DNA of 63,591 nucleotides. It comes from Firmicutes bacterium FC7. GTDB taxonomy: Bacteria; Bacillota; Clostridia; Tissierellales; Tissierellaceae. The notes under the pieces are model-generated. The model was given only the letters and a program-made list of their open reading frames with translations. It searched no databases and was not told where the DNA came from. The position numbers and the translations under genes are program-made. The DNA is taken from contig JAKELU010000012.1 of NCBI GenBank assembly GCA_022760735.1, positions 1-63,591 on the forward strand. The letters run 5' to 3'. Shown here one piece after another: positions 1 through 63,591 of the stretch (its first letter is position 1; each line of letters begins with the position of its first letter).

Positions 1-21
1 TCATCGCTAAAGCTCCACTGA

Positions 22-42
22 ACCCCCGGTCTAACCGGGGGT
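22..42. repeat. GC-rich inverted repeat at window edge
   Basis: An 8-bp perfect stem (ACCCCCGG / CCGGGGGT) closes a 5-base loop. It is strikingly GC-rich for this AT-rich DNA. No T-run follows on either strand, so it does not look like an ordinary terminator. It could belong to a neighbouring gene, RNA or mobile-element end to the left of the window, which cannot be seen. Confidence 0.5.
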
Positions 43-51
43 ATTCTAAAT

Positions 52-78
52 ACAAAAAACCTGAGTAATACTCAGGTT
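52..78 (-). terminator. Rho-independent terminator after yqeY
   Basis: On the minus strand an 8-bp stem (AACCTGAG / CTCAGGTT) with a short AT loop is followed at once by six T residues. It begins at the yqeY stop codon and would end the long hrcA-to-yqeY transcription unit. Confidence 0.85.
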
Positions 79-520
79 AATTTAATATTTTCTTAACTAC
101 CTTATTTACAATATTGCCATCTGTCCTACCTTTTACTTTAGGCATTACAGCTTTCATAATCCTTCCTATATCTTTCATGGAAGTAGCATTTATTTCTTTA
201 ATAGTCTCCTTAACAATTTCCTCTACTTCTTCTTCGGAAAGTTGCTCAGGTAAATATTCTAAAAGAATTTCTATTTCATTCTCAGTCTGATTAACTAAAT
301 CATCCCTTGAACCCTTTTTAAATTCTTCAATAGCACTTCTTTTCTCTTTAACTTGTTTTGATATAATATCTAATATTTCATCGTCAGTTAATTCTGTTCT
401 TTTATCAACTTCAACTTGTTTTATTGCTGATCTAACCATAGTGATAGTATTTTTTCTAATAGTATCTTTACTTTTCATGGAAGCTTTCAAATCTTCCATA
501 AGCTTTTCTTTAAGGGACAT
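77..520 (-). CDS. yqeY: GatB/YqeY domain-containing protein
   Basis: This 147-residue protein matches the YqeY family, an all-helical domain related to the C-terminal tRNA-binding tail of GatB, the amidotransferase subunit. Its exact job is not settled; tRNA binding is inferred from the family. Visible features are the typical N-terminus MSLKEKLMEDLK, the segment LLEYLPEQLSEEE and the C-terminal stretch KDIGRIMKAVMPKVKGR. The ATG has a GAAGGTG ribosome binding site. It directly follows rpsU, as in Bacillus subtilis rpsU-yqeY, and is the last gene before a terminator. Confidence 0.93.
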   Translation of the reverse strand: MSLKEKLMEDLKASMKSKDTIRKNTITMVRSAIKQVEVDKRTELTDDEILDIISKQVKEKRSAIEEFKKGSRDDLVNQTENEIEILLEYLPEQLSEEEVEEIVKETIKEINATSMKDIGRIMKAVMPKVKGRTDGNIVNKVVKKILN

Positions 521-539
521 AAATTCACCTTCTTATATA

Positions 540-719
540 TTAAAATCTGTGTTTCTTTCTTCTTGCTTCTTCAGATTTCTTTTTACGTCTTACACTTGGC
601 TTTTCATAATGTTCTCTTTTTCTTACTTCTCCCATTACACCAGCACGTGCACATTGTCTTTTAAATCTTTTTAACGCATTGTCAAGAGACTCGTTTTCTC
701 CAACTCTAACTTCTGACAT
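540..719 (-). CDS. rpsU: 30S ribosomal protein S21
   Basis: A 59-residue, very basic protein starting [19 protein letters not shown] and ending RRKKHRF, the hallmark of S21, which sits near the anti-Shine-Dalgarno end of 16S rRNA and helps initiation. The length is normal for Firmicute S21 (57-60). The ATG at 719 is preceded by a strong GGGGAGGAAG site. It lies between hit and yqeY and has its own promoter upstream. It was found by reading the minus strand between those two genes. Confidence 0.96.
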
Positions 720-788
720 CTATCTTCCCTCCCCTCTCTACTACAAGAGTGCTTCAATACTACTATGGTTAAGTTAACATACTAGTTT

Positions 789-817
789 ATTATACATTAT
801 ATAGCTTATTTTTTCAA
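789..817 (-). promoter_or_regulatory. Sigma-A-type promoter for rpsU-yqeY
   Basis: On the minus strand TTGAAA (812-817 complement) and TATAAT (789-794 complement) are separated by exactly 17 bases. The -35 lies just past the end of hit, so rpsU-yqeY can be transcribed apart from the heat-shock operon. Confidence 0.7.
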
Positions 818-824
818 CATCTTT

Positions 825-1163
825 TTAGCCTGGTGGCCATAACATTTGCCTTCCTCCAAGCAGATGAAAATGTATATGGTTTACAGTCTGTCCACCGTAC
901 TCTTTACAATTATTAACTATTCTATAACCTTTTTCTAGGCTATTTTCCTTTGATATCTTATTAGCAACTGCAAATACATGTCCTACAATATCTGAATTGT
1001 CATCATTTATATACTCATTAGATTCTATATGCTCTTTCGGAACAATTAGCAGATGAACAGGTGCTTGTGGGTTTAAATCTTTAAAAACTACTACCTTATC
1101 ATCTTCATATAAAATATCACTTGGAATCTCTTTATTAATAATCTTACAAAAAATACAATCCAT
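825..1163 (-). CDS. HIT family protein (HinT-like nucleotide hydrolase)
   Basis: A 112-residue histidine triad protein. The N-terminus MDCIFCKIINKEIPS carries the two zinc-type cysteines common in bacterial HIT proteins, and the triad HIHFHLLGG is near residues 97-105. HinT enzymes hydrolyse nucleoside phosphoramidates and adenylates. I chose ATG at 1163 because AAGGAGGTG lies 5 bases upstream; the upstream in-frame GTG at 1172 is inside that ribosome binding site. It follows mtaB in the heat-shock-linked operon. Confidence 0.95.
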   Translation of the reverse strand: MDCIFCKIINKEIPSDILYEDDKVVVFKDLNPQAPVHLLIVPKEHIESNEYINDDNSDIVGHVFAVANKISKENSLEKGYRIVNNCKEYGGQTVNHIHFHLLGGRQMLWPPG

Positions 1164-1196
1164 ATGTTTCACCTCCTTGATAAAATCCAGATACTA

Positions 1197-2495
1197 TTAA
1201 AGTCTACAAATTAAGAGTTCATTACTCTTATCAATTACCTCAGCAGACATTATTTTACCTATTAGAGACTTCTCCGAACTAACCCTTGCTCTGATATAGT
1301 TAGTTGTATAACCTTCATAGGAATTTTCTTTACCTTTGCTTTGCTCTTCAAACAAAACATCTAATCTTCTTCCTTTTAAATTATCCATAAAATTATCTGC
1401 GATTTTCTCACCAATTTTAATTAGAATTTCACTTCTCTCGTTTTTTACATAACCTTCTATTTGGTTGTCGAACTTAGCAGCAGGTGTTCCTTTTCTTGGA
1501 CTATATTTAAATACATGTATCCTTGAGAAGCCAATTTCTTTAACAAAATCACATGTTTCTATAAATTCAGATTCTGTTTCTCCAGGGAATCCAACAATTA
1601 TATCCGTTGTTATTCCTGCATCAGGCATGAATTTTCTTATAACCTTAACTTTCTGCCTATATATTTCCTTTGTATATTTTCTATTCATTCTTTCTAAAAC
1701 AGTATTAGAGCCACTCTGTAGAGATAGGTGGAAATGGTCACAAACTTTGCCAACCTCCACAATTGCCTTCATAAATTCCTCATCTATAAGAGTAGGTTCA
1801 AGAGAGCTCAATCTAATTCTTTCAATGCCTTCAACTTTACTAATGCCTCTAATTACATCAATTAGATCTGTTGTCTTTATGTCTTTACCATATGAGGCAA
1901 CATGTATACCTGTCAAAATAATTTCCTTGAAATCAGCTTTAGCTAATTTTTCTGCCTCCTTGATAATATCTTCAAGCCTACGACTTCTTATTGGTCCTCT
2001 AGCATAAGGTATAATACAATAGCTACAAAATTGATTGCATCCATCTTGTATTTTCAAATATGCCCTAGTTTTCGATTTAATATCCTCTATTTTTATTTCT
2101 TCGAACTCTTTATTATATTTAATATCACTTACAATATTAATCTTTTCATTGTTTTTTCTAGCTCTTTCACATAATTCTACTACTTTATTTCTATCACTAG
2201 TGCCTATTATTACATCAACACCTTCAATTTCTGCAACTTCGCCAGGTGAAACTTGTGAATAACATCCTACAACAGCTATTATTGAATCCTTATTTATCTT
2301 TTTTGACTTTCTAATAAATTGTCTTGATTTTCTATCTGATAAGTTGGTTACTGTGCAAGTATTTATTACATAAATATCGGCCTTATCATCTTCATTTACT
2401 ATTGTATATCCACTTTTTTCAAATAGTTCCTCCATAGCTTCAGTTTCATATTGATTAACCTTACATCCTAGTGTATGAAACGCTACGGTTTTCAT
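1197..2495 (-). CDS. mtaB: tRNA (N6-threonylcarbamoyladenosine37-C2)-methylthiotransferase
   Basis: A 432-residue radical-SAM methylthiotransferase that converts t6A37 to ms2t6A37 in tRNAs reading ANN codons. It has an N-terminal MTTase domain with cluster cysteines at C11 (TLGCKVNQYE), C47 (NTCTVT) and C78 (GCYSQ), the radical-SAM motif GCNQFCSYC near residues 152-160, and a C-terminal TRAM-like segment. The CKVNQYE motif separates MtaB from MiaB and RimO. This is the yqeV position of B. subtilis, after prmA and rsmE. The ATG has a TAGGAGTGA site and starts 3 bases after the rsmE stop. Confidence 0.95.
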   Translation of the reverse strand: MKTVAFHTLGCKVNQYETEAMEELFEKSGYTIVNEDDKADIYVINTCTVTNLSDRKSRQFIRKSKKINKDSIIAVVGCYSQVSPGEVAEIEGVDVIIGTSDRNKVVELCERARKNNEKINIVSDIKYNKEFEEIKIEDIKSKTRAYLKIQDGCNQFCSYCIIPYARGPIRSRRLEDIIKEAEKLAKADFKEIILTGIHVASYGKDIKTTDLIDVIRGISKVEGIERIRLSSLEPTLIDEEFMKAIVEVGKVCDHFHLSLQSGSNTVLERMNRKYTKEIYRQKVKVIRKFMPDAGITTDIIVGFPGETESEFIETCDFVKEIGFSRIHVFKYSPRKGTPAAKFDNQIEGYVKNERSEILIKIGEKIADNFMDNLKGRRLDVLFEEQSKGKENSYEGYTTNYIRARVSSEKSLIGKIMSAEVIDKSNELLICRL

Positions 2496-2498
2496 TAA

Positions 2499-3242
2499 TT
2501 ATATCACTCCTAAATTTCCTGCTTCATAAAGTACTATAGTTGATGCTACAAGACCTGCGGTTTCAGTTCTTAAAATCCTAGGTCCTAAGGTAACTACCTT
2601 ACTATTAATGGCCTTTAGATTCTCTATTTCAAATGGTTCAAACCCACCCTCAGGACCAATAATAATATTTATTCTTCCTTCCTTTATATGTTCTAATCCT
2701 TCCTTAATTGTGATGACTTTTTCATCTTCATAAGGTACAATAATATTTGCCTCATCCTTTAAAATATGGACCATTTCTTCAAAACTAATAATACCGTGTA
2801 CTTTAGGTATAAGATCTCTTTTAGACTGTTTTGATGCTTCCTCAACAATTGATTGCCAACGTTCAACCTTGCTCTGTTCTTTCTTTAAATCCTTTATCTT
2901 AACAACTGATCTATGTGTAGCAACAGCATAAAAATGCTTTATTCCTATTTCAGTACCTTTTTGTAGTATTAACTCCATTTTATTACCTTTTGATAACCCT
3001 TGAAATAATGCTATTTCTATTGGTGATTCATTTTTACCTATTACAGATTGAACTATTCCAACGACTACATTTTCCTTAGAACTCTCCTCTATTTTACAGG
3101 TATATGTAGTACCATTACAGGATACTTCAATTTCATCATTGATTCTTAATCTAAGCACATCTTTAATATGCTTAACATCATTACCTTTAATATAAATTTT
3201 ATTATCTATAATCTGAGATTCATCAACAAAAAATCTATGCAT
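2499..3242 (-). CDS. rsmE: 16S rRNA (uracil1498-N3)-methyltransferase
   Basis: A 247-residue SPOUT methyltransferase that makes m3U1498 in the 30S decoding centre. The N-terminal PUA-like part starts MHRFFVDESQI. The C-terminal knotted SAM-binding part contains GPEGGFEPFEIENL and LGPRILRTETA, both diagnostic for RsmE. The ATG has an AGGGTGA site. It sits between prmA and mtaB (B. subtilis yqeU position), with almost no spacing on either side. Confidence 0.96.
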   Translation of the reverse strand: MHRFFVDESQIIDNKIYIKGNDVKHIKDVLRLRINDEIEVSCNGTTYTCKIEESSKENVVVGIVQSVIGKNESPIEIALFQGLSKGNKMELILQKGTEIGIKHFYAVATHRSVVKIKDLKKEQSKVERWQSIVEEASKQSKRDLIPKVHGIISFEEMVHILKDEANIIVPYEDEKVITIKEGLEHIKEGRINIIIGPEGGFEPFEIENLKAINSKVVTLGPRILRTETAGLVASTIVLYEAGNLGVI

Positions 3243-3251
3243 ATTTTCACC

Positions 3252-4187
3252 CTATTTTGTAGCTACTATGCAAGCCCAACCATTTTTTTCTTTTATTTCT
3301 TTTATAATAAAATTATGCTCATCCAATGCATTCTTTACAATTGGTATTTTATCTATTATAATCCCGGAACCAATAAAAATTCCATTTGGTTCCAGATAAT
3401 TTTCAATATTCTTAATCATTTCAACTAAAATTTCTGCAATTATATTAGCTACTATGATATTGGCCTTTCCTTCTATAATGTCTAGCAAATTACCTTGTTT
3501 TACATCAATTACATCGTCAACATTATTGTGTTTTACGTTATCTAATGATACCTTGACACAAGTTTCATCTAAGTCTATAGCTGTAACCTTCTTAGCACCT
3601 AATTTTGCTGCAACTATACTTAGTATTCCACTTCCGCAACCTACATCAAATACTACTGACTTATCATTCACATATTTATCTAATGCTTCAGCACACATCA
3701 TAGTAGTTTCATGAGATCCCGTACCAAAAGCCATACCCGGATCAAGTTCAATTACAATATCCCCTTCTTTTTCTGCATAATCTTCCCAAGACGGCTTAAT
3801 GACTATATGATCATTGATTACTATTGTCCTAAAATACTGTTTCCAATTATCAGCCCAATTTTTATCATCAATCTCAAATGTATCTATTTTACCTAATGGT
3901 TCTCTACCTTCTCTTAAAGGTTTCTTTTCGATTTCTTCTCTAATTTTATCTATAGTTTCATCAATACCATTGTTAATTTCATAATAAGCCTTGATAACAA
4001 TTCCATTAAATCCTAAATCTATAATACTTGGATCAATGAAATCCCAATCCTTTTCTGTTCTTGAAAACTCCAATATGTCGTTTGGATCTTCTATGGCTAG
4101 CCCTGTTGCTCCATTATCATATAATACTTGGGATATCAATTCCTCATGTTCTGGAGTTGTTTTGATTTGTAGCTCCAACCACTTCAT
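3252..4187 (-). CDS. prmA: Ribosomal protein L11 methyltransferase
   Basis: A 311-residue protein with the PrmA layout: an N-terminal substrate-recognition domain (MKWLELQIKTTPEHEELIS) and a C-terminal Rossmann methyltransferase with motif I DVGCGSG near residue 180, preceded by DPGMAFGTGSHETT. It trimethylates L11. A weak -10-like TATAAT lies upstream (4280-4285, minus), so it may have some independent transcription after the hairpin that follows dnaJ. Confidence 0.96.
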   Translation of the reverse strand: MKWLELQIKTTPEHEELISQVLYDNGATGLAIEDPNDILEFSRTEKDWDFIDPSIIDLGFNGIVIKAYYEINNGIDETIDKIREEIEKKPLREGREPLGKIDTFEIDDKNWADNWKQYFRTIVINDHIVIKPSWEDYAEKEGDIVIELDPGMAFGTGSHETTMMCAEALDKYVNDKSVVFDVGCGSGILSIVAAKLGAKKVTAIDLDETCVKVSLDNVKHNNVDDVIDVKQGNLLDIIEGKANIIVANIIAEILVEMIKNIENYLEPNGIFIGSGIIIDKIPIVKNALDEHNFIIKEIKEKNGWACIVATK

Positions 4188-4348
4188 TAAATAAACACAT
4201 CCTTTTTTAATAGTTTATTAAGTTAAATATATAAAGGATATTTATTGGTACAACTCAATAATAATTATCTACTTTACTCATTATAACGTAATTCTTTTAA
4301 AAATACCAGATATTCCAAGACATTAAGAAAGCAATTTACATATAATTA

Positions 4349-4373
4349 AACAATCACTCAACGAGTGATTGTT
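4349..4373 (-). terminator. Hairpin at the end of dnaJ
   Basis: An 11-bp perfect stem (AACAATCACTC / GAGTGATTGTT) with a 3-base loop overlaps the dnaJ stop codon. On the minus strand it is followed by TTTAATTATA rather than a clean T-run, so it may terminate only partly. It separates the chaperone genes from prmA-rsmE-mtaB-hit by 184 bases. Confidence 0.55.
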
Positions 4374-5490
4374 AGTTAAATGCATCCTTTACTTTTTCAA
4401 AGAAGCTCTTTTTTTGTTCCTTGAACTCTTCTCCCTGTTCCTTACTAAGTTCGATTAATAATTCTCTTTGCCTATCTGTTAACTTTGTTGGAACCTTAAC
4501 ATCTACTGTAAAATATAGATCTCCTCTTCCAACACCTCTTACATTAGGTACACCTCTACCTTTCAGCTTAAATTGAGTTCCTGTCTGTGTACCCTCTGGA
4601 ATAGTGAACTTTTCAGTTCCTTCTAAGGTAGGAACAACAATTTCTGCTCCCAAAGCTGCTTCTGTAAATGATATTGGAATATTTAGGTATATATTATTCC
4701 CTCTTCGTTTAAATATTTCATCTTCCTTAACTGAAATATAAACATATAAATCACCTGGACTACCTCCACGAAGGCCACCTTCACCTTCACCCTTAACAGA
4801 GATGATAGAATCATTATCCACTCCTGCAGGTACCTTTATCTTTATTCTCTTATTTTTTACTTCTCTTCCTGACCCGTTACATGTAGGACATTTTTCCTTA
4901 ATTATCTCACCTGTCCCATTACACTGGTCACAAGTACCTACACGAACAAACTGACCAAATGGAGATTGTTGAGCATATCTTACCTGTCCACTACCATGAC
5001 ACTTCGGACATGTTTCTTTATTTGTACCTGGCTTAGCACCAGAACCATTACATGTAGAACAATTTTCAGTTCTTCTAATTTGAATTTCCTTTTCAACTCC
5101 GAAAATAGCTTCTTCAAATTCTAATGTCAAGTCATATCTTAGATCGGCACCTCTGACTGGTCCATGTTTCCTCTTCTGCGTATATCCGCCACCAAAGCCG
5201 CTTCCAAAGATATCAAATATATCATCAAAAATGTCCCCAAATCCGCCAAAGCCTGAAGCACCAGCTTGACCATTTACCCCTTCTTCACCATATCTATCGT
5301 ATCTGGCCCTTTTATTTTCATCACTTAAGACTTCATATGCCGTATTTACTTCTTTAAACTTTTGCTCTGCTTCAGCATTGTTGGGATTTAAATCTGGATG
5401 ATATTTCTTTGCCAGCTTTCTGTAGGCTCTTTTTATTTCATCGCTAGTAGCATTTCTATCTACTCCGAGAATTTCATAATAATCCCTCAA
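4372..5490 (-). CDS. dnaJ: Chaperone protein DnaJ (Hsp40)
   Basis: A 372-residue type I DnaJ, co-chaperone of DnaK. The J domain begins [14 protein letters not shown] with the HPD motif near residue 31. It is followed by a Gly/Phe-rich linker (about 75-105), a zinc region with four CxxCxGxG repeats ([32 protein letters not shown]) and the C-terminal client-binding domain. The start is a TTG at 5490, fixed by the conserved N-terminus, with a weak AAAGG-type site upstream. A 32-bp palindrome separates it from dnaK. Confidence 0.97.
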
Positions 5491-5523
5491 AAATTTTCAC
5501 CAGCCTTTTTTGTTATATGCATA

Positions 5524-5555
5524 ACATAAGCTAAATCCTAGGATTTAGCTTATGT
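5524..5555 (-). repeat. Perfect 32-bp palindrome between dnaK and dnaJ
   Basis: The whole 32 bases read the same on both strands, with CCTAGG in the centre. In RNA this gives a stem of about 14-15 bp, just after the dnaK stop and about 30 bases before dnaJ. No T-run follows on the minus strand, so it is more likely an mRNA processing, stability or attenuation element than a full terminator. Confidence 0.75.
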
Positions 5556-5563
5556 CTTGAAAA

Positions 5564-7387
<1,824 letters not shown>

Positions 7388-7394
7388 CTATTAG

Positions 7395-7970
7395 TTATTT
7401 TGATACTTTAACCATAGATGGCCTAATAACTTTATCTTTTATCATATAGCCTTTTTGTAGAACTTCAATAACCACGCCTGATTCATACTCATTAGATTCT
7501 TCCATAAATACAGCATGATGAAAATTCGGATCAAAAGGCTTACCTAAACAATCAATTTCAAGCACAGAGTTTTTCTTTAGTAAGTCAAAGAGTTGTTGTG
7601 CTATTAAACTAACGCCCTTATAAAAATTGTTCTCTTTGTCAACTTCGCTATCAATTGCACGTTGAAAATTATCGATAATCGGTAATAGGTCACTTACTAT
7701 ACTTTCTATACCATAATCGATAGAACTTTCCATTTCCTTTTCAGCTCTTTTTTTATAATTGACGAAGTCGGCCTGTAATCTCAGTAGTTTATTTTTTAAA
7801 TTATTTATTTCTTCATCTTTAGTTTTTAATTCCTCTTCATTTTGAGCTTTGCTTTCAACATTTCCATTATCCACTGAAGATTCTTCAGTTACTTTTTCAT
7901 CTGAAGTCTCATCAACTTCTTGGTTATTTTTTAAGTCTTCTTCACGAAGCCCTTTATCATTTACATTCAT
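7395..7970 (-). CDS. grpE: Nucleotide exchange factor GrpE
   Basis: A 191-residue GrpE, the nucleotide exchange factor for DnaK. A charged, low-complexity N-terminus rich in Glu and Asp (about 1-50) leads into the long dimerising coiled coil (about 50-110, with LRLQADFVNYKKRAEKE). The C-terminal beta domain ends VLQKGYMIKDKVIRPSMVKVSK, a family hallmark. The ATG has an AGGTGATGT site. It sits between hrcA and dnaK. Confidence 0.97.
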   Translation of the reverse strand: MNVNDKGLREEDLKNNQEVDETSDEKVTEESSVDNGNVESKAQNEEELKTKDEEINNLKNKLLRLQADFVNYKKRAEKEMESSIDYGIESIVSDLLPIIDNFQRAIDSEVDKENNFYKGVSLIAQQLFDLLKKNSVLEIDCLGKPFDPNFHHAVFMEESNEYESGVVIEVLQKGYMIKDKVIRPSMVKVSK

Positions 7971-7985
7971 TACATCACCTCATAT

Positions 7986-9026
7986 CTATTTTCCAAAAAG
8001 TTTTTCCAATATTTCTGATATATTTATAGAAAATAATTTTAAAGTATTGATTAGCTTGTAATAATCCATTCTTGTAGGCCCAATAACTCCAATTTTTCCT
8101 ATTGTCTTGCCCCCAATACTATAGGTTGCTGTCACAATACTACTATTCTTTAATTGAGCATAATTATTTTCTGTACCTATTACTATATCAATTTCATTAC
8201 ATAGAGCATCATCCATTAGCATCTCTAAAACCAAATCCTTATCCTCTATAAAAGATAAGATTGACTTAGCTTTATCCAAATCTTTATATTCAGGATAATT
8301 TAGCAATCTTGTGATCCCTTCTGAATATAATTCGACATATTCTGAGTCGTCTAAAGATTTATTTATAATTGGAATTAATTTCTCGAGTATGTCTTTATAC
8401 TCATATAAATCATATAGAATGTCAGGTCCAATTAAGTTATTTAGCTGCTCAAATGATAATCCTTTTAATTTACTATTTAGGAAATTTGAAATAGTATTAA
8501 GCTGATTATTGGTTATTGATTTATCTAAATTGAAGATTGTACTTTTTACAATATCTGAATTATTTACTAATACTAACAATACCTTATTCTCATCAATTGA
8601 TAATAATTGAATATGTTTTATTTTACTTGATTTTAAATGAGGTGAAACTGCAAGTGCTGTATAATTTGTAATTTCTGACAATACTTTTGCAGAAGTTTGC
8701 AACAAGTGATCTACTTCCTGCGATTCACTAACCAATATGTTTTTTATCTGTTGTTTTTTCTTTTCATCTAGTATAAAGTTATCTAATTTTAGAAGACTGT
8801 CTACGTACAATCTATATGCTTTATCTGAAGGTATTCTTCCAGCTGATGAATGGGGTTTATTTAATAGTCCCAATTCCTCCAAATCAGACATTTCATTTCT
8901 TATGGTTGCCGAACTTACACCAAGATCATAATGCTTGGATAGTGTCCTGGAACCTATTGGCTCTGCACTTATAATATAGCTATTAATAATAGCATAAAGC
9001 ACTTTAAGTTTTCTTTCATCCAACAC
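7986..9026 (-). CDS. hrcA: Heat-inducible transcription repressor HrcA
   Basis: A protein of about 346 residues that represses class I heat-shock genes by binding CIRCE. The N-terminal winged helix contains EPIGSRTLSKHYDLGVSSATIRNEMSDLEELGLL, seen here in its parts SRTLSKHYDLGVSSATIRN and LEELGLL; a GAF-like domain and a C-terminal helical part follow. I place the start at GTG 9026 (TTG 9023 is also possible) because AGAGGTGA ends 6 bases before it; the in-frame GTG at 9035 overlaps that site. A CIRCE element lies just upstream, so HrcA controls its own operon. Confidence 0.96.
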   Translation of the reverse strand: MLDERKLKVLYAIINSYIISAEPIGSRTLSKHYDLGVSSATIRNEMSDLEELGLLNKPHSSAGRIPSDKAYRLYVDSLLKLDNFILDEKKKQQIKNILVSESQEVDHLLQTSAKVLSEITNYTALAVSPHLKSSKIKHIQLLSIDENKVLLVLVNNSDIVKSTIFNLDKSITNNQLNTISNFLNSKLKGLSFEQLNNLIGPDILYDLYEYKDILEKLIPIINKSLDDSEYVELYSEGITRLLNYPEYKDLDKAKSILSFIEDKDLVLEMLMDDALCNEIDIVIGTENNYAQLKNSSIVTATYSIGGKTIGKIGVIGPTRMDYYKLINTLKLFSINISEILEKLFGK

Positions 9027-9054
9027 ATTAATCACCTCTACATCTTGGATGCTA

Positions 9055-9081
9055 TTAGCACTCCAACTAGTCGAGTGCTAA
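9055..9081 (-). promoter_or_regulatory. CIRCE operator (HrcA binding site)
   Basis: TTAGCACTC, nine bases, GAGTGCTAA: a perfect match to the consensus CIRCE inverted repeat. It lies between the -10 of the promoter and hrcA, where HrcA binding would block initiation or be carried in the 5' untranslated RNA. Confidence 0.98.
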
Positions 9082-9093
9082 CATTCTATTATT

Positions 9094-9122
9094 AAATTAT
9101 CACTTGATGATATCTTTGTCAA
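9094..9122 (-). promoter_or_regulatory. Promoter of the hrcA-grpE-dnaK-dnaJ operon
   Basis: On the minus strand a consensus TTGACA (9117-9122 complement) is followed 17 bases later by TAATTT (9094-9099 complement). The CIRCE element begins 12 bases downstream of the -10. This is the usual vegetative sigma promoter with HrcA control. Confidence 0.8.
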
Positions 9123-9136
9123 TACCTATTTAACTA

Positions 9137-10273
9137 TTAGGGCATAAAATCTACCTCTACAATATTAGACAAATCCAAACCTTTATTTGTTAATTTAACG
9201 TAATTATAGTCGTCAATTATTAAGCCATTATGAACATGCTTCTTAATTACATTATCATATCTATTTTTAATATCTTCTCCAAATCTATTCCTGTATTCTA
9301 ACTTGTCTATTCCCTTTATCAATCTTAAACCCATTATACAAAATTCAGCAATTTCCATGTCTCTATCAATTTTTTCTTCACCTTCAACTGGAAAATGTTT
9401 TTTTTCTAAAAGACAATTATATTCAGTAAATGTAGAGTGATTCCAAAATCTTTTGCCAAATAAATTTGAATGACTATTTAATCCTACACCTAAATAAGGT
9501 TTTATCTTCCAATAAGCTAAATTATGCTTACATTCATATCCCGGTTTTGAAAAGTTTGATATTTCGTAATGCTCATATCCATTTTCTCTTAAAAATTTTA
9601 TTGAACTATGATACATAGTTCTATCTAAATCCTCATCTGGTAATTCTAATAAACCATTCTTATACCATTTGAAAATTTGAGTTTCTTCTTCAAGAATTAG
9701 ACTATAAAGGGAGATATGTTCCACATCTAAGCTTACCACTTCTTCAAGTGTACTCTTTAAGTCTATAAGCTTTTGATGTGGTAATCCAAACATTAAATCA
9801 ACATTTATATTATCAAAACCTTCTTCTCTTAGCATGTAGAAAGATTCTTTAAAATCTTGAGAAGTATGAATTCTTCCTATTGAATTAAGAAGATTATCCT
9901 TTAAGGACTGTACCCCTAGACTAATTCTATTGATACCTATCTTCTTGTAAGAGCTTATTTTTTTATTATCCAGTGTACCAGGATTAGCTTCAAGTGTGAT
10001 TTCAGCTAAATTATCCATATGAAAGGTCTTAAATACGTTTTCTAATAAGGTTTCAATATAGGAATGCTCAATACATGACGGAGTCCCTCCACCAATAAAA
10101 ATAGTTCTTAAGCTGTAATCAGACAATTGTTCTTTATACAATTTAATTTCTTTATTTAAATTCAACATATATTTTTCTAGCATATCACTATTTTTTGCAA
10201 ATGAGGTGAAATCACAGTAATAACATTTTTTTTCGCAAAATGGAATGTGTATATATAAACTAAATGAATTCAC
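9137..10273 (-). CDS. hemW: Radical SAM heme chaperone HemW
   Basis: A 378-residue radical-SAM protein of the HemW/HemN-like family. The motif CEKKCYYCDF starts near residue 12, followed by GGGTPS and the C-terminal HemN-type domain. HemW binds haem and inserts it into target enzymes; older annotations call it coproporphyrinogen III oxidase. The start is GTG at 10273 with an AGGAG site 7 bases upstream; the longer reading frame would run into the lepA terminator. It follows lepA and precedes hrcA, as in B. subtilis. Confidence 0.93.
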   Translation of the reverse strand: MNSFSLYIHIPFCEKKCYYCDFTSFAKNSDMLEKYMLNLNKEIKLYKEQLSDYSLRTIFIGGGTPSCIEHSYIETLLENVFKTFHMDNLAEITLEANPGTLDNKKISSYKKIGINRISLGVQSLKDNLLNSIGRIHTSQDFKESFYMLREEGFDNINVDLMFGLPHQKLIDLKSTLEEVVSLDVEHISLYSLILEEETQIFKWYKNGLLELPDEDLDRTMYHSSIKFLRENGYEHYEISNFSKPGYECKHNLAYWKIKPYLGVGLNSHSNLFGKRFWNHSTFTEYNCLLEKKHFPVEGEEKIDRDMEIAEFCIMGLRLIKGIDKLEYRNRFGEDIKNRYDNVIKKHVHNGLIIDDYNYVKLTNKGLDLSNIVEVDFMP

Positions 10274-10285
10274 TATATCACTCCT

Positions 10286-10317
10286 AAAAAAGATGCACAC
10301 AAATGTATGCATCTTTT
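10286..10317 (-). terminator. Terminator between lepA and hemW
   Basis: On the minus strand a 13-bp stem (AAAAGATGCATAC / GTGTGCATCTTTT, one G-U pair) with a 4-base loop runs straight into T residues. It begins 6 bases after the lepA stop, and the hemW ribosome binding site starts right after it. Confidence 0.85.
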
Positions 10318-10322
10318 ATAAA

Positions 10323-12131
10323 CTATTTTTCATCATATTTAAGCACTGTTAGAAACGCCTCCTGTGGCACATCTACTGAACCAATGGACCTCATTCGCTT
10401 CTTACCCTCTTTTTGTTTTTCAAGCAGTTTCTTCTTTCTTGAAATATCTCCACCATAACATTTAGCTAATACGTCTTTTCTTAGAGCTTTAATGGTTTCT
10501 CTAGCTATAATTTTACTACCTATTGCAGCTTGAATCGGAATAGCAAATTGATGTCTTGGTATTACATCAACTAGTTTCTCTGCTATTGTTCTACCTCTCT
10601 CATAGGCTTTGTCTTCATGCACAATTAGTGAGAATGCATCTACTAATTCCCCATTTATTAATATATCTAATTTAACTAGTTCACTTCTTCTATAACCCTT
10701 TAGCTCATAATCAAATGAAGCATATCCTCTAGTCTTGGATTTTAAAGCATCAAAGAAGTCATAAATAACTTCATTTAGAGGTAATTCATAGTGCATTACA
10801 ACTCTTGTTTCTTCAAGATACTCCATATTTAGGAATGTACCTCTCTTATTTTGACACAGTTCCATAATAGCCCCTACATAATCAGTAGGTGTCATTATAG
10901 ATGCATTTACTATAGGCTCTTCCATATAATCAATTTCTGCTTGAGGAGGTAAATTAGTTGGATTTTGTATTTCTAATAATGTTCCATCTTTCTTAATTAC
11001 TTTATAAATAACACTAGGTGCTGTAGTAATTATATTTAAATCAAATTCTCTTTCCAACCTTTCCTGTATTATTTCCATATGCAATAACCCAAGGAAACCG
11101 CATCTAAATCCAAATCCTAAAGCTGCAGATGTTTCAGGTTCAAATACAAGCGCTGCATCATTTACCTGTAGCTTTTCTAGTGCATCTCTTATTATAGAAT
11201 ATTCTTCACCCTCAGCTGGGTAAATTCCACAATAAACCATTGGTACAACTTTCTTATATCCTGGTAAAGGCTTTTCTGTAGGATTTTCAGCATCAGTTAT
11301 AGTGTCCCCTACCCTAGCCTCTTTAACATTTTTTATACTAGCAGTTACATAACCAACTTCACCAGCTACTAACTGATCTAAACTTACATGTCTAGAAGTA
11401 TTTATACCTACTTCTGTTACTTCAAAGCACTTTCCAGTTGACATCATTTTTATCATCATACCAGGTTTAATAGTTCCTTCAACAACTCTAATGTAACAAG
11501 TAACTCCTTTGTAACTATCATAATAGGAGTCAAAAATTAAAGCTTTTAAAGGAGCATTTTTGTCCCCAGTTGGTGCAGGAATTTTATTCACGATATCCTC
11601 TAGTACCTGGTCTATATTTAAACCTTCTTTCGCAGATATCAAAGGAGCATCCTCACAATCAATTCCTATAATGTCTTCTACTTCCTTCTTTACTTCTTCT
11701 GGTCTAGCACTAGGAAGATCTATCTTATTTATTACTGGTAATATCTCTAAATCCTGATCTATTGCTAAATACACATTTGCCAAAGTTTGAGCTTCTACCC
11801 CTTGTGTTGCATCTACCACTAATATAGCACCTTCACAGGCAGCTAGTGATCTTGAGACTTCATAGTTAAAGTCAACATGGCCTGGAGTATCTATTAAGTT
11901 AAATATGTAGTCTTCACCATTCTTTGCCTTATAAACAAGTCTTATTGCTTTTAATTTTATTGTAATACCCCGCTCTCTTTCCAAATCCATGCTGTCCAAT
12001 ACTTGTTCCTGCATTTCACGACTTGTAAGCATCCCAGTATTTTCTATTAATCTATCTGCCAATGTTGATTTACCATGATCTATATGAGCTATTATAGAAA
12101 AATTTCTTATATTTTCTTGCTTAACTTGCAT
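10323..12131 (-). CDS. lepA: Elongation factor 4 (LepA)
   Basis: A 602-residue translational GTPase that acts on stalled ribosomes, promoting back-translocation or initiation-related steps. The G domain has [14 protein letters not shown] (G1), RERGITIK (G2 region), DTPGHVDF (G3) and NKIDLPSA (G4). EF-G-like domains follow, then the LepA-specific C-terminal domain ending [19 protein letters not shown] chose ATG at 12131, with AAAGGAGG 6 bases upstream, over an in-frame ATG 33 bases earlier that has no site. A strong terminator follows. Confidence 0.97.
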
Positions 12132-12191
12132 TATTTTCCTCCTTTGAAAGTCTACCATTTCCAAATAATTATAGCAAAATTTAAATATTAT

Positions 12192-12229
12192 GTAAAATAA
12201 AAGACCAGAAAAACTGGTCTTTATTTTAC
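12192..12229 (-). terminator. Terminator after the 76-residue protein gene
   Basis: A long hairpin whose core stem is AGACCAG / CTGGTCT around an A/T loop. It extends outward through AT pairs with one bulged base, and the T-rich arm TTTTATTTT acts as the tail on the minus strand. The stop codon of the upstream gene lies inside the stem. Confidence 0.8.
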
Positions 12230-12451
12230 GGTTATATAATATGTTTTTCCCAATATTGATATTGATTTTTCATTCAAATCAACATCAAATAATTTAGTAT
12301 TTTCTATGACGTTTAACTCTTCTATTGTCTTGTTAACTCTTAACATAAAAATGCTAAGTGCAGAAATTAAGCAAATAAATATAATAGTCTTAAATAATCT
12401 CAAAAAAGTTCTCTTTCTCCTCTTTTTATACCTATCTAATCTCGATTCCAT
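12221..12451 (-). CDS. Small single-pass membrane protein, unknown function
   Basis: I do not recognise this 76-residue protein. A very basic N-terminus ([21 protein letters not shown]) leads into one hydrophobic segment (about 22-38, [15 protein letters not shown]). A short extracytoplasmic tail of about 38 residues follows, ending [11 protein letters not shown]. The topology would be N-in. It lies 45 bases after lepB on the same strand and ends in a terminator, so lepB and this gene probably form one unit. A GGTGA site precedes the ATG. The codon use looks ordinary for the region and I think it is a real gene. Confidence 0.7.
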
Positions 12452-12496
12452 ATTTTATCACCAAAATATAGAATTCCCATTTTTTGAAATAATATA

Positions 12497-13045
12497 CTAA
12501 TTTATCTTTCCAAATCTATTATCGAAGGGGAAGTATCGAAATCCTGTAATGCCTTTAATAGAATCTATATCTACACAGCCAAAGTATCTACTATCCTTAC
12601 TAGCTCCTTCTTCTCTATTGTCACCTAGTACAAAGACTTGCCCTTTTGGTACAATCCATAAACTTTCATTATATATATGGGTATAGGATCCATCAGCAAT
12701 ATAGTCTTCTTTTAGAAGTTCATCGTTTAAATATACCTTTCCATCAATTATTTCTACCTTATCTCCTTCAATACCTATAACCCTTTTTATATAATCCTTA
12801 TCTGTACTATCTGGAGCCTCTAAGACTACAACATCACCTCTATGTGGGCCACCAAAATAAAGTGGAAATTTCAATGCAAACAATCTATCCTTTTCATGTA
12901 AGGTTGGATACATAGAATTTCCTAAAACATATGTTGTATTAAAAATGAAGGTCTTTATAAACACTGCAATTATAATTGCTGTAACTATACTTTTAATCCA
13001 TTCAACCGCTTCGTTTCTAGGTTCTTTCTTGTCGTTGTTATCCAA
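12497..13045 (-). CDS. lepB: Signal peptidase I
   Basis: A 182-residue type I signal peptidase that cleaves Sec and Tat signal peptides at the outer face of the membrane. A short cytoplasmic N-terminus is followed by one membrane helix (about 18-37). The catalytic dyad is S44 in GNSMYPTL and K87 in DYIKRVIG; box E GDNREEGASKDSR is present near residue 140. The length is usual for Gram-positive SipS-like enzymes. It lies between spoIIP and a small membrane protein gene. Confidence 0.97.
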   Translation of the reverse strand: MDNNDKKEPRNEAVEWIKSIVTAIIIAVFIKTFIFNTTYVLGNSMYPTLHEKDRLFALKFPLYFGGPHRGDVVVLEAPDSTDKDYIKRVIGIEGDKVEIIDGKVYLNDELLKEDYIADGSYTHIYNESLWIVPKGQVFVLGDNREEGASKDSRYFGCVDIDSIKGITGFRYFPFDNRFGKIN

Positions 13046-13111
13046 AATGTTTACCCCCTAGTTATTTTTTCCTAACATTAATTATATCACTTTAGCTTTA
13101 ATAATCAAATT

Positions 13112-14149
13112 CTATTCTACTATGCTTTCGATGACAAGACTTAATATTTCACCTACCAATTTTGCAGTCTCAACTGCCTCTTCCTGAGTTACTAAATTGC
13201 TTCCTACCTCAATAAGTGCAGAATAGTTTGAGACATGCAAGTTATATTTACCAGCTGGTTTAATTATTATTCCTCTACAGAGGCCTGGATATAGTGCATC
13301 AGACACAGCCTTTATATACTTTGCAAAATTAAGGATTTGCTCATAATTTTGTGCATCCGGCCCGACTACCAAAGAAAAAGTCGCAGTACTTACTCCATTT
13401 ATATCTATTTTGGCTGTTTCTAAAAATTTCTCCTTATATTCTGCATCATTATCTACTCCATCTCTATGAATATCAAAGAAAATTTTCAAATTGTTATTTT
13501 CTGCTTTTTTGTTGTTAATTGTGTTTAAAGAACGCGTATATGATTTATTATATGAAGGTAAGTCATGTAAGGTATGAACATGATCTACTTTATGCCCTTT
13601 TGCCTCTAATACTTTAGAAATTACATCACCAATACTAATCATATTCTTACTTGTATCAGCATTATGATATACATTTTCATCAGTTAAAAATGCCTCGGTG
13701 GCATGAGTATGATACATTAATATATAGTCTTTCCCTTTATCTACCTTTACTTTTTCTATATTAAGTGGCTGGGGTATATTTTCTATAGAGCTTATCCCAT
13801 TCGATTCCTTAATGATAATTAAACTTTCATACTCATCAAGTCTATCAATTATATAATCTTCTATATATTCTAGTTCTGCACTATCTTCAATATTACTGTA
13901 ATCTAATTCTTCATCAGCTACCTCTGCTACTATAGCTTCAGGCTTATTATTTGAATTCCAAAAATCCAACTCATATAGGTTGATATTTGAAAATATTTTG
14001 GCAAAGACTTCCCTACTTGTCATAGTTGCATTAGTAAATATAACTCTATAAATTAAAATACCAAAATTCAATATTAGTAAACAAACAAGTATCATAACAA
14101 GGTAACTGTCGGTTTTAGAATTTGGTTTTCTAACTCTTCTTCTCTTCAT
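13112..14149 (-). CDS. spoIIP: Stage II sporulation protein P
   Basis: A 345-residue SpoIIP, an amidase and endopeptidase that works with SpoIID and SpoIIM to degrade septal peptidoglycan during engulfment of the forespore. A basic N-terminus and one membrane anchor (about 17-35) are followed by the extracytoplasmic catalytic domain, with YHTHATEAFL, FFDIHRDGV and IEVGSN as zinc and active-site motifs. I chose ATG at 14149 (GGGAGTG, 6 bases upstream) over an ATG 54 bases earlier. It sits directly after gpr, as in B. subtilis gpr-spoIIP. Confidence 0.95.
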   Translation of the reverse strand: MKRRRVRKPNSKTDSYLVMILVCLLILNFGILIYRVIFTNATMTSREVFAKIFSNINLYELDFWNSNNKPEAIVAEVADEELDYSNIEDSAELEYIEDYIIDRLDEYESLIIIKESNGISSIENIPQPLNIEKVKVDKGKDYILMYHTHATEAFLTDENVYHNADTSKNMISIGDVISKVLEAKGHKVDHVHTLHDLPSYNKSYTRSLNTINNKKAENNNLKIFFDIHRDGVDNDAEYKEKFLETAKIDINGVSTATFSLVVGPDAQNYEQILNFAKYIKAVSDALYPGLCRGIIIKPAGKYNLHVSNYSALIEVGSNLVTQEEAVETAKLVGEILSLVIESIVE

Positions 14150-14220
14150 GTAAACACTCCCTATTAAATATCTTCTAAGGCATCTATACCTCATTTTATT
14201 CAATAGGGATATAATTTATG

Positions 14221-15201
14221 TTATCTAAGATATCTATTTACATCTTTTAAGTCAATTCCAGGATGAAGAGCTATATTCAAGCCATTGGCAACTACTATGG
14301 ACAAATCGTCAATTGTTACATCTATGTCCTTCGGAGTTACTATTGTATTTGCCATAAAAGGATTTAAAACTTCAACAATTAAAGAATATTTATCTTCTTC
14401 TGACAAATCATCCAATAGGTTATAGAATTCCTTTCCTACTTCTGCCTCTTGTTTTAAAGTTTCTAATATTAAATCAAGCGTATCGTTAACCATCGTTGCA
14501 GCATTTACTACAGTTGGAATTCCTATTGCTATCACTGGAATACCAAGGGTTTCCTTATTTAAAGCCATTCTCTTATTCCCTATACCACTACCTGGACTAA
14601 TACCTGTATCTGCAATTTGTATAGTTTTACTTACTCTATTCATCTTTCGTGAAGCTAGTGCATCAACTGCTATTAATAAATCCGGTTTAATCTTATCTAC
14701 TATTCCTTTTACTATATCCAAGCTCTCTATACCTGTAACACCCATTACTCCAGGTGCCATCGCAGCTACGTTAGCCATTGTGTCATCAAACTCTTTATTG
14801 TAATTTACAAAAAATTGTCTAGTTACTAATACTCTTTCAACAACCTTAGGCCCCAAAGCATCAGGACTAACATTCCAATTCCCTAAACCAACTATAAGTA
14901 TTTTTGAATTAGGTTTATTATACCCCAATGCCTTTATTTCCTTTGCAAGTACTTGACTTATTTCATCCTTTAAATCTTGGTCACCACTATCCAATCTAGG
15001 AACATCTATAGTAATATATTTACCTACAGGTTTTTTCATTTTCTCCATACCATTTTTATTTATTATCTCTATTCTTGTTATGGTATAATTCTCCGTCTCT
15101 TCTACATCGACAGAAACACCCTCAATTTCTACATCATTACCTTCAGAATACATTTCTCTGCTTTCAACAGCTAAATCAGTATAAATACTTTTCATTTTCA
15201 T
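14221..15201 (-). CDS. gpr: Germination protease (GPR)
   Basis: A 326-residue aspartic-type protease that starts degradation of small acid-soluble spore proteins on germination. It begins MKMKSIYTDLAVESREM, typical of the zymogen N-terminus that is removed by self-cleavage in the developing spore. Later family motifs include GLGNWNVSPDALGP, MAPGVMGVTGIES and DALASRKMNRV. The first ATG is used because AAAGGAG lies 6 bases upstream. It is divergent from rpsT and cotranscribed or adjacent with spoIIP. Sigma-G control is expected from the family but I could not identify a clear site. Confidence 0.96.
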   Translation of the reverse strand: MKMKSIYTDLAVESREMYSEGNDVEIEGVSVDVEETENYTITRIEIINKNGMEKMKKPVGKYITIDVPRLDSGDQDLKDEISQVLAKEIKALGYNKPNSKILIVGLGNWNVSPDALGPKVVERVLVTRQFFVNYNKEFDDTMANVAAMAPGVMGVTGIESLDIVKGIVDKIKPDLLIAVDALASRKMNRVSKTIQIADTGISPGSGIGNKRMALNKETLGIPVIAIGIPTVVNAATMVNDTLDLILETLKQEAEVGKEFYNLLDDLSEEDKYSLIVEVLNPFMANTIVTPKDIDVTIDDLSIVVANGLNIALHPGIDLKDVNRYLR

Positions 15202-15259
15202 ATTATTCTCCTTTCCATTATTTATTAAATAATTCTAACCATATTAAGATTATTTATCC

Positions 15260-15288
15260 TTGCATTTTATCAATGTTCATGGTAAAAT
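15260..15288 (+). promoter_or_regulatory. Promoter for rpsT
   Basis: TTGCAT (15260-15265) and TAAAAT (15283-15288) are separated by 17 bases and lie about 30 bases before the rpsT ribosome binding site. Confidence 0.6.
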
Positions 15289-15319
15289 ATCCTTTGTTAG
15301 ATTAGAGGAGGTGAAACTA

Positions 15320-15592
15320 TTGGCAAATATAAAATCTGCTAAAAAAAGAATCCTAGTTACTGAGAAAAGAACGGCTTTAAATAAGAGTAGAAAATCTGAA
15401 ATTAAGACATATATTAAGAAATTTGAAAATGCAGTTACTGCTGGAGATTTAACTGAAGCTAAGGCATTACTTAATGTAATAGACAAAAAACTTAAGAGAG
15501 CGGCTTTAAAAAACGTAATTCATAAGAATGCTGCTGCAAGAAAGGTAAGTAGACTTGCTAAAAAATTAAATCAGGCGAATAAGGCAGTGTAA
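15320..15592 (+). CDS. rpsT: 30S ribosomal protein S20
   Basis: A 90-residue basic helical protein (LANIKSAKKRI at the start, ending LAKKLNQANKAV) that binds 16S rRNA in the body of the small subunit. The start is TTG at 15320, with GAGGAGGTGAAAC just upstream; the conserved ANIKSAKKR motif fixes it. It is a single-gene unit on the plus strand with its own promoter and a strong terminator, divergent from gpr and convergent with holA. holA-rpsT-gpr adjacency is conserved in Firmicutes. Confidence 0.97.
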   Translation: MANIKSAKKRILVTEKRTALNKSRKSEIKTYIKKFENAVTAGDLTEAKALLNVIDKKLKRAALKNVIHKNAAARKVSRLAKKLNQANKAV

Positions 15593-15596
15593 ATAG

Positions 15597-15621
15597 AACT
15601 TCGGGTAGCCGAAGTTTTTTT
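15597..15621 (+). terminator. Rho-independent terminator of rpsT
   Basis: An 8-bp stem (AACTTCGG / CCGAAGTT) with a GTAG loop is followed by seven T residues, starting 5 bases after the rpsT stop. Confidence 0.95.
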
Positions 15622-15723
15622 ATTCAAAAATGGAAAGTTCTTCTTAGTATAATTTATAACTTTCCGATTTTAATTAATAAGAAAAGCTAAATATAATTCT
15701 TCTTTAAAATCTACTATCCAGTC

Positions 15724-15752
15724 AAAAAAGCTACTCTTAGAGTAGCTTTTTT
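15724..15752 (-). terminator. Terminator with the holA stop codon in its loop
   Basis: On the minus strand AAAAAAGCTACTC, TAA, GAGTAGCTTTTTT: a 13-bp stem whose 3-base loop is exactly the holA stop codon. The T-run is part of the 3' arm. Translation to the stop would cover the 5' arm. Confidence 0.85.
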
Positions 15753-16768
15753 GTTAGTTTTATTATGAGAATTTCCATTTCAATCTTTTGATCAGATGAA
15801 GTGGTTTTAAACTTTCTATCAATTGATAATATTAGATTAAGATAATCCTCAAGTTCTTTAATTGGATACATCTTAGCTTGGGCAGAAATCTTTGAATACT
15901 CATAGGACTTTATCCCTAATTTTTCAACTATTTCCCCTTCAGTATATCCCTTTTCTCTATATAAATTATAACTTAACATCAATCTAATTTGTCTTGTAAA
16001 CATAAACAATATTTTAGGTATAGGCTCATTTGATAGATATATTTCATTGAATATTTTTAATGCACTATCTACATCCCCTTTATTAATTGATGATAAAAGA
16101 TCAAAAATATTATTATCAAGGGTTTTAACCATCACTATATCTATGTCCTCTTTAGTTATTTCCCCATCTTTTACGTAACTTAATATTTTCTTTAGCTCGT
16201 TTTCTAAATCATACAATGTTGTGTGCACGTTTTTACTTAGATAAGAACTATGTTCTATTAAATAGTTAATATTGGAATAGGATATATTTGTGTTATTTAC
16301 CTTTGCAATTCTTTCAACCCATTGGGCTAGGTCTTTACCCTTTAACTTATCAAACTCTACAACAGAGTTTATCTTCTTGTAATATTTATAAATTTTGCTT
16401 GTTTTCTTTAGCTCATTGTTCTCATCAAATAAAATCAAGCAAAGATGAGTACCTAAATTTTCAAGATAATTGTAAACATCTTTAGAATTATTCTCTTCTT
16501 TATCGAAAAACTGCGAGATAGATTTTAGTACAACAACTTTTTTTGGTGACATAAATGGCAATGTTTCACAAGAATTTATCAAATCATCAAATGTTGAAAT
16601 CTTACCATCTAGTACTGTGTAGTTTAAGGTTTCTAAAGATTCGTCAACATACTTCTTTTTAATTACCCCAACACATTCATCCTTTAAATAATCTTCATCC
16701 CCTATTAAAAGATAGGTAGAATCAATATCATCCTTTTTTAAAAGCTTTAAAAATTCCTTATAAATCAA
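15737..16768 (-). CDS. holA: DNA polymerase III subunit delta
   Basis: A 343-residue clamp-loader subunit that opens the beta sliding clamp. It has the HolA N-terminal segment (IYKEFLKLLKKDD, YLLIGDEDYLKDE), the central AAA+-like fold without a Walker A motif, and the C-terminal collar with LSINKG-like and LILSIDRKFKT segments. The likely start is TTG at 16768, 6 bases after AAGAAGGTG; it overlaps the last codons of comEC. The comEC-holA order is conserved in Firmicutes. Confidence 0.93.
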   Translation of the reverse strand: MIYKEFLKLLKKDDIDSTYLLIGDEDYLKDECVGVIKKKYVDESLETLNYTVLDGKISTFDDLINSCETLPFMSPKKVVVLKSISQFFDKEENNSKDVYNYLENLGTHLCLILFDENNELKKTSKIYKYYKKINSVVEFDKLKGKDLAQWVERIAKVNNTNISYSNINYLIEHSSYLSKNVHTTLYDLENELKKILSYVKDGEITKEDIDIVMVKTLDNNIFDLLSSINKGDVDSALKIFNEIYLSNEPIPKILFMFTRQIRLMLSYNLYREKGYTEGEIVEKLGIKSYEYSKISAQAKMYPIKELEDYLNLILSIDRKFKTTSSDQKIEMEILIIKLTKKLL

Positions 16769-19157
16769 GATCAACACCTTCTTCTTTGTTCATTAAAAAT
16801 CTTTTTATCAATAAGAGCGATATCAAAATATATGTGCCATAATAAATCAACATTTTAATACTCGGTCTATCCGTATTAAATGGTACTATCTCCAAATAAT
16901 TATCATCTACAAAAATTCTTATCATTCCCATTTCATCAGTTCTATATATTTTAACATTCGCATAATCCAGTCTAGCTAAAACTTCAGCTGTTGGATGTCC
17001 ATAAAAATTGTTTTTCCCAACAGAAATTATACCATAGTCTGGTAAAATACTATTCAGAAATCCCTCTGTAGTTGAAGTACTGCTTCCATGGTGTGCTACT
17101 TTTATAACGTCTATACTTTCGTTAAATCTATTTGCTAATATACATTCTACTTCTTTTTCTATATCTCCAGTAAAGAGAACATTATAGTGCTTGAAATTTA
17201 ACAAAGATACTAGGGACATATTGTTTGAGCTATATTTATTCTTTACATTGTCATCTGGCCATATAATTTTCATGCTAGTATTATAATCAAGATATATAAT
17301 ATCACCTTTTTTTAACGAATAAATAGGTATGTTCTTTTTTTTAATCTTCTGGATAACTTCCAACTTATCAGGTATATAGCTTACATATATTTTATCTATC
17401 TTTATTTCATCCAAAAGCGTTTCTAAACCTTTATAATGATCCTCATCAAAATGCGAAATAAAAACAGCTTCCAGTTTAAAAATACCATGCTTTATTAGAT
17501 ATGGTAGTGTGATATATTTACCAATATCGTTGGATGAAAATATACTTCCTCCAGTATCCATGAGATAATTATTACCCTGTGTTTTTATCAGTATTGAATC
17601 CCCTTGACCAACATCTATAAAATCAATTTCTATATGATTATCTATATTAAAACTAATTATATTTATAATCGTTAAAAGTACTAGATAGTAGCATATTACC
17701 TTTTTCATAGTCGACTTGTATTCATCAATACAAATTATCCTTAATATAATTACTATCGCTAAATAATATAAAATAATAGTACCTAAGTTTGGAGAGTAAA
17801 TTTTAAATGTATTAATCGGTATTCTTGTAAAAAAATCTACTATGAAAGACTGAATGAACATTAGAAAATCTAATATTATACCTAAGCTAACGTTTAAAAA
17901 AGGCAAGGTATAATTAAAGAGTATCATTACAAATCCAAGCACTAATGACAAAGACATCAAAGGTACCGCTATAATGTTAGCCGCTAAACTTAATAAGGAG
18001 ATTATATTAAAATAATAAGCCTGAACTGGTAGTAATCCTATATTTACTGCTAAAATAACTGAAATTGAGTCGATAACTTTGTTCTTAAAAGGATAAAATA
18101 ATAGTTTTATACTTGGTGCCAAAATGATAATAGATAATGTTGCTATATAAGACAATTGAAAGCCCAAGTGAAAAAGCAAAAATGGATTAAGATACAAGCT
18201 GATTAGAATCGAAAACATCACGGTATTTATAGAGTCATATGGTTCATGAATCAGAGTGGAAATATATAAAAATGTTAACATAATTCCAGCTCTAACTGTT
18301 GAAGGTGGAAAACCAATTAGATAACAATATATCCATACTATACTCATAGATATAATTATATTTACTTTTCTATTTATACCTATACGTGAAAATATAAATA
18401 TTAAAGTTCCTGATATGATTCCTATATGTAAACCTGATACAGCCAATATATGAGCTAAACCCAAATCTCTAAAGTTATTTAAAATTTCTTCATCCAAGTA
18501 GGATGTATCCCCTAAGATTATACTTGATATAACGTTAGCATTATTAGAATCAAGATAAAGATTAAATAAATCCTTAACATCAGTAGTAAACTTTTCCTTT
18601 ATTTTATACTTCAAACTATCACTTTTTTGCAAAAGACTTACTGAGAAATCCTTTACAGATATTACATAATGAACTTTGTTAGACAACAAGTTCAACTTGT
18701 AATTAAAGAGCAATGGGTTTGTATTTTTATCAGGCTCTTTTAATACTCCATTGAAGGAAATTATATCACCTACTCCATAAGCTTCTTCTCCTACAATTGT
18801 CAAAACGATCTTTTCATTAACACTTTTATTATCTACTGAATTTAGTTTTACTGCATATTTTATATATTCTGGCGTTTCTTTTATTATATCTTCAATAATC
18901 CCAGTATAGGTACTATTTTTACCCTTATAGGAATCCAACTCTGAGTACATGTTTAGATTCACAATCAATACTCCAAGAGCTATAAAGATTATCAAAATGC
19001 ATATAATATTAGTTCTATTCCTAACCAGATTAAAAATAAATGCAATAATCGACAGCAATAATATAAAAAACATCAGACTATGAGAAAGTTCAAAATAATA
19101 AGCTAAAATAATACCAGTGATTGTTGATAATACTATTGGTGTAAATGGCTTGTCCAT
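16758..19157 (-). CDS. comEC: ComEC/Rec2 DNA uptake channel protein
   Basis: A protein of about 799 residues that forms the membrane channel for single-stranded DNA in natural transformation. Two N-terminal membrane helices and a DUF4131-like extracellular region are followed by the multi-spanning competence domain (LAHILAVSGLHIGIISG signature near 240). A C-terminal metallo-beta-lactamase-like domain follows, with SHFDEDHYKGL, DTGG and HHGSSTST. I start at ATG 19157 (AAAGGGAGA upstream). The reading frame is intact, so uptake may be possible, although comEA is about 9 kb away. Confidence 0.95.
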   Translation of the reverse strand: MDKPFTPIVLSTITGIILAYYFELSHSLMFFILLLSIIAFIFNLVRNRTNIICILIIFIALGVLIVNLNMYSELDSYKGKNSTYTGIIEDIIKETPEYIKYAVKLNSVDNKSVNEKIVLTIVGEEAYGVGDIISFNGVLKEPDKNTNPLLFNYKLNLLSNKVHYVISVKDFSVSLLQKSDSLKYKIKEKFTTDVKDLFNLYLDSNNANVISSIILGDTSYLDEEILNNFRDLGLAHILAVSGLHIGIISGTLIFIFSRIGINRKVNIIISMSIVWIYCYLIGFPPSTVRAGIMLTFLYISTLIHEPYDSINTVMFSILISLYLNPFLLFHLGFQLSYIATLSIIILAPSIKLLFYPFKNKVIDSISVILAVNIGLLPVQAYYFNIISLLSLAANIIAVPLMSLSLVLGFVMILFNYTLPFLNVSLGIILDFLMFIQSFIVDFFTRIPINTFKIYSPNLGTIILYYLAIVIILRIICIDEYKSTMKKVICYYLVLLTIINIISFNIDNHIEIDFIDVGQGDSILIKTQGNNYLMDTGGSIFSSNDIGKYITLPYLIKHGIFKLEAVFISHFDEDHYKGLETLLDEIKIDKIYVSYIPDKLEVIQKIKKKNIPIYSLKKGDIIYLDYNTSMKIIWPDDNVKNKYSSNNMSLVSLLNFKHYNVLFTGDIEKEVECILANRFNESIDVIKVAHHGSSTSTTEGFLNSILPDYGIISVGKNNFYGHPTAEVLARLDYANVKIYRTDEMGMIRIFVDDNYLEIVPFNTDRPSIKMLIYYGTYILISLLLIKRFLMNKEEGVDLDL

Positions 19158-19283
19158 AAATTTCTCCCTTTGTATTTTCATACCAATGCTATATAATAAA
19201 AGTAATTAGCTTATGTTGAATTTTAACATCATTATAACATATTAATATTTATTTTTAACTATATTTAAAAGGTGGTAATTAGT

Positions 19284-20477
19284 TTGACTGTTAAATTCTA
19301 TTTAGAGAATCCATATATAAGAGAGTTGGAAGCAGAAATAGTAGAGAAAAAGTTTATAAATAGCAAGTACTATATTAAACTTGATAGAACAATATTTTAT
19401 CCTCATTTAGCAGGTGGACAGCCTGGTGATATTGGAACCATTAATGGTGTAGAAGTAACTGAAGTTTATGAGGATAAAGATGATATCGTTCATGTAGTTA
19501 CTAAGAATATTAGCGGCAAAAAGGTTAAATTATCAATTGATTGGGACAATAGATTGGATTTAATGCAACAGCACACCGGTCAGCATTTACTATCTTCTGT
19601 AATATATAAGCTATACAATGGTGAAACAGTTGGATTTAACATTGGTAAAGATTATGTATATATCGATATTAATATCACAGATTTAACTGAAGAAGATGCA
19701 GAAAAAATAGAATTACTAGCCAATAGAATAATATATTCTAATTTTAAAATTATGTGTTATATAGTGAATAAGGAGGAGTTAAAAAATATTCCATTAAGAA
19801 AACAACCTATAGTAAACGAAGATATAAGAATAGTAGAAATAGATAACCTAGACTATTCTCCTTGTTGTGGTACTCACTTAAGATATACTGGTGAAATAGG
19901 AATAATTAAAATTAGAAAATGGGAAAAGAAAAAAGGTAATGTAAGAATTGAGTTCGTATGCGGAAATAGAGCCTTGATGGATTATACTTGGAAGAATAAA
20001 TATATTAAAGATATAAGCCTTATGTTATCTTCAAAAGATATAGATGTATTAGAAAAATTCAATAAATTATATGCTCAAAAAGAATTATTAGAAAAAGAAA
20101 ATAGAGAATTAAGGCAAAGCCTATACCAATTAAAGGGAGAGAACTTCTTTGGTGAAGCTCAGCATAACAATGGAATATCATATATTTATAAGAAAGTTGA
20201 AAATATGGATTTTAAAGAACTATGCTTTATTGCTAATTATTTAAATACCAAAGACAATTTAATACAAATTTATGGACTCAATAACAAAAATAAAGGGCAA
20301 TTATATATCAGTAGATCCGAAAACTTGGATATTGATTTACTTAAAATCTTCAAGGGTATATCCGAAAAATATGAAATAAAGGGTGGAGGCAATTCAAGTA
20401 CAGTACAAGGTGGTTGTAAATTATCAGACTTACCAAATATTATGAAGGATTTTCTTAATACATTAACAAGAACATAA
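19284..20477 (+). CDS. Alanyl-tRNA editing protein, AlaX-L type
   Basis: A 397-residue free-standing editing protein that hydrolyses Ser- or Gly-tRNA-Ala. The N-terminal AlaRS-like editing core has the zinc motifs HTGQHLLSSV (near 91-100) and CCGTHLRYTGEIG (near 190-202). A coiled coil (about 265-285) and a C-terminal DHHA1-like domain with GGGNSSTVQGG follow, giving the long AlaX-L form. The start is most likely TTG at 19284 with AAAGGTGG upstream. It is on the plus strand, divergent from comEC, and ends at a bidirectional terminator. Confidence 0.88.
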   Translation: MTVKFYLENPYIRELEAEIVEKKFINSKYYIKLDRTIFYPHLAGGQPGDIGTINGVEVTEVYEDKDDIVHVVTKNISGKKVKLSIDWDNRLDLMQQHTGQHLLSSVIYKLYNGETVGFNIGKDYVYIDINITDLTEEDAEKIELLANRIIYSNFKIMCYIVNKEELKNIPLRKQPIVNEDIRIVEIDNLDYSPCCGTHLRYTGEIGIIKIRKWEKKKGNVRIEFVCGNRALMDYTWKNKYIKDISLMLSSKDIDVLEKFNKLYAQKELLEKENRELRQSLYQLKGENFFGEAQHNNGISYIYKKVENMDFKELCFIANYLNTKDNLIQIYGLNNKNKGQLYISRSENLDIDLLKIFKGISEKYEIKGGGNSSTVQGGCKLSDLPNIMKDFLNTLTRT

Positions 20478-20502
20478 AGGTTAGGACATAATCCTAACCT
20501 TT
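20476..20502. terminator. Bidirectional terminator between convergent genes
   Basis: An 11-bp stem (AAAGGTTAGGA / TCCTAACCTTT) with a 5-base loop spans the gap between the AlaX-like gene and the tandem P-loop ATPase gene. The stop codons of both genes touch or lie in the hairpin. The T-runs are short. Confidence 0.75.
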
Positions 20503-21558
20503 ATATTCTTGTATTTCCTCCCATAATTTTTTCTTTATATCGTTTACTCCATTATAATCAATACATTTCTTATATACTGATTCCATAAGAAAATGAGCTT
20601 CCTTAGCACCTGCTAGTCCTTCAATACCCTTTTCAACAAGACTATTAAGAAGATTATAGTCTTCTTTATTTGCACCATCATCATCAAAATATTCATCTAA
20701 ATCTATAGTAGTATATATATAATTTTTTGTTTCCTTTGTAGTAGAAATAATTGTATTTAATTCTTTAATAAATAGACTGTCAACCTTATCAGGAACTAAT
20801 GGATTATACATTATTTCAATATGATAGTTTCTGATAATTGCTTCCTCAGCTATTCTCTTTAAAAAAGTTGTTTTACCAGTACCTAATTCACCTTTTAAAT
20901 AATACCTATCTTTAACCCCATCAATAATTGTTGATGTATAATCAACAAATCCCTCAGGCGTGTATGCTGCTGAGAACAAGTGTCTTACTTTAATTCCACT
21001 TATATTTGTAATAATAGGTTCATTTGAGAAAATTCTCTCGATAGCATTCTTAGTTAATTTATTTACTCCATTGAAGTCAACTTTTGCTTTATTTGAACTT
21101 TCAATTTCATCATATATCGGTCTAGAACTCCTGAAAAGGTTAAAAGCTCTTCTATATGCATTTTTATTTATCTGTTTTGCCTCAAATAGCTCTGTTTTAT
21201 ATAGCTTTAATAGCTGACTGTCAATAAATTGACTTAAGTCTACAATTTTATCTATTAACCCTGGATGTATAGGGTCTATTATATGAGGTGCAGTTCCATC
21301 CACTATTCCAACCTTTAAATCAGCAATAACAATGCCATCAATGGAATTAGGATCAGATGGACAATGATGAAATTCTACATTATATCCTTCTTTGACTGCA
21401 TTCTCACCAATTTCCCTCATCAAAGAGGACTTCCCACCACCAGGCATACCCTTTAGGATGTAAAGCATATTTCTATCTAAATCGATAATATTATCATGAT
21501 AACTAACAAAACCTGCAGATGTATTTCCTCCTGGAAAAAATCTTCTAACATTTGCCAT
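20494..21558 (-). CDS. Tandem P-loop ATPase (PRK06851-like), function unknown
   Basis: A 354-residue protein with two nucleotide-binding loops: GMPGGGKSSLM near residues 37-47 and GELGTGKTTFLK near 225-236. Each is preceded by a similar entry segment (FFPGGNTSAGFVSYHDNII and FSAAYTPEGFVDYTSTII), which suggests an internal duplication. The second half has poor Walker B conservation. The family is widespread in Clostridia and Bacilli without a firm role; I do not assign one. The ATG has an AGGAGG site. It stands between gph and alaX and is probably a single-gene unit. Confidence 0.8.
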   Translation of the reverse strand: MANVRRFFPGGNTSAGFVSYHDNIIDLDRNMLYILKGMPGGGKSSLMREIGENAVKEGYNVEFHHCPSDPNSIDGIVIADLKVGIVDGTAPHIIDPIHPGLIDKIVDLSQFIDSQLLKLYKTELFEAKQINKNAYRRAFNLFRSSRPIYDEIESSNKAKVDFNGVNKLTKNAIERIFSNEPIITNISGIKVRHLFSAAYTPEGFVDYTSTIIDGVKDRYYLKGELGTGKTTFLKRIAEEAIIRNYHIEIMYNPLVPDKVDSLFIKELNTIISTTKETKNYIYTTIDLDEYFDDDGANKEDYNLLNSLVEKGIEGLAGAKEAHFLMESVYKKCIDYNGVNDIKKKLWEEIQEYKG

Positions 21559-21775
21559 ATAAACTCCTCCTAATTATTTATATTATAATCTATTCAAAAA
21601 TTTTTATAACGTGAGTTTTTGGAAGAGTAAATATGAAGCTAAATTGTTAATTTAAGATAAATACAAAATACCTTCTTTTTTGATAAAAAAATATATGAAC
21701 ATTTTCTTATTTTCATTATCTCAAACAATTCACATACTTTAATTCATTTGCTCTATAGCTATAATATTATTAAAA

Positions 21776-22426
21776 CTACAATAACCTTAATATCTCTTCT
21801 GGTTTTTCCACTATGTAAGTAGCGCCATATTTATTTAACTCTTCTCGGTCCCTAAATCCCCATAATACCCCTACACTATCTATACCTGCATTATTAGCTG
21901 TCTCAATATCAGTTTTTGTATCACCAATAAACAATACCTTATCCTTAGATATTCCCATTTCAGATATAATTTCTAAGGTAGTATATGGATCTGGTTTTTT
22001 AGGTACTCCTTCCCTCTCACCAGAGACTTTCTTAAATGCAATTTTACTAAAGAATTTATTTACTAACATATTGGTATATTCATCAATTTTATTTGAATTT
22101 ATGGCTAATAATATATCTCTGTTCATCAACTCATCTAGTAGCTCATTAATACCATCGTATGGTTTAGTCTTATCGAGATAGTTTTTATCATATATTTTGG
22201 AAAACAATTTAATTGTCTTTGAAATAGTTTCTTCATCTGCATTTTTAGGAAGACAATTAATCGCTAATCCTCTAAATCCTCCGCCTACCTTTAACTTATA
22301 TTCTTGTATTTTATACTTAGGATAACCCAATGTCTCAAGAACCTCATTCATGCTTTCTCCTATATCTTCAATAGTATCTAATAGAGTTCCATCTAAGTCA
22401 AAAATAATTCCTTTATATTTTGTCAT
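21776..22426 (-). CDS. HAD-family phosphatase, phosphoglycolate phosphatase-like
   Basis: A 216-residue HAD hydrolase of the PGP/beta-phosphoglucomutase branch. Motif I is IIFDLDGTLLDT (D11 as nucleophile, D13), a helical cap follows, motif II is LAINSNK, motif III KKPDP, and motif IV LFIGDTKTDIETA. 2-Phosphoglycolate is the likely substrate by family, but HAD specificity cannot be fixed from sequence alone. The ATG has a GAGGTGA site. It lies downstream of selC and its terminator. Confidence 0.85.
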   Translation of the reverse strand: MTKYKGIIFDLDGTLLDTIEDIGESMNEVLETLGYPKYKIQEYKLKVGGGFRGLAINCLPKNADEETISKTIKLFSKIYDKNYLDKTKPYDGINELLDELMNRDILLAINSNKIDEYTNMLVNKFFSKIAFKKVSGEREGVPKKPDPYTTLEIISEMGISKDKVLFIGDTKTDIETANNAGIDSVGVLWGFRDREELNKYGATYIVEKPEEILRLL

Positions 22427-22569
22427 CTATTTTCACCTCAACATTTTCTTGCTAAAGCTATTTCTTATAGTAAGTATATCATATATTCAATTAAATTTAT
22501 TTCTTAAGTATCGAATGTATCTCATGCAACTGAGATTCGGAGTATTAGAGAAATATCTCATGACAATAA

Positions 22570-22591
22570 AGACTAGGTAAACACCTAGTCT
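22570..22591. repeat. Intergenic inverted repeat upstream of the HAD gene
   Basis: A 9-bp stem (AGACTAGGT / ACCTAGTCT) with a 4-base AAAC loop. On the minus strand it is followed by TTTATTGT, a weak T tail. It could be a second terminator behind selC or an mRNA leader structure of the HAD gene. The rest of 22427-22676 shows nothing I can support. Confidence 0.5.
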
Positions 22592-22676
22592 CCTAATCCT
22601 ACTCCTATAAATCACCCATCAACTTTTAATATTATCTTTCTCTTTTTTTATTTCCTAAATAACTTATGTAGTATTG

Positions 22677-22698
22677 AAAAAAAGCGACCTAAGTCGCT
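22677..22698 (-). terminator. Terminator of tRNA-Sec
   Basis: On the minus strand AGCGAC, a TTAG loop, GTCGCT and six T residues, starting 10 bases after the CCA end of selC. Confidence 0.9.
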
Positions 22699-22707
22699 AA
22701 TTTACAA

Positions 22708-22804
22708 TGGCGGGAGTATGTGGGAATCGAACCCACCCAGGACGCTATTAACGCCCCGCGCTAGTTTTGAAGACTAGAGAGCCCACCAGAACTCATCTAC
22801 CCCC
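22708..22804 (-). tRNA. selC: tRNA-Sec (anticodon TCA)
   Basis: A 97-base tRNA including an encoded CCA, longer than any ordinary tRNA as expected for tRNA-Sec. The anticodon TCA (22768-22770 complement) sits in loop CTTCAAA on stem CTAGT/ACTAG. The T arm GTGGG-TTCGATT-CCCAC, a long extra arm (GCGGGGCG... region) and a long acceptor stem (GGGGGTAG with ATACTCCC, one mismatch at its base) are visible. It is charged with serine, converted by SelA and delivered to UGA by SelB. It lies beside selB, selA and selD. Confidence 0.96.
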
Positions 22805-22819
22805 TTACATACAAACTTC

Positions 22820-22848
22820 ATTATACATTAATTTGAGAAAAATATCAA
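22820..22848 (-). promoter_or_regulatory. Promoter of selC
   Basis: On the minus strand TTGATA (22843-22848 complement), 17 bases, TATAAT (22820-22825 complement), placing the start site about 8 bases before the tRNA 5' end. It lies right after the response regulator stop codon. Confidence 0.75.
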
Positions 22849-22852
22849 TTAT

Positions 22853-23542
22853 TTATTTTTCTCTAAAATAATAACCAACACCCCATTTTGTAAGTATGTA
22901 CTCCGCCTCCTTAGGATCTCTTTCAATTTTCTCTCTGATTCTCCTAATGTGAACATCTACAGTCCTTAAATCCCCATAATAGGCATATCCCCATACTTTT
23001 TCAAGAAGCTCTTCACGTGAAAAAACTTTCCCTGGATTCGATGCTAAGACGTATAGCAAGTCAAACTCCTTTCCAGTTAAATTTATATTCCTATCTTCCG
23101 ATATGACTTTTCTGCCCAAAGTATTAATTGAAAAGTCTTTAGTTTCTATTAGAGTGTTAGCTTGATCATTATTTTTGTTGTTTACCCTTCTAAGTATAGC
23201 CTTTATCCTAGCTTTTAATTCAAGTATATTGAATGGTTTTACCAAATAATCATCAGCACCATATTCTAATGCCAAAATTTTCTTAATATCATCATTTATT
23301 TCAGAAAGAAATATAATAGGAACCTGTGAGAGGTTTCTAATATTTTGACATATTGTAAGTCCATTCATATCAGGAATTTCTAGCTCTATTAAAACCAATT
23401 CATAAATTTTATTTTCTACTTTTTCGATAGCATCTTTGCCTGAAGTACTTATATCAATTAGGTAACCATCCTGCTCTAAACTATATTTAAGTCCTTTAAC
23501 AAAGGACTTATCAGTATCTATTATTAATATCTTACCGCTCAT
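22853..23542 (-). CDS. Orphan OmpR/PhoB-type response regulator with atypical receiver
   Basis: A 229-residue protein with an N-terminal receiver domain (about 1-120) and a C-terminal winged helix (about 130-229, with RTVDVHIRRIREKIE and GVGYYF). The receiver keeps K102 (LVKPF) and S80 (FLS). The phosphoacceptor position is E53 (LVLIELEIPDMNG) instead of Asp, and the acidic pair is D9-T10 rather than two acidic residues. Normal phosphorylation is therefore unlikely; Glu can mimic the phosphorylated state. No histidine kinase gene is nearby. It lies 17 bases after selB and just before selC. Start is ATG 23542 (GAGGTGA site). Confidence 0.9.
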   Translation of the reverse strand: MSGKILIIDTDKSFVKGLKYSLEQDGYLIDISTSGKDAIEKVENKIYELVLIELEIPDMNGLTICQNIRNLSQVPIIFLSEINDDIKKILALEYGADDYLVKPFNILELKARIKAILRRVNNKNNDQANTLIETKDFSINTLGRKVISEDRNINLTGKEFDLLYVLASNPGKVFSREELLEKVWGYAYYGDLRTVDVHIRRIREKIERDPKEAEYILTKWGVGYYFREK

Positions 23543-23558
23543 CAAATCACCTCAAAAG

Positions 23559-25469
23559 CTAATTTGTCAATGTCCTTCTTTCACCATCTCTTCTAGTAAT
23601 TTTAAATTGATCAAATAATTCCAAGAGACCTAATGCTATCTTTCTATTTGTACCTAAAATGTCTCTATACTCACCAATCGTTATACCACCATTTTTATGA
23701 ATAAAATCCTTTAACAACTCTACAGCCTTGTTGTAACTGCTAGCAAGAATAAATATATCTTCATTAATTTTTACTAATGTTCCATCATTAATTAAAGCAT
23801 TTATAACTTCCTCTATTTCTTCTTTAGTTGAGTTTAAATTAGCTGCAAGATCATCCTTTCGAGGTGGTAGATATTCAGCGGCTCTAAGCTTCTCTATAAT
23901 TAGATTCTTTATTTTAAGTTGATCATTTGAATAATTTATTTTAAACTCTCTCAGCTTAACCAAATCATTTACCTGCTCTATTAACCCCTGATCAAACAAT
24001 AGCTGTAGAATTTGATCAGCTACTTTTGGTTTTGCTTTATTTAACACCCTGCTTCTTAATTCCTCTTTTGGAATACCATTTCTTAAAGGAAACTTATTAT
24101 GGTAAAGCATCACTTCATTTATAATCGAATCTTTAATTTTATTAAAAAATGTTACATGTATTGGATATACTTCTTTTGAAGAGGTTAATAATATTACTTT
24201 GTTTGCATCAACCAATTTTTCAATATCTTGAATTACAGCATCTTCTAGCATAGATGTTTCCTTTGAAATCTCTTTAACTGAAATAAAATCCTTACTTTTT
24301 TCCTGCAGTATTTTTTCCAATATTTCCTCAGAATTACCCGACTCCTTAACTATTAATTCCTCAATCACCTTATTATCAAATCTCTTTCTTTTTACTGCAT
24401 TTGGTTCTAATACTTCACCCCCACCAATAGTGAATACAGGTGAATAAAATCTTAGAATAAATTTATCCCTTCTTTTACAAACAATTGGTTCCTCAAGTCT
24501 TAATTGGGCATATGCCTCTTCTCCTGGATTTAACTCATCTCTATCTAATAATACAATTCTACATAGTACTTCTTTAGCACCAATATAAAGATGTAATCTT
24601 GTCCTATTTTCAATTATCCTATCTATTGATTTAAGAAGTTTCACCTTTACATCAAGGATCATAGTCTCCTTCATAGAATTTACTGGAGCAATTACAGAGC
24701 CTCTACTTACATCTTCTTTCCTAACACCTGTAATATTTATGGCTACTCTCTGTCCTCCAAAAGCTACCTCTGCGTCTTCGTCATGTACCTGAAGAGTTCT
24801 TATTCTAGATTTTATACCATTAGGGAAAATTTCAATTTCATCACCTATTTTAAATTGGCCAGATAAAAGCGTTCCTGTAACGACAGTTCCAAAACCAGAT
24901 ACAGTAAATACCCTGTCTACAGGTAATCTAGGCATACTATTTAAATCACGTTCATCTAGTTGATTTGAATATGATTCTATTAATTCAATTAAATAATTAA
25001 TTCCTTTTTTAGTAGTTGATGACACTTTTATTATATCACTACTTTCAAGGAATGTACCCTTTATCTCTTTCCTTATATCATCTTCTATTAATTCTAACCA
25101 CTCTTCATCTACTAAATCCGTTTTTGTTATTACTACTATGCCTTTTTTTATTCCTAATATATCCAATATTGCCAAATGCTCTTGTGTTTGTGGCATAATC
25201 CCCTCATCAGCAGCAACTACCAATAATACTATATCTATACCAAATATACCAGCAAGCATATTTTTTATAAATTTTTCGTGCCCAGGTACGTCTACAATCC
25301 CTGCTCTTTTTCCACTTGGTAAATCAAAATATGTAAAACCTAAATCTATAGATATCCCTCTTTTTTGCTCCTCTTTTAATCTATCAGTATTTCTACCAGT
25401 TAAAGCTTTTATAAGAGTTGTCTTTCCATGATCTATATGCCCAGCAGTGCCAATAATTACATGCTTCAT
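23559..25469 (-). CDS. selB: Selenocysteine-specific elongation factor
   Basis: A 636-residue translational GTPase that brings Sec-tRNA-Sec to in-frame UGA codons marked by a SECIS hairpin. The G domain holds GTAGHIDHGKTTL, VDVPGHEKF and VITKTDLVD. EF-Tu-like domains II and III follow, then winged-helix repeats at the C-terminus (about 370-636) that bind SECIS RNA. The ATG at 25469 shares a base with the selA stop (TAATG), a sign of translational coupling. AAGGAGTG lies upstream. Confidence 0.97.
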   Translation of the reverse strand: MKHVIIGTAGHIDHGKTTLIKALTGRNTDRLKEEQKRGISIDLGFTYFDLPSGKRAGIVDVPGHEKFIKNMLAGIFGIDIVLLVVAADEGIMPQTQEHLAILDILGIKKGIVVITKTDLVDEEWLELIEDDIRKEIKGTFLESSDIIKVSSTTKKGINYLIELIESYSNQLDERDLNSMPRLPVDRVFTVSGFGTVVTGTLLSGQFKIGDEIEIFPNGIKSRIRTLQVHDEDAEVAFGGQRVAINITGVRKEDVSRGSVIAPVNSMKETMILDVKVKLLKSIDRIIENRTRLHLYIGAKEVLCRIVLLDRDELNPGEEAYAQLRLEEPIVCKRRDKFILRFYSPVFTIGGGEVLEPNAVKRKRFDNKVIEELIVKESGNSEEILEKILQEKSKDFISVKEISKETSMLEDAVIQDIEKLVDANKVILLTSSKEVYPIHVTFFNKIKDSIINEVMLYHNKFPLRNGIPKEELRSRVLNKAKPKVADQILQLLFDQGLIEQVNDLVKLREFKINYSNDQLKIKNLIIEKLRAAEYLPPRKDDLAANLNSTKEEIEEVINALINDGTLVKINEDIFILASSYNKAVELLKDFIHKNGGITIGEYRDILGTNRKIALGLLELFDQFKITRRDGERRTLTN

Positions 25470-26884
25470 TAAATACACTCCTTGAAAAGTTTAAGGACAG
25501 TCTTTATACCATCTGCAATAATAAAGATCTCATCATCATTTATTGTCCTTAAATCAAAATATATTCTGTCTTTATATACTCTAGCTATTATTGGAACTTC
25601 ATAATCCCTTAACATTCTTTCAAAAGTTTGAATACTCTTTCCTTTCAGAGAAATTACAATACATTTTGTAGGAATTTTTTCTAATGGTAAAGAACCTCCT
25701 CCTACTTCTGAAAAATCGTCTTCTATTGTTATATCAACTATATTTGAATAGTCATATATTAAATTTCTTAAGGTTTCTGCCTTTTTATTAATAATATCTA
25801 TTGATTCTGTTAACATCCTCATAGTAGGTATTTCCTTAACTGCCCAGTTTTCATCTAAATAAAACCTTAATGTTCCTTCCAATGCTGCTAAAGTGAACTT
25901 ATCCACCCTAAAAGCCCTAGTTAATGGATTCTTTTTCATAGCATCTATATATTTTTTCTTCCCAACTATAATTCCAGCCTGAGGTCCACCCAGCAATTTG
26001 TCACCACTAAAGGTAACAATATCAACCCCCCTGCTCAAAGCATCTTGAACAGTTGGCTCATATTCAAGGCCATATTTTGATAAATCAATTAATACACCAC
26101 TACCTAAATCTTCGATAACTGGAATATTGTATTGTGTTTTTAATTTGATTAGCTCTTCTGAGCTAACTGATGATGTAAATCCTAGAATCCTATAATTAGA
26201 AGTATGAACCTTTAATAATGCTGCTGTATTCTCATTTATTGCATTTTCATAATCATATAAATGAGTTTTATTCGTGGTACCAACCTCTACTAAGTTAGCA
26301 CCGCTCTGTATCATTACATCAGGTATCCTGAAAGAACCACCTATTTCAATTAACTCACCCCTTGAGACAATAACCTCTTTATCCTTTGCAATCGTATTTA
26401 GAGTAAGTAAGACTGCAGCAGCATTGTTATTTACAACCATTGCTGCTTCTGATCCCGTACATTTTGTTATTAATTCTTCTACATGGCTATATCTAGATCC
26501 TCTTATACCATTTGCTAAATCAAATTCTAAATTTGAATAGTGAGTTACTACTTCTTTAATATGGTCCATTATTTTATCATTTATAATTGATCTTCCTAAG
26601 TTTGTATGGATTACTACGCCGGTAGCATTTATAACTCTTCTTAGTTTATATAGGTTTTTTACTTTTACCCTCTGAACTATATTGTTCTCTACATTTGGTA
26701 ATATATCTAAAAACTCTTCTTCACTTATATTATTTCTTATTTTATCTCTTAACAGTTCTATTTCTTCTCTTATGGCTTCTAAAACCAATTGTCTAGGATG
26801 ACTTAATACTAGCTCTTCAATAGTAACTCTTCCTAGTAATTCATCAACCTTTGGTAATAGTTTAAAAAGATTCTTTTTTCCCAT
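25469..26884 (-). CDS. selA: L-seryl-tRNA(Sec) selenium transferase
   Basis: A 471-residue PLP enzyme that converts Ser-tRNA-Sec to Sec-tRNA-Sec using selenophosphate. The PLP lysine is in TFSGDKLLGGPQAG. Other SelA motifs are NATGVVIHTNLGR near residue 88, VNNNAAAVLL, and the N-terminal helical tRNA-Sec-binding region. ATG 26884 is preferred (AAGGA site 8 bases upstream) over one 9 bases earlier. It sits between selD and selB with a stop/start overlap on the selB side. Confidence 0.97.
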   Translation of the reverse strand: MGKKNLFKLLPKVDELLGRVTIEELVLSHPRQLVLEAIREEIELLRDKIRNNISEEEFLDILPNVENNIVQRVKVKNLYKLRRVINATGVVIHTNLGRSIINDKIMDHIKEVVTHYSNLEFDLANGIRGSRYSHVEELITKCTGSEAAMVVNNNAAAVLLTLNTIAKDKEVIVSRGELIEIGGSFRIPDVMIQSGANLVEVGTTNKTHLYDYENAINENTAALLKVHTSNYRILGFTSSVSSEELIKLKTQYNIPVIEDLGSGVLIDLSKYGLEYEPTVQDALSRGVDIVTFSGDKLLGGPQAGIIVGKKKYIDAMKKNPLTRAFRVDKFTLAALEGTLRFYLDENWAVKEIPTMRMLTESIDIINKKAETLRNLIYDYSNIVDITIEDDFSEVGGGSLPLEKIPTKCIVISLKGKSIQTFERMLRDYEVPIIARVYKDRIYFDLRTINDDEIFIIADGIKTVLKLFKECI

Positions 26885-26901
26885 AGCACCCATCCTTGTT
26901 T

Positions 26902-27930
26902 TTATTCTACTATTAGAGGAAACTCACCTTCTTCTAATACTTCTCCTATTATGGCGTATTCAGTAGGTGATTTTTCTAACTCTTTAAGTAATTGAGGAGC
27001 TTTTTCTTTTTCAACGGATATTAATAACCCTCCAGATGTCTGTGGATCGAATAATATATCTTCTATATCTTTCTCTATTTTGTTTTTGAAACATATTTTG
27101 CCACCAATATGATTCCTATTGGAATATGCCCCTGCTGGTATTAACCCCATTTTTGCAAATTCAGTTGCTCCCTTTATAATAGGAACTTTACCTGAATCTA
27201 TTTTAATGGTTACAGAGCTTCCTTCTGCCATCTCTAATGCATGGCCTAAAAGACCAAATCCAGTTATATCCGTAACACTATGTACTCCACCTACTTTATC
27301 TATCGCCTCTTTACCAAATCTATTTAATGTGGTCATCACTTTTACTGCATATTCATAGACTTCTTTACCAGCTAAATCAGCTTTAATGGCAGTATTTATA
27401 ATACCTAAACCTAAAGGTTTAGTTAAAACCAATACATCAGAAACTTTTGCATTACTATTACTTAATACTTTATTTGGATGTACAAACCCAGATACAGATA
27501 ATCCATATTTTGGTTCATCATCGGAAACTGTATGTCCTCCTACTAGTATTGCGCCTGCTTCTGAAACCTTGTCTGCCCCCCCTCTTAAAATTTCTGCTAA
27601 GATTCTTGGGTTTAGGCAATTCGGAAAACACACAATATTCATAGCTAATTTGGGTTCTCCCCCCATAGCATAAACATCACTAAGGGAATTAGCTGCTGCT
27701 ATTTGTCCAAAGATATAAGGATCATCGACAACCGGTGTAAAAAAATCTAAGGTTTGAATTAATGCTATATTATCATTTATCTTATATACTGCAGCATCAT
27801 CCGATGTATCAAAACCAACCATTAGATTGACGTCTGTCATTTTTGGTAAGTGACACAAGACCTGTGTCAATATATCGGGACCGATTTTTGCCGCTCAACC
27901 AGAGCTCTTAGTCAACTGTGTTAATCTCAT
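26902..27930 (-). CDS. selD: Selenide, water dikinase containing selenocysteine (UGA at codon 12)
   Basis: Makes selenophosphate from selenide and ATP. The reading frame crosses an in-frame TGA (27895-27897 complement): [20 protein letters not shown], which matches the SelD active-site region where the residue is Cys or Sec. It then continues [13 protein letters not shown], with [25 protein letters not shown] and [10 protein letters not shown]. Total length is 342 residues. The ATG at 27930 is used; TTG at 27936 is better spaced (8 bases) from AAAGGAGGGG and may be the true start, adding two residues. A SECIS-like hairpin follows the UGA. A conventional ORF call would start after the UGA and lose the active site. 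Confidence 0.96.
27852..27868 (-). promoter_or_regulatory. Bacterial SECIS hairpin in selD
   Basis: In the selD mRNA GACACA-GGUCU-UGUGUC forms a 6-bp stem with a 5-base loop. The loop starts about 32 bases after the UGA, within the known spacing range for bacterial SECIS. The GGUCU loop is the same as that of the well-studied E. coli fdhF SECIS. It lies inside the coding region, as usual in bacteria, and would recruit SelB. Confidence 0.85.
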
Positions 27931-27950
27931 ATCCAAATTGAACCCCTCCT

Positions 27951-28589
27951 TTACTTTACAGTAATCAGTTCTTTAATTCCTTCATATTTCTTTTCACCAA
28001 TACCTGATACATTTAGTATATCTTCTATTGTCCTAAATGGATTAGTTGCTCTATATTCAATAATCCTATCTGCAATAACATCCCCTATTCCAGGTAAAGA
28101 TACAAGTTCACTTTTTGAGCAAGTATTGATATTTATTTTACCATCATTGACACTTATATTTGAAGTAGTTATATAATTTACATCGTTAGTTTCTAATATA
28201 TTCTCCCCAGTTTTTGGAATATATATCTTTTCTTCATCTACTAGCTTTTTAGCTAAATTAATCCTATCTAAGTCTGCGTCTTTTGTTAAACCCCCTGCTA
28301 ATTTAACTGCATCATCGACTCTATCTCCATTTACCAACTCATATACTCCCGGAAAGTAAACCTGTCCACTAATATGTACCATTATTATTGAATCTTCTAT
28401 ATCTTCTATATCTTCTATATCATCAAGTTCACTATTATCTTCAGTCTCAACAACATTGCCAACAGTATTTTGTACTATATCCTCTACTGTTTTCTTATTC
28501 AAAATTACATACTTGAAACCTAGGGATAAAGTAATTAGGAAAACTAATACTAGTATAACGATTTGTTGTTTTTTTGTAAAGTCATCCAT
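27951..28589 (-). CDS. comEA: Competence protein ComEA, DNA receptor
   Basis: A 212-residue membrane-anchored protein. One N-terminal hydrophobic segment (about 9-27) is followed by a linker with an acidic repeat (DIEDIEDIED). A SLBB-type domain comes next (IMVHISGQVYFPGVYELVNGDRV), then a C-terminal double helix-hairpin-helix (INTCSKSELVSLPGIGDVIADRIIEYR) that binds DNA. It delivers DNA to ComEC. ATG 28589 has AGGAGG upstream. Here it is followed by selD rather than comEB/comEC. Confidence 0.94.
   Translation of the reverse strand: MDDFTKKQQIVILVLVFLITLSLGFKYVILNKKTVEDIVQNTVGNVVETEDNSELDDIEDIEDIEDSIIMVHISGQVYFPGVYELVNGDRVDDAVKLAGGLTKDADLDRINLAKKLVDEEKIYIPKTGENILETNDVNYITTSNISVNDGKININTCSKSELVSLPGIGDVIADRIIEYRATNPFRTIEDILNVSGIGEKKYEGIKELITVK
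28392..28418. repeat. 9-bp tandem repeat (three copies) in comEA
   Basis: Three exact copies of TCTTCTATA on the plus strand encode the EDI repeats of the ComEA linker. Because the unit is 9 bases, gain or loss of a copy would change the linker by three residues without a frameshift. Confidence 0.8.
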
Positions 28590-28664
28590 ATGGTTACCTC
28601 CTAATTGTATTCTTATAAATGCAAGCACCTTTATTAATGCTTAATTAATAATTCGACTATTTTG

Positions 28665-28693
28665 TTGGAATTCCTTCTTTTTTTTGTTATAAT
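28665..28693 (+). promoter_or_regulatory. Promoter for the D-Ala-D-Ala carboxypeptidase gene
   Basis: TTGGAA (28665-28670) and TATAAT (28688-28693) with a 17-base spacer, about 32 bases before the TTG start codon. Confidence 0.7.
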
Positions 28694-28725
28694 CAATTTA
28701 TTACTGTATGTAAGGTGGTGATAAT

Positions 28726-29997
28726 TTGAAAAAGGTCATTTATCTATTAATAATTTCAATTATCTTAGGTACCTATACAACTGCTTTTGCTGATAATTTA
28801 CCATTAGAAGGCGAAGCTGCAATTCTTATGGACTTCGATACCAAAGAAATACTATACGAAAAAAATATGAATGAGAGACTTTATCCAGCTAGCACGACTA
28901 AAATTATGACAGCAATACTAGCTCTAGAGTTGGGTAACCTTAATGATATTGTAACTGTAGACCAAGAGGTCGTGAACTTGACAGAAGGAAGTCACATTGC
29001 CTTGGAACCTGGCGAAAAAATGACTTTAGAACAAATGATAAATGCACTTATGGTTGCATCTGCCAATGATGCTGCATTCGCCATAGCTAAGCATATTTCA
29101 GGATCTATTGATGAGTTTGCAAAATTAATGAACGATAAAGCTAAAGAATTAGGTGCTACAAATACTAACTTTGTCAACCCAAATGGATTACATGAAGATA
29201 ATCATTACACAACTGCATATGATCTTGCATTAATAGCTCAATATGCAATGAAGAATCAAACTTTTAGAAATATTGTTGACACTGTTACATATACTATAGA
29301 GCCAACAAATGAAAAAGAAGATACAAGATACTTGAAAAATACTAATAAACTTTTATTTAGCAGCGATAAGATTTATGTAGATGGAAAATATATTCCAATT
29401 AAATATGAAGGTGCCTCTGGTATTAAGACTGGAACAACTAGTCACGCGCAATACTGTTTAGTTTCATATGCAAATAGAGATAATCAAAAACTTATTGCCG
29501 TAGTTTTAAAATCCAGTGCAAATGGAGTTTATAGTGATACTCACAACCTTTTAAACTATGGATTTAATAAATTCGATAATATAACTATAGGATTTAAGAA
29601 TGAGTTCATTGAAAATATTAAGGTTGAGGATGGAATTCAGCCTTATGTAGCAGGAATTCTAGGTAATGATTTCATATACCCACTTTCAGAAGAAAATATA
29701 GGACGAGTTGATATGAAAGTAAATCTGAGAAGCAGTTTAATTGCACCAATTAATAAAGGAGAGATCCTTGGTTTTGCAGAATTCTATCTAGATGGTAGAC
29801 CTCTTGGAAAGGTTGATATAGTTTCTACAATGGACGTAGAGCTAGACCCCATGACTAAGACATCCTACAAAATCTTAAGTAAATGGTATTTATTTGTATT
29901 TGTCTTTATTATACTTATAAGAGTTGTAGTTTTACAAAAACGTAGAAAAAGAAAATCAAGAAGAAGATCTTATCGTGTTCCATATGAAATAAAATAA
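28726..29997 (+). CDS. D-alanyl-D-alanine carboxypeptidase, S11 family (DacF-like)
   Basis: A 423-residue penicillin-binding protein that trims stem peptides of peptidoglycan. A signal peptide ends near residue 22 (TTAFA). The active-site set is ASTTK (Ser near 56), SAN (near 111) and KTGTTSHA (near 235). A PBP5-like C-terminal beta domain follows, then a membrane helix (about 385-403) and a very basic tail (KRRKRKSRRRSYR). The start is TTG at 28726 with AAGGTGGTG upstream. Its own promoter lies upstream and it is divergent from comEA. Confidence 0.93.
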   Translation: MKKVIYLLIISIILGTYTTAFADNLPLEGEAAILMDFDTKEILYEKNMNERLYPASTTKIMTAILALELGNLNDIVTVDQEVVNLTEGSHIALEPGEKMTLEQMINALMVASANDAAFAIAKHISGSIDEFAKLMNDKAKELGATNTNFVNPNGLHEDNHYTTAYDLALIAQYAMKNQTFRNIVDTVTYTIEPTNEKEDTRYLKNTNKLLFSSDKIYVDGKYIPIKYEGASGIKTGTTSHAQYCLVSYANRDNQKLIAVVLKSSANGVYSDTHNLLNYGFNKFDNITIGFKNEFIENIKVEDGIQPYVAGILGNDFIYPLSEENIGRVDMKVNLRSSLIAPINKGEILGFAEFYLDGRPLGKVDIVSTMDVELDPMTKTSYKILSKWYLFVFVFIILIRVVVLQKRRKRKSRRRSYRVPYEIK

Positions 29998-30019
29998 CCT
30001 GGTTTTTCCAGGTTATTTT
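29991..30019. terminator. Bidirectional terminator, dacF-like gene / ridA
   Basis: A 12-bp stem (AAAATAACCTGG / CCAGGTTATTTT) with a T5 loop, at the convergent ends of the two genes. The A/T arms supply a T tail in both directions. Confidence 0.85.
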
Positions 30020-30027
30020 ATTTATAT

Positions 30028-30405
30028 TTATTTAATAGCTATAGCTTCTATTTCAATTACTCCATCTTTTGGAAGTCTTGCAACTTCAACGCAACTTCTA
30101 GCTGGTTTGTGGTTTGAGAAGTATTCAGCATAAACCTCATTTACTTTTCCGAAATCATTCATATTTGCTATAAATATAGTTACCTTTACAACGTCTTCAA
30201 GTGTTGCTCCCGCCTCTGCAAGAATTGCTTTTACGTTCTCTAAACTCTGTCTTGTTGCCTCAGTAATATCTGTTATTAATTCTCCTGTAGTTGGATTTAT
30301 TGGCAGCTGGCCTGATGTAAATATGATATTGTCTGCCTTAACCCCTTGTGAATATGGACCTATGGCTGCAGGTGCTTTTTCTGTGGAAATTAGATTTAAG
30401 TTCAT
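30028..30405 (-). CDS. ridA: RidA family 2-iminobutanoate/2-iminopropanoate deaminase
   Basis: A 125-residue RidA/YjgF/TdcF protein. It begins [18 protein letters not shown], and the catalytic arginine lies in [21 protein letters not shown] near residue 104. RidA hydrolyses reactive enamine and imine intermediates from PLP enzymes, protecting other PLP enzymes. The length is normal. It follows rsfS by 2 bases on the same strand. Confidence 0.93.
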
Positions 30406-30407
30406 TA

Positions 30408-30758
30408 TTATTCCTCCTCAATATTAGTTTTTTCATAATGGGACCATAATCTTTCAAGATTATAGAATTCCCTTTCATCCTTATGGAATATATGCACTAT
30501 TATATCATCATAATCCAATAAAATCCATCTAGCACTTTCATATCCTTCTTTTTTAACCTTATCAAACCCCGCTAAAAACATCTTTTCTTCAACTTCATCT
30601 GCAATCGCTGTTACTTGTGTAGATGAATTACCACTTACTATAATGAAGTAATCAGCAATAGTAGTGGATTTTGAAATATCCAATATCCTTAAATCTATTC
30701 CTTTCTTCTCTTCAATTGCATTTTTGATAATGGATATTTTGCTTTCAATATCACCCAT
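30408..30758 (-). CDS. rsfS: Ribosomal silencing factor RsfS
   Basis: A 116-residue Iojap/RsfS protein that binds L14 of the 50S subunit and blocks subunit joining under nutrient stress. Family motifs are [18 protein letters not shown] near residue 28 and [16 protein letters not shown] near 80. The start at ATG 30758 is my choice; a TTG 12 bases upstream is closer to GGGAG but badly spaced. The order nadD-yqeK-rsfS matches B. subtilis nadD-yqeK-yqeL. Confidence 0.95.
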
Positions 30759-30806
30759 TAAATTAATCAACTCCCTGTCTAATTTCTATATTATTAAAAA
30801 ATAAGC

Positions 30807-31370
30807 TTACTTATCCAAAAGAATCATATAATTTCTAGCTCTTATAGTATCCAAATGAATTAATTTCCCTTGCTCTACCAAAAATTTTATGGTATTATCC
30901 ATTGCCATTTTAACGGATCTATCAAGGTTTTTAAAAGCTAATTCTCTAGTCTCTTCCACACCAGGAAAGCTTCTTCCAGGTTCTATATAATCAGATATAT
31001 AAATTATCTTATCAAGTGTAGTCATTTTTATGCGGCCAGTAGTATGAAAATGGATTGCGTCAAGAATCTCTTCATCTAATATATCATATTCATATTTCGC
31101 AACCTTTGCACCTAAAGGTCCATGAATTAATTGTGTATTTTCTAACATGACATTATCTAGTATTATACCAAAGTCGTTAGCCCTTTTCAATAAATACGAC
31201 TCATCAGAGTATTTTGCACAATCATGCAACAAACCTGCAATTTTAGCTTTTTCAATATCACAATTATATATCTCTGCCAAACTTATCGCAGTTTCCATTA
31301 CCCCTAAGGAGTGCTTAACTCTTTTTTCTCCAATACTATTTGTAAGTTTCATGATAATTGTGTCTATCAT
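30807..31370 (-). CDS. yqeK: HD-domain hydrolase YqeK (symmetrical Ap4A hydrolase)
   Basis: A 187-residue HD-domain protein. The metal-binding HD motif is AGLLHDCAKYS (near residue 48), followed by IHGPLGAKVAKYEY and IHFHTTGR. YqeK proteins split diadenosine tetraphosphate into two ADP, linked to stress and NAD/RNA metabolism. The ATG follows the nadD stop directly (TAAATG) and GGAGG lies upstream within nadD, so the two are coupled. Confidence 0.94.
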   Translation of the reverse strand: MIDTIIMKLTNSIGEKRVKHSLGVMETAISLAEIYNCDIEKAKIAGLLHDCAKYSDESYLLKRANDFGIILDNVMLENTQLIHGPLGAKVAKYEYDILDEEILDAIHFHTTGRIKMTTLDKIIYISDYIEPGRSFPGVEETRELAFKNLDRSVKMAMDNTIKFLVEQGKLIHLDTIRARNYMILLDK

Positions 31371-31979
31371 TTAATCCTCCATAATGTAAAGCTTATGTGT
31401 TTTTATGTATTCTTCAACATCTTTTGGAACTAAATATTTTATTGACTTGTTATTTTTAATGTTATCTCTAATCATCGTTGACGAAATTTCTATTTGAGGA
31501 CCTGAAATATAAAATATACTTGAGTTGTATTCTCTTCTATATTCTTCTATCTTCTTATTGATTAACTCATCTGATAATTTGTCTCTACCTATAACTATAA
31601 AACTTATCTTCTTAAATATATTTTTAATATCTTTCCAATTTATAAGATCTATTAAAGTATCACTTCCGATAATAAAGTAAAGCTCATTATTGAAATTTTC
31701 TTTTAATAATATGTCAATAGTTTCCGTCGAATAACTCTTACCCTTCCTATTAATTTCAATAGGGGATATTTCAAAGTAAGAATTTGATTTAATGGCCATC
31801 TCTGTCATATTGTATCTGTCATTAGATTGAGCCAAATCCTTCTCATTCTTATGTGGTGGATCTCCTGTAGGTATGAAAATAACTTTATCTAGAGGAAAAT
31901 TACACCTAATATATTCACTTATGATTAGATGCCCTAAATGAATAGGATTAAAAGTTCCGCCCATTATACCTATTTTCAT
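31371..31979 (-). CDS. nadD: Nicotinate-nucleotide adenylyltransferase
   Basis: A 202-residue NadD that adenylates nicotinate mononucleotide in NAD synthesis. The nucleotidyltransferase motif GGTFNPIHLGHLI is at residues 8-20 and the ISSTMIR motif is near 168. AGGAGG precedes the ATG. It lies between yhbY and yqeK, the standard Firmicute arrangement. Confidence 0.97.
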   Translation of the reverse strand: MKIGIMGGTFNPIHLGHLIISEYIRCNFPLDKVIFIPTGDPPHKNEKDLAQSNDRYNMTEMAIKSNSYFEISPIEINRKGKSYSTETIDILLKENFNNELYFIIGSDTLIDLINWKDIKNIFKKISFIVIGRDKLSDELINKKIEEYRREYNSSIFYISGPQIEISSTMIRDNIKNNKSIKYLVPKDVEEYIKTHKLYIMED

Positions 31980-32000
31980 ATTTTAGCCTCCTAAATTTAA

Positions 32001-32025
32001 ACATCAGAACAAATTGTTCTGATGT
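32001..32025 (-). repeat. Inverted repeat between yhbY and nadD
   Basis: ACATCAGAACAA, one base, TTGTTCTGATGT: a 12-bp arm palindrome. On the minus strand it is followed by TTTAAATTT, so it may act as a leaky terminator or an mRNA processing site before nadD. Confidence 0.6.
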
Positions 32026-32031
32026 CATATA

Positions 32032-32325
32032 TCACTTAGGTAATTCTATTTTTTTGTTCTCTATAGATTCCCGATATAACACAAATTTTCTACCAATACT
32101 TTGAACAAACTCTGCATTAAGTTCCTCAGCTAACTGACTTGCTACTTCTGTAGGATCTAGCATACAATTCTTTAGTACATTTACCTTAACTAGTTCTCTA
32201 GCTTCTAATGCATCGTCAATTTGCTTAATAAAATTCTCTGTTAATCCGTTTTTTCCTAGTTGAAAAATCGGATCTATATTATTAGCTAAACTTTTAAGAT
32301 AGCTTCTTTGTTTACCTGATATCAA
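32032..32325 (-). CDS. yhbY: YhbY family CRM-domain RNA-binding protein
   Basis: A 97-residue protein with a single CRM domain: SGKQRSYLKSLAN, LGKNGLTENFI and the tail VQSIGRKFVLYR. YhbY associates with pre-50S particles and helps ribosome assembly. The start is taken as TTG 32325, 8 bases after AAGGAG, because family members begin M-x-GKQR; the longer in-frame GTG at 32334 lies within the ribosome binding region. It precedes nadD, as in B. subtilis yqeI-nadD. Confidence 0.93.
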   Translation of the reverse strand: MISGKQRSYLKSLANNIDPIFQLGKNGLTENFIKQIDDALEARELVKVNVLKNCMLDPTEVASQLAEELNAEFVQSIGRKFVLYRESIENKKIELPK

Positions 32326-32341
32326 TATATTCACTCCTTAT

Positions 32342-32524
32342 TTATATTTCTACTTCTTTTTTAATTTGTCTTCTATGACTTTCATAATTTGATGAACCTT
32401 TCTTCCAACCACTCCTGGTTTTTACTATTGGTTTTTGGTTTTGATTAATTACTACTTCATTTTTGGCTAAACAGAAATAAGTTGATTGTTCTTCCTTGCA
32501 ATTTCCACAGCTTAAGCAGTCCAT
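32342..32524 (-). CDS. Small Cys-rich protein, unknown function
   Basis: A 60-residue protein starting MDCLSCGNCKEEQSTYFCLA. Four cysteines in the first 18 residues (C3, C6, C9, C18) suggest a small zinc or iron-sulfur knuckle. The rest is basic and polar (SGWKKGSSNYESHRRQIKKE). It lies between obgE and yhbY on the same strand with short gaps, so it is likely cotranscribed with ribosome-assembly genes. A GGGGG-type site lies somewhat far (about 13 bases) upstream. I do not recognise the family. Confidence 0.65.
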   Translation of the reverse strand: MDCLSCGNCKEEQSTYFCLAKNEVVINQNQKPIVKTRSGWKKGSSNYESHRRQIKKEVEI

Positions 32525-32543
32525 TTTACTTCATTTACCCCCA

Positions 32544-33815
32544 TTAATCAAAGAATTCAAATTCATGGTCACAAATAAATACTGAATCTCCTTCTTTTAT
32601 TCCCAGTTTTTCAAGTTTTTCTACTACGCCTTTTTTTCTAAGGGTATCCTGGAAATATCTTAAAGAGTCAATATCATCAAAATATGTTGAATATAATAGT
32701 CTTTCTATGAAAGATCCTTCTACAATGTACTTACCACCCTCATATTTGACTATTATTGTATCTTCATCTGGTTTTTCTGGTTCAACAAATTCTTCATCAA
32801 ATGTCTCATAAGGAGTATCTGCATTTTCAACAATATCCCATATTGCATACTTTAGTTCATCTATGCCTTTTTTTGTAGCTGCTGAAATTGGATAAATCTT
32901 ATATCCTTTAGGTTCAAATTCTTCTTTTAAAGCCTTTAATCCTTCTTCTGAACCAGGTAAATCAATTTTATTAGCAACAATAATCTGAGGCTTTTCACTT
33001 AGTTTTTGGTTATATTGACTTAACTCTTCATTAATTTTATAAAAGTCTTCTACAGGGTCTCTTCCTTCACTTCCAGCTGCATCTATTACATGTACTAGCA
33101 CTCTAGTCCGTTCTATATGTTTTAAGAAATCGTGACCTAGTCCAGCTCCTTGTGAAGCTCCTTCAATAAGACCAGGAATATCAGCTATTACAAAACTTTT
33201 TCCCTCATCTACTCTTACAACACCTAAATTAGGTTTTAAGGTTGTAAAGTGATAATTTGCAATTTTGGGTTTTGCTGCTGATACTATTGATAAAAGGGTT
33301 GATTTCCCAACGTTAGGAAAACCTATTAGTCCAACATCAGCTAATAGTTTTAGTTCAAGGATAATATCTCTTTCCTGCCCCTTTGTACCTGCTTCTGCAA
33401 ACCCAGGTGCTTGTCTAGTAGCAGTAGCAAATTTAGCATTTCCTCTACCACCTTTTCCACCTTTTGCAATTACATATGTTTGATTCTTTTCTTTTAAGTC
33501 TACAATTACTTTTCCAGTAGCTTCATCTTTCACGAGGGTGCCAACAGGAACCTTTAAAATAATGTCTTGACCTTTTTTACCATATTGTAATTTTGTTCTC
33601 CCGTTTTCTCCATTTTCACCTTTATATACTCTTTTATAGCGGAAATCCATAAGGGTTCTAATCCCTTCGTCGGCCATAAGAATTATAGAACCACCATCTC
33701 CTCCATCTCCGCCATAAGGACCGCCTGAAGGTTCATATTTTTCCCTTCTCCAGGCAACAGCACCGTCTCCACCTTTACCTGCTTTAACATGTATCTTTGC
33801 AACATCTATAAACAT
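32544..33815 (-). CDS. obgE: GTPase ObgE/CgtA
   Basis: A 423-residue essential GTPase in 50S assembly and stress signalling. The Gly-rich Obg fold (1-158; GGDGAVAWRREKYEPSGGP) is followed by the G domain with GFPNVGKSTLLS, DIPGLIEGAS and NKIDLPGS, and a C-terminal OCT domain (about 345-423). ATG 33815 is chosen by spacing from AAGGA. It has its own promoter and follows the rplU-prp-rpmA unit. Confidence 0.98.
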   Translation of the reverse strand: MFIDVAKIHVKAGKGGDGAVAWRREKYEPSGGPYGGDGGDGGSIILMADEGIRTLMDFRYKRVYKGENGENGRTKLQYGKKGQDIILKVPVGTLVKDEATGKVIVDLKEKNQTYVIAKGGKGGRGNAKFATATRQAPGFAEAGTKGQERDIILELKLLADVGLIGFPNVGKSTLLSIVSAAKPKIANYHFTTLKPNLGVVRVDEGKSFVIADIPGLIEGASQGAGLGHDFLKHIERTRVLVHVIDAAGSEGRDPVEDFYKINEELSQYNQKLSEKPQIIVANKIDLPGSEEGLKALKEEFEPKGYKIYPISAATKKGIDELKYAIWDIVENADTPYETFDEEFVEPEKPDEDTIIVKYEGGKYIVEGSFIERLLYSTYFDDIDSLRYFQDTLRKKGVVEKLEKLGIKEGDSVFICDHEFEFFD

Positions 33816-33868
33816 ATTCATCATCCTTAATATTAATAAAATCCCTATAATTAAAACACTCTAATTTC

Positions 33869-33896
33869 ATTATAACCCCAAAGTTCATGGTGTCAA
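33869..33896 (-). promoter_or_regulatory. Promoter for obgE operon
   Basis: On the minus strand a consensus TTGACA (33891-33896 complement) and consensus TATAAT (33869-33874 complement) with a 16-base spacer, downstream of the rpmA terminator. Confidence 0.75.
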
Positions 33897-33935
33897 TTAG
33901 TTTGTGTCAGATTCAATTATTTTAAACTATAAAGC

Positions 33936-33965
33936 AAAAAATAAAAGCTTACCAGATGGTAAGCT
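33936..33965 (-). terminator. Terminator of rplU-prp-rpmA
   Basis: A 9-bp stem (AGCTTACCA / TGGTAAGCT) with a 2-base centre is followed on the minus strand by TTTTATTTTTTG. It starts 6 bases after the rpmA stop. Confidence 0.9.
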
Positions 33966-33971
33966 ATATTT

Positions 33972-34262
33972 TTACGCTAATTCTTCTACAGGATAAACAC
34001 TTACTTGTTTCTTATCTCTGCCTTTTCTTTCAAATTTAACAACACCATCAATAGTGGCAAATAAAGTGTCATCTCCGCCTTTACCTACATTTACACCAGG
34101 GTGTATTTTAGTACCTCTTTGTCTTACTAAAATATTACCTGCTAAAACAAATTGGCCATCGCCTTTTTTTGTTCCTAATCTTTTAGCTTCACTATCTCTA
34201 CCGTTTCTTGAACTACCTACTCCTTTTTTGGAAGCAAATAGCTGTAAGTTCAATTTAAGCAT
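33972..34262 (-). CDS. rpmA: 50S ribosomal protein L27 with cleavable N-terminus
   Basis: A 96-residue L27. The N-terminal extension [10 protein letters not shown] precedes [15 protein letters not shown], the mature start at the peptidyl transferase centre. In Firmicutes this extension is removed by the protease Prp after the F-A pair; the match here is clear. The ATG has GAGGAGGTG upstream, inside the end of prp, and the two genes overlap by 8 bases. Confidence 0.97.
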
Positions 34263-34614
34263 TCATTACACCTCCTCTATATTCTAGAGTAACATTTTTA
34301 GGGTAAGTTTCTACCAACGACTTTATTCCAACTATAAAAGTCTTCATTACTATTTGAACATTCTTTATTCTAAAATCTTCAGGATTAATAAATATCTTTA
34401 CATCTAATAATCCAGTTTCATCATCAACTTTATATGATAATTCACTTTCATCAATGTTACATACATCTACTAAAGATCTTAAAGCAGTATGTCCTAATAT
34501 GGATACGGCAGCACATACTATATCTTCTCCATATGCTCCGAAATTTGCATGTCCTTTAATGGTATATCGATTTATAAAACCACAACCATCAAGACCAATC
34601 TTTACGTTAATCAT
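34255..34614 (-). CDS. prp: Ribosomal-processing cysteine protease Prp
   Basis: A 119-residue protein (YsxB family) that cleaves the N-terminal extension of L27. The catalytic histidine is in [19 protein letters not shown] and the catalytic cysteine is the C of DIVCAA in the same segment (about H22 and C34). It lies between rplU and rpmA, the standard order, 2 bases after the rplU stop and overlapping rpmA. The ribosome binding site is weak, suggesting coupling to rplU translation. Confidence 0.95.
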
Positions 34615-34616
34615 AA

Positions 34617-34928
34617 TTAACCAACAATCTTTTCGATTTTAACCTTAGTAAATGGTTGACGATGACCTTTTTTCTTTCTTTCGTTCTTTTTAGCCTTATA
34701 TTTAAAAACAATAATCTTTTTAGCTTTACCTTGCTCTAAAACAGTACCTTCAACCTTAGCACCTTCAACATATGGTTTTCCAGCATTTAAGTTGCCATCG
34801 TTTGAAAGTAAAAGAACTTTGTCAAAACTAACAGTTTCACCTTCTGCGACATCTAGTTTTTCTACGAAAACTACATCTCCTTCTTGTACTCTGTATTGCT
34901 TTCCGCCTGTTTCTATTACTGCGTACAT
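34617..34928 (-). CDS. rplU: 50S ribosomal protein L21
   Basis: A 103-residue L21 ([20 protein letters not shown] at the start; [16 protein letters not shown] at the end) that binds 23S rRNA. AGAGGAGGTG precedes the ATG. It is first in rplU-prp-rpmA and carries a structured leader upstream. Confidence 0.98.
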
Positions 34929-35003
34929 AATCGCACCTCCTCTAACCTAGTCTCGCCAATGTTAGGTGACTATGCTTTAAACCCACATTGAGCGGCTCTA
35001 CAA
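34929..35003 (-). promoter_or_regulatory. Probable L21 ribosomal protein leader
   Basis: The roughly 75-base untranslated leader of rplU has complementary segments around CCTAACATTGG...CTAGGTTAG that can pair near the ribosome binding site. Firmicute rplU mRNAs are known to carry an L21 leader that gives autoregulation. I infer it here from position and pairing; a covariance-model match would be decisive. Confidence 0.5.
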
Positions 35004-35009
35004 TAAAAT

Positions 35010-35038
35010 AGTTTAACAAATTATATAGAAGTTGTCAA
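35010..35038 (-). promoter_or_regulatory. Promoter of rplU-prp-rpmA
   Basis: On the minus strand TTGACA (35033-35038 complement), 17 bases, TAAACT (35010-35015 complement), just beyond the end of the RNase gene. Confidence 0.65.
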
Positions 35039-35044
35039 TACTTA

Positions 35045-36271
35045 TTAAAGTCTAACTCTTCCTCTTCCATTGCATGTAGGGCATATAGTTGATGTTTTAG
35101 AATCTAAAGTCGGCCTTGTTTTTTTTCTAGTGATTTCAACAAGACATAGTTTAGTAACATCAACAATATGAGGTTTATTTCTATCTTTAATAAAAGACTC
35201 AGATAGTTTAGATAAAACTTTTGATATATGATCTGGTTCCTTCATATCAATAAAGTCTACAATTATAATGCCTCCTATATCTCTTAGCCTAATTTGTCGT
35301 GATATCTCCTCAGCTGCCTCTAGATTGGTTCTTAACACAGTATCACCTAATGAATATGCACCAATATATTTTCCAGTATTTACATCAATTGCAGTCAGAG
35401 CTTCTGTTTCATCAATAACTATATATCCCCCACTCTTTAGAGGCACAACTCTATCCAAAGCCTCTTTCATATCCATTTGAATTTTCATATCTCTATCTAC
35501 AGAGAACTCTAAATTAAGTTCAATTTTATCTTCTAAGTTATAAGAAAAAAAATCTTCAAGTAGCAATAGATTTTTATATATTTCTTTATTGTTTACTATT
35601 ATTTTAGTATCCTTATCATTAAACTTATCTCTAACAATTTGATATACTAAATCATGATCCTTGTATAATAGCTTTGGAGTCGGAAGAAAATTCCTTTCCC
35701 TTTCTATCTTTAGATATATGTCCATTAAAGATTTGTACTCATCTTGTAAAATATTTTCATCTATACCTTCAGACATTGTTCTAAAAATAATCCCCATATC
35801 TTTCTCTATTATTTTATATCCAATTTCTCTTAATCTATTTATCTCCTGATTATTTCGTATTTTTTTTGATACATTTACTTTGTTAGAATATGGTGTAAGT
35901 ACTAAATATCTACCCGGAAGACTAATATGTGTCGTAACCTTCGGTCCTTTGCTACCTAGTGGATCTTTAATAACTTGTACAATTATCTCTTCCCCACTTT
36001 TTATAACATCTTCTAGCTCATATTTTTCTTTTGTATATAGTTGATCCTTGTGTAATGCATCCTTAAGTTGTAGATAAGCATTCTTGCTTTCTCCAATATC
36101 TACAAAAGCAGCATCCATACCCCTTAGAACATTTATTACACGTGCTCTATATACATTTCCAACTAAGGATTCATTATTGATTTCTTCAGAATAAAATTCA
36201 ACAAGTCGGTTATCTTCAACTATCCCAACCTTAGTTTTATCTTCTTTAGAATCAATAAAAATATAATTCAT
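35045..36271 (-). CDS. rng: RNase E/G family ribonuclease, short form
   Basis: A 408-residue endoribonuclease of the RNase E/G family. The S1 domain (about 20-115) is followed by the RNase H-like and DNase I-like catalytic core. The two metal-binding aspartates lie in TAIDVNTGKYIG and GIIIVDFIDM. It ends with the zinc-link motif CPTCNGRGRVRL. It stops right after the zinc link, without the C-terminal small domain of E. coli RNase G (489 residues). The start ATG 36271 has GGGGGAA upstream. Confidence 0.9.
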   Translation of the reverse strand: MNYIFIDSKEDKTKVGIVEDNRLVEFYSEEINNESLVGNVYRARVINVLRGMDAAFVDIGESKNAYLQLKDALHKDQLYTKEKYELEDVIKSGEEIIVQVIKDPLGSKGPKVTTHISLPGRYLVLTPYSNKVNVSKKIRNNQEINRLREIGYKIIEKDMGIIFRTMSEGIDENILQDEYKSLMDIYLKIERERNFLPTPKLLYKDHDLVYQIVRDKFNDKDTKIIVNNKEIYKNLLLLEDFFSYNLEDKIELNLEFSVDRDMKIQMDMKEALDRVVPLKSGGYIVIDETEALTAIDVNTGKYIGAYSLGDTVLRTNLEAAEEISRQIRLRDIGGIIIVDFIDMKEPDHISKVLSKLSESFIKDRNKPHIVDVTKLCLVEITRKKTRPTLDSKTSTICPTCNGRGRVRL

Positions 36272-36284
36272 AGATATTCCCCCA

Positions 36285-36986
36285 TTAAAGTGGACTATAG
36301 ATATTACCGTTCTCTTCAGCATATAAGGCTAATCTCTTAATGAGTAACAGCTCCATGTCTACATAAAGATTCAAATCCCTATTTAACGCCTCCATAAATT
36401 GAACCGGCTTTAAATTTCCACTTTCCCCTATCCCTAACAAAACATTAATTATAGTATAATTGTTTTCGTCTAATCCTTTTAATACTACATTTCCTATAAG
36501 TGGTCTAATATTTACTTCCGTTTCGACCTTTTCTCTTTTCTTCTTTTTTAGCTTTGAAATAAATATCTTCTCATTAGAGAGCCATTTATTTATTTTTTCT
36601 TCTAATATGCTTAAATCATTAATCTGGTCATGTGTAAATTTTATTTCATAAAAAGCCCATTTTAGAATCGTAGATATGCTTGAAGACTTATCTAAAATCA
36701 CAGCATTAATTATTTGAATATCATCAGGTAAGGCTTTGTTCATTCTCTCTATAAAGTCTTCTATAGCTATATTTTCTAATAATTCTATATCCATATATTC
36801 TTCTTCGCTTTCAATTCCCAATGACAAAGGCACTGCTATAGAAAATTTAGGATGAGGATTAAATCCTTCAGAATATTTTATAGGTATTCGACAGCTATTA
36901 AAGGTCCTCTGAAACAACCTCATTAAATCTAAATGAGATATATATTTTAAATAATTTTTCTTGTTAAACTTTGCCCTGATTATCAA
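36285..36986 (-). CDS. TIGR03936/DUF2344 radical SAM-associated protein
   Basis: A 233-residue protein that begins RAKFNKKNYLKYISHLDLMR and contains YSEGFNPHPKFSIAVPLSLG, typical of the DUF2344 family. It has no radical-SAM cysteines of its own and always travels with the radical-SAM protein encoded just upstream. Function is unknown; rRNA or tRNA modification has been suggested by its gene neighbourhood. The start is TTG 36986, overlapping the TGA of the previous gene, with GAGGAG upstream. Confidence 0.88.
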   Translation of the reverse strand: MIIRAKFNKKNYLKYISHLDLMRLFQRTFNSCRIPIKYSEGFNPHPKFSIAVPLSLGIESEEEYMDIELLENIAIEDFIERMNKALPDDIQIINAVILDKSSSISTILKWAFYEIKFTHDQINDLSILEEKINKWLSNEKIFISKLKKKKREKVETEVNIRPLIGNVVLKGLDENNYTIINVLLGIGESGNLKPVQFMEALNRDLNLYVDMELLLIKRLALYAEENGNIYSPL

Positions 36987-38827
36987 TTAAATACTCCTCT
37001 CATTACACAATCGTCGATGCCACATCCTCTGCATCTTTCTCTACAGTCATTAGTAGTCTTGCCTTCAATTGCATTTTTATATTCTCTTATTAAGAACTCC
37101 TTGGATACGCCTGTGTTTATAAAATCCCAAGGTAGAATTTCATCAAAATCTCTAGTTCTGTTTGCATAAAAATATCCGTCTATATTCGTTTCTTCTAAGG
37201 CTTCTAACCATTTGTCATATTTAAAGTACTCTGACCATCCATCATATTTACAGCCTTTTTCCCAAGCCTTAATCAACAGCTTTGAAAGACGTCTATCTCC
37301 TCTAGCAAATATTGCTTCCATATAGCTTAAGTCAGCATCATGATAATTAAAGCTTACTTTATTGTCTTTGATACTATCCTTAACCAAATATATTTTTCTC
37401 ATAAATTCATCTATAGTATTTTGACCAAACCACTGGAATGGAGTAAATGGTTTTGGAACAAAACAAGATGCACTCGCTGTAACCATGAAATTACCTTTTC
37501 TTTCTTCTTTAGGCCTATTAAAGAATAGATCCTTAACTAGATAAGCAAGGTCTTTAATTCCCATAACGTCTTCGTCTGTTTCAGTAGGCAAACCAATCAT
37601 AAAGTATAGTTTAATTCTTGACCAACCTTCCTTAAATGCATAAGTAACCGCATTGACTAAATCATCTTCTGTTACTCCTTTGTTTATTACATCACGAAGT
37701 CTTTGACTACCAGCTTCAGGAGCAAAAGTTAGCCCACTTTTACGCACCTTTTCAATCTCCTTTAATACATCTATGCTAAAAGAATCTAACCTTAAAGAAG
37801 GAAGAGAAACTCCAATCTTTCTATCCTCATATCTTTCCATAAGTTGCTTAGTTAATAAAAGCAAATTAGAATAATCGCATGAACTTAAAGATGTAAGTGA
37901 AATAGTCTCATAGCCAGTATTTTCTACTAATTTATCAGCAATATCCATTAATCTATCAACTGATTTCTCCCTTATAGGTCTATAAATTATACCTGCTTGG
38001 CAGAATCTACACCCTCTAGTACATCCTCTGAATATTTCCATTGCAATCCTATCATGGACAGTTTCTATATAAGGAACTAATATTTTTTCTGGAGTATACA
38101 TAGTATCTAAATTTCTTATCATTCTTTTATTTATAACTTTAGGTATACCTTCAACAATAGGGAACATTTCTTTTATTGTACCATTATCATTATAAGTAAC
38201 ATCATAAAATCTAGGCACATAAATACCTTCAATTTTAGCTGCTTGTCTTAAATACTCTTCTTTGTTTAAGCATGTCTTTTTCATATTTTTATAAAGTTCT
38301 AGAAGTTCTAATATAACCTCTTCACCTTCACCTATAACAAATAAATCAAAAAAATCCGCTAGAGGTTCAGGATTATATGCACATGGTCCTCCAGCGATAA
38401 TAATAGGAAAACTATCATCTCTGTCCTTTGATTTGAAAGGGATATTTGAAAGATTTAACATATTTAAAATATTTGTATAGCTCATCTCATATTGTAGAGT
38501 AAAGCCTAAAAAATCAAAGTTTCTTACTTCCTCTTTACTCTCCAGTGTAAATAGAGGTATCCCTTCTTTTCGCATTTGTTCTTCCATATCTGTCCATGGG
38601 GCAAATACCCTTTCGCATGCATAATTTTCTTCATTATTAATTAAATTATATATAATTTGCATTCCTAGATGAGACATTCCGACTTCGTAAACATCTGGAA
38701 ATGAGAATGCAAACTTAACGTCTACTTTATCTAAATCTTTTTTATAGGAATTTTTTTCCATACCAATATATCTGGCTGGTTTTTCAACTTTCATAAGTAC
38801 TTTATCGAGTTTAAGTTTGTCTATCAT
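36983..38827 (-). CDS. TIGR03960 B12-binding/radical SAM protein
   Basis: A 614-residue protein with a B12-binding-like N-terminal domain (about 25-190) and a radical-SAM core. The cluster motif is GCTRGCRFCQAG near residue 262. The C-terminus has a second Cys group (CRERCRGCGIDDC). Its substrate is unknown. It overlaps the DUF2344 gene by 4 bases, and the pair sits before rng-rplU as in many Clostridia. ATG 38827 is chosen with AAAGGTG 6 bases upstream. Confidence 0.9.
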   Translation of the reverse strand: MIDKLKLDKVLMKVEKPARYIGMEKNSYKKDLDKVDVKFAFSFPDVYEVGMSHLGMQIIYNLINNEENYACERVFAPWTDMEEQMRKEGIPLFTLESKEEVRNFDFLGFTLQYEMSYTNILNMLNLSNIPFKSKDRDDSFPIIIAGGPCAYNPEPLADFFDLFVIGEGEEVILELLELYKNMKKTCLNKEEYLRQAAKIEGIYVPRFYDVTYNDNGTIKEMFPIVEGIPKVINKRMIRNLDTMYTPEKILVPYIETVHDRIAMEIFRGCTRGCRFCQAGIIYRPIREKSVDRLMDIADKLVENTGYETISLTSLSSCDYSNLLLLTKQLMERYEDRKIGVSLPSLRLDSFSIDVLKEIEKVRKSGLTFAPEAGSQRLRDVINKGVTEDDLVNAVTYAFKEGWSRIKLYFMIGLPTETDEDVMGIKDLAYLVKDLFFNRPKEERKGNFMVTASASCFVPKPFTPFQWFGQNTIDEFMRKIYLVKDSIKDNKVSFNYHDADLSYMEAIFARGDRRLSKLLIKAWEKGCKYDGWSEYFKYDKWLEALEETNIDGYFYANRTRDFDEILPWDFINTGVSKEFLIREYKNAIEGKTTNDCRERCRGCGIDDCVMRGVFN

Positions 38828-38896
38828 CAATTTCACCTTTCATTTTTATTCTCATTCTATATATTATCATTTTTTAAAAAATATTAAAACACAAAT

Positions 38897-38934
38897 AAGA
38901 CTAAGTTTTTAGGTTTCCCATAAAACTTAGTCTT
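38897..38934 (-). terminator. Terminator after the SpoIVFA-like gene
   Basis: A 13-bp stem (AAGACTAAGTTTT / AAAACTTAGTCTT) with a loop of about 12 bases. On the minus strand it is followed by ATTTGTGTTTT. Confidence 0.75.
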
Positions 38935-38948
38935 TCTTACTTAAATTT

Positions 38949-39623
38949 TTATATGCTTTCTGGAAATTCAATATAATCAGCTGGGTCAACTTTTCTGCCA
39001 TCAACTTCTACTTCTATTCTAAGGTATTTATACCCATCCTTGCTACTACCTAACTCTCCAATCTTCTGTCCTACTTCAAGCATATCCCCTTCTTTAACAT
39101 TTACTTTTGATAAATATCCATAAGTAATAATAATATCATCACTTTTAATGTCTAAAAAATATCCTTTATTTTTTATATTATATATGTTAATAACTACACC
39201 GCTTGATATTGCCTTTGGATCCCCTTCATCAATTACTCTTATATCTACTCCATTGTTTCTGATCTTCTCACCGTTAAAAACTATTGTCTGATCGAAACTT
39301 CTATAGATTGTACCTGCTATAGGAGCTCTAAACTTTGGTTTATAATTGGTAAAAACACCTATTGTCTTTTCCAATGAGTTATCTATCACATCTTGAGCTA
39401 AATGATATAATTTTTTGCTATCCTCTACTGGCTTAAATTCATACTCAATTCCAGCCTTTATTATGTTTAGAGCTTGATTAGTCTCCGATAAATTCATTTT
39501 TTTTAAAAGTATAATTATAAGAATAAGAGCTAGTACAAAAATTGATTTATAAAGTAAATTCTGCAAGAACTTTTTTCTATTAATATTCATTCTAGTAACT
39601 GGCTTATGTAATCTTTTTTTCAT
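38949..39623 (-). CDS. Degenerate M23 (LytM) membrane protein, SpoIVFA-like
   Basis: A 224-residue protein with a basic cytoplasmic N-terminus, one membrane helix (about 28-45) and a C-terminal LytM-type domain (about 95-215). The zinc ligands of active M23 enzymes are missing: the usual HxGxD is NNGVD and the usual HxH is YLRIEV, so peptidase activity is unlikely. SpoIVFA, the regulator of the SpoIVFB protease, has this architecture and sits after minD in B. subtilis. No spoIVFB gene follows here. Confidence 0.75.
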   Translation of the reverse strand: MKKRLHKPVTRMNINRKKFLQNLLYKSIFVLALILIIILLKKMNLSETNQALNIIKAGIEYEFKPVEDSKKLYHLAQDVIDNSLEKTIGVFTNYKPKFRAPIAGTIYRSFDQTIVFNGEKIRNNGVDIRVIDEGDPKAISSGVVINIYNIKNKGYFLDIKSDDIIITYGYLSKVNVKEGDMLEVGQKIGELGSSKDGYKYLRIEVEVDGRKVDPADYIEFPESI

Positions 39624-39685
39624 TATATCACCTACCTTTTATAATATAAGATATTTATATAAGGTAGATTATATTCCATTTAAAG

Positions 39686-39713
39686 CAAAAAACTCTAACA
39701 ATAGTTAGAGTTT
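39686..39713 (-). terminator. Terminator of the min operon
   Basis: A 10-bp stem (AAACTCTAAC / GTTAGAGTTT) with an AATA-type loop is followed by TTTTGC on the minus strand. It overlaps the minE stop codon. Confidence 0.85.
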
Positions 39714-39987
39714 AATTATCCTTAACTTTTACAATAGGAATATTAGCAACAAGTGCAGAAATTGGAGAAGTATCACCATCTCTTTTCATTCTAGTAAGCT
39801 TAATATCTATTCCCTCATTGTCAATATCAGCATATTCTGAGATTACTCGAATGATATCACTTTTCATCATGTCTAATAACTTTGGTGATAGGTCAGCTCT
39901 ATCATGAACTAATACTAGTTTTAATCTCTCTTTAGCAACATTCTTACTCTGCTCCTGCTTTCTCCCAAATAATTTGAATAAATCCAT
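39712..39987 (-). CDS. minE: Cell division topological specificity factor MinE
   Basis: A 91-residue MinE that drives MinD oscillation. It begins with the membrane-targeting segment MDLFKLFGRK, followed by the anti-MinCD region (AKERLKLVLVHDRADLSP) and the dimerising beta domain. Many Clostridia have MinE in place of the Bacillus DivIVA-type topology. It is last in minC-minD-minE and lies 11 bases after minD. Confidence 0.95.
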   Translation of the reverse strand: MDLFKLFGRKQEQSKNVAKERLKLVLVHDRADLSPKLLDMMKSDIIRVISEYADIDNEGIDIKLTRMKRDGDTSPISALVANIPIVKVKDN

Positions 39988-39998
39988 GATAAACCCCC

Positions 39999-40811
39999 TT
40001 ATTTGCCAAATATAAGCTTAAGTATTTTGCTAAGCTTGCTTCCATCATTCGTTTCAAGGTTTAATAATTCTACTTCTTCACCAATTATTCTCTTAGTAAT
40101 ATTTCTATATGCTTGTCCAGCAAGAGCTTTTTCATCCATTACAACCGGTTCTCCTTTATTAGTGGAGACTACAATAGCTTCGTCATCTGGTACAATCCCT
40201 AATAAATCTATAGCCAAGATATCTATAATATCGTCTATATTCATCATATCTCCTCTTTTGACCATATCAGGTCTTATCCTGTTTATAATCAATTTAGGAT
40301 TATGTATTTCTTTAGCTTCAAGAATTCCTATTACTCTATCAGCGTCTCTTACAGCAGAAATTTCAGGTGTTGTGACAATTATTGCTTCATCTGCACCAGC
40401 TATAGAATATTGGAAACCTTGTTCTATACCTGCAGGACAATCAATTATAATATAGTCATATTCCTTTTTAAGTTCATTAACAAGCTCAACCATTTGCTCA
40501 GGTTTAACAGCTGTTTTATCTTTAGTTTGTGCTGCTGGTAATAAATATAGCTTATCAAACCTCTTATCTTTTATCAGCGCTTGTTTTAATCTACAATTTT
40601 TCTCTACTACATCTACTATATCATATACAATTCTATTCTCAAGCCCCATTACTACATCAAGATTTCTTAGTCCGATATCTGCATCTAAAATTACTACAGA
40701 ATACCCTCTCATTGCTAATCCTGTCCCAATATTAGCACTTGTAGTAGTTTTACCTACTCCCCCTTTACCTGAGGTTATGACAATTGCTGTACCCAACTTT
40801 TGATTTTCCAT
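39999..40811 (-). CDS. minD: Septum site-determining ATPase MinD
   Basis: A 270-residue deviant-Walker ATPase (SGKGGVGKTTTSANIG at residues 14-29) with DADIGLRNLDVVMG and IIDCPAGIEQGF. The C-terminal amphipathic tail (LSKILKLIFGK) anchors it to the membrane. With MinC it blocks FtsZ assembly away from mid-cell. It lies between minC and minE. Confidence 0.98.
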   Translation of the reverse strand: MENQKLGTAIVITSGKGGVGKTTTSANIGTGLAMRGYSVVILDADIGLRNLDVVMGLENRIVYDIVDVVEKNCRLKQALIKDKRFDKLYLLPAAQTKDKTAVKPEQMVELVNELKKEYDYIIIDCPAGIEQGFQYSIAGADEAIIVTTPEISAVRDADRVIGILEAKEIHNPKLIINRIRPDMVKRGDMMNIDDIIDILAIDLLGIVPDDEAIVVSTNKGEPVVMDEKALAGQAYRNITKRIIGEEVELLNLETNDGSKLSKILKLIFGK

Positions 40812-40826
40812 ATATTTTCCTCCCCA

Positions 40827-41474
40827 TTATTTATTAGGCAAGTAAGGCTCTATCAATACCTCACCATCGATAATTCTTGCAATCTCTGGAAGTTTGTATT
40901 GTGTGTAATCATCTGGAGGTCTTGCGATTATATCCCCAATTCTTAGCTGCATTGGTAACAAGCTATATGCTGCTACAATAGCATCATAATTACCGCCTAC
41001 TCCAGCATGGGCTACACCCCTTAAAGTCCCTAAAACCACAATATTACCCTTTGCTTTTAAGAAAGCACCTGGATTAACATCACCTATTACAACAATATTA
41101 CCATTATAATCGACTTCTTGTCCACTTCTAAGGGTGCCGTGGATAAATTTTGTTATCCCTTCCACTACACCCTCAAATGGCTTATTATCTCTATTCTCAG
41201 ATGGTTCAGAATAATATGCTTGAATATACTCAGGTAAACCTTCGTTAGATATATTCATCTCATATTTATACTTAAGTGTTAATTTTATTTCCATAATCTG
41301 GTCATCTGTTAATTCATCACTTCGAACTCCAAGGAACTTTGCACCTTTAAAAAATTTAGAAGAATTATTTAATTTTTGATCTAACTCGTTCTTTATTGCT
41401 TCTAGGTCATTTCCTACTACATCCAGGTAAACTCCCTCTGTTACACCTTTAAATGCCACTAAATCCCTTTTCAA
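40827..41474 (-). CDS. minC: Septum site-determining protein MinC
   Basis: A 215-residue inhibitor of FtsZ polymerisation. An N-terminal domain (about 1-100) is followed by the C-terminal beta-helix (about 110-210) with VVEGITKFIHGTLRSGQ and NIVVIGDVNPGAFLKAKGN, typical of MinC. The start is TTG 41474 with GGAGG 9 bases upstream. It is first in the minCDE unit. Confidence 0.95.
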   Translation of the reverse strand: MKRDLVAFKGVTEGVYLDVVGNDLEAIKNELDQKLNNSSKFFKGAKFLGVRSDELTDDQIMEIKLTLKYKYEMNISNEGLPEYIQAYYSEPSENRDNKPFEGVVEGITKFIHGTLRSGQEVDYNGNIVVIGDVNPGAFLKAKGNIVVLGTLRGVAHAGVGGNYDAIVAAYSLLPMQLRIGDIIARPPDDYTQYKLPEIARIIDGEVLIEPYLPNK

Positions 41475-41558
41475 TTTGTTATTCCTCCATAATATTACAA
41501 TCTATAAATTTATTCTATATCATTTGACACACAAAAATCCACTATTTCCTCTAGTATA

Positions 41559-44500
41559 TTATTCATTTATTAACATATTTTCATGAGGAAGGTAGTTATT
41601 TGCTTCTGTATTATTTAAGCCTAGATATTCTGCAATTACGTCTCTAACTAATGGGCCTGCGTACCCACCACTACCTCCTTGAAAAATTACAGCTGCAACG
41701 GCAATTTCTGGGTCTTCATAAGGAGCAGCAGCTACAAACCATGCAAAGTCATCAAAAGTCTCTCCTGTATATGGATTAATACCACTTCTTTGGGCAGTAC
41801 CGGTTTTCGCAGCAACTTTAATTGGAAAATTCCTAAATGTAGCCTTTGCTGTACCTTCTGATGTTACCATTTCCATGCCTTTCATGATAACGTCTAAATT
41901 ACTATAATCATTAAGTTCTATTCTCTCAGGATTTGGTTCATGGTCAAATTTAGTGACTGTATTATTATAGTTTTTAATACTCTCAATTAAAGATAAGTCA
42001 TGTCTATACCCGCCATTTGACAATGTAGCAACATAATTTGCCATTTGAATAGGTGTATAAGAGCTTTGTCCTTGACCTATGGTTACATTAAGAGTATCTG
42101 TTATATTCCAACCTGCCTGGTTTAAATAAGTATATTTAATTTTATCAGCCAATCCTTCTCTTTCACCAGGAAGTCTTCTTTCAGGGTCTATCCCTAATGA
42201 ATCTAAACGACGAATAACTTCATTTCTTGTAAGAGGCACCTCTAAGTCTGTCCAGTTTATAATTTCTTCAATAGTTTGATCTATTTCTTCCTTTGTTAGT
42301 TTTATACCTTCTTTAAAATATTTTTCTATATTAGCATTTAAATATCTTTTTAATAAAAATTTAGTAGTAATGATTTTTTGTTGGGGATTTGGAACCCCTC
42401 CTGAAAATTCTGCAGGAACATTTATTTCTATTCCTGTCTTATCATTTAGCCCTAATTTCTTAGATAGATTTACAATATCTTCGATTTCAACCTTTGCTCC
42501 AATTGATTCACCAGATCTAGGATTCTTCCCAAAAGCTAATGAATAAAAGAAATAGTTACATGAATCTCTTAGAGCTTCTGTCACATTTTCATATCCATGA
42601 GTTCCTCCAGTACTTGTCCAAATTAGACATCTAAAGCGTTTATTCCCTACATCTACATAGCCCAAGTCCCTTATCCTTGTATTTGGACTAAGACCATTTT
42701 CAAGAGCAGCTAAAGCGGTTACCATTTTAAATGTGGATCCAGGCTGTATTGCAGTTTGTGTTGCTACATTATACAAAGGTCTAGGTGCTAATGGATTTAA
42801 TTCATCCTCTGGGAACAAACTCTCCCAATCGGTACTAGAAATGCCAGTAGAAAACAAATTAGGGTCATATGATGGATAACTTGCCATGGCTATTACTTGG
42901 CCAGTTTTTACATCTACTGCTACAATAGCACCTGATGTGGCATTTACATATGGTCTTCCTTTAGATTTATTTATTCCGAATTTATAATCTCCCCACTTGC
43001 TTTCATAGGTACCAGCTACCTGCAGTTTTTCAAGAGTTTGCTTCAAGGACTCTTCTGCAACCTTTTGTACATCTAAGTCTATTGAAAGATAAATATTGTC
43101 TCCAGGGACAGGTTCTATTTCTTCAATAACATTGGTTGTATTCCCTAATGAATCTACTTCTATTCTTTTCACACCGCTCTTACCGCTTAATATATCTTCA
43201 AAACTTTCTTCTACACCTGTTTTACCTATTATTGCGCTTGGAGAATAACTATTTTCTACAATATATTTTTGTATCTCATTAGGTTGACTGATCTTACCTA
43301 GATATCCAAGTATATGAGCTGCAGTAGTTCCTTCAGGATAATATCTTACAGGTTCTATAGATATATCCACACCAGGCATGTCTATTAGCCCTTCTTCAAT
43401 TTTTGCAACAGTTGATTCCTTAAGCCCATAGGCTAGATTAATAGGTTGATATGCAAGGTGACCTTGTTTACTAATCTTGTCATAAATAACAAGCATAGAT
43501 CTTGCTTCATATTTACTTAAGGATTCATCTATCTTATATCTCTCTCTTATCTGTTTAAATGCTTCTTCTATTGACTTATCCTCGTCAATGTAATTTCCTG
43601 TATACCATTTTTTAAGATTATTTATAGCAACATACTCAAAATCATTTGCAATAGAAATTTTGGGATTGACTCCATCTTCTAGTAATTGAACTTGTGCTAA
43701 TCCCTTTATATTGTCTAAGGAAATAAACTCGCTTAATACATTTGATTCTTTAGCAATGTCTATCAATATGTCCTTAGGACTTACATCCCCAATATCCCCA
43801 TTACCTATATATTTATATATGACATTATTATAATCTTCGGATGTCTCTATTGAAATATCCACACTAATTCCCTTTTCTTCTAACATCTCAATTAAAATTT
43901 TCCCTGGTATTATAACATCATTCTTCTCCTCATCGTTTGTTATCACTTTGTCTAGAAAATTACTTAATGATGTTTTAGTAAATATGTTTACAAAGTCTTC
44001 TTTAGCACTTGTATCCATAGTTACCTCTGGAAAATTTTTCATTAACGCCCTTTTCTGATTCAAGTATTCCTCATAATACGTTAAGCTGTATTCTTCGATA
44101 ATCAAATTATCAGCTAATCCCCTATCATTTAATAACTTATAAACCATAGCCCTTGAAATAGGGTGGTCAACAACTTTTCTTATAATTGTTTTATCATTAT
44201 CAATTAATTTTATTATTGCTTGTAATGGGGAAAACCCTTCAGGAATTCCATTTCTGCTTTTCCAAGTAGAAATATCCTTTGAATTATCATATTCTATTAT
44301 AAGGTTACCCTGGTCAATATAAGCGTTTATAGGTATTTCTACACTTTTATTTCTTAGGGCATTTAATGCTCTATTTACTGCTATAAATTGATAGTGTTCC
44401 TTATAGTCAGGATTTATATAATATAAATTCAAAATATCAGACAGCAAATTATTTTGAATAATTGTCTCTATAATGTTATTCATTGGTTCGAGTTCATTGT

Positions 44501-44894
44501 TAAAATAATCATCTTCATTCTTATATTTGAAAACATTAAAATCTAAAGGGTAATCGTCTTGATAACTTACTCCATCTTCTTCTAACAATCTTACTAATTT
44601 TAAAATTCCTTCGTTTTTTATTTCTTGATCTAGTGTATTTATTTCATCTTTAAGAATTTGTACTGTGAAACTAGGTTTATTTCCAGCTAGTAGTCTTCCA
44701 TATCTATCCCTAATTTCACCTCTTGGTGCCGTTGTATAGACTTCTTTTAACCTTTTATTATCAGATATATCACGATAATAATCCCCTTGAGCAATTGTAA
44801 GTACAGCTAATCTTAATGATAATGCCATCATAAGTAAAAGTAGGATAATTGATACAATAGTATATCTATTTTTTAATTTTTCAATTAGCTTCAA
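41559..44894 (-). CDS. mrdA: Penicillin-binding protein 2 (MrdA), extended
   Basis: An unusually long class B PBP, about 1111 residues compared with about 630 in E. coli. One N-terminal membrane helix (about 14-32) is followed by the pedestal start RGEIRDRYGRLLAGN. A roughly 400-residue extended region comes next, then the dimerisation signature (GTTAAHILGYLG) and the transpeptidase domain: STFK with Ser near 720, SCN, and KTGTAQRS near 1030. It elongates the lateral wall with MreBCD. The start is TTG 44894 behind AAGAGGTGA, overlapping the mreD end. Confidence 0.94.
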   Translation of the reverse strand: MKLIEKLKNRYTIVSIILLLLMMALSLRLAVLTIAQGDYYRDISDNKRLKEVYTTAPRGEIRDRYGRLLAGNKPSFTVQILKDEINTLDQEIKNEGILKLVRLLEEDGVSYQDDYPLDFNVFKYKNEDDYFNNELEPMNNIIETIIQNNLLSDILNLYYINPDYKEHYQFIAVNRALNALRNKSVEIPINAYIDQGNLIIEYDNSKDISTWKSRNGIPEGFSPLQAIIKLIDNDKTIIRKVVDHPISRAMVYKLLNDRGLADNLIIEEYSLTYYEEYLNQKRALMKNFPEVTMDTSAKEDFVNIFTKTSLSNFLDKVITNDEEKNDVIIPGKILIEMLEEKGISVDISIETSEDYNNVIYKYIGNGDIGDVSPKDILIDIAKESNVLSEFISLDNIKGLAQVQLLEDGVNPKISIANDFEYVAINNLKKWYTGNYIDEDKSIEEAFKQIRERYKIDESLSKYEARSMLVIYDKISKQGHLAYQPINLAYGLKESTVAKIEEGLIDMPGVDISIEPVRYYPEGTTAAHILGYLGKISQPNEIQKYIVENSYSPSAIIGKTGVEESFEDILSGKSGVKRIEVDSLGNTTNVIEEIEPVPGDNIYLSIDLDVQKVAEESLKQTLEKLQVAGTYESKWGDYKFGINKSKGRPYVNATSGAIVAVDVKTGQVIAMASYPSYDPNLFSTGISSTDWESLFPEDELNPLAPRPLYNVATQTAIQPGSTFKMVTALAALENGLSPNTRIRDLGYVDVGNKRFRCLIWTSTGGTHGYENVTEALRDSCNYFFYSLAFGKNPRSGESIGAKVEIEDIVNLSKKLGLNDKTGIEINVPAEFSGGVPNPQQKIITTKFLLKRYLNANIEKYFKEGIKLTKEEIDQTIEEIINWTDLEVPLTRNEVIRRLDSLGIDPERRLPGEREGLADKIKYTYLNQAGWNITDTLNVTIGQGQSSYTPIQMANYVATLSNGGYRHDLSLIESIKNYNNTVTKFDHEPNPERIELNDYSNLDVIMKGMEMVTSEGTAKATFRNFPIKVAAKTGTAQRSGINPYTGETFDDFAWFVAAAPYEDPEIAVAAVIFQGGSGGYAGPLVRDVIAEYLGLNNTEANNYLPHENMLINE

Positions 44895-44899
44895 ATTGC

Positions 44900-45400
44900 T
44901 CACCTCTTATTAAACCTGATTTTGGGTTCGGAATATAAAATTTGAAATAATTTATAGATTAAAATTGATACAAAACAGTTATAAATTATTTCTATTGAAA
45001 ATACACTCATAACCGCATCTACGAACGTTATGTTTCTAGATAAAAAATACATAAAAATTGAATAGACGATATTATAAAAAATGGTGCTTAATGCAGTAAA
45101 GATAATAGGATTTATAACATTATCCCTGGCAAAGGTATCCTCGATAAATCCAATAAAATAACCAATAAAAAAGTAGATAAAAGCATTTATACCTATTGTC
45201 AATGAAAAAATAATATCTTGAAGTAATCCTATGACTAAGCCTAGAATACTCCCATACCTTTTACCTTTAGCAAGTGCTATAACTACAACAAGAATAAGGG
45301 CTGTATTTGGTACAACCCCCATAATTGCAAAGTAAGGTAATATAGTGCTTTGTAAAATTAAATTTAATATTATTGTTAAAATCATCACTAATATTGTCAA
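44900..45400 (-). CDS. mreD: Rod shape-determining protein MreD
   Basis: A membrane protein of about 166 residues with five or six hydrophobic segments, typical of MreD, a part of the elongasome. I prefer TTG 45400, 6 bases after AGAGGG. A TTG at 45418 overlapping the mreC stop would add six residues but has no clear binding site. It lies between mreC and mrdA. Confidence 0.9.
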   Translation of the reverse strand: MTILVMILTIILNLILQSTILPYFAIMGVVPNTALILVVVIALAKGKRYGSILGLVIGLLQDIIFSLTIGINAFIYFFIGYFIGFIEDTFARDNVINPIIFTALSTIFYNIVYSIFMYFLSRNITFVDAVMSVFSIEIIYNCFVSILIYKLFQILYSEPKIRFNKR

Positions 45401-45414
45401 CTCAATCCCTCTAA

Positions 45415-46251
45415 TCAATCAACTATAACAAATACCTTGTATAGTTTTTTAAAATTAATGGCAGGGGTAACGGTTATCCTCTTTGTTAATTCTTCATCAT
45501 CACTTTCAACGCTACTAACTTCACCAATATAAATATCTTTAATATAAGTTCCTCCTAAGCCAGATGTATATAGCTTGTCTCCTACTATTACATCTGCTTT
45601 ATTATCAAATAGATATCCACTTATTATTCCTTCTATACTTCCAGATAATACTCCTCCATCTTGAGTTCTTATTACCTTAAAGGAGATGCTATTGAGTTCA
45701 TCTATAATAGAAATAATTTTTGCCCAATTATCACCTACATCAACAACACGTCCAACAATTCCTTCTTGAAAAATTCCCTGTTCAATTTCTATACCCTGTA
45801 TCACAGTAGCACCCTTTTTAATCCCATCTTTTAATCCTTTATCAATAATAAATCTATCGTACCAATTGCCAGGTTCCTTACCTATGATTTGAGCATGCAC
45901 AATATTATGCTTAGTTTTTTTTTGAATTTCTGCTTCATTCTTAAGATAATCAGTTCTACCTATTATATTTTCTAAATCTCTTATTTCACTTTCTAAAGCA
46001 ATTATTTGATCCTTTAATTTATCATTTTGTTCTTTTACATTGATAAAATCAAAAATGGAACTGAAAAAATTAGAAATATTTTTACCTATACTAAAGGTAA
46101 TTTTGCTAACAGGTGTTATTATATTACCTACTAGTTTTTCAGCTTTAGTTATAGTAGCTCTTTCATTACTAGTAATACCTATAACAATAAGCAGAATGAT
46201 AGTAACTAACGCTACCACCATTCTTTCCTTGTATTTCTTGAAAAAATACAT
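45415..46251 (-). CDS. mreC: Rod shape-determining protein MreC
   Basis: A 278-residue bitopic protein: a short basic N-terminus, one membrane helix (about 11-29), a coiled coil (about 65-100) and the periplasm-facing beta domain (AQIIGKEPGNWYDRFIIDKG) that binds PBP2. The C-terminus overlaps the possible upstream start of mreD. It follows mreB by 11 bases. Confidence 0.96.
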   Translation of the reverse strand: MYFFKKYKERMVVALVTIILLIVIGITSNERATITKAEKLVGNIITPVSKITFSIGKNISNFFSSIFDFINVKEQNDKLKDQIIALESEIRDLENIIGRTDYLKNEAEIQKKTKHNIVHAQIIGKEPGNWYDRFIIDKGLKDGIKKGATVIQGIEIEQGIFQEGIVGRVVDVGDNWAKIISIIDELNSISFKVIRTQDGGVLSGSIEGIISGYLFDNKADVIVGDKLYTSGLGGTYIKDIYIGEVSSVESDDEELTKRITVTPAINFKKLYKVFVIVD

Positions 46252-46262
46252 ATCATCACCAC

Positions 46263-47294
46263 TTAGCTTTTTCTTCTATAATTAGTTAATGTTTTCTTTA
46301 ATACATCTATGCTTTCTAGTGCCTTACCGGTTCCTAATGCTACGCAATCAAGAGAATCTTCAGCAATATGAACAGGCATGCCAGTTTCTCTCATTACTAG
46401 TCTATCTAAGCCCTGTAATAATGCTCCTCCACCCGTAAGCATTATTCCTTGTTCCATAACATCAGCTGCTAACTCTGGCGGAGTTTTTTCTAATGTAGAT
46501 TTAATGGCATCTAATATATTTAAGACAGGTTCTCTCAATGCCTCATAAATCTCTGTGGAAGATATTTCTAATGTTTTAGGTAATCCACTAATTAAATCTC
46601 TACCTGTTACGTTCATTTTAGCTACTTCCATTTCTCTATCTGCTGATCCAATTTGAATCTTAATGTCCTCTGCAGTTCTATCCCCTATCATTAGGCTATA
46701 TTCCTTTTTTATATAAGAAACTATAGCTTCATCAAGTTCATCACCAGCAACTCTGATAGATTTACTTGTTACTATTCCTCCTAATGATATAATAGCAACT
46801 TCTGTAGTACCTCCTCCAATATCCACAACCATACTACCAGTAGGTTCTTGAACAGGCAAGCCTGCTCCAATTGCTGCCGCCATAGGCTCTTCTATTAAAT
46901 ATGCCTCCTTGGCTCCTGCATGTATGGCAGCTTCTTCTACTGCTCTTTTTTCTACTTCAGTAACACCACTAGGAACACATATTACAACTCTAGGCTGAAA
47001 AATTGATTTTCTTGCCATTGCTTTAGAAAGGAAGTATTTTAACATACTTTGTGTAACATCAAAATCTGCAATTACACCATCTTTTAATGGTCTAATTGCA
47101 ACTATATTTCCTGGTGTTCTACCTATCATTCTCTTAGCTTCCTCACCGACAGCTAAAACTTGCTTAGTATTTGATTGTATAGCTACTACCGAAGGTTCTC
47201 GAATTACTATACCTTTACCTTTAGAAAAAACTAATGTATTAGCAGTACCTAAATCAATACCCATATCTCTAACAAAACCACTGAATAAACCCAT
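46263..47294 (-). CDS. mreB: Rod shape-determining protein MreB
   Basis: A 343-residue bacterial actin that organises lateral wall synthesis. It starts [22 protein letters not shown], with phosphate 1 loop DLGTANT, phosphate 2 [12 protein letters not shown] and adenosine motif [11 protein letters not shown] ([11 protein letters not shown] here). It is the first gene of the mreB-mreC-mreD-mrdA group, downstream of radC. Confidence 0.98.
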
Positions 47295-47313
47295 AATTTT
47301 CTCCTTCCATATG

Positions 47314-48021
47314 TCAAATTAAACTTTTTTCTTTAAAACTAAAAAACCTATTGTCTCCAATAATAATATGATCCAAAACCTTTATTCCTATCAGATTCCC
47401 TGCATCAATTAATCTATTTGTAATATTAATATCTTCATTACTTGGAGTTATATCACCACTAGGGTGATTATGTATTAAAATAATAGAATTCGCATTTTTC
47501 TTTATAGCAATTTTGAACACATCCCTTGGATGTACTATTGATGCATTTAATGTACCAATTGACACATTCTCGATAGACAATATTTGATTTTTAGTATCCA
47601 ATATGGCTATACGAAAATGCTCCTTCGTTAAGTACCTCATTTCATCCATAATTACATCTGCAATTGTTGCTGGTGATGTTACTTTTATTTTATCATAAGG
47701 TCCTACCTTATTTAGTCTCTTCCCAATTTCTATGGCTGCAATAATCTGACATGCCTTACTTAATCCTATACCTTTTACTTGGGTTAATTCCTCCAAAGTT
47801 ACATCTGAAAGAAATGCAATTCCTCTTTCATCTAAACTTAATATCCTTCTAGCTAAATCAATCGCAGTATCTTCCTTGTTGCCAGTTCTAATTAATATTG
47901 CTAGAAGTTCTGCGTTCGATAATGACTCAACTCCTTGACTGTACATTTTTTCTCTAGGTCTTTCGCTTATAGGTAAGTCTTTAATAGTATAGCTACCTTT
48001 AATTAAACCCTTATCACTCAC
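47314..48021 (-). CDS. radC: RadC family JAB-domain protein
   Basis: A 235-residue protein with an N-terminal helix-hairpin-helix ([15 protein letters not shown]) and a C-terminal JAMM metalloprotease-like domain ([14 protein letters not shown] near residue 178). A role in DNA repair was once claimed but is not established. It lies between maf and mreB, the usual Firmicute position. The GTG start at 48021 has AGGTGG close upstream. Confidence 0.94.
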
Positions 48022-48085
48022 TAAGCCACCTACTTTTTAAAATTTATAGCAATTGCATTACACCATGCAGTGAGACTTTGTCTCG

Positions 48086-48664
48086 TTATAATATTTTATA
48101 ATCAAAATATTTATAAAGAAGTTTATCTATTTTTGTTAATGGTAACCCAACCACATTAGAATAGCAACCAACAATATTTTCCACCAAAATAGCGCCAATT
48201 CCCTGTATTGCATATGCTCCTGCTTTATCAAAAGGTTCTCCTGTTAAAATATAATTTTCTATTTTATCTTCTGATAATTTTCTAAATTGAACTTTAGTTA
48301 CTTCATATTCAATTACTTTTGTATTAGTAACCTCTTTTATTAATGCGACTCCAGTAATAACTTTATGTTCTTTGCCACTTAACATTGATAGCATATTGAA
48401 GGCATCTTCTTTATTAGCAGGCTTACCTAATATGAGTCCATTTATAACTACAATAGTATCAGCTCCAATTACAATGTCATTTTTATAATTCTTACTCACA
48501 TCTAAAGCTTTATGTAGGGCCAATGACATCGCAATTTGCTCAGGCATTTCACCTTCACTAATTTTTTCTTCAATATCACTTTTTACTATTATTGGTTTTA
48601 TATTATATTTTTCTAATATTTCCTTTCGTCTTGGTGATCCTGAAGCTAAGATTAATCTATCCAT
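48086..48664 (-). CDS. maf: Maf family nucleoside triphosphate pyrophosphatase
   Basis: A 192-residue Maf protein that hydrolyses non-canonical or m-modified NTPs, probably dTTP/UTP or related. It starts DRLILASGSPRRKEIL; IGADTIV near residue 68 and GEPFDKAGAYAIQG near 148 are family motifs. It follows the Gx transporter gene by 3 bases. Confidence 0.96.
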   Translation of the reverse strand: MDRLILASGSPRRKEILEKYNIKPIIVKSDIEEKISEGEMPEQIAMSLALHKALDVSKNYKNDIVIGADTIVVINGLILGKPANKEDAFNMLSMLSGKEHKVITGVALIKEVTNTKVIEYEVTKVQFRKLSEDKIENYILTGEPFDKAGAYAIQGIGAILVENIVGCYSNVVGLPLTKIDKLLYKYFDYKIL

Positions 48665-48667
48665 TTT

Positions 48668-49192
48668 TTATCTCTGCCTTTCAAATACTGCTCTAAAGTT
48701 TCTTTTTAGATTGTCAACTATATATATAGAAGCTAATCCAACAAAATATCCAGTAAATAAGCCCATTAACATTAAAAATGGTAGGTATGAATATATTCTT
48801 AGATTTTTCATCATAAAACATGCAACCGAAACTTGTGCAAAATTATGAAAAACTGCACCTATAATACTAACTCCAATAAGACTAAAAACATTGCTTAAGT
48901 ATCTATGAGATAAATACATCATTATACAGCTCAAAATAGCACCTGATATACTATATATAAAACTAGAAATACTGCCAGTTATTAACATTAAAACAGTACT
49001 TTTAAGCATTGCAACTTTAATTCCATCCTTAAATCCAAAAACTATAAGTGTCACCAATACAACCATATTAGATAAACCTAATCTAGCCCCCGGCATTGCT
49101 ATAGGTAATGGAATAGCTGATTCTAGAACACTTAAAGCTAGTCCAATAGAAACTAATATGGATACAAATATCATCTTATTTAATTTTTTCAT
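48668..49192 (-). CDS. Gx transporter family protein (heptaprenyl diphosphate synthase component I-like)
   Basis: A 174-residue integral membrane protein with about five hydrophobic segments; LPIAMPGARLGLSNMVVL and AVFHNFAQVSVA are family signatures. Databases name it after heptaprenyl diphosphate synthase component I, but the architecture looks like an ECF-type S component, so it may carry a small substrate. It always travels with the NusG-II gene and maf in this neighbourhood. Confidence 0.85.
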   Translation of the reverse strand: MKKLNKMIFVSILVSIGLALSVLESAIPLPIAMPGARLGLSNMVVLVTLIVFGFKDGIKVAMLKSTVLMLITGSISSFIYSISGAILSCIMMYLSHRYLSNVFSLIGVSIIGAVFHNFAQVSVACFMMKNLRIYSYLPFLMLMGLFTGYFVGLASIYIVDNLKRNFRAVFERQR

Positions 49193-49204
49193 ATTATCCT
49201 CTTT

Positions 49205-49585
49205 CTAGCGTACTATAATATCCAGTTCTGAATCATTTTTTACACCTTTAATCTCTACTACCAACTTATTTGGTAAGCATACTATAGTTTCGCCTATATT
49301 AGAAATATAGCCTTGCTTTACGTCTATTTTATCAGGGCAATCAGCCTCGATAACTCTAACTTTTTCATCTCCAATTTCTATTAGATTAAATCCGTACTTA
49401 GTCTCGATTGGTATAGTTTGACCAACTAATTTTGGGTCAAAGATAAATCTCTTTATCTCTTCACCATTTACCTGTATACTAACGTACTTTTCTGCATTAG
49501 AAAATGCCTGTATTCTTATATATCCCATGGCTGAGAAGCTTATTAGAATTATCAAGACAATTAGCAACTTGTCTCCTTTTGTCAA
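49205..49585 (-). CDS. NusG domain II-containing protein
   Basis: A 126-residue protein with an N-terminal membrane helix (about 5-21) and an extracytoplasmic NusG-II-like beta domain (YVSIQVNGEEIKRF, IEADCPDKIDVKQG). The start is taken as TTG 49585, which has AGGGTGA five bases upstream and gives MTKGDKLLI, typical of the family. Longer starts are possible. It sits between rnfB and the Gx transporter gene, as in many Clostridia; a link to Rnf or flavin/thiol chemistry is only an inference. Confidence 0.82.
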   Translation of the reverse strand: MTKGDKLLIVLIILISFSAMGYIRIQAFSNAEKYVSIQVNGEEIKRFIFDPKLVGQTIPIETKYGFNLIEIGDEKVRVIEADCPDKIDVKQGYISNIGETIVCLPNKLVVEIKGVKNDSELDIIVR

Positions 49586-49724
49586 AAATATCACCCTTTT
49601 CATCATGTGACGTTTTATCACACTGTATAGTTTATCATTTATATAATTCATTTACAAGTTACATTATTTAAAAAACCAGCTATCCATTCATTTTAAGAAT
49701 AAGTAAATTTTGGGCTTTTAACAC

Positions 49725-49752
49725 AAAAGTGAGACCTTACGGTCTCACTTTT
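49725..49752 (-). terminator. Terminator of the rnf operon
   Basis: A 12-bp stem (AAAAGTGAGACC / GGTCTCACTTTT) with a TTAC-type loop just at the rnfB stop codon. The T tail on the minus strand is short (CTTTTGTGTT). Confidence 0.8.
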
Positions 49753-50564
49753 TAATTAGCTAAACTTTCTTCCTTAACTGGATTTACTATTGCTTTTGTA
49801 GGGCATTTTTCTACACATATCATACAGTTTGTGCATTTATCATAATTAATCTTTGCAAGATTATTTTCAAATGCAAATGCATTTGAAGGACAATTCTTAA
49901 CACATATTTGACATCCGATACATCCTATTGAACAATTGCCTCTAACAACCTTACCTGGATCTTCACTCTTACATTTAACAATAGCATGGTTATCATATGG
50001 AACTAATTCAATAATCTTCTTAGGACATACTTCAATACATTTCTTACATGCTGTACATTTTTCTCTGTCAATTACAGCTATACCATTAACCATTTCAATA
50101 GCATCAAATTGACACACATTATAGCATGTACCACACCCTGTACAACCAAAAGAGCATGCTTTTTGACCATCTGATAATCTACTTGCTATTCTACAATCTT
50201 GAATACCTTCATATATAAATTTGTCTTTCGCCTTGTCACAATCTCCTTGACATAATACAACTGCTACTTGCTTTTCAACAGCTTCTGCCTCTGTACCTAA
50301 TATACCAGCAACCAAATCAGCAACCTTTTGTCCACCAACACTACAAGCATTTACAGGAGCTTTCCCATCTGCTAATGCTTGTGCTAAACCAGCACATCCT
50401 GGAAATCCACAAGCACCACAGTTCGCACCTGGTAAAACATTTTGTAACTGCTCAACTTTAGGGTCAGTTGGTACAAAGAAAACCTTAGATGCAATAGCTA
50501 ATATTATTCCAAAAGCAGATCCTAAACCACCTAATACAACTACAGGATAAATTATATCTGTCAT
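49752..50564 (-). CDS. rnfB: Rnf complex subunit RnfB, multi-cluster ferredoxin
   Basis: A 270-residue subunit with one N-terminal membrane helix (about 5-27) and a cluster domain GANCGACGFPGCAGLA. Three or four 4Fe-4S ferredoxin-type groups follow (CTGCGTCYNVCQ, CTACKKCIEVCP, CIGCQICVKNCP, CTNCMICVEKCP). It takes electrons from reduced ferredoxin. It is last in rnfCDGEAB. Confidence 0.97.
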   Translation of the reverse strand: MTDIIYPVVVLGGLGSAFGIILAIASKVFFVPTDPKVEQLQNVLPGANCGACGFPGCAGLAQALADGKAPVNACSVGGQKVADLVAGILGTEAEAVEKQVAVVLCQGDCDKAKDKFIYEGIQDCRIASRLSDGQKACSFGCTGCGTCYNVCQFDAIEMVNGIAVIDREKCTACKKCIEVCPKKIIELVPYDNHAIVKCKSEDPGKVVRGNCSIGCIGCQICVKNCPSNAFAFENNLAKINYDKCTNCMICVEKCPTKAIVNPVKEESLAN

Positions 50565-50575
50565 ATCTTAACCTC

Positions 50576-51151
50576 CTAAACAAGTCCAGCAAAGCCTGAA
50601 AAGGCTATGGACATTAATCCAGTCGCTATCAACGTTATCGGAAAACCAACTAATGCCTCAGGTATATCAGCTAATTCCAATTTCTCTCTAACTCCAGCCA
50701 TAAGTACTAATGCTAAGAAAAAGCCTAAAGATGCTCCTACAGCACTTATTATTGTTTCAATTAAAGTATAGCCTTCTTGAATATTTAAAATTGCTACACC
50801 TAATACGACGCAGTTTGTTGTAATTAATGGTAAGTAAACTCCTAATGCATTGTACAATGTAGGACTCATTTTCTTAATTGCCATCTCAACAAATTGTACT
50901 AAAGACGCTATTACCAAAATAAATGCAATTGTTTGTAAATAACCAAGTCCTAATACATCTAGGATATATTTTTGAATTATAAATGTAACTATTGATGCTA
51001 AAGTAGTAACAAATGTTACAGCCACTCCCATACCGGTAGCTGTTTCCATTTTACTGGATACGCCTAGAAAAGGACAAATCCCTAAGAATTTAGCAAATAC
51101 ATAGTTGTTAACAAATATCGTAGAAATTAGTATTGTGAAAATACTACCCAT
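50576..51151 (-). CDS. rnfA: Rnf complex subunit RnfA
   Basis: A 191-residue membrane protein with six predicted helices. The half-membrane cysteines LGICPFLGVS (C26) and TNCVVLG (near 113) are those that, with RnfE, hold an intramembrane iron-sulfur cluster in known Rnf/Nqr structures. It follows rnfE closely. Confidence 0.97.
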   Translation of the reverse strand: MGSIFTILISTIFVNNYVFAKFLGICPFLGVSSKMETATGMGVAVTFVTTLASIVTFIIQKYILDVLGLGYLQTIAFILVIASLVQFVEMAIKKMSPTLYNALGVYLPLITTNCVVLGVAILNIQEGYTLIETIISAVGASLGFFLALVLMAGVREKLELADIPEALVGFPITLIATGLMSIAFSGFAGLV

Positions 51152-51175
51152 TATATTCTTCCTCCTCTATACATA

Positions 51176-51775
51176 TTAATTTGCAGCTACCTTCTTTTGT
51201 ATTGTTCTAAATATACCAATTAGTATTCCTAATAGTATAAATGCTCCTGGTGCAGCAACGAATACAGCTGCTGGTTGGAAGCTTGATCCAAATATAGATA
51301 TACCAAAAACTGTTCCAGCTCCTAATATTTCTCTTAACATTCCTAATATAGTTATAGCTAAGGTATATCCTAGTCCCATGCTAAAACCGTCTACCGCAGA
51401 AGCTATAATACCATTAGAATAAGCAAATGCTTCTGCTCTTGCTAGAATTAAGCAGTTTACTACTATAAGCGGAATAAAAATACCTAAAGCTGCATAGATA
51501 TCCGGCGCAAAAGCCTTTAAGAACATATCTACAATAGTTACAAATGTAGCAATAACAACTATAAATACAGGAATACGAATTTCACTTGGTATCAATTTAC
51601 GTATTAGTGAGATAACTATATTTGAACATGTTAATACTGCTATAACTGATGCACCCATTGCAACACTGTTAGTAGCACTTGATGAAACCGCTAATACAGA
51701 ACACATACCTATCAATGAAACAAAAATAGGATTTTCACTTATTATACCATTCTTTATAATTTTCGAAAATTTCAT
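51176..51775 (-). CDS. rnfE: Rnf complex subunit RnfE
   Basis: A 199-residue homologue of RnfA with inverted topology and about six helices. The conserved cysteines are in GMCSVLAVSS and VVNCLILARAEAF. It forms the membrane core with RnfA. ATG 51775 is chosen with GGAGGTG upstream rather than an in-frame codon 15 bases earlier. Confidence 0.96.
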   Translation of the reverse strand: MKFSKIIKNGIISENPIFVSLIGMCSVLAVSSSATNSVAMGASVIAVLTCSNIVISLIRKLIPSEIRIPVFIVVIATFVTIVDMFLKAFAPDIYAALGIFIPLIVVNCLILARAEAFAYSNGIIASAVDGFSMGLGYTLAITILGMLREILGAGTVFGISIFGSSFQPAAVFVAAPGAFILLGILIGIFRTIQKKVAAN

Positions 51776-51793
51776 ATCTAACACCTCCAATAA

Positions 51794-52369
51794 CTAGTTT
51801 GCAAAGAAGTTAACAAAGGCTTCTCTCGCACCATTTACCCCTGCAAGTACACCTTTAGATGAAACAGTTGCACCTGATATTAACAATACTTCGTTATCTG
51901 CTACAGGCGAAGCTACTACTACTAATTCTTGTGAAGTAGATTTGCCCACATAGGATTCTTGATATGCAGGATCGTCTGCAATTTTTGATCCTAAACCTGG
52001 AGTTTCTGAGTTTTCTATAACTCTAATCCCCGCAACAGTTCCATCTATATTAAATCCTGATACAGTGATTATATCTCCACCATATCCACCAGATACTGTC
52101 TTAAAGCCATAGCCAATTGTTTCATCTCCAGATTTAACTTCATAAACTTCTTTAACAAATGAGTTACTAGAAGTAATTTCACTAAGTAATGTTTCGTCTA
52201 TAGTTAAAAAATCATCAGCTTCTGGGAATAATTCTGCAAATGCACCAAGACTTCCAGCTTTTTGTTGCTCTGCGATTATTGGAGCTGTGATACTGTTAGA
52301 GTATGCTAGAACTCCTCCTGCAAAAATTCCAACAACAAGTAATACTACTGCATATCTAACGATTTTCAT
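51794..52369 (-). CDS. rnfG: Rnf complex subunit RnfG, FMN-binding
   Basis: A 191-residue subunit with an N-terminal membrane helix (about 5-24) and an extracytoplasmic FMN-binding domain. The covalent FMN motif is LLISGATVSSKGV near residue 166, with the acceptor Thr in SGAT. The Asp usual three residues before SGAT in the ApbE recognition motif is Leu here. The gene overlaps rnfD by 14 bases. Confidence 0.96.
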   Translation of the reverse strand: MKIVRYAVVLLVVGIFAGGVLAYSNSITAPIIAEQQKAGSLGAFAELFPEADDFLTIDETLLSEITSSNSFVKEVYEVKSGDETIGYGFKTVSGGYGGDIITVSGFNIDGTVAGIRVIENSETPGLGSKIADDPAYQESYVGKSTSQELVVVASPVADNEVLLISGATVSSKGVLAGVNGAREAFVNFFAN

Positions 52370-53324
52370 TTTTCTTTACCTCCCCAAATACTCTAGGCTT
52401 AGTCCATTTTTCAATTACAGGTGAAGCTACATTCATTATAAGTATTGAATACGATACTCCTTCTGGCATACTACCATGCACTCTTATTAATGCTGTAAGA
52501 ATACCACAACCTAAAGCAAAGATAATTCTTCCTTTTGGAGTAACTGGTGATGATGAGTAATCAGTAGCCATGAAAAATGCTCCTAATATTAAACCTCCAC
52601 CTAGAATATGATAAATTAATTTGCTTGCATCTACACCAAAAATCAACAAGAAAACTGCTGTACTCGCTATAAAAATAGCTGGAATTTTCCAATCTATAAC
52701 TTTTCTAATTATTAAATATGCAGCTCCAATTAATAATAATATTGCTGATGTTTCACCAATAACACCGCCTATATCACCAATCAACATTCTTTGAATTGAT
52801 GGTAATGATCCGGACCCTGATTTTAATACGCTCAATGGAGTTGCTGCACTAATTCCATCTGGATTTATATAATTTGACATAATTCCAGGCCATGAAGCTA
52901 CTAATGCAGCTCTTGCTGCTAATGCAGGGTTCATAAAGTTTGAACCTATACCACCAAATAATTCTTTAACAATAATAATTGCAAAACCTGCACCAAATAC
53001 TGCAACCCACCATGGAGTATTTGCTGGCAGATTAAAAGCTAATAATATACCAGTTACAACAGCACTTAAATCCTTAATTCTCACTTCTTTCTTAAGCAGT
53101 TTCTGTATCACTGCTTCGAAAAACACAGCTGATATGCAGCATACTAACAACAATTTTAACGCATTTAGTCCAAAGAAATATACACTTCCTATCATAGCCG
53201 GTACTAAAGCGATTATTACATCTAACATGATTCTACTAACTGATTGATTAGAACGAATATGTGGAGCTGCTGATACAGTAAGCATATCATCTAAAACAAC
53301 TGAATTCGTCTTAATATCTTCCAT
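52356..53324 (-). CDS. rnfD: Rnf complex subunit RnfD
   Basis: A 322-residue membrane subunit with about nine to ten helices. The flavinylation motif DGISAATPLSVL lies near residue 156 and matches the ApbE target pattern with Thr as the acceptor. RnfD is thought to help form the ion path. It lies between rnfC and rnfG. Confidence 0.97.
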   Translation of the reverse strand: MEDIKTNSVVLDDMLTVSAAPHIRSNQSVSRIMLDVIIALVPAMIGSVYFFGLNALKLLLVCCISAVFFEAVIQKLLKKEVRIKDLSAVVTGILLAFNLPANTPWWVAVFGAGFAIIIVKELFGGIGSNFMNPALAARAALVASWPGIMSNYINPDGISAATPLSVLKSGSGSLPSIQRMLIGDIGGVIGETSAILLLIGAAYLIIRKVIDWKIPAIFIASTAVFLLIFGVDASKLIYHILGGGLILGAFFMATDYSSSPVTPKGRIIFALGCGILTALIRVHGSMPEGVSYSILIMNVASPVIEKWTKPRVFGEVKKNENR

Positions 53325-53348
53325 TATATTTCCTCCTAACTTCTGTGA

Positions 53349-54689
53349 TTATTTTCTTCTTGCTTTTATTTCATATTTAGCATGACTTATTGCTTCTGCA
53401 AGAGGCCTCTTTGACGGACATATATATGAACAACTACCACATGATATACATGCCAATGCATCGTATCTTTCAGCAGCATCATAATTATCCTTAAGAGCAT
53501 AGGCAGCAATATATAATGGTTCTAGGTATACTGGACATACTTCTACACATTTACCACATTTTATACACGATTGTACTTTCTCTACCCTTGTTTCCTCTTC
53601 AGTTAATACTAAAATACCGCCTGTTGCTTTTACAATAGGAGTATCCAATGAGAACAAAGCTGTTCCTGTCATAGGTCCACCTGCTATTATCTTTCCAGGC
53701 TTACCATTAAACCCACCACATTGTTCTATAATTTCACCTATGGTTGTCCCTACTTTTACTAGTAAATTCTTAGGCTCTTTTATACCATTACCAGTTACAG
53801 TGATAACTCTTTCATATAATGGTTTATTTTCTAGTATCGCTTCAGCAAGAGCATATGCAGTATGAACATTACTTACTGAAGATTTAGCATCATTGCATCT
53901 TCCTCCCTTAGGTACCTTTTTACCTGTTACAGCATCTACTATCCTGTATGAATCACCTTGAGGGAATTTAGTCTTTAGACTTACTACTTTAATATTCTTG
54001 TCTTTAGATGCATTTCTAAGTGCTTCAATTGCATCCATCTTATTATTTTCTACTGCTATGTAACCTTCATTTATGTCAAGATACTTCATCATTACTTCTA
54101 ACCCAAACACTACCTTATCTGGGTGTTCTAACATTATACGGTGATCACAAGTTAGATATGGTTCACATTCTGCGCCGTTAAGAATGAGAGTTTCTATAGA
54201 ACTACCTATAGCACAACAATCTTCAGCTGTAATTAGTTTTGAGTGTAATGGATAACCAGCTCCACCTAATCCTACTATCCCAGACTCTCTTATTATATCG
54301 ATAATTTCTGATTTAGATAACTTATCTAGTTCAGCTTTTTTACCTATGGATTCATCCATTTCATTTAATCCATCTGATTCAATTTCTATACAATCTACTT
54401 TTACCCCAGCAGTTGTATATCTTTTAGTAATGCTCTTTACTACACCAGAAACACTAGAGTGGACAGGAGCAGACACTTTTGCCTTTGAATCTCCAATTTT
54501 TTGTCCAACCTTTACTTTGTCTCCAACTTTGACTATTGCTTCACAAGGTGCACCTACATGTTGTTGAAGAGATATATAAACTGTTTTAGGCTCTCTAGCT
54601 TTTTCTATTACTTTTCCACTAGACATGCTCTTATTATCTGGTACATGTACTCCACCTTTAAATGTGAGATTGTCAAGTCTCATACTCAT
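53349..54689 (-). CDS. rnfC: Rnf complex subunit RnfC
   Basis: A 446-residue peripheral subunit that docks NAD. A Gly-rich NADH/FMN region (GLGGAGYPLHSKL) is followed by an SLBB-like segment and two 4Fe-4S motifs (CIKCGKCVEVCP, CISCGSCSYICP). It transfers electrons to NAD while the complex pumps Na+ or H+. It is first in the operon. The ATG has GAGGTGG upstream; a -10-like TATAAT sits at 54753-54758 (minus) without a clear -35. Confidence 0.97.
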   Translation of the reverse strand: MSMRLDNLTFKGGVHVPDNKSMSSGKVIEKAREPKTVYISLQQHVGAPCEAIVKVGDKVKVGQKIGDSKAKVSAPVHSSVSGVVKSITKRYTTAGVKVDCIEIESDGLNEMDESIGKKAELDKLSKSEIIDIIRESGIVGLGGAGYPLHSKLITAEDCCAIGSSIETLILNGAECEPYLTCDHRIMLEHPDKVVFGLEVMMKYLDINEGYIAVENNKMDAIEALRNASKDKNIKVVSLKTKFPQGDSYRIVDAVTGKKVPKGGRCNDAKSSVSNVHTAYALAEAILENKPLYERVITVTGNGIKEPKNLLVKVGTTIGEIIEQCGGFNGKPGKIIAGGPMTGTALFSLDTPIVKATGGILVLTEEETRVEKVQSCIKCGKCVEVCPVYLEPLYIAAYALKDNYDAAERYDALACISCGSCSYICPSKRPLAEAISHAKYEIKARRK

Positions 54690-54826
54690 TAATTTCCACC
54701 TCTTTTTTATATTTTTAAAAAATTTGTCATATGTAAAGCCAAATTCTTTCTTATTATATCATAAATACTTGCAAAGTATATAAACTAACAAAGCATGTTT
54801 GTTTATTGACGAACTTTGACAAATAT

Positions 54827-54913
54827 TGGTGCAGGGGAAGGGACTCGAACCCTCATGCCTTTTACAGCAATAGCCCCTCAAACTATCGTGTCTACCAATT
54901 CCACCACCCCTGC
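54827..54913 (-). tRNA. tRNA-Leu (anticodon GAG)
   Basis: An 87-base class II tRNA with encoded CCA. The acceptor arms are GCAGGGG / CCCCTGC, the anticodon GAG (54877-54879 complement) lies in loop TTGAGGG, a long variable arm follows, and the T arm is GAGGG-TTCGAGT-CCCTT. It reads CUC/CUU leucine codons. Only a weak 6-bp hairpin lies between it and rnfC, so read-through into rnf is possible. Confidence 0.96.
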
Positions 54914-54925
54914 ACATACAAATAT

Positions 54926-54954
54926 ATTATAAATGCTTTTTTGTCAAATAGCAA
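54926..54954 (-). promoter_or_regulatory. Promoter of tRNA-Leu(GAG)
   Basis: On the minus strand TTGCTA (54949-54954 complement), 17 bases, TATAAT (54926-54931 complement), about 12 bases before the tRNA 5' end. Confidence 0.6.
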
Positions 54955-54956
54955 CT

Positions 54957-56648
54957 TTAATCTGTTACTAAAGCGATAAAACATCTTTCCAACCCTTTAT
55001 AAAGATTAAATACATTAGGTGAAAGTTCTCCTTTAATTTTTGAATCAACTAATATGGCCTTGTTCCTAAAATACAAACTTATATATGGCAAGTCTTCTAT
55101 TATAAGATCTTGTATTGTTTTAAACGATGATAACTTTGAACCATGGGAGTAGTTATTTAAATTTGTCAATAACTCATCCATATTTTGATTATTATAGTTA
55201 ATAAAGTTATTAATACCTATTTGGTTACTATGAAAAAAGTCATATAAATCAGGTGTCAAAGATAATTGCCAACCTGATAATACTATATCATAGTCACCAG
55301 ATAATAATTTGTCATTTACCTTTTGCCAATCATTCAATTTTTCATCTAATTCTACTGAACTAACATAACTAGTATTAAAATCTAAAATTATCTCAATTCC
55401 TACTTCTTTCAAATCTTCTCTAATCATTTCAGCTGTTCTAAACCTATTTATATTTGTAGGATTTGTTATTAACCTAAACGATAATTTTTTACCTTCATTA
55501 TCCTCTAATATACTGTCACCATCTAAGTCAGTAAATCCAGCTGATTGTAAAATCTTATTACTTTGTGTAGGATTATAACCATAATAAACAGCATCTTCTG
55601 ACAACAGCCATGAATTTGGATGAAGTGGAACATCCACTTGTGTAGCATGTCCTAAATATATCTTTTGTATTATTTCCTGCCTGTTTATAGCATAATTAAT
55701 TGCTTTCCTAATAGCAGCTCCCTTGTCGCCTGACATTAATTGGTTGTTAAAATTAAACCCAAGAAATTCATAATCATTGGAAACATATTCTAGAACAATT
55801 ATCCTAGAATTTTCCTTGTACCTATCCCAATTTACACCTGATACTGGAGTTAAATTTATTTGCCCAGCTTCAAAGGCGGTAATAAATAGTTCATTATTAT
55901 CAAGTACCTTTCCAATAATATATTTGATACTTGGTTGACCGAATCTATAACCATCATAAGCTTCAAGTTTAATGCTTTTATATTTATCATAACTCCCATA
56001 TTTAAATGGGCCGGTTCCTATAGGAATATATCCATCTAATTGTAATGCATTAACGTATCCATCCTGAGCTTTATTTGTTACAAATCTATGGCTAGGTATT
56101 ATCGGAAAAGTTAATGATTCTAAAATGTTATAGGATGAATTCTCAAAAAAAATTTCTACTTGATGTTGATCTATTATTTTGGCATTTATAATCCTTGTAT
56201 CTTTTGAAAATATGTCATCATATGAAGTCTTAGCCTTACTATTAATTAAGGTATTAATAGTAAATACTACATCTTCTGCTGTAAATTTCTCCCCATCATG
56301 CCAGAAAACATCATTACGTAATTTCACAGTGATAGTTTTGCCGTCATTTGAAATATTGTAACTTTCAGCTAATTGAGGAATAGGTTCAAGTTTTTCGTTA
56401 AATTCGAAAAGGCCTTCATATATTAACTTACTAAAATAATAATAGCTTAAATTATTAGTCATTAGAGGATTTAGTGTATTAAAAGGTGTTAATGGTAAAA
56501 CTACTTCTCCTCCCTCAACAATCATGTAGTCAATTTCAACATCCTTATTTTCCTCATTTGAAGCAGTATCTATATCTCCGCTACACCCTACTAATAATAT
56601 TAAAATCATAAAAACTATTAGAGGGTACAATATCCCTTTATATTTCAA
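54957..56648 (-). CDS. ABC transporter solute-binding lipoprotein, peptide type
   Basis: A 563-residue SBP family 5 (OppA/DppA-like) protein. A lipoprotein signal peptide ends in LVGC (C22), so the mature protein would be lipid-anchored outside the membrane. The fold is seen in NNLSYYYFSKLIYEGLFEF, LAESYNISNDGKTITVKLR and FWHDGEKFTAEDVVF. No permease or ATPase genes are adjacent, so it may serve a transporter elsewhere. The start is TTG 56648 with GGGGGG upstream; the 5' end overlaps the transglycosylase gene. Confidence 0.92.
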   Translation of the reverse strand: MKYKGILYPLIVFMILILLVGCSGDIDTASNEENKDVEIDYMIVEGGEVVLPLTPFNTLNPLMTNNLSYYYFSKLIYEGLFEFNEKLEPIPQLAESYNISNDGKTITVKLRNDVFWHDGEKFTAEDVVFTINTLINSKAKTSYDDIFSKDTRIINAKIIDQHQVEIFFENSSYNILESLTFPIIPSHRFVTNKAQDGYVNALQLDGYIPIGTGPFKYGSYDKYKSIKLEAYDGYRFGQPSIKYIIGKVLDNNELFITAFEAGQINLTPVSGVNWDRYKENSRIIVLEYVSNDYEFLGFNFNNQLMSGDKGAAIRKAINYAINRQEIIQKIYLGHATQVDVPLHPNSWLLSEDAVYYGYNPTQSNKILQSAGFTDLDGDSILEDNEGKKLSFRLITNPTNINRFRTAEMIREDLKEVGIEIILDFNTSYVSSVELDEKLNDWQKVNDKLLSGDYDIVLSGWQLSLTPDLYDFFHSNQIGINNFINYNNQNMDELLTNLNNYSHGSKLSSFKTIQDLIIEDLPYISLYFRNKAILVDSKIKGELSPNVFNLYKGLERCFIALVTD

Positions 56649-57291
56649 TATATCCCCCCTTACGTAAGGATTTAAGGAAATTGCTTATAAATGTCCTCAA
56701 ATATATTATAACATCTGAATATAAACTTGTACTAGTATCAGGTTTTTCCATGTAGTGCCTATATAATATTCTATATATTTTGTGATTAAATTCAACTTTT
56801 TCTAGGTATTCTTCTGTTTCCTTATAGGGAATTTTATATAAATTATTCCCATCCTTGCTATAACGTTCATCTTGAAGCCATTTTGTAACATTTCCGCTTC
56901 CTGCATTATATGCTGCTAGAACTAAAGGAATATCATTATTAAATTCCTTCTTTAATTGACTTAGATACCAGGTTCCAATCCTTACATTTAATTCTGGATT
57001 AAATAACATATCAGGATTAAAATCTTCTATCCCTAAGACCTCTGCGCCCCAAGTACCTGTCTGTTCTCCTATCTGCATTAATCCCCTTGCATCCTTATTT
57101 GATATTGCATCTTTATTATATTTGCTTTCCACATTAATAATAGCAGCAACTAGAAAAGGATCTAAATTATATTCCTTTGAATACTTATATATTTCATCCT
57201 TATACGCTATTGGGAATATAAATGATAGCGCTAACCCTACCAAAATTGATATCATAAAAATTGCGATCAAAGTCTTGATTAGTAATTTAAT
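56638..57291 (-). CDS. Lytic transglycosylase, SLT family, with probable ATT start
   Basis: A 217-residue membrane-anchored SLT-type enzyme that cleaves glycan strands. The catalytic Glu is in NVESKYNKDAIS; GLMQIGEQTG and AAYNAGSGNV are family motifs. The conventional start would be TTG 57270, which lacks a binding site. Seven codons upstream an ATT at 57291 lies 7 bases after GGAGG, and adds I-K-L-L-I-K-T, giving the basic residues expected before the signal anchor. The 3' end overlaps the lipoprotein gene by 11 bases. Confidence 0.85.
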   Translation of the reverse strand: MKLLIKTLIAIFMISILVGLALSFIFPIAYKDEIYKYSKEYNLDPFLVAAIINVESKYNKDAISNKDARGLMQIGEQTGTWGAEVLGIEDFNPDMLFNPELNVRIGTWYLSQLKKEFNNDIPLVLAAYNAGSGNVTKWLQDERYSKDGNNLYKIPYKETEEYLEKVEFNHKIYRILYRHYMEKPDTSTSLYSDVIIYLRTFISNFLKSLRKGGYIEI

Positions 57292-57304
57292 ATTTCTCCC
57301 TCCA

Positions 57305-57925
57305 TTATAATTCTAACTCCTTCAGTAATAAATCTACATTTCTTTCAAGTTCCACATAATCTCCATTATTATAAATTATTCTTGTGGCCATTTTCATTTT
57401 TTTATCCATGTTGATTTGAGAATTTATCTTTAACAGTGCTTCCTCTTCTGAAACATTGTCCCTATCCATCAATCTTCTTAACTGAATGTGGCTATCTGTA
57501 TAAACTAACCATACTTCATCAAAACTTATATCATAAGTACTTATGCTCTCAATAGTTTCAAATAATAATGGAATATCAAGAAAAACAATATTATTATACT
57601 TGCACAGTTTAATAATTTCGCTAGCTATTTCTTTAAAAACTCTAGGATGAACTATATTATTTAATTTTTCCCTTAATTCTGAGTTATTAAAAATTAAGTC
57701 AGCTAATTTCTTTCTATTAATACTATTGTCTTTACAAAGTATCTCATCACCAAAATTCTTAACTATTTCAAAATATGCTGGTTTACCAATTTCAACTACT
57801 CTTCTAGCAATAATGTCAGCATCTATAACTTCATAACCCCTATTTCTAATAATGTTAGTCACTGTTGATTTACCAGTTGCAATTCCTCCTGTTAAACCAA
57901 TTTTGATACATTTACTTTGTATCAT
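57305..57925 (-). CDS. coaE: Dephospho-CoA kinase
   Basis: A 206-residue kinase for the last step of coenzyme A synthesis. P-loop GLTGGIATGKSTV is at residues 10-22; DADIIARRVVE and LDIPLLFE are also diagnostic. The start is ATG 57925 with GGGGAT upstream; it overlaps the polA end by 14 bases. polA-coaE-slt order is common in Clostridia. Confidence 0.96.
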   Translation of the reverse strand: MIQSKCIKIGLTGGIATGKSTVTNIIRNRGYEVIDADIIARRVVEIGKPAYFEIVKNFGDEILCKDNSINRKKLADLIFNNSELREKLNNIVHPRVFKEIASEIIKLCKYNNIVFLDIPLLFETIESISTYDISFDEVWLVYTDSHIQLRRLMDRDNVSEEEALLKINSQINMDKKMKMATRIIYNNGDYVELERNVDLLLKELEL

Positions 57926-60584
57926 ACCAACTATCCCCAATCATATAATCAACTTTTAATGGAACTTCTAATTCTATTGAATTTTCCATTATTTTTTTTA
58001 CTAACTGAGTAACCTCATCAATTTCATCAATGTATACCTCCAATATAAGTTCATCATGCACAGTTAATATTAATCTTGATTTTAAATTTCTTTTCTTTAG
58101 TTCAGCATATACATTAACCATTGCCAACTTAATAATATCAGCAGCACTTCCCTGTATAGGTGTATTCATGGCAACTCTTTCACCAAATGATCTAACATTA
58201 AAATTTTTTGCACTTAACTCTGGAATATATCTTCTTCTATTTAAGATGGTCTCTACATATCCATCCTTTTTCCCTTTTTCAACTACATTTTCCATGTATT
58301 CTTTAACATGTTTAAACTTATTAAAATAATTTTCAATATATTCCTTAGCCTCTTTTCTACTGATATTTAAATCCTTTGATAATCCAAAATCCGAAATACC
58401 ATATACTATACCAAAATTAACTGCTTTAGCTCTATATCTAAGCTCTGGGGTTACATCTTCTAATTCAACATGAAAAACTTCAGATGCTGTCTTTTTGTGA
58501 ATATCCTCTCCTTCAATAAAAGCTTCAATTAATTTAGGATCCTTGGAAATATGTGCCAACACTCTTAGCTCAATTTGAGAATAATCACCGTCAAGTAATT
58601 TATATACATTAGTATCAGTGACAAATGCCTTCCTAATCCTTCTTCCATCCTCTGTTCTAATAGGGATATTCTGTAGATTAGGATCAGTACTTGAAATTCT
58701 ACCAGTGGTTGCAATTGTTTGATTGAAACTTGAATGAATTCTATTTGTATTTTTATTTATTAGATTGATCAAACCATCTATATAGGTTGATTTTAACTTT
58801 ACAATTTGTCTATATCTTAGAATCTTTTCAACTATAGGATGTTGGTCAATTAATTTTTCAAGAACCTCAACATCAGTTGAATACCCTGTTTTAGTTTTCT
58901 TTATAACTGGAAGTCCTAACTTTTCGAATAAAATTTCACCAATTTGCTTTGGAGAATTGATATTAAACTCTATGCCCGCTAAATTATATATATCCTTAGT
59001 TAAGGTCTCTATTTCATTATCATATTCCTTACCTAGCTTTTGTAGCTCTCCCTCATCTATTTTAAAACCAATAAATTCCATACTTGCTAACACTTCGACT
59101 AGAGGCAGCTCTATATCCATATATAAACTATTCATACCTAGCTCTTTTATTTTTGATACCATTAAAGGCTCTAAATCTAGTACCGTTTCTAATATAAAGG
59201 ATATGTGTGCCAATATGTCTTCTTTGTCTAAGTCACTAATTTTTTTTGCCTTCTTACCTTTACCTAATAGTTCAATCCTATCAGTTCCGTAATATCCTAA
59301 ATATTCTTCACTTAAATTATTAATAGAATAATTCGATTGGCTTGGATTTAATAAATACTGAGCAATCATAGAATCAAATACATAATTTTTTATATTCATC
59401 TCTAATCTAAATAATTGTACTATATCAACTTTTAAATTATGCCCAGATTTTTCAATAGTTTCATCCTCAAATATTTTTTTAAATTCCCTAACAAAATCAT
59501 CAATCCCCTGAGATAAATCAATATATTTAGTTATATTACCAGGAGTTTTTATTCCTATTCCAATTATTTCATTTTCTATATAATTGGTGTCATCTAATAT
59601 AAACTTAAATGCAAACTTTTTAGCAACTTTAATTTCTTCAATCAGTGCTATAAATTCATTCTGATAAATTTGTATAGCCTTAAATTCTCTTTTTACTTCT
59701 TCTCCCTTTCCAGTATATTTGTCAGGGATCCTATCTAGTAGGCTCTTAAATTCTAATTCTTCAAACATTAATTTTAATTCTTTCCAATCTGGTTCCTCTA
59801 CTTCTAAATCATCAATACTTATTTCAAGTGGGACATTAGTTATTATTTCACCTAATTTTTTGCTGATGAAGGCCAGTTGCTTATTTTCTATTAAATTTTC
59901 CTTCAACTTTTTACCGCTTACACTATCTATATTTTCGTATATTTTTTCAAGATTTCCATATTCTTTCAACAACTTGATACCCGTTTTTTCTCCTACTCCT
60001 GGGACACCTGGAATATTATCTGACTTATCCCCCATAAGTCCCTTTAAATCTATAAATTGCTTAGGCTCAATACCATAATCTTCTATAATTTTGCTTCTAT
60101 CATAAATCTCCATCTCAGTTATCCCTTTTCTAGTGATTAATACCTTAGTTTTATCTGTAGCAAGTTGTAAATAATCCTTATCACCAGTTACTAGAATAAC
60201 ATCTAAAGACTTCTCTTCACCTAATCTTGCAAGGGTTCCTGCTATATCATCAGCTTCATACTCTGACATCTCTAAGGTTTTAATTTTCATATAGGATAAG
60301 ATTTCCCTAATCATTGGAAATTGTTGAGCTAATTCAGAAGGCGTAGATTGTCTAGTTCCTTTGTACTCCTCATAGGCTTTGTGTCTAAATGTTGGACCCT
60401 TTTTATCAAAAGCCACACACATATATTTAGGCTTATATTGATCTTGTATTTTATATAACATAGTCAGAAATCCATATACTCCATTAGTATAAAGTCCTTT
60501 TTTTGTTGCAAGTAGTGGTAGTGCATAAAAAGCTCTATGAAGTAGGGAACTTCCATCTATAATCATAATTCTGTTATTTTCCAT
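57912..60584 (-). CDS. polA: DNA polymerase I
   Basis: An 890-residue Pol I for gap filling and RNA primer removal. The 5'-3' exonuclease domain (about 1-290) begins IMIIDGSSLLHRAFYALP. The central 3'-5' exonuclease-like domain (about 300-480) lacks the DxE motif (FAFKFILDD instead of FAFDTET), so proofreading is probably lost. The polymerase domain (about 490-890) has DGDYSQIELRVLA (motif A), the O-helix RAKAVNFGIVYG and VHDE (motif C). AAGGAGTG precedes the ATG. Confidence 0.97.
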   Translation of the reverse strand: MENNRIMIIDGSSLLHRAFYALPLLATKKGLYTNGVYGFLTMLYKIQDQYKPKYMCVAFDKKGPTFRHKAYEEYKGTRQSTPSELAQQFPMIREILSYMKIKTLEMSEYEADDIAGTLARLGEEKSLDVILVTGDKDYLQLATDKTKVLITRKGITEMEIYDRSKIIEDYGIEPKQFIDLKGLMGDKSDNIPGVPGVGEKTGIKLLKEYGNLEKIYENIDSVSGKKLKENLIENKQLAFISKKLGEIITNVPLEISIDDLEVEEPDWKELKLMFEELEFKSLLDRIPDKYTGKGEEVKREFKAIQIYQNEFIALIEEIKVAKKFAFKFILDDTNYIENEIIGIGIKTPGNITKYIDLSQGIDDFVREFKKIFEDETIEKSGHNLKVDIVQLFRLEMNIKNYVFDSMIAQYLLNPSQSNYSINNLSEEYLGYYGTDRIELLGKGKKAKKISDLDKEDILAHISFILETVLDLEPLMVSKIKELGMNSLYMDIELPLVEVLASMEFIGFKIDEGELQKLGKEYDNEIETLTKDIYNLAGIEFNINSPKQIGEILFEKLGLPVIKKTKTGYSTDVEVLEKLIDQHPIVEKILRYRQIVKLKSTYIDGLINLINKNTNRIHSSFNQTIATTGRISSTDPNLQNIPIRTEDGRRIRKAFVTDTNVYKLLDGDYSQIELRVLAHISKDPKLIEAFIEGEDIHKKTASEVFHVELEDVTPELRYRAKAVNFGIVYGISDFGLSKDLNISRKEAKEYIENYFNKFKHVKEYMENVVEKGKKDGYVETILNRRRYIPELSAKNFNVRSFGERVAMNTPIQGSAADIIKLAMVNVYAELKKRNLKSRLILTVHDELILEVYIDEIDEVTQLVKKIMENSIELEVPLKVDYMIGDSWYDTK

Positions 60585-60764
60585 ATAATCACTCCTTGGG
60601 ATTCTTAGCTTTAGTATATATAAACCACAACTTTATATATACAAACTGATAAAACTTATTAGATAATTTTCTAGACTATCCCTATTATAACAAAAAAATA
60701 TTTTCTTTCATAATTTATATTGTAAATATATAAAAATAAATCAGGTATAAACATGAAATATTTA

Positions 60765-60793
60765 TTGCATTTTAAATATTTTTATGATATTAT
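60765..60793 (+). promoter_or_regulatory. Promoter of tRNA-Leu(CAA)
   Basis: TTGCAT (60765-60770), 17 bases, TATTAT (60788-60793), about 15 bases before the tRNA. A perfect TATAAT at 60791-60796 overlaps but would need a 20-base spacer. The rest of the 224-base gap before polA is AT-rich and shows no gene. Confidence 0.5.
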
Positions 60794-60808
60794 AATTTTT
60801 GTGAACAT

Positions 60809-60895
60809 GCCGAAGTGATGGAATTGGCAGACGTACTGGACTCAAAATCCAGCGGTGGCAACACCGTGCGGGTTCGACTCCCGCCTTCGGCACCA
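60809..60895 (+). tRNA. tRNA-Leu (anticodon CAA)
   Basis: An 87-base class II tRNA with encoded CCA. The acceptor arms are GCCGAAG / CTTCGGC, the anticodon CAA (60843-60845) lies in loop CTCAAAA on stem CTGGA/TCCAG, a long variable arm follows, and the T arm is GCGGG-TTCGACT-CCCGC. It reads UUG codons, which this genome also often uses as start codons. Confidence 0.97.
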
Positions 60896-60901
60896 TAAAT
60901 T

Positions 60902-60930
60902 AAAGGACCTAATTTTTTAGGTCCTTTTTC
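60902..60930 (+). terminator. Terminator after tRNA-Leu(CAA)
   Basis: An 11-bp stem (AAAGGACCTAA / TTAGGTCCTTT) with a T4 loop and a five-T tail, 7 bases after the tRNA. Confidence 0.9.
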
Positions 60931-61025
60931 TATATCTATTATTGTTTTAATTTTCTTTATAATTATCAACTTTTTTATGAATCTAATGCTCCAAGCACAT
61001 CTTCAGTAAAGTATCCTTTCTTAGG

Positions 61026-62018
61026 TCATTTTCTATATTTTTTTATATTCATTTTATGTTCTTCAAAAGTTTTGGAAAACACATGCCCATCGTCACCTAA
61101 TACATAATAAAAATAATCATGTTCTTCGGGATATAATGCTGCATAAATAGAATTTCTACCAGGAGAAGCGATTGGTCCAGGTGGTAGACCAATATTTTTA
61201 TAAGTATTAAACGGGTTATCTACCTCTAAATCCTCATAAAGTACTCTTGTCATATGCTCTTTACCTTCTCCAATTCCATATATAACTGTTGCATCAATCT
61301 GAAGTGGCATACCCACTCTTAGTCTATTATAAATAACTCCGCTTATTTTTGCTCTTTCTGTATCGTTATATGCCTCTCTTTCAATTAAGGATGCTATTGT
61401 TAGAACATCATGCATGGTTAGATTTAGTTCCCTAGCTCTTTCCATATATTCATCAGTAAACACTTTTTCCATTGTTTTTGCAAGAGTTACAACAATTTCA
61501 TCTAAAGACTGACTTTTGTTAAAATAGTAGGTATCTGGGAATAGATATCCTTCCATATTAAAATAAAGATTTGTTGTATCAAAATCATAATTCTTTTTAA
61601 AATAATTGTTTGTTGCTGCAATAAAACTATCAACCGTCCCTAAACCTGATTCTTCAATTCTTTCAGCAAATTGATATAAAATAAAGCCCTCTGGGAAGGT
61701 TAACTTTATCTGCTCTTGTTGTTCACCAAGTTGAATAAGTTTATAGATCTCTTCAATATCTAAATTAGGTTCAATTGTATATGTTCCTGGTTTTATATTT
61801 CTTGCGATATCTTTACCTTTATATCTAAACCATAACCTACTCTTTATAACTCCTTGCTCAAATAAATCCTCTGCAACAGTAGCTAAAGTATCTCCCTTAG
61901 AAACGACAATTTCTACAGATTCATCATTAAATGAATTAGATAGGTAATTTGGCAAAAAAGATACCAAACTAATAATTAAAATAATAATTCCCAATAAAAA
62001 TATAGTTACTTTTTTCAT
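61026..62018 (-). CDS. mltG: Endolytic transglycosylase MltG
   Basis: A 330-residue YceG-like enzyme that cuts nascent glycan strands near the membrane and sets their length. One N-terminal membrane helix (about 4-25) is followed by a LysM-like part (VSKGDTLATVAEDLFEQG) and the catalytic domain. The active-site Glu is in LTIASLIEREAYNDTE (about residue 214), with IDATVIYG and YKNIGLPPGPIASPG. The reading frame ends at TGA; the same frame continues for 16 more sense codons to a TAA (see findings). Confidence 0.94.
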   Translation of the reverse strand: MKKVTIFLLGIIILIISLVSFLPNYLSNSFNDESVEIVVSKGDTLATVAEDLFEQGVIKSRLWFRYKGKDIARNIKPGTYTIEPNLDIEEIYKLIQLGEQQEQIKLTFPEGFILYQFAERIEESGLGTVDSFIAATNNYFKKNYDFDTTNLYFNMEGYLFPDTYYFNKSQSLDEIVVTLAKTMEKVFTDEYMERARELNLTMHDVLTIASLIEREAYNDTERAKISGVIYNRLRVGMPLQIDATVIYGIGEGKEHMTRVLYEDLEVDNPFNTYKNIGLPPGPIASPGRNSIYAALYPEEHDYFYYVLGDDGHVFSKTFEEHKMNIKKYRK

Positions 62019-62085
62019 TTATTACCTCCATGAATACGCCATAAATATAATATACCAATAGCAATTCAATAATGCAATAAAAAGT

Positions 62086-62114
62086 AAAAAGCTTTGGTTT
62101 ACACCAAAGCTTTT
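62086..62114 (-). terminator. Terminator of the baeRF-like gene
   Basis: A 12-bp stem (AAAAGCTTTGGT / ACCAAAGCTTTT) with a 4-base loop. On the minus strand it ends in TTTTTACTTTTTATT. It overlaps the gene's stop codon and lies before mltG. Confidence 0.9.
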
Positions 62115-63285
62115 AAAATCTTAAAACTGCTGCTACAGGACTTGTATCAGGTATCTCATTTGGAGCAACTGAGTATACCTTACCTCCTCTGGATAATGTC
62201 AATAAAGAAGCGTATTCTAATAGATCCTCATCTCCTGTCTTAGGCTCATCGCTCAATTCAACTTTATTCTTATCTAAATCAAATTTTCCCCATTGCTGAG
62301 TAGTATTATCTAAAAACAGTACTTCTACCTGGCCGTTATAAGCCGCTGGAATTATTTTGTCTAAAGAATTAGCATATAGCCTATTTCTTTGTCCTTTATA
62401 TTGACTATATTTTTCAACTGCTATTTCCTTATCTTTGTAGAATAGTGGTTCCACAATCTCCCAAGCTAATTTTTGAAGTTCTTCACCATTTAATAGCTCA
62501 GGATTTCCTCTGATAAAATCTTCGACTATATAAGGATATTTACTTATATCCCTATAAATAGGAATTAAATATTCAACACCAGCCAATACTAAAGGTACAA
62601 TGTCTCCTTCATGCATATCCACTAAGGATTCGTCTATAGCCCTAAAGTATCTAGTTAACTCGTTTTTTTCATAATCATCTTCGTTAGACTGAACTTGAGT
62701 TACATTGTTATAGGATAATTGATTCTTACCTATGTTTCTTGAGGAGCGAAGTGCTAATTTTCTTCTTGGGCTGTCATAGTCATCATCTACTTGCATATCA
62801 TGCATGCTATCAGGAGCATCCTGTAGCTCAATCTCTTTAACTGTCTGTCTAGTACATCTAAATAGTCTTACTTGGTTTTTACTTAATGCCAAAATATTAA
62901 ACTGCCCATTACCAGCAAATAAAGGTAATAATGGTTTTATATAAATCTTTTTATCAATTTTTACTGTTTCTTTAAAGCCTAATGGTAACCTATAATAGGT
63001 TATACCATCTGAATGAATAAATAATGCTAAACCATCTCCCTGATTTTGCCAAAACCTTGTTTCTGTAATTAAATTTTTTGCAGGTTCCAAAAATGTTTCG
63101 ATATCATTTTTATTCATTTCCATATTATATAGCTTTGCTTCAACTTCCCTCAATAATTGCTTAAATATAATATGATTTTGTCTTATGTCAACACCACTAC
63201 TATAGGTAGATAAATAAATTGAAACAAATAAATCACTTTCTTTATTAATTAGTTCCTGCAAGCTTTGAACAGTTAATATATCCAT
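62113..63285 (-). CDS. baeRF (bacterial archaeo-eukaryotic release factor-like) family protein
   Basis: A 390-residue protein resembling the bacterial eRF1-like 'baeRF' families (baeRF3 type), seen in FVSIYLSTYSSGVDIRQN, GDGLALFIHSDGITYYRLP, LALSKNQVRLFRCT and the C-terminal VEVLFLDNTTQQWGKFD...ASLLTLSRGGKVYSV segments. No GGQ-type catalytic motif is visible. A role in ribosome quality control or release is suggested by fold only. ATG 63285 has AAAAGGAG upstream. It is a single-gene unit ending in a terminator. Confidence 0.75.
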   Translation of the reverse strand: MDILTVQSLQELINKESDLFVSIYLSTYSSGVDIRQNHIIFKQLLREVEAKLYNMEMNKNDIETFLEPAKNLITETRFWQNQGDGLALFIHSDGITYYRLPLGFKETVKIDKKIYIKPLLPLFAGNGQFNILALSKNQVRLFRCTRQTVKEIELQDAPDSMHDMQVDDDYDSPRRKLALRSSRNIGKNQLSYNNVTQVQSNEDDYEKNELTRYFRAIDESLVDMHEGDIVPLVLAGVEYLIPIYRDISKYPYIVEDFIRGNPELLNGEELQKLAWEIVEPLFYKDKEIAVEKYSQYKGQRNRLYANSLDKIIPAAYNGQVEVLFLDNTTQQWGKFDLDKNKVELSDEPKTGDEDLLEYASLLTLSRGGKVYSVAPNEIPDTSPVAAVLRF

Positions 63286-63333
63286 GTGCATTCTCCTTTT
63301 TTAATATAGAATCTATAACAGATCTATTATTAA

Positions 63334-63477
63334 AAAACACTTTACATAGCAATTAATAATAAAAAAATATTTTACGATATTAATTTACCCTATAATTTAT
63401 CTTCTATTAAGGTAGATAAATGCAGCGAAGTTATATCTTTAGATAATTTGAAACAAATAAAAAACTCTTTTTATTAA
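63334..63477 (+). pseudogene. Possible 3' remnant of an unidentified gene
   Basis: After a TAA at 63331 the plus frame stays open for 47 codons and ends at a TAA that lies in the loop of a terminator, a layout also seen at holA. There is no ATG, GTG or usable TTG with a binding site near the beginning, so it looks like the tail of a gene that lost its 5' part. The translation (for example DINLPYNLSSIKVDKCSEV) was not recognised. The surrounding gap 63286-63591 holds no other gene I can support. Confidence 0.25.
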
Positions 63478-63491
63478 AAAGAGTTTTTTAT
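63459..63491. terminator. Strong hairpin terminator
   Basis: A 14-bp stem (AAAAAACTCTTTTT / AAAAAGAGTTTTTT) with a 3-base loop and T tails in both directions. It may serve the apparent plus-strand remnant or a minus-strand gene to the right of the window. Confidence 0.8.
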
Positions 63492-63533
63492 CGGATATTT
63501 TTATTTTTTTGTATAAGCTACTAGTATAACTCC

Positions 63534-63591
63534 TGTAAATGTCAATCCCAAAATGTATATTTTTTAGAATCTCAAAATGTACATTAATTAG
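63534..63591. mobile_element. Probable end of an IS21-type insertion sequence (cut by window edge)
   Basis: The last 58 bases hold two imperfect 19-base direct repeats, 63543-63561 (CAATCCCAAAATGTATATT) and 63567-63585 (GAATCTCAAAATGTACATT), 16 of 19 identical, beginning after a TGT at 63534. Repeated AAAATGTACATT-type blocks near the tips are typical of IS21-family ends. The istA/istB genes would lie beyond the window, so this is a tentative call. Confidence 0.45.

Follow-up and report, generated by a model that had tools for sequence, protein, structure and literature searches.

A selB-adjacent response regulator in a Tissierellaceae genome as the probable kinase-free survivor of a two-component system

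Introduction

How does a response regulator work when its phosphorylation pocket is altered and no kinase gene stands beside it, and does its place among selenocysteine genes tell what it controls? The question is raised by a gene on the minus strand of the window, by which we mean the whole stretch of 63,591 nucleotides of Firmicutes bacterium FC7 (Tissierellaceae) that was analysed. A sequence-only reading of this DNA had noticed glutamate at the phosphoacceptor site of the encoded regulator, and had supposed a constitutively active or ligand-controlled protein, possibly acting on selenoprotein or sel genes. More generally, activation and inactivation of bacterial pseudo-receivers are called a mystery in the portion of a 2025 review at hand (PMC12632262). 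Here we compare the locus with its relatives in the order and in the rest of the class. The comparison of sequences suggests that the gene is probably what remains of a two-component system, and that its selenium neighbourhood has another explanation than shared function.

The regulator gene and its surroundings

The open frame occupies 22853-23545 on the minus strand (230 residues), with an in-frame TTG 3 nt ahead of an ATG at 23542; since this ATG has a GAGGTGAT box just upstream and is the likely start, 22853-23542 is the likely gene, encoding 229 residues. Its product is an OmpR/PhoB-type response regulator with a pseudo-receiver (PF00072, Response_reg, 9.6e-25) and a DNA-binding domain (PF00486, Trans_reg_C, 7.3e-31), and the AF2 model has a complete receiver and winged helix with a mean pLDDT of 85.6. 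The nearest solved structure, both by sequence and by fold, is MtrA (2gwr). The structure search is uninformative on the activation state, since the receiver is about equally similar to BeF3-activated ArlR and YycF and to receivers in the unactivated state. Counted from the ATG, the pocket reads D9-T10-D11, E53, S80 and K102, so that D9, S80 and K102 are retained while glutamate (codon gag, 23384..23386, minus strand) stands at the phosphoacceptor position and threonine (23513..23515, minus strand) at the second acid, a position which we take to be that of a direct Mg ligand. Sequence and alignment thus agree with the sequence-only reading on all these residues.

The surrounding genes, all on the minus strand unless noted, form an orderly series. 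Directly upstream of the regulator lies selB (23559..25478), preceded by selA (25469..26893; both by Pfam) and by a gene with AIRS domains (26902..27870) which we take from its sequence to be selD and whose orthologues hold the same place in relatives. Further upstream is a comEA-like gene with SLBB and HHH domains by Pfam (27951..28628), which in relatives without sel genes adjoins the regulator, and, divergent from it on the plus strand, a dacA-like carboxypeptidase gene (28726..29997; PF00768). On the other side a tRNA scan places selC, the gene of tRNA-Sec, at 22708..22804. Only 16 nt separate the selB stop from the regulator ATG, and 48 nt the regulator stop from selC, which confirms the reported adjacency to both. 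The regulator seems to close a comEA-selD-selA-selB-regulator run as its last coding gene. A sigma-70-like site, TTGATA-17-TATAAT (22820..22848, minus strand), between regulator and selC is a candidate selC promoter; it matches at 11 of 12 positions and is the best of 29 sites, where shuffles give a mean of 32.5 sites. A terminator-like hairpin lies 3' of selC (22683..22698, minus strand), one of 3 such sites against 2.2 expected from shuffles.

Loss of the kinase and of the phosphorylation pocket

A search of 40 relatives separated orthologues (lowest identity 54%) from the next paralogues (at most 50%). A profile built from 13 orthologues (A1) was then applied, at E <= 1e-95, to 249 genomes from the order; this cut-off misses the more divergent f4 copies, and those were examined separately. 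The profile yielded an orthologue in 111 genomes, or 112 loci, among records that include a Tissierellia MAG (L097), Schnuerera sp. xch1, [Clostridium] ultunense and Sedimentibacter acidaminivorans. One locus (L067, in G023), whose regulator is cut by a contig end, was not counted. The congener G003 carries a second selB-regulator-selC copy (L064) on a contig of 4163 bases (C100), 56% identical to the window protein, which is either contamination or a duplicate; it was counted as a locus and left out of the SelB tree. As for the linkage seen in the window, the regulator directly follows selB in 110 of the 112 loci, whereas in G195 and G203 of family f19 it lies behind comEA and neither genome has a selB match. 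In G203 (L206), a genome 87% complete, selC is found 51 nt behind the regulator (5346-5443, minus strand).

The question whether selB-adjacent orthologues keep the two replacements has a divided answer. Three congeners, with 78-84% identity to the window regulator, all have glutamate at the phosphoacceptor site and carry T, I and T at the second acid. A strain-specific change or a sequencing artefact was ruled out by the glutamate common to these three congeners. In family f1 the site is E in 15 of 25 loci, D in 7, G in 2 and N in 1.

The state of the pocket can be set beside the presence of a partner. A histidine kinase gene overlaps or directly follows the regulator in 40 of the 112 loci, and all 40 regulators have the canonical pocket (D-D, D, T/S, K); these kinases carry a SHEL[RK]TP box, and all five scanned with Pfam have HisKA and HATPase_c. 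The other 72 loci lack an adjacent kinase, 49 of them outside family f19 and 23 within it. Every one of the 49 (families f1, f2, f4 and f6), 43 of which have more than 1.2 kb of sequence downstream, misses at least one pocket residue, and so do all 11 further f4 regulators behind selB. Among the 49 the second acid is aspartate in only 3, and the phosphoacceptor position holds D in 25, E in 19, G in 2, N in 2 and S in 1. Beyond the host genus, glutamate at this site is found in f4, in G028, in two f19 genomes (G210 and G215) and, outside the order, in Tepidibacter formicigenes. In the latter (L160, 3630-5314) the arrangement is selB, regulator and a Germane lipoprotein, with cysteine in place of the switch tyrosine, and there is no kinase match between regulator and lipoprotein.

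Family f19, which comprises Sedimentibacter and relatives, has no adjacent kinase either, yet 20 of its 23 loci are canonical, as are 18 of the 19 with more than 1.2 kb downstream. Its pocket is thus mostly canonical and its gap behind selB is long, which indicates that kinase loss does not force pocket decay or promoter loss.

Relocation of the kinase was ruled out in all 16 kinase-less genomes tested. A kinase profile (A2) was run on these and on four controls, and the best match reached 733-776 bits in the four controls (next-best 309) and at most 334 bits in the 16, so the orthologue appears to be gone rather than moved. The same search covered six f19 genomes and found no orthologue elsewhere in any of them. 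In the host genome (G000) a whole-genome search for the kinase family (E <= 1e-55) gave six matches, on contigs C1, C3, C9, C23 and C41, none at orthologue level and none on the window's own contig C4, which extends the earlier observation that no kinase gene is nearby. A SelB tree of 104 rows shows 3 changes in kinase presence, 5 in the canonical pocket and 11 at site 53. It offers only 3 independent pairs in which to set loss of the kinase against decay of the pocket (sign test, p 0.25-0.5), so that the association cannot reach significance on the order's tree.

Selection on the retained surfaces

Pairwise dN/dS was computed by our own Nei-Gojobori script, with medians over 182, 33 and 56 pairs for kinase-less, kinase-bearing and f19 loci, fewer where saturated. 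The medians are 0.132 for the receiver and 0.090 for the DNA-binding domain in kinase-less loci, against 0.037 and 0.022 in kinase-bearing ones; f19 has 0.068 and 0.028. Both domains are under purifying selection. Column entropy is raised in every region of the kinase-less loci, with helix 5 and the strand-5 loop still the least variable. The 49 kinase-less loci show no variation at eight of 11 recognition-helix positions (194, 195, 197-199, 201, 202 and 204). On the dimer face, whose residue roles we take from PhoB, D98 and D99 are kept in all 49, K89 in 43 and K115 in 45, while Glu109 is lost in 13 and lysine replaces Arg113 in 12.

History of the locus and candidate promoters

Outside the order, 40 of 104 loci in the rest of the class were fetched. 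All 40 regulators are canonical; a kinase lies directly downstream in 37, comEA directly upstream in 24 and selB directly upstream in 2, and the remaining 3 are canonical without a kinase directly behind. A GerMN-lipoprotein-like protein is encoded further downstream in 34, a label given by similarity to reference sequences and accompanied by the Pfam Germane domain in both of the two scanned. In the commonest layout of the rest of the class, a divergent dacA is followed by comEA, a regulator with a canonical receiver, the histidine kinase and the GerMN lipoprotein; the divergent dacA-comEA pair is seen in the order as well. In the order, selD-selA-selB stand between comEA and the regulator, and in the host lineage neither kinase nor lipoprotein lies between regulator and selC.

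The position of selC bears on the same history. Where ARAGORN found selC, and with L236 (a second fetch of G219, equal to L070) left out, it follows the regulator at 27-144 nt in 21 of the 25 kinase-less loci that are not from f19 (at 668, 987, 1064 and 7960 nt in the others) and at 1466-6751 nt in all 12 kinase-bearing loci; 12 f19 loci, measured separately, have 5 at 48-253 nt and 7 at about 4.6 kb. The short distance in kinase-less loci is as if the segment between regulator and selC had been removed. Since class loci mostly read comEA-regulator-kinase and only 2 of 40 regulators stand behind selB, the sel genes look as if they had been inserted into an older comEA-regulator-kinase locus. 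The simplest history, with its direction deduced from present gene orders, would be that an existing comEA-regulator-kinase-lipoprotein locus took up selDAB and afterwards lost the kinase and lipoprotein genes between regulator and selC. The place of the regulator beside selenocysteine genes would then look like an inherited neighbourhood rather than a shared function.

In the window there is no room for a promoter of the regulator's own, because it begins only 16 nt after selB. The selB-regulator gap has a median of 18 nt in the 49 kinase-less loci (range -38 to 46, the negative values arising from early start codons), against 65.5 nt (16-239) in loci with the kinase and 107 nt in f19, compared by a Mann-Whitney test that ignores relatedness. 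Upstream of comEA, a sigma-H-like element (28651..28677, minus strand) fitting the sigma-H consensus used in the scan, RNAGGAWW-N15-GAAT, is a candidate promoter of the comEA-selDAB-regulator run. Strict matches occur in 26 of 77 comEA-dacA intergenic regions (the 112 loci gave 80 such pieces, 32 of them giving none, and 3 pieces shorter than 120 bases were dropped), compared with a mean of 0.56 and a maximum of 3 in 100 shuffles. The f19 loci lack the element (0 of 20), and a strict match occurs in 8 of 20 f1 loci. As a side observation, selenocysteine genes may be read from a competence or stationary-phase promoter if this candidate element acts as such. Upstream of dacA, counts of direct repeats (periods 9-13 and 20-22 bp) and a Gibbs search, controlled by shuffling blocks of two bases, gave no shared binding site, only AT-rich or promoter-like signal; a single excess was seen at period 9 in loci without kinase (39 of 62 against 24.8).

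Control of the regulator and alternative readings

The best reading of these comparisons is that the regulator is a phosphorylation-independent pseudo-receiver, whose activity is probably governed by how much of it is present. Sequence evidence supports a loss of phospho-control well: the acids are lost and the kinase orthologue is gone, while the protein keeps its fold, its DNA-reading helix and most of its dimer face. The regulator would dimerise and bind DNA without phosphorylation. Its output would be set by the amount made, as the last coding gene of the comEA-selDAB-regulator run with its sigma-H-like candidate promoter, and its target regulon would be inherited from the two-component system rather than being the sel genes in particular. 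We hold this account as a whole, a kinase-free DNA-binding dimer under dosage control with an inherited regulon, to be reasonably probable. In the host genus E53 may help to hold the active state, possibly as a phosphomimic; the constitutive activity that the sequence-only reading drew from the glutamate is thus possible and not required, since kinase-less relatives have D, G, N or S there. In C. difficile WalR, according to the available part of PMC9210968, D54E gave no general rise of expression over overexpressed wild type, and overexpression may itself activate, which would fit control by amount.

More tentatively, and with rather less confidence than we give to the account above, one locus may record the whole path: the kinase is lost first (f19, pocket mostly canonical), then the metal-binding acid, then the phosphoacceptor aspartate (often to glutamate, in several lineages), and sometimes the lysine, the helix that reads DNA and the greater part of the dimer face being preserved throughout. 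By the end the regulator would be locked in the active state, with the signal replaced by comEA/sel-operon dosage.

The altered pocket may instead have been put to new use, with a small ligand, a partner protein or cysteine redox gating dimerisation as in other pseudo-receivers, for which such mechanisms are described in the accessible text of PMC12632262. Position 12 (TTG numbering) is glutamate in all 40 kinase-bearing loci and aspartate in 48 of the 49 kinase-less ones, a derived residue more regular than plain decay would give, and Cys66 is invariant in alignments A1 and A3. However, Asp12 is perhaps only a helix cap, since it lies just before helix 1 (13-24) of the AF2 model, Cys66 is present in kinase-bearing A1 rows too, and the other pocket residues differ between genera, which is not what a ligand site would show. 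We regard such gating as unlikely, at a level that still deserves attention.

Less likely still is that the protein is devoted to controlling the sel operon or selenoprotein genes and would autoregulate selenium use. This could be argued from the 110 of 112 order loci in which the regulator adjoins selB, and from two f1 genomes (G005 and G009) that have neither a selB match nor a clear orthologue (best 46% and 43%, paralogue level). Against this stand the class sample, with 24 of 40 regulators directly behind comEA and 2 of 40 behind selB, the two f19 genomes mentioned above that keep the regulator without a selB match, and family f4, in which 49 of 130 genomes have a selB match. Seventeen of the 49 f4 selB loci were sampled and have a degraded regulator directly behind selB in 11 and none there in 6; three of these six genomes carry the regulator behind comEA-selD instead. 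Fourteen further f4 regions comprise 6 with comEA-selD-regulator and no adjacent selA or selB (three from those same six genomes), 2 with selA-selB-regulator, 4 with the regulator and a protein of 581-582 aa, and 2 that are WalR-like; the regulators of the 12 that are not WalR-like are all degraded. The four genomes with the 581-582 aa protein (G109, G110, G112 and G121) have no selB match and keep the degraded regulator before it. By Pfam this protein is oligopeptidase F in both of the two scanned, and in G121 a chaperonin precedes the regulator. In a tree of 143 columns with long branches that places other f4 rows elsewhere, the four regulators belong to a clade (SH-aLRT 98) whose 16 rows are all from f4 and include 12 from sel loci. 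Conversely, G013, G049 and G050 have selB without a regulator behind it; of the 20 selB loci compared on this point, 9 in all lack the regulator there.

Across genomes, then, presence of the regulator is not tied to that of sel genes, and a dedicated role is unsupported, since four genomes that lack a selB match still carry a degraded regulator. The proposal that the regulator serves selenoprotein or sel genes thus finds no backing, the same regulator standing elsewhere in a comEA-regulator-kinase locus, and as the main reading it was ruled out by co-occurrence. Among the papers listed by literature searches, no title or abstract opening describes a regulator or two-component system behind selB; unlisted papers, the body text of genome papers and subscription journals may hold one. 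The locus also counsels caution in inferring function from proximity to sel genes.

It is very improbable that the gene is a relic in decay, kept only as a passenger of the sel operon: it changes faster than in kinase-bearing relatives, is absent from some genomes and has an in-frame stop in one f4 copy (G156), but in neither domain does dN/dS come anywhere near 1, no stop lies inside the match in the 112 order matches listed, the fold is complete in AF2 and most recognition-helix positions are invariant. Continued phosphorylation by another kinase or by acetyl phosphate, to which the retained D9, S80 and K102 and the 25 kinase-less loci with aspartate at the site would lend themselves, is equally hard to credit with glutamate at that site in the host genus and a second acid other than aspartate in 46 of 49.

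Comparison with known systems

The preferred reading, a kinase-free regulator controlled by its amount, can be set against three kinds of known system. The regulator lacks both the full D-D-D-T/S-K pocket and the partner kinase of a canonical two-component system. Its nearest structural relative, MtrA, belongs to the MtrAB-LpqB system of Actinobacteria, in which LpqB has a Germane domain, and kinase-bearing relatives of the window regulator likewise have a lipoprotein behind the kinase, which carries a Germane domain in the only case scanned; the window regulator, however, scores 211.1 bits against the 300-bit NCBIfam cut-off for MtrA, and its lineage has lost kinase and lipoprotein. The NCBIfam score for WalR/YycF of Bacillota is strong at 223.6 bits, below the YycF cut-off of 340 bits, and the host genome has a separate WalR-like regulator on contig C3 with a kinase of 596 aa. 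None of five scanned kinases of relatives matches PAS and three of the five match a Cache-like domain; the WalK of C. difficile is Cache-bearing without PAS in the part of PMC9210968 at hand.

The closest likeness is to the aspartate-less or pseudo-receiver regulators RitR, ChxR and HP1043, which, going by the portions available of PMC4395418 and PMC12632262, share the OmpR/PhoB architecture, the replaced phosphoacceptor aspartate, the lost second acid and the orphan gene; glutamate is the commonest replacement of that aspartate (26%) in the same part of PMC4395418. A receiver fold with the aspartate replaced is present here by PF00072, E53 and the AF2 model, and the cognate kinase, usually though not obligatorily missing in such regulators, is missing from the window genome, so that by sequence and model the window regulator fits their structural definition and would work as they do. 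What distinguishes it from RitR, ChxR and HP1043 is that kinase-bearing, kinase-less canonical and degraded orthologues share one conserved locus, a series absent from the portions of PMC4395418 and PMC12632262 compared. Orthologues with and without the kinase, with intact and with broken pockets, occupy the same genomic place, and each step can thus be tested by swapping natural variants.
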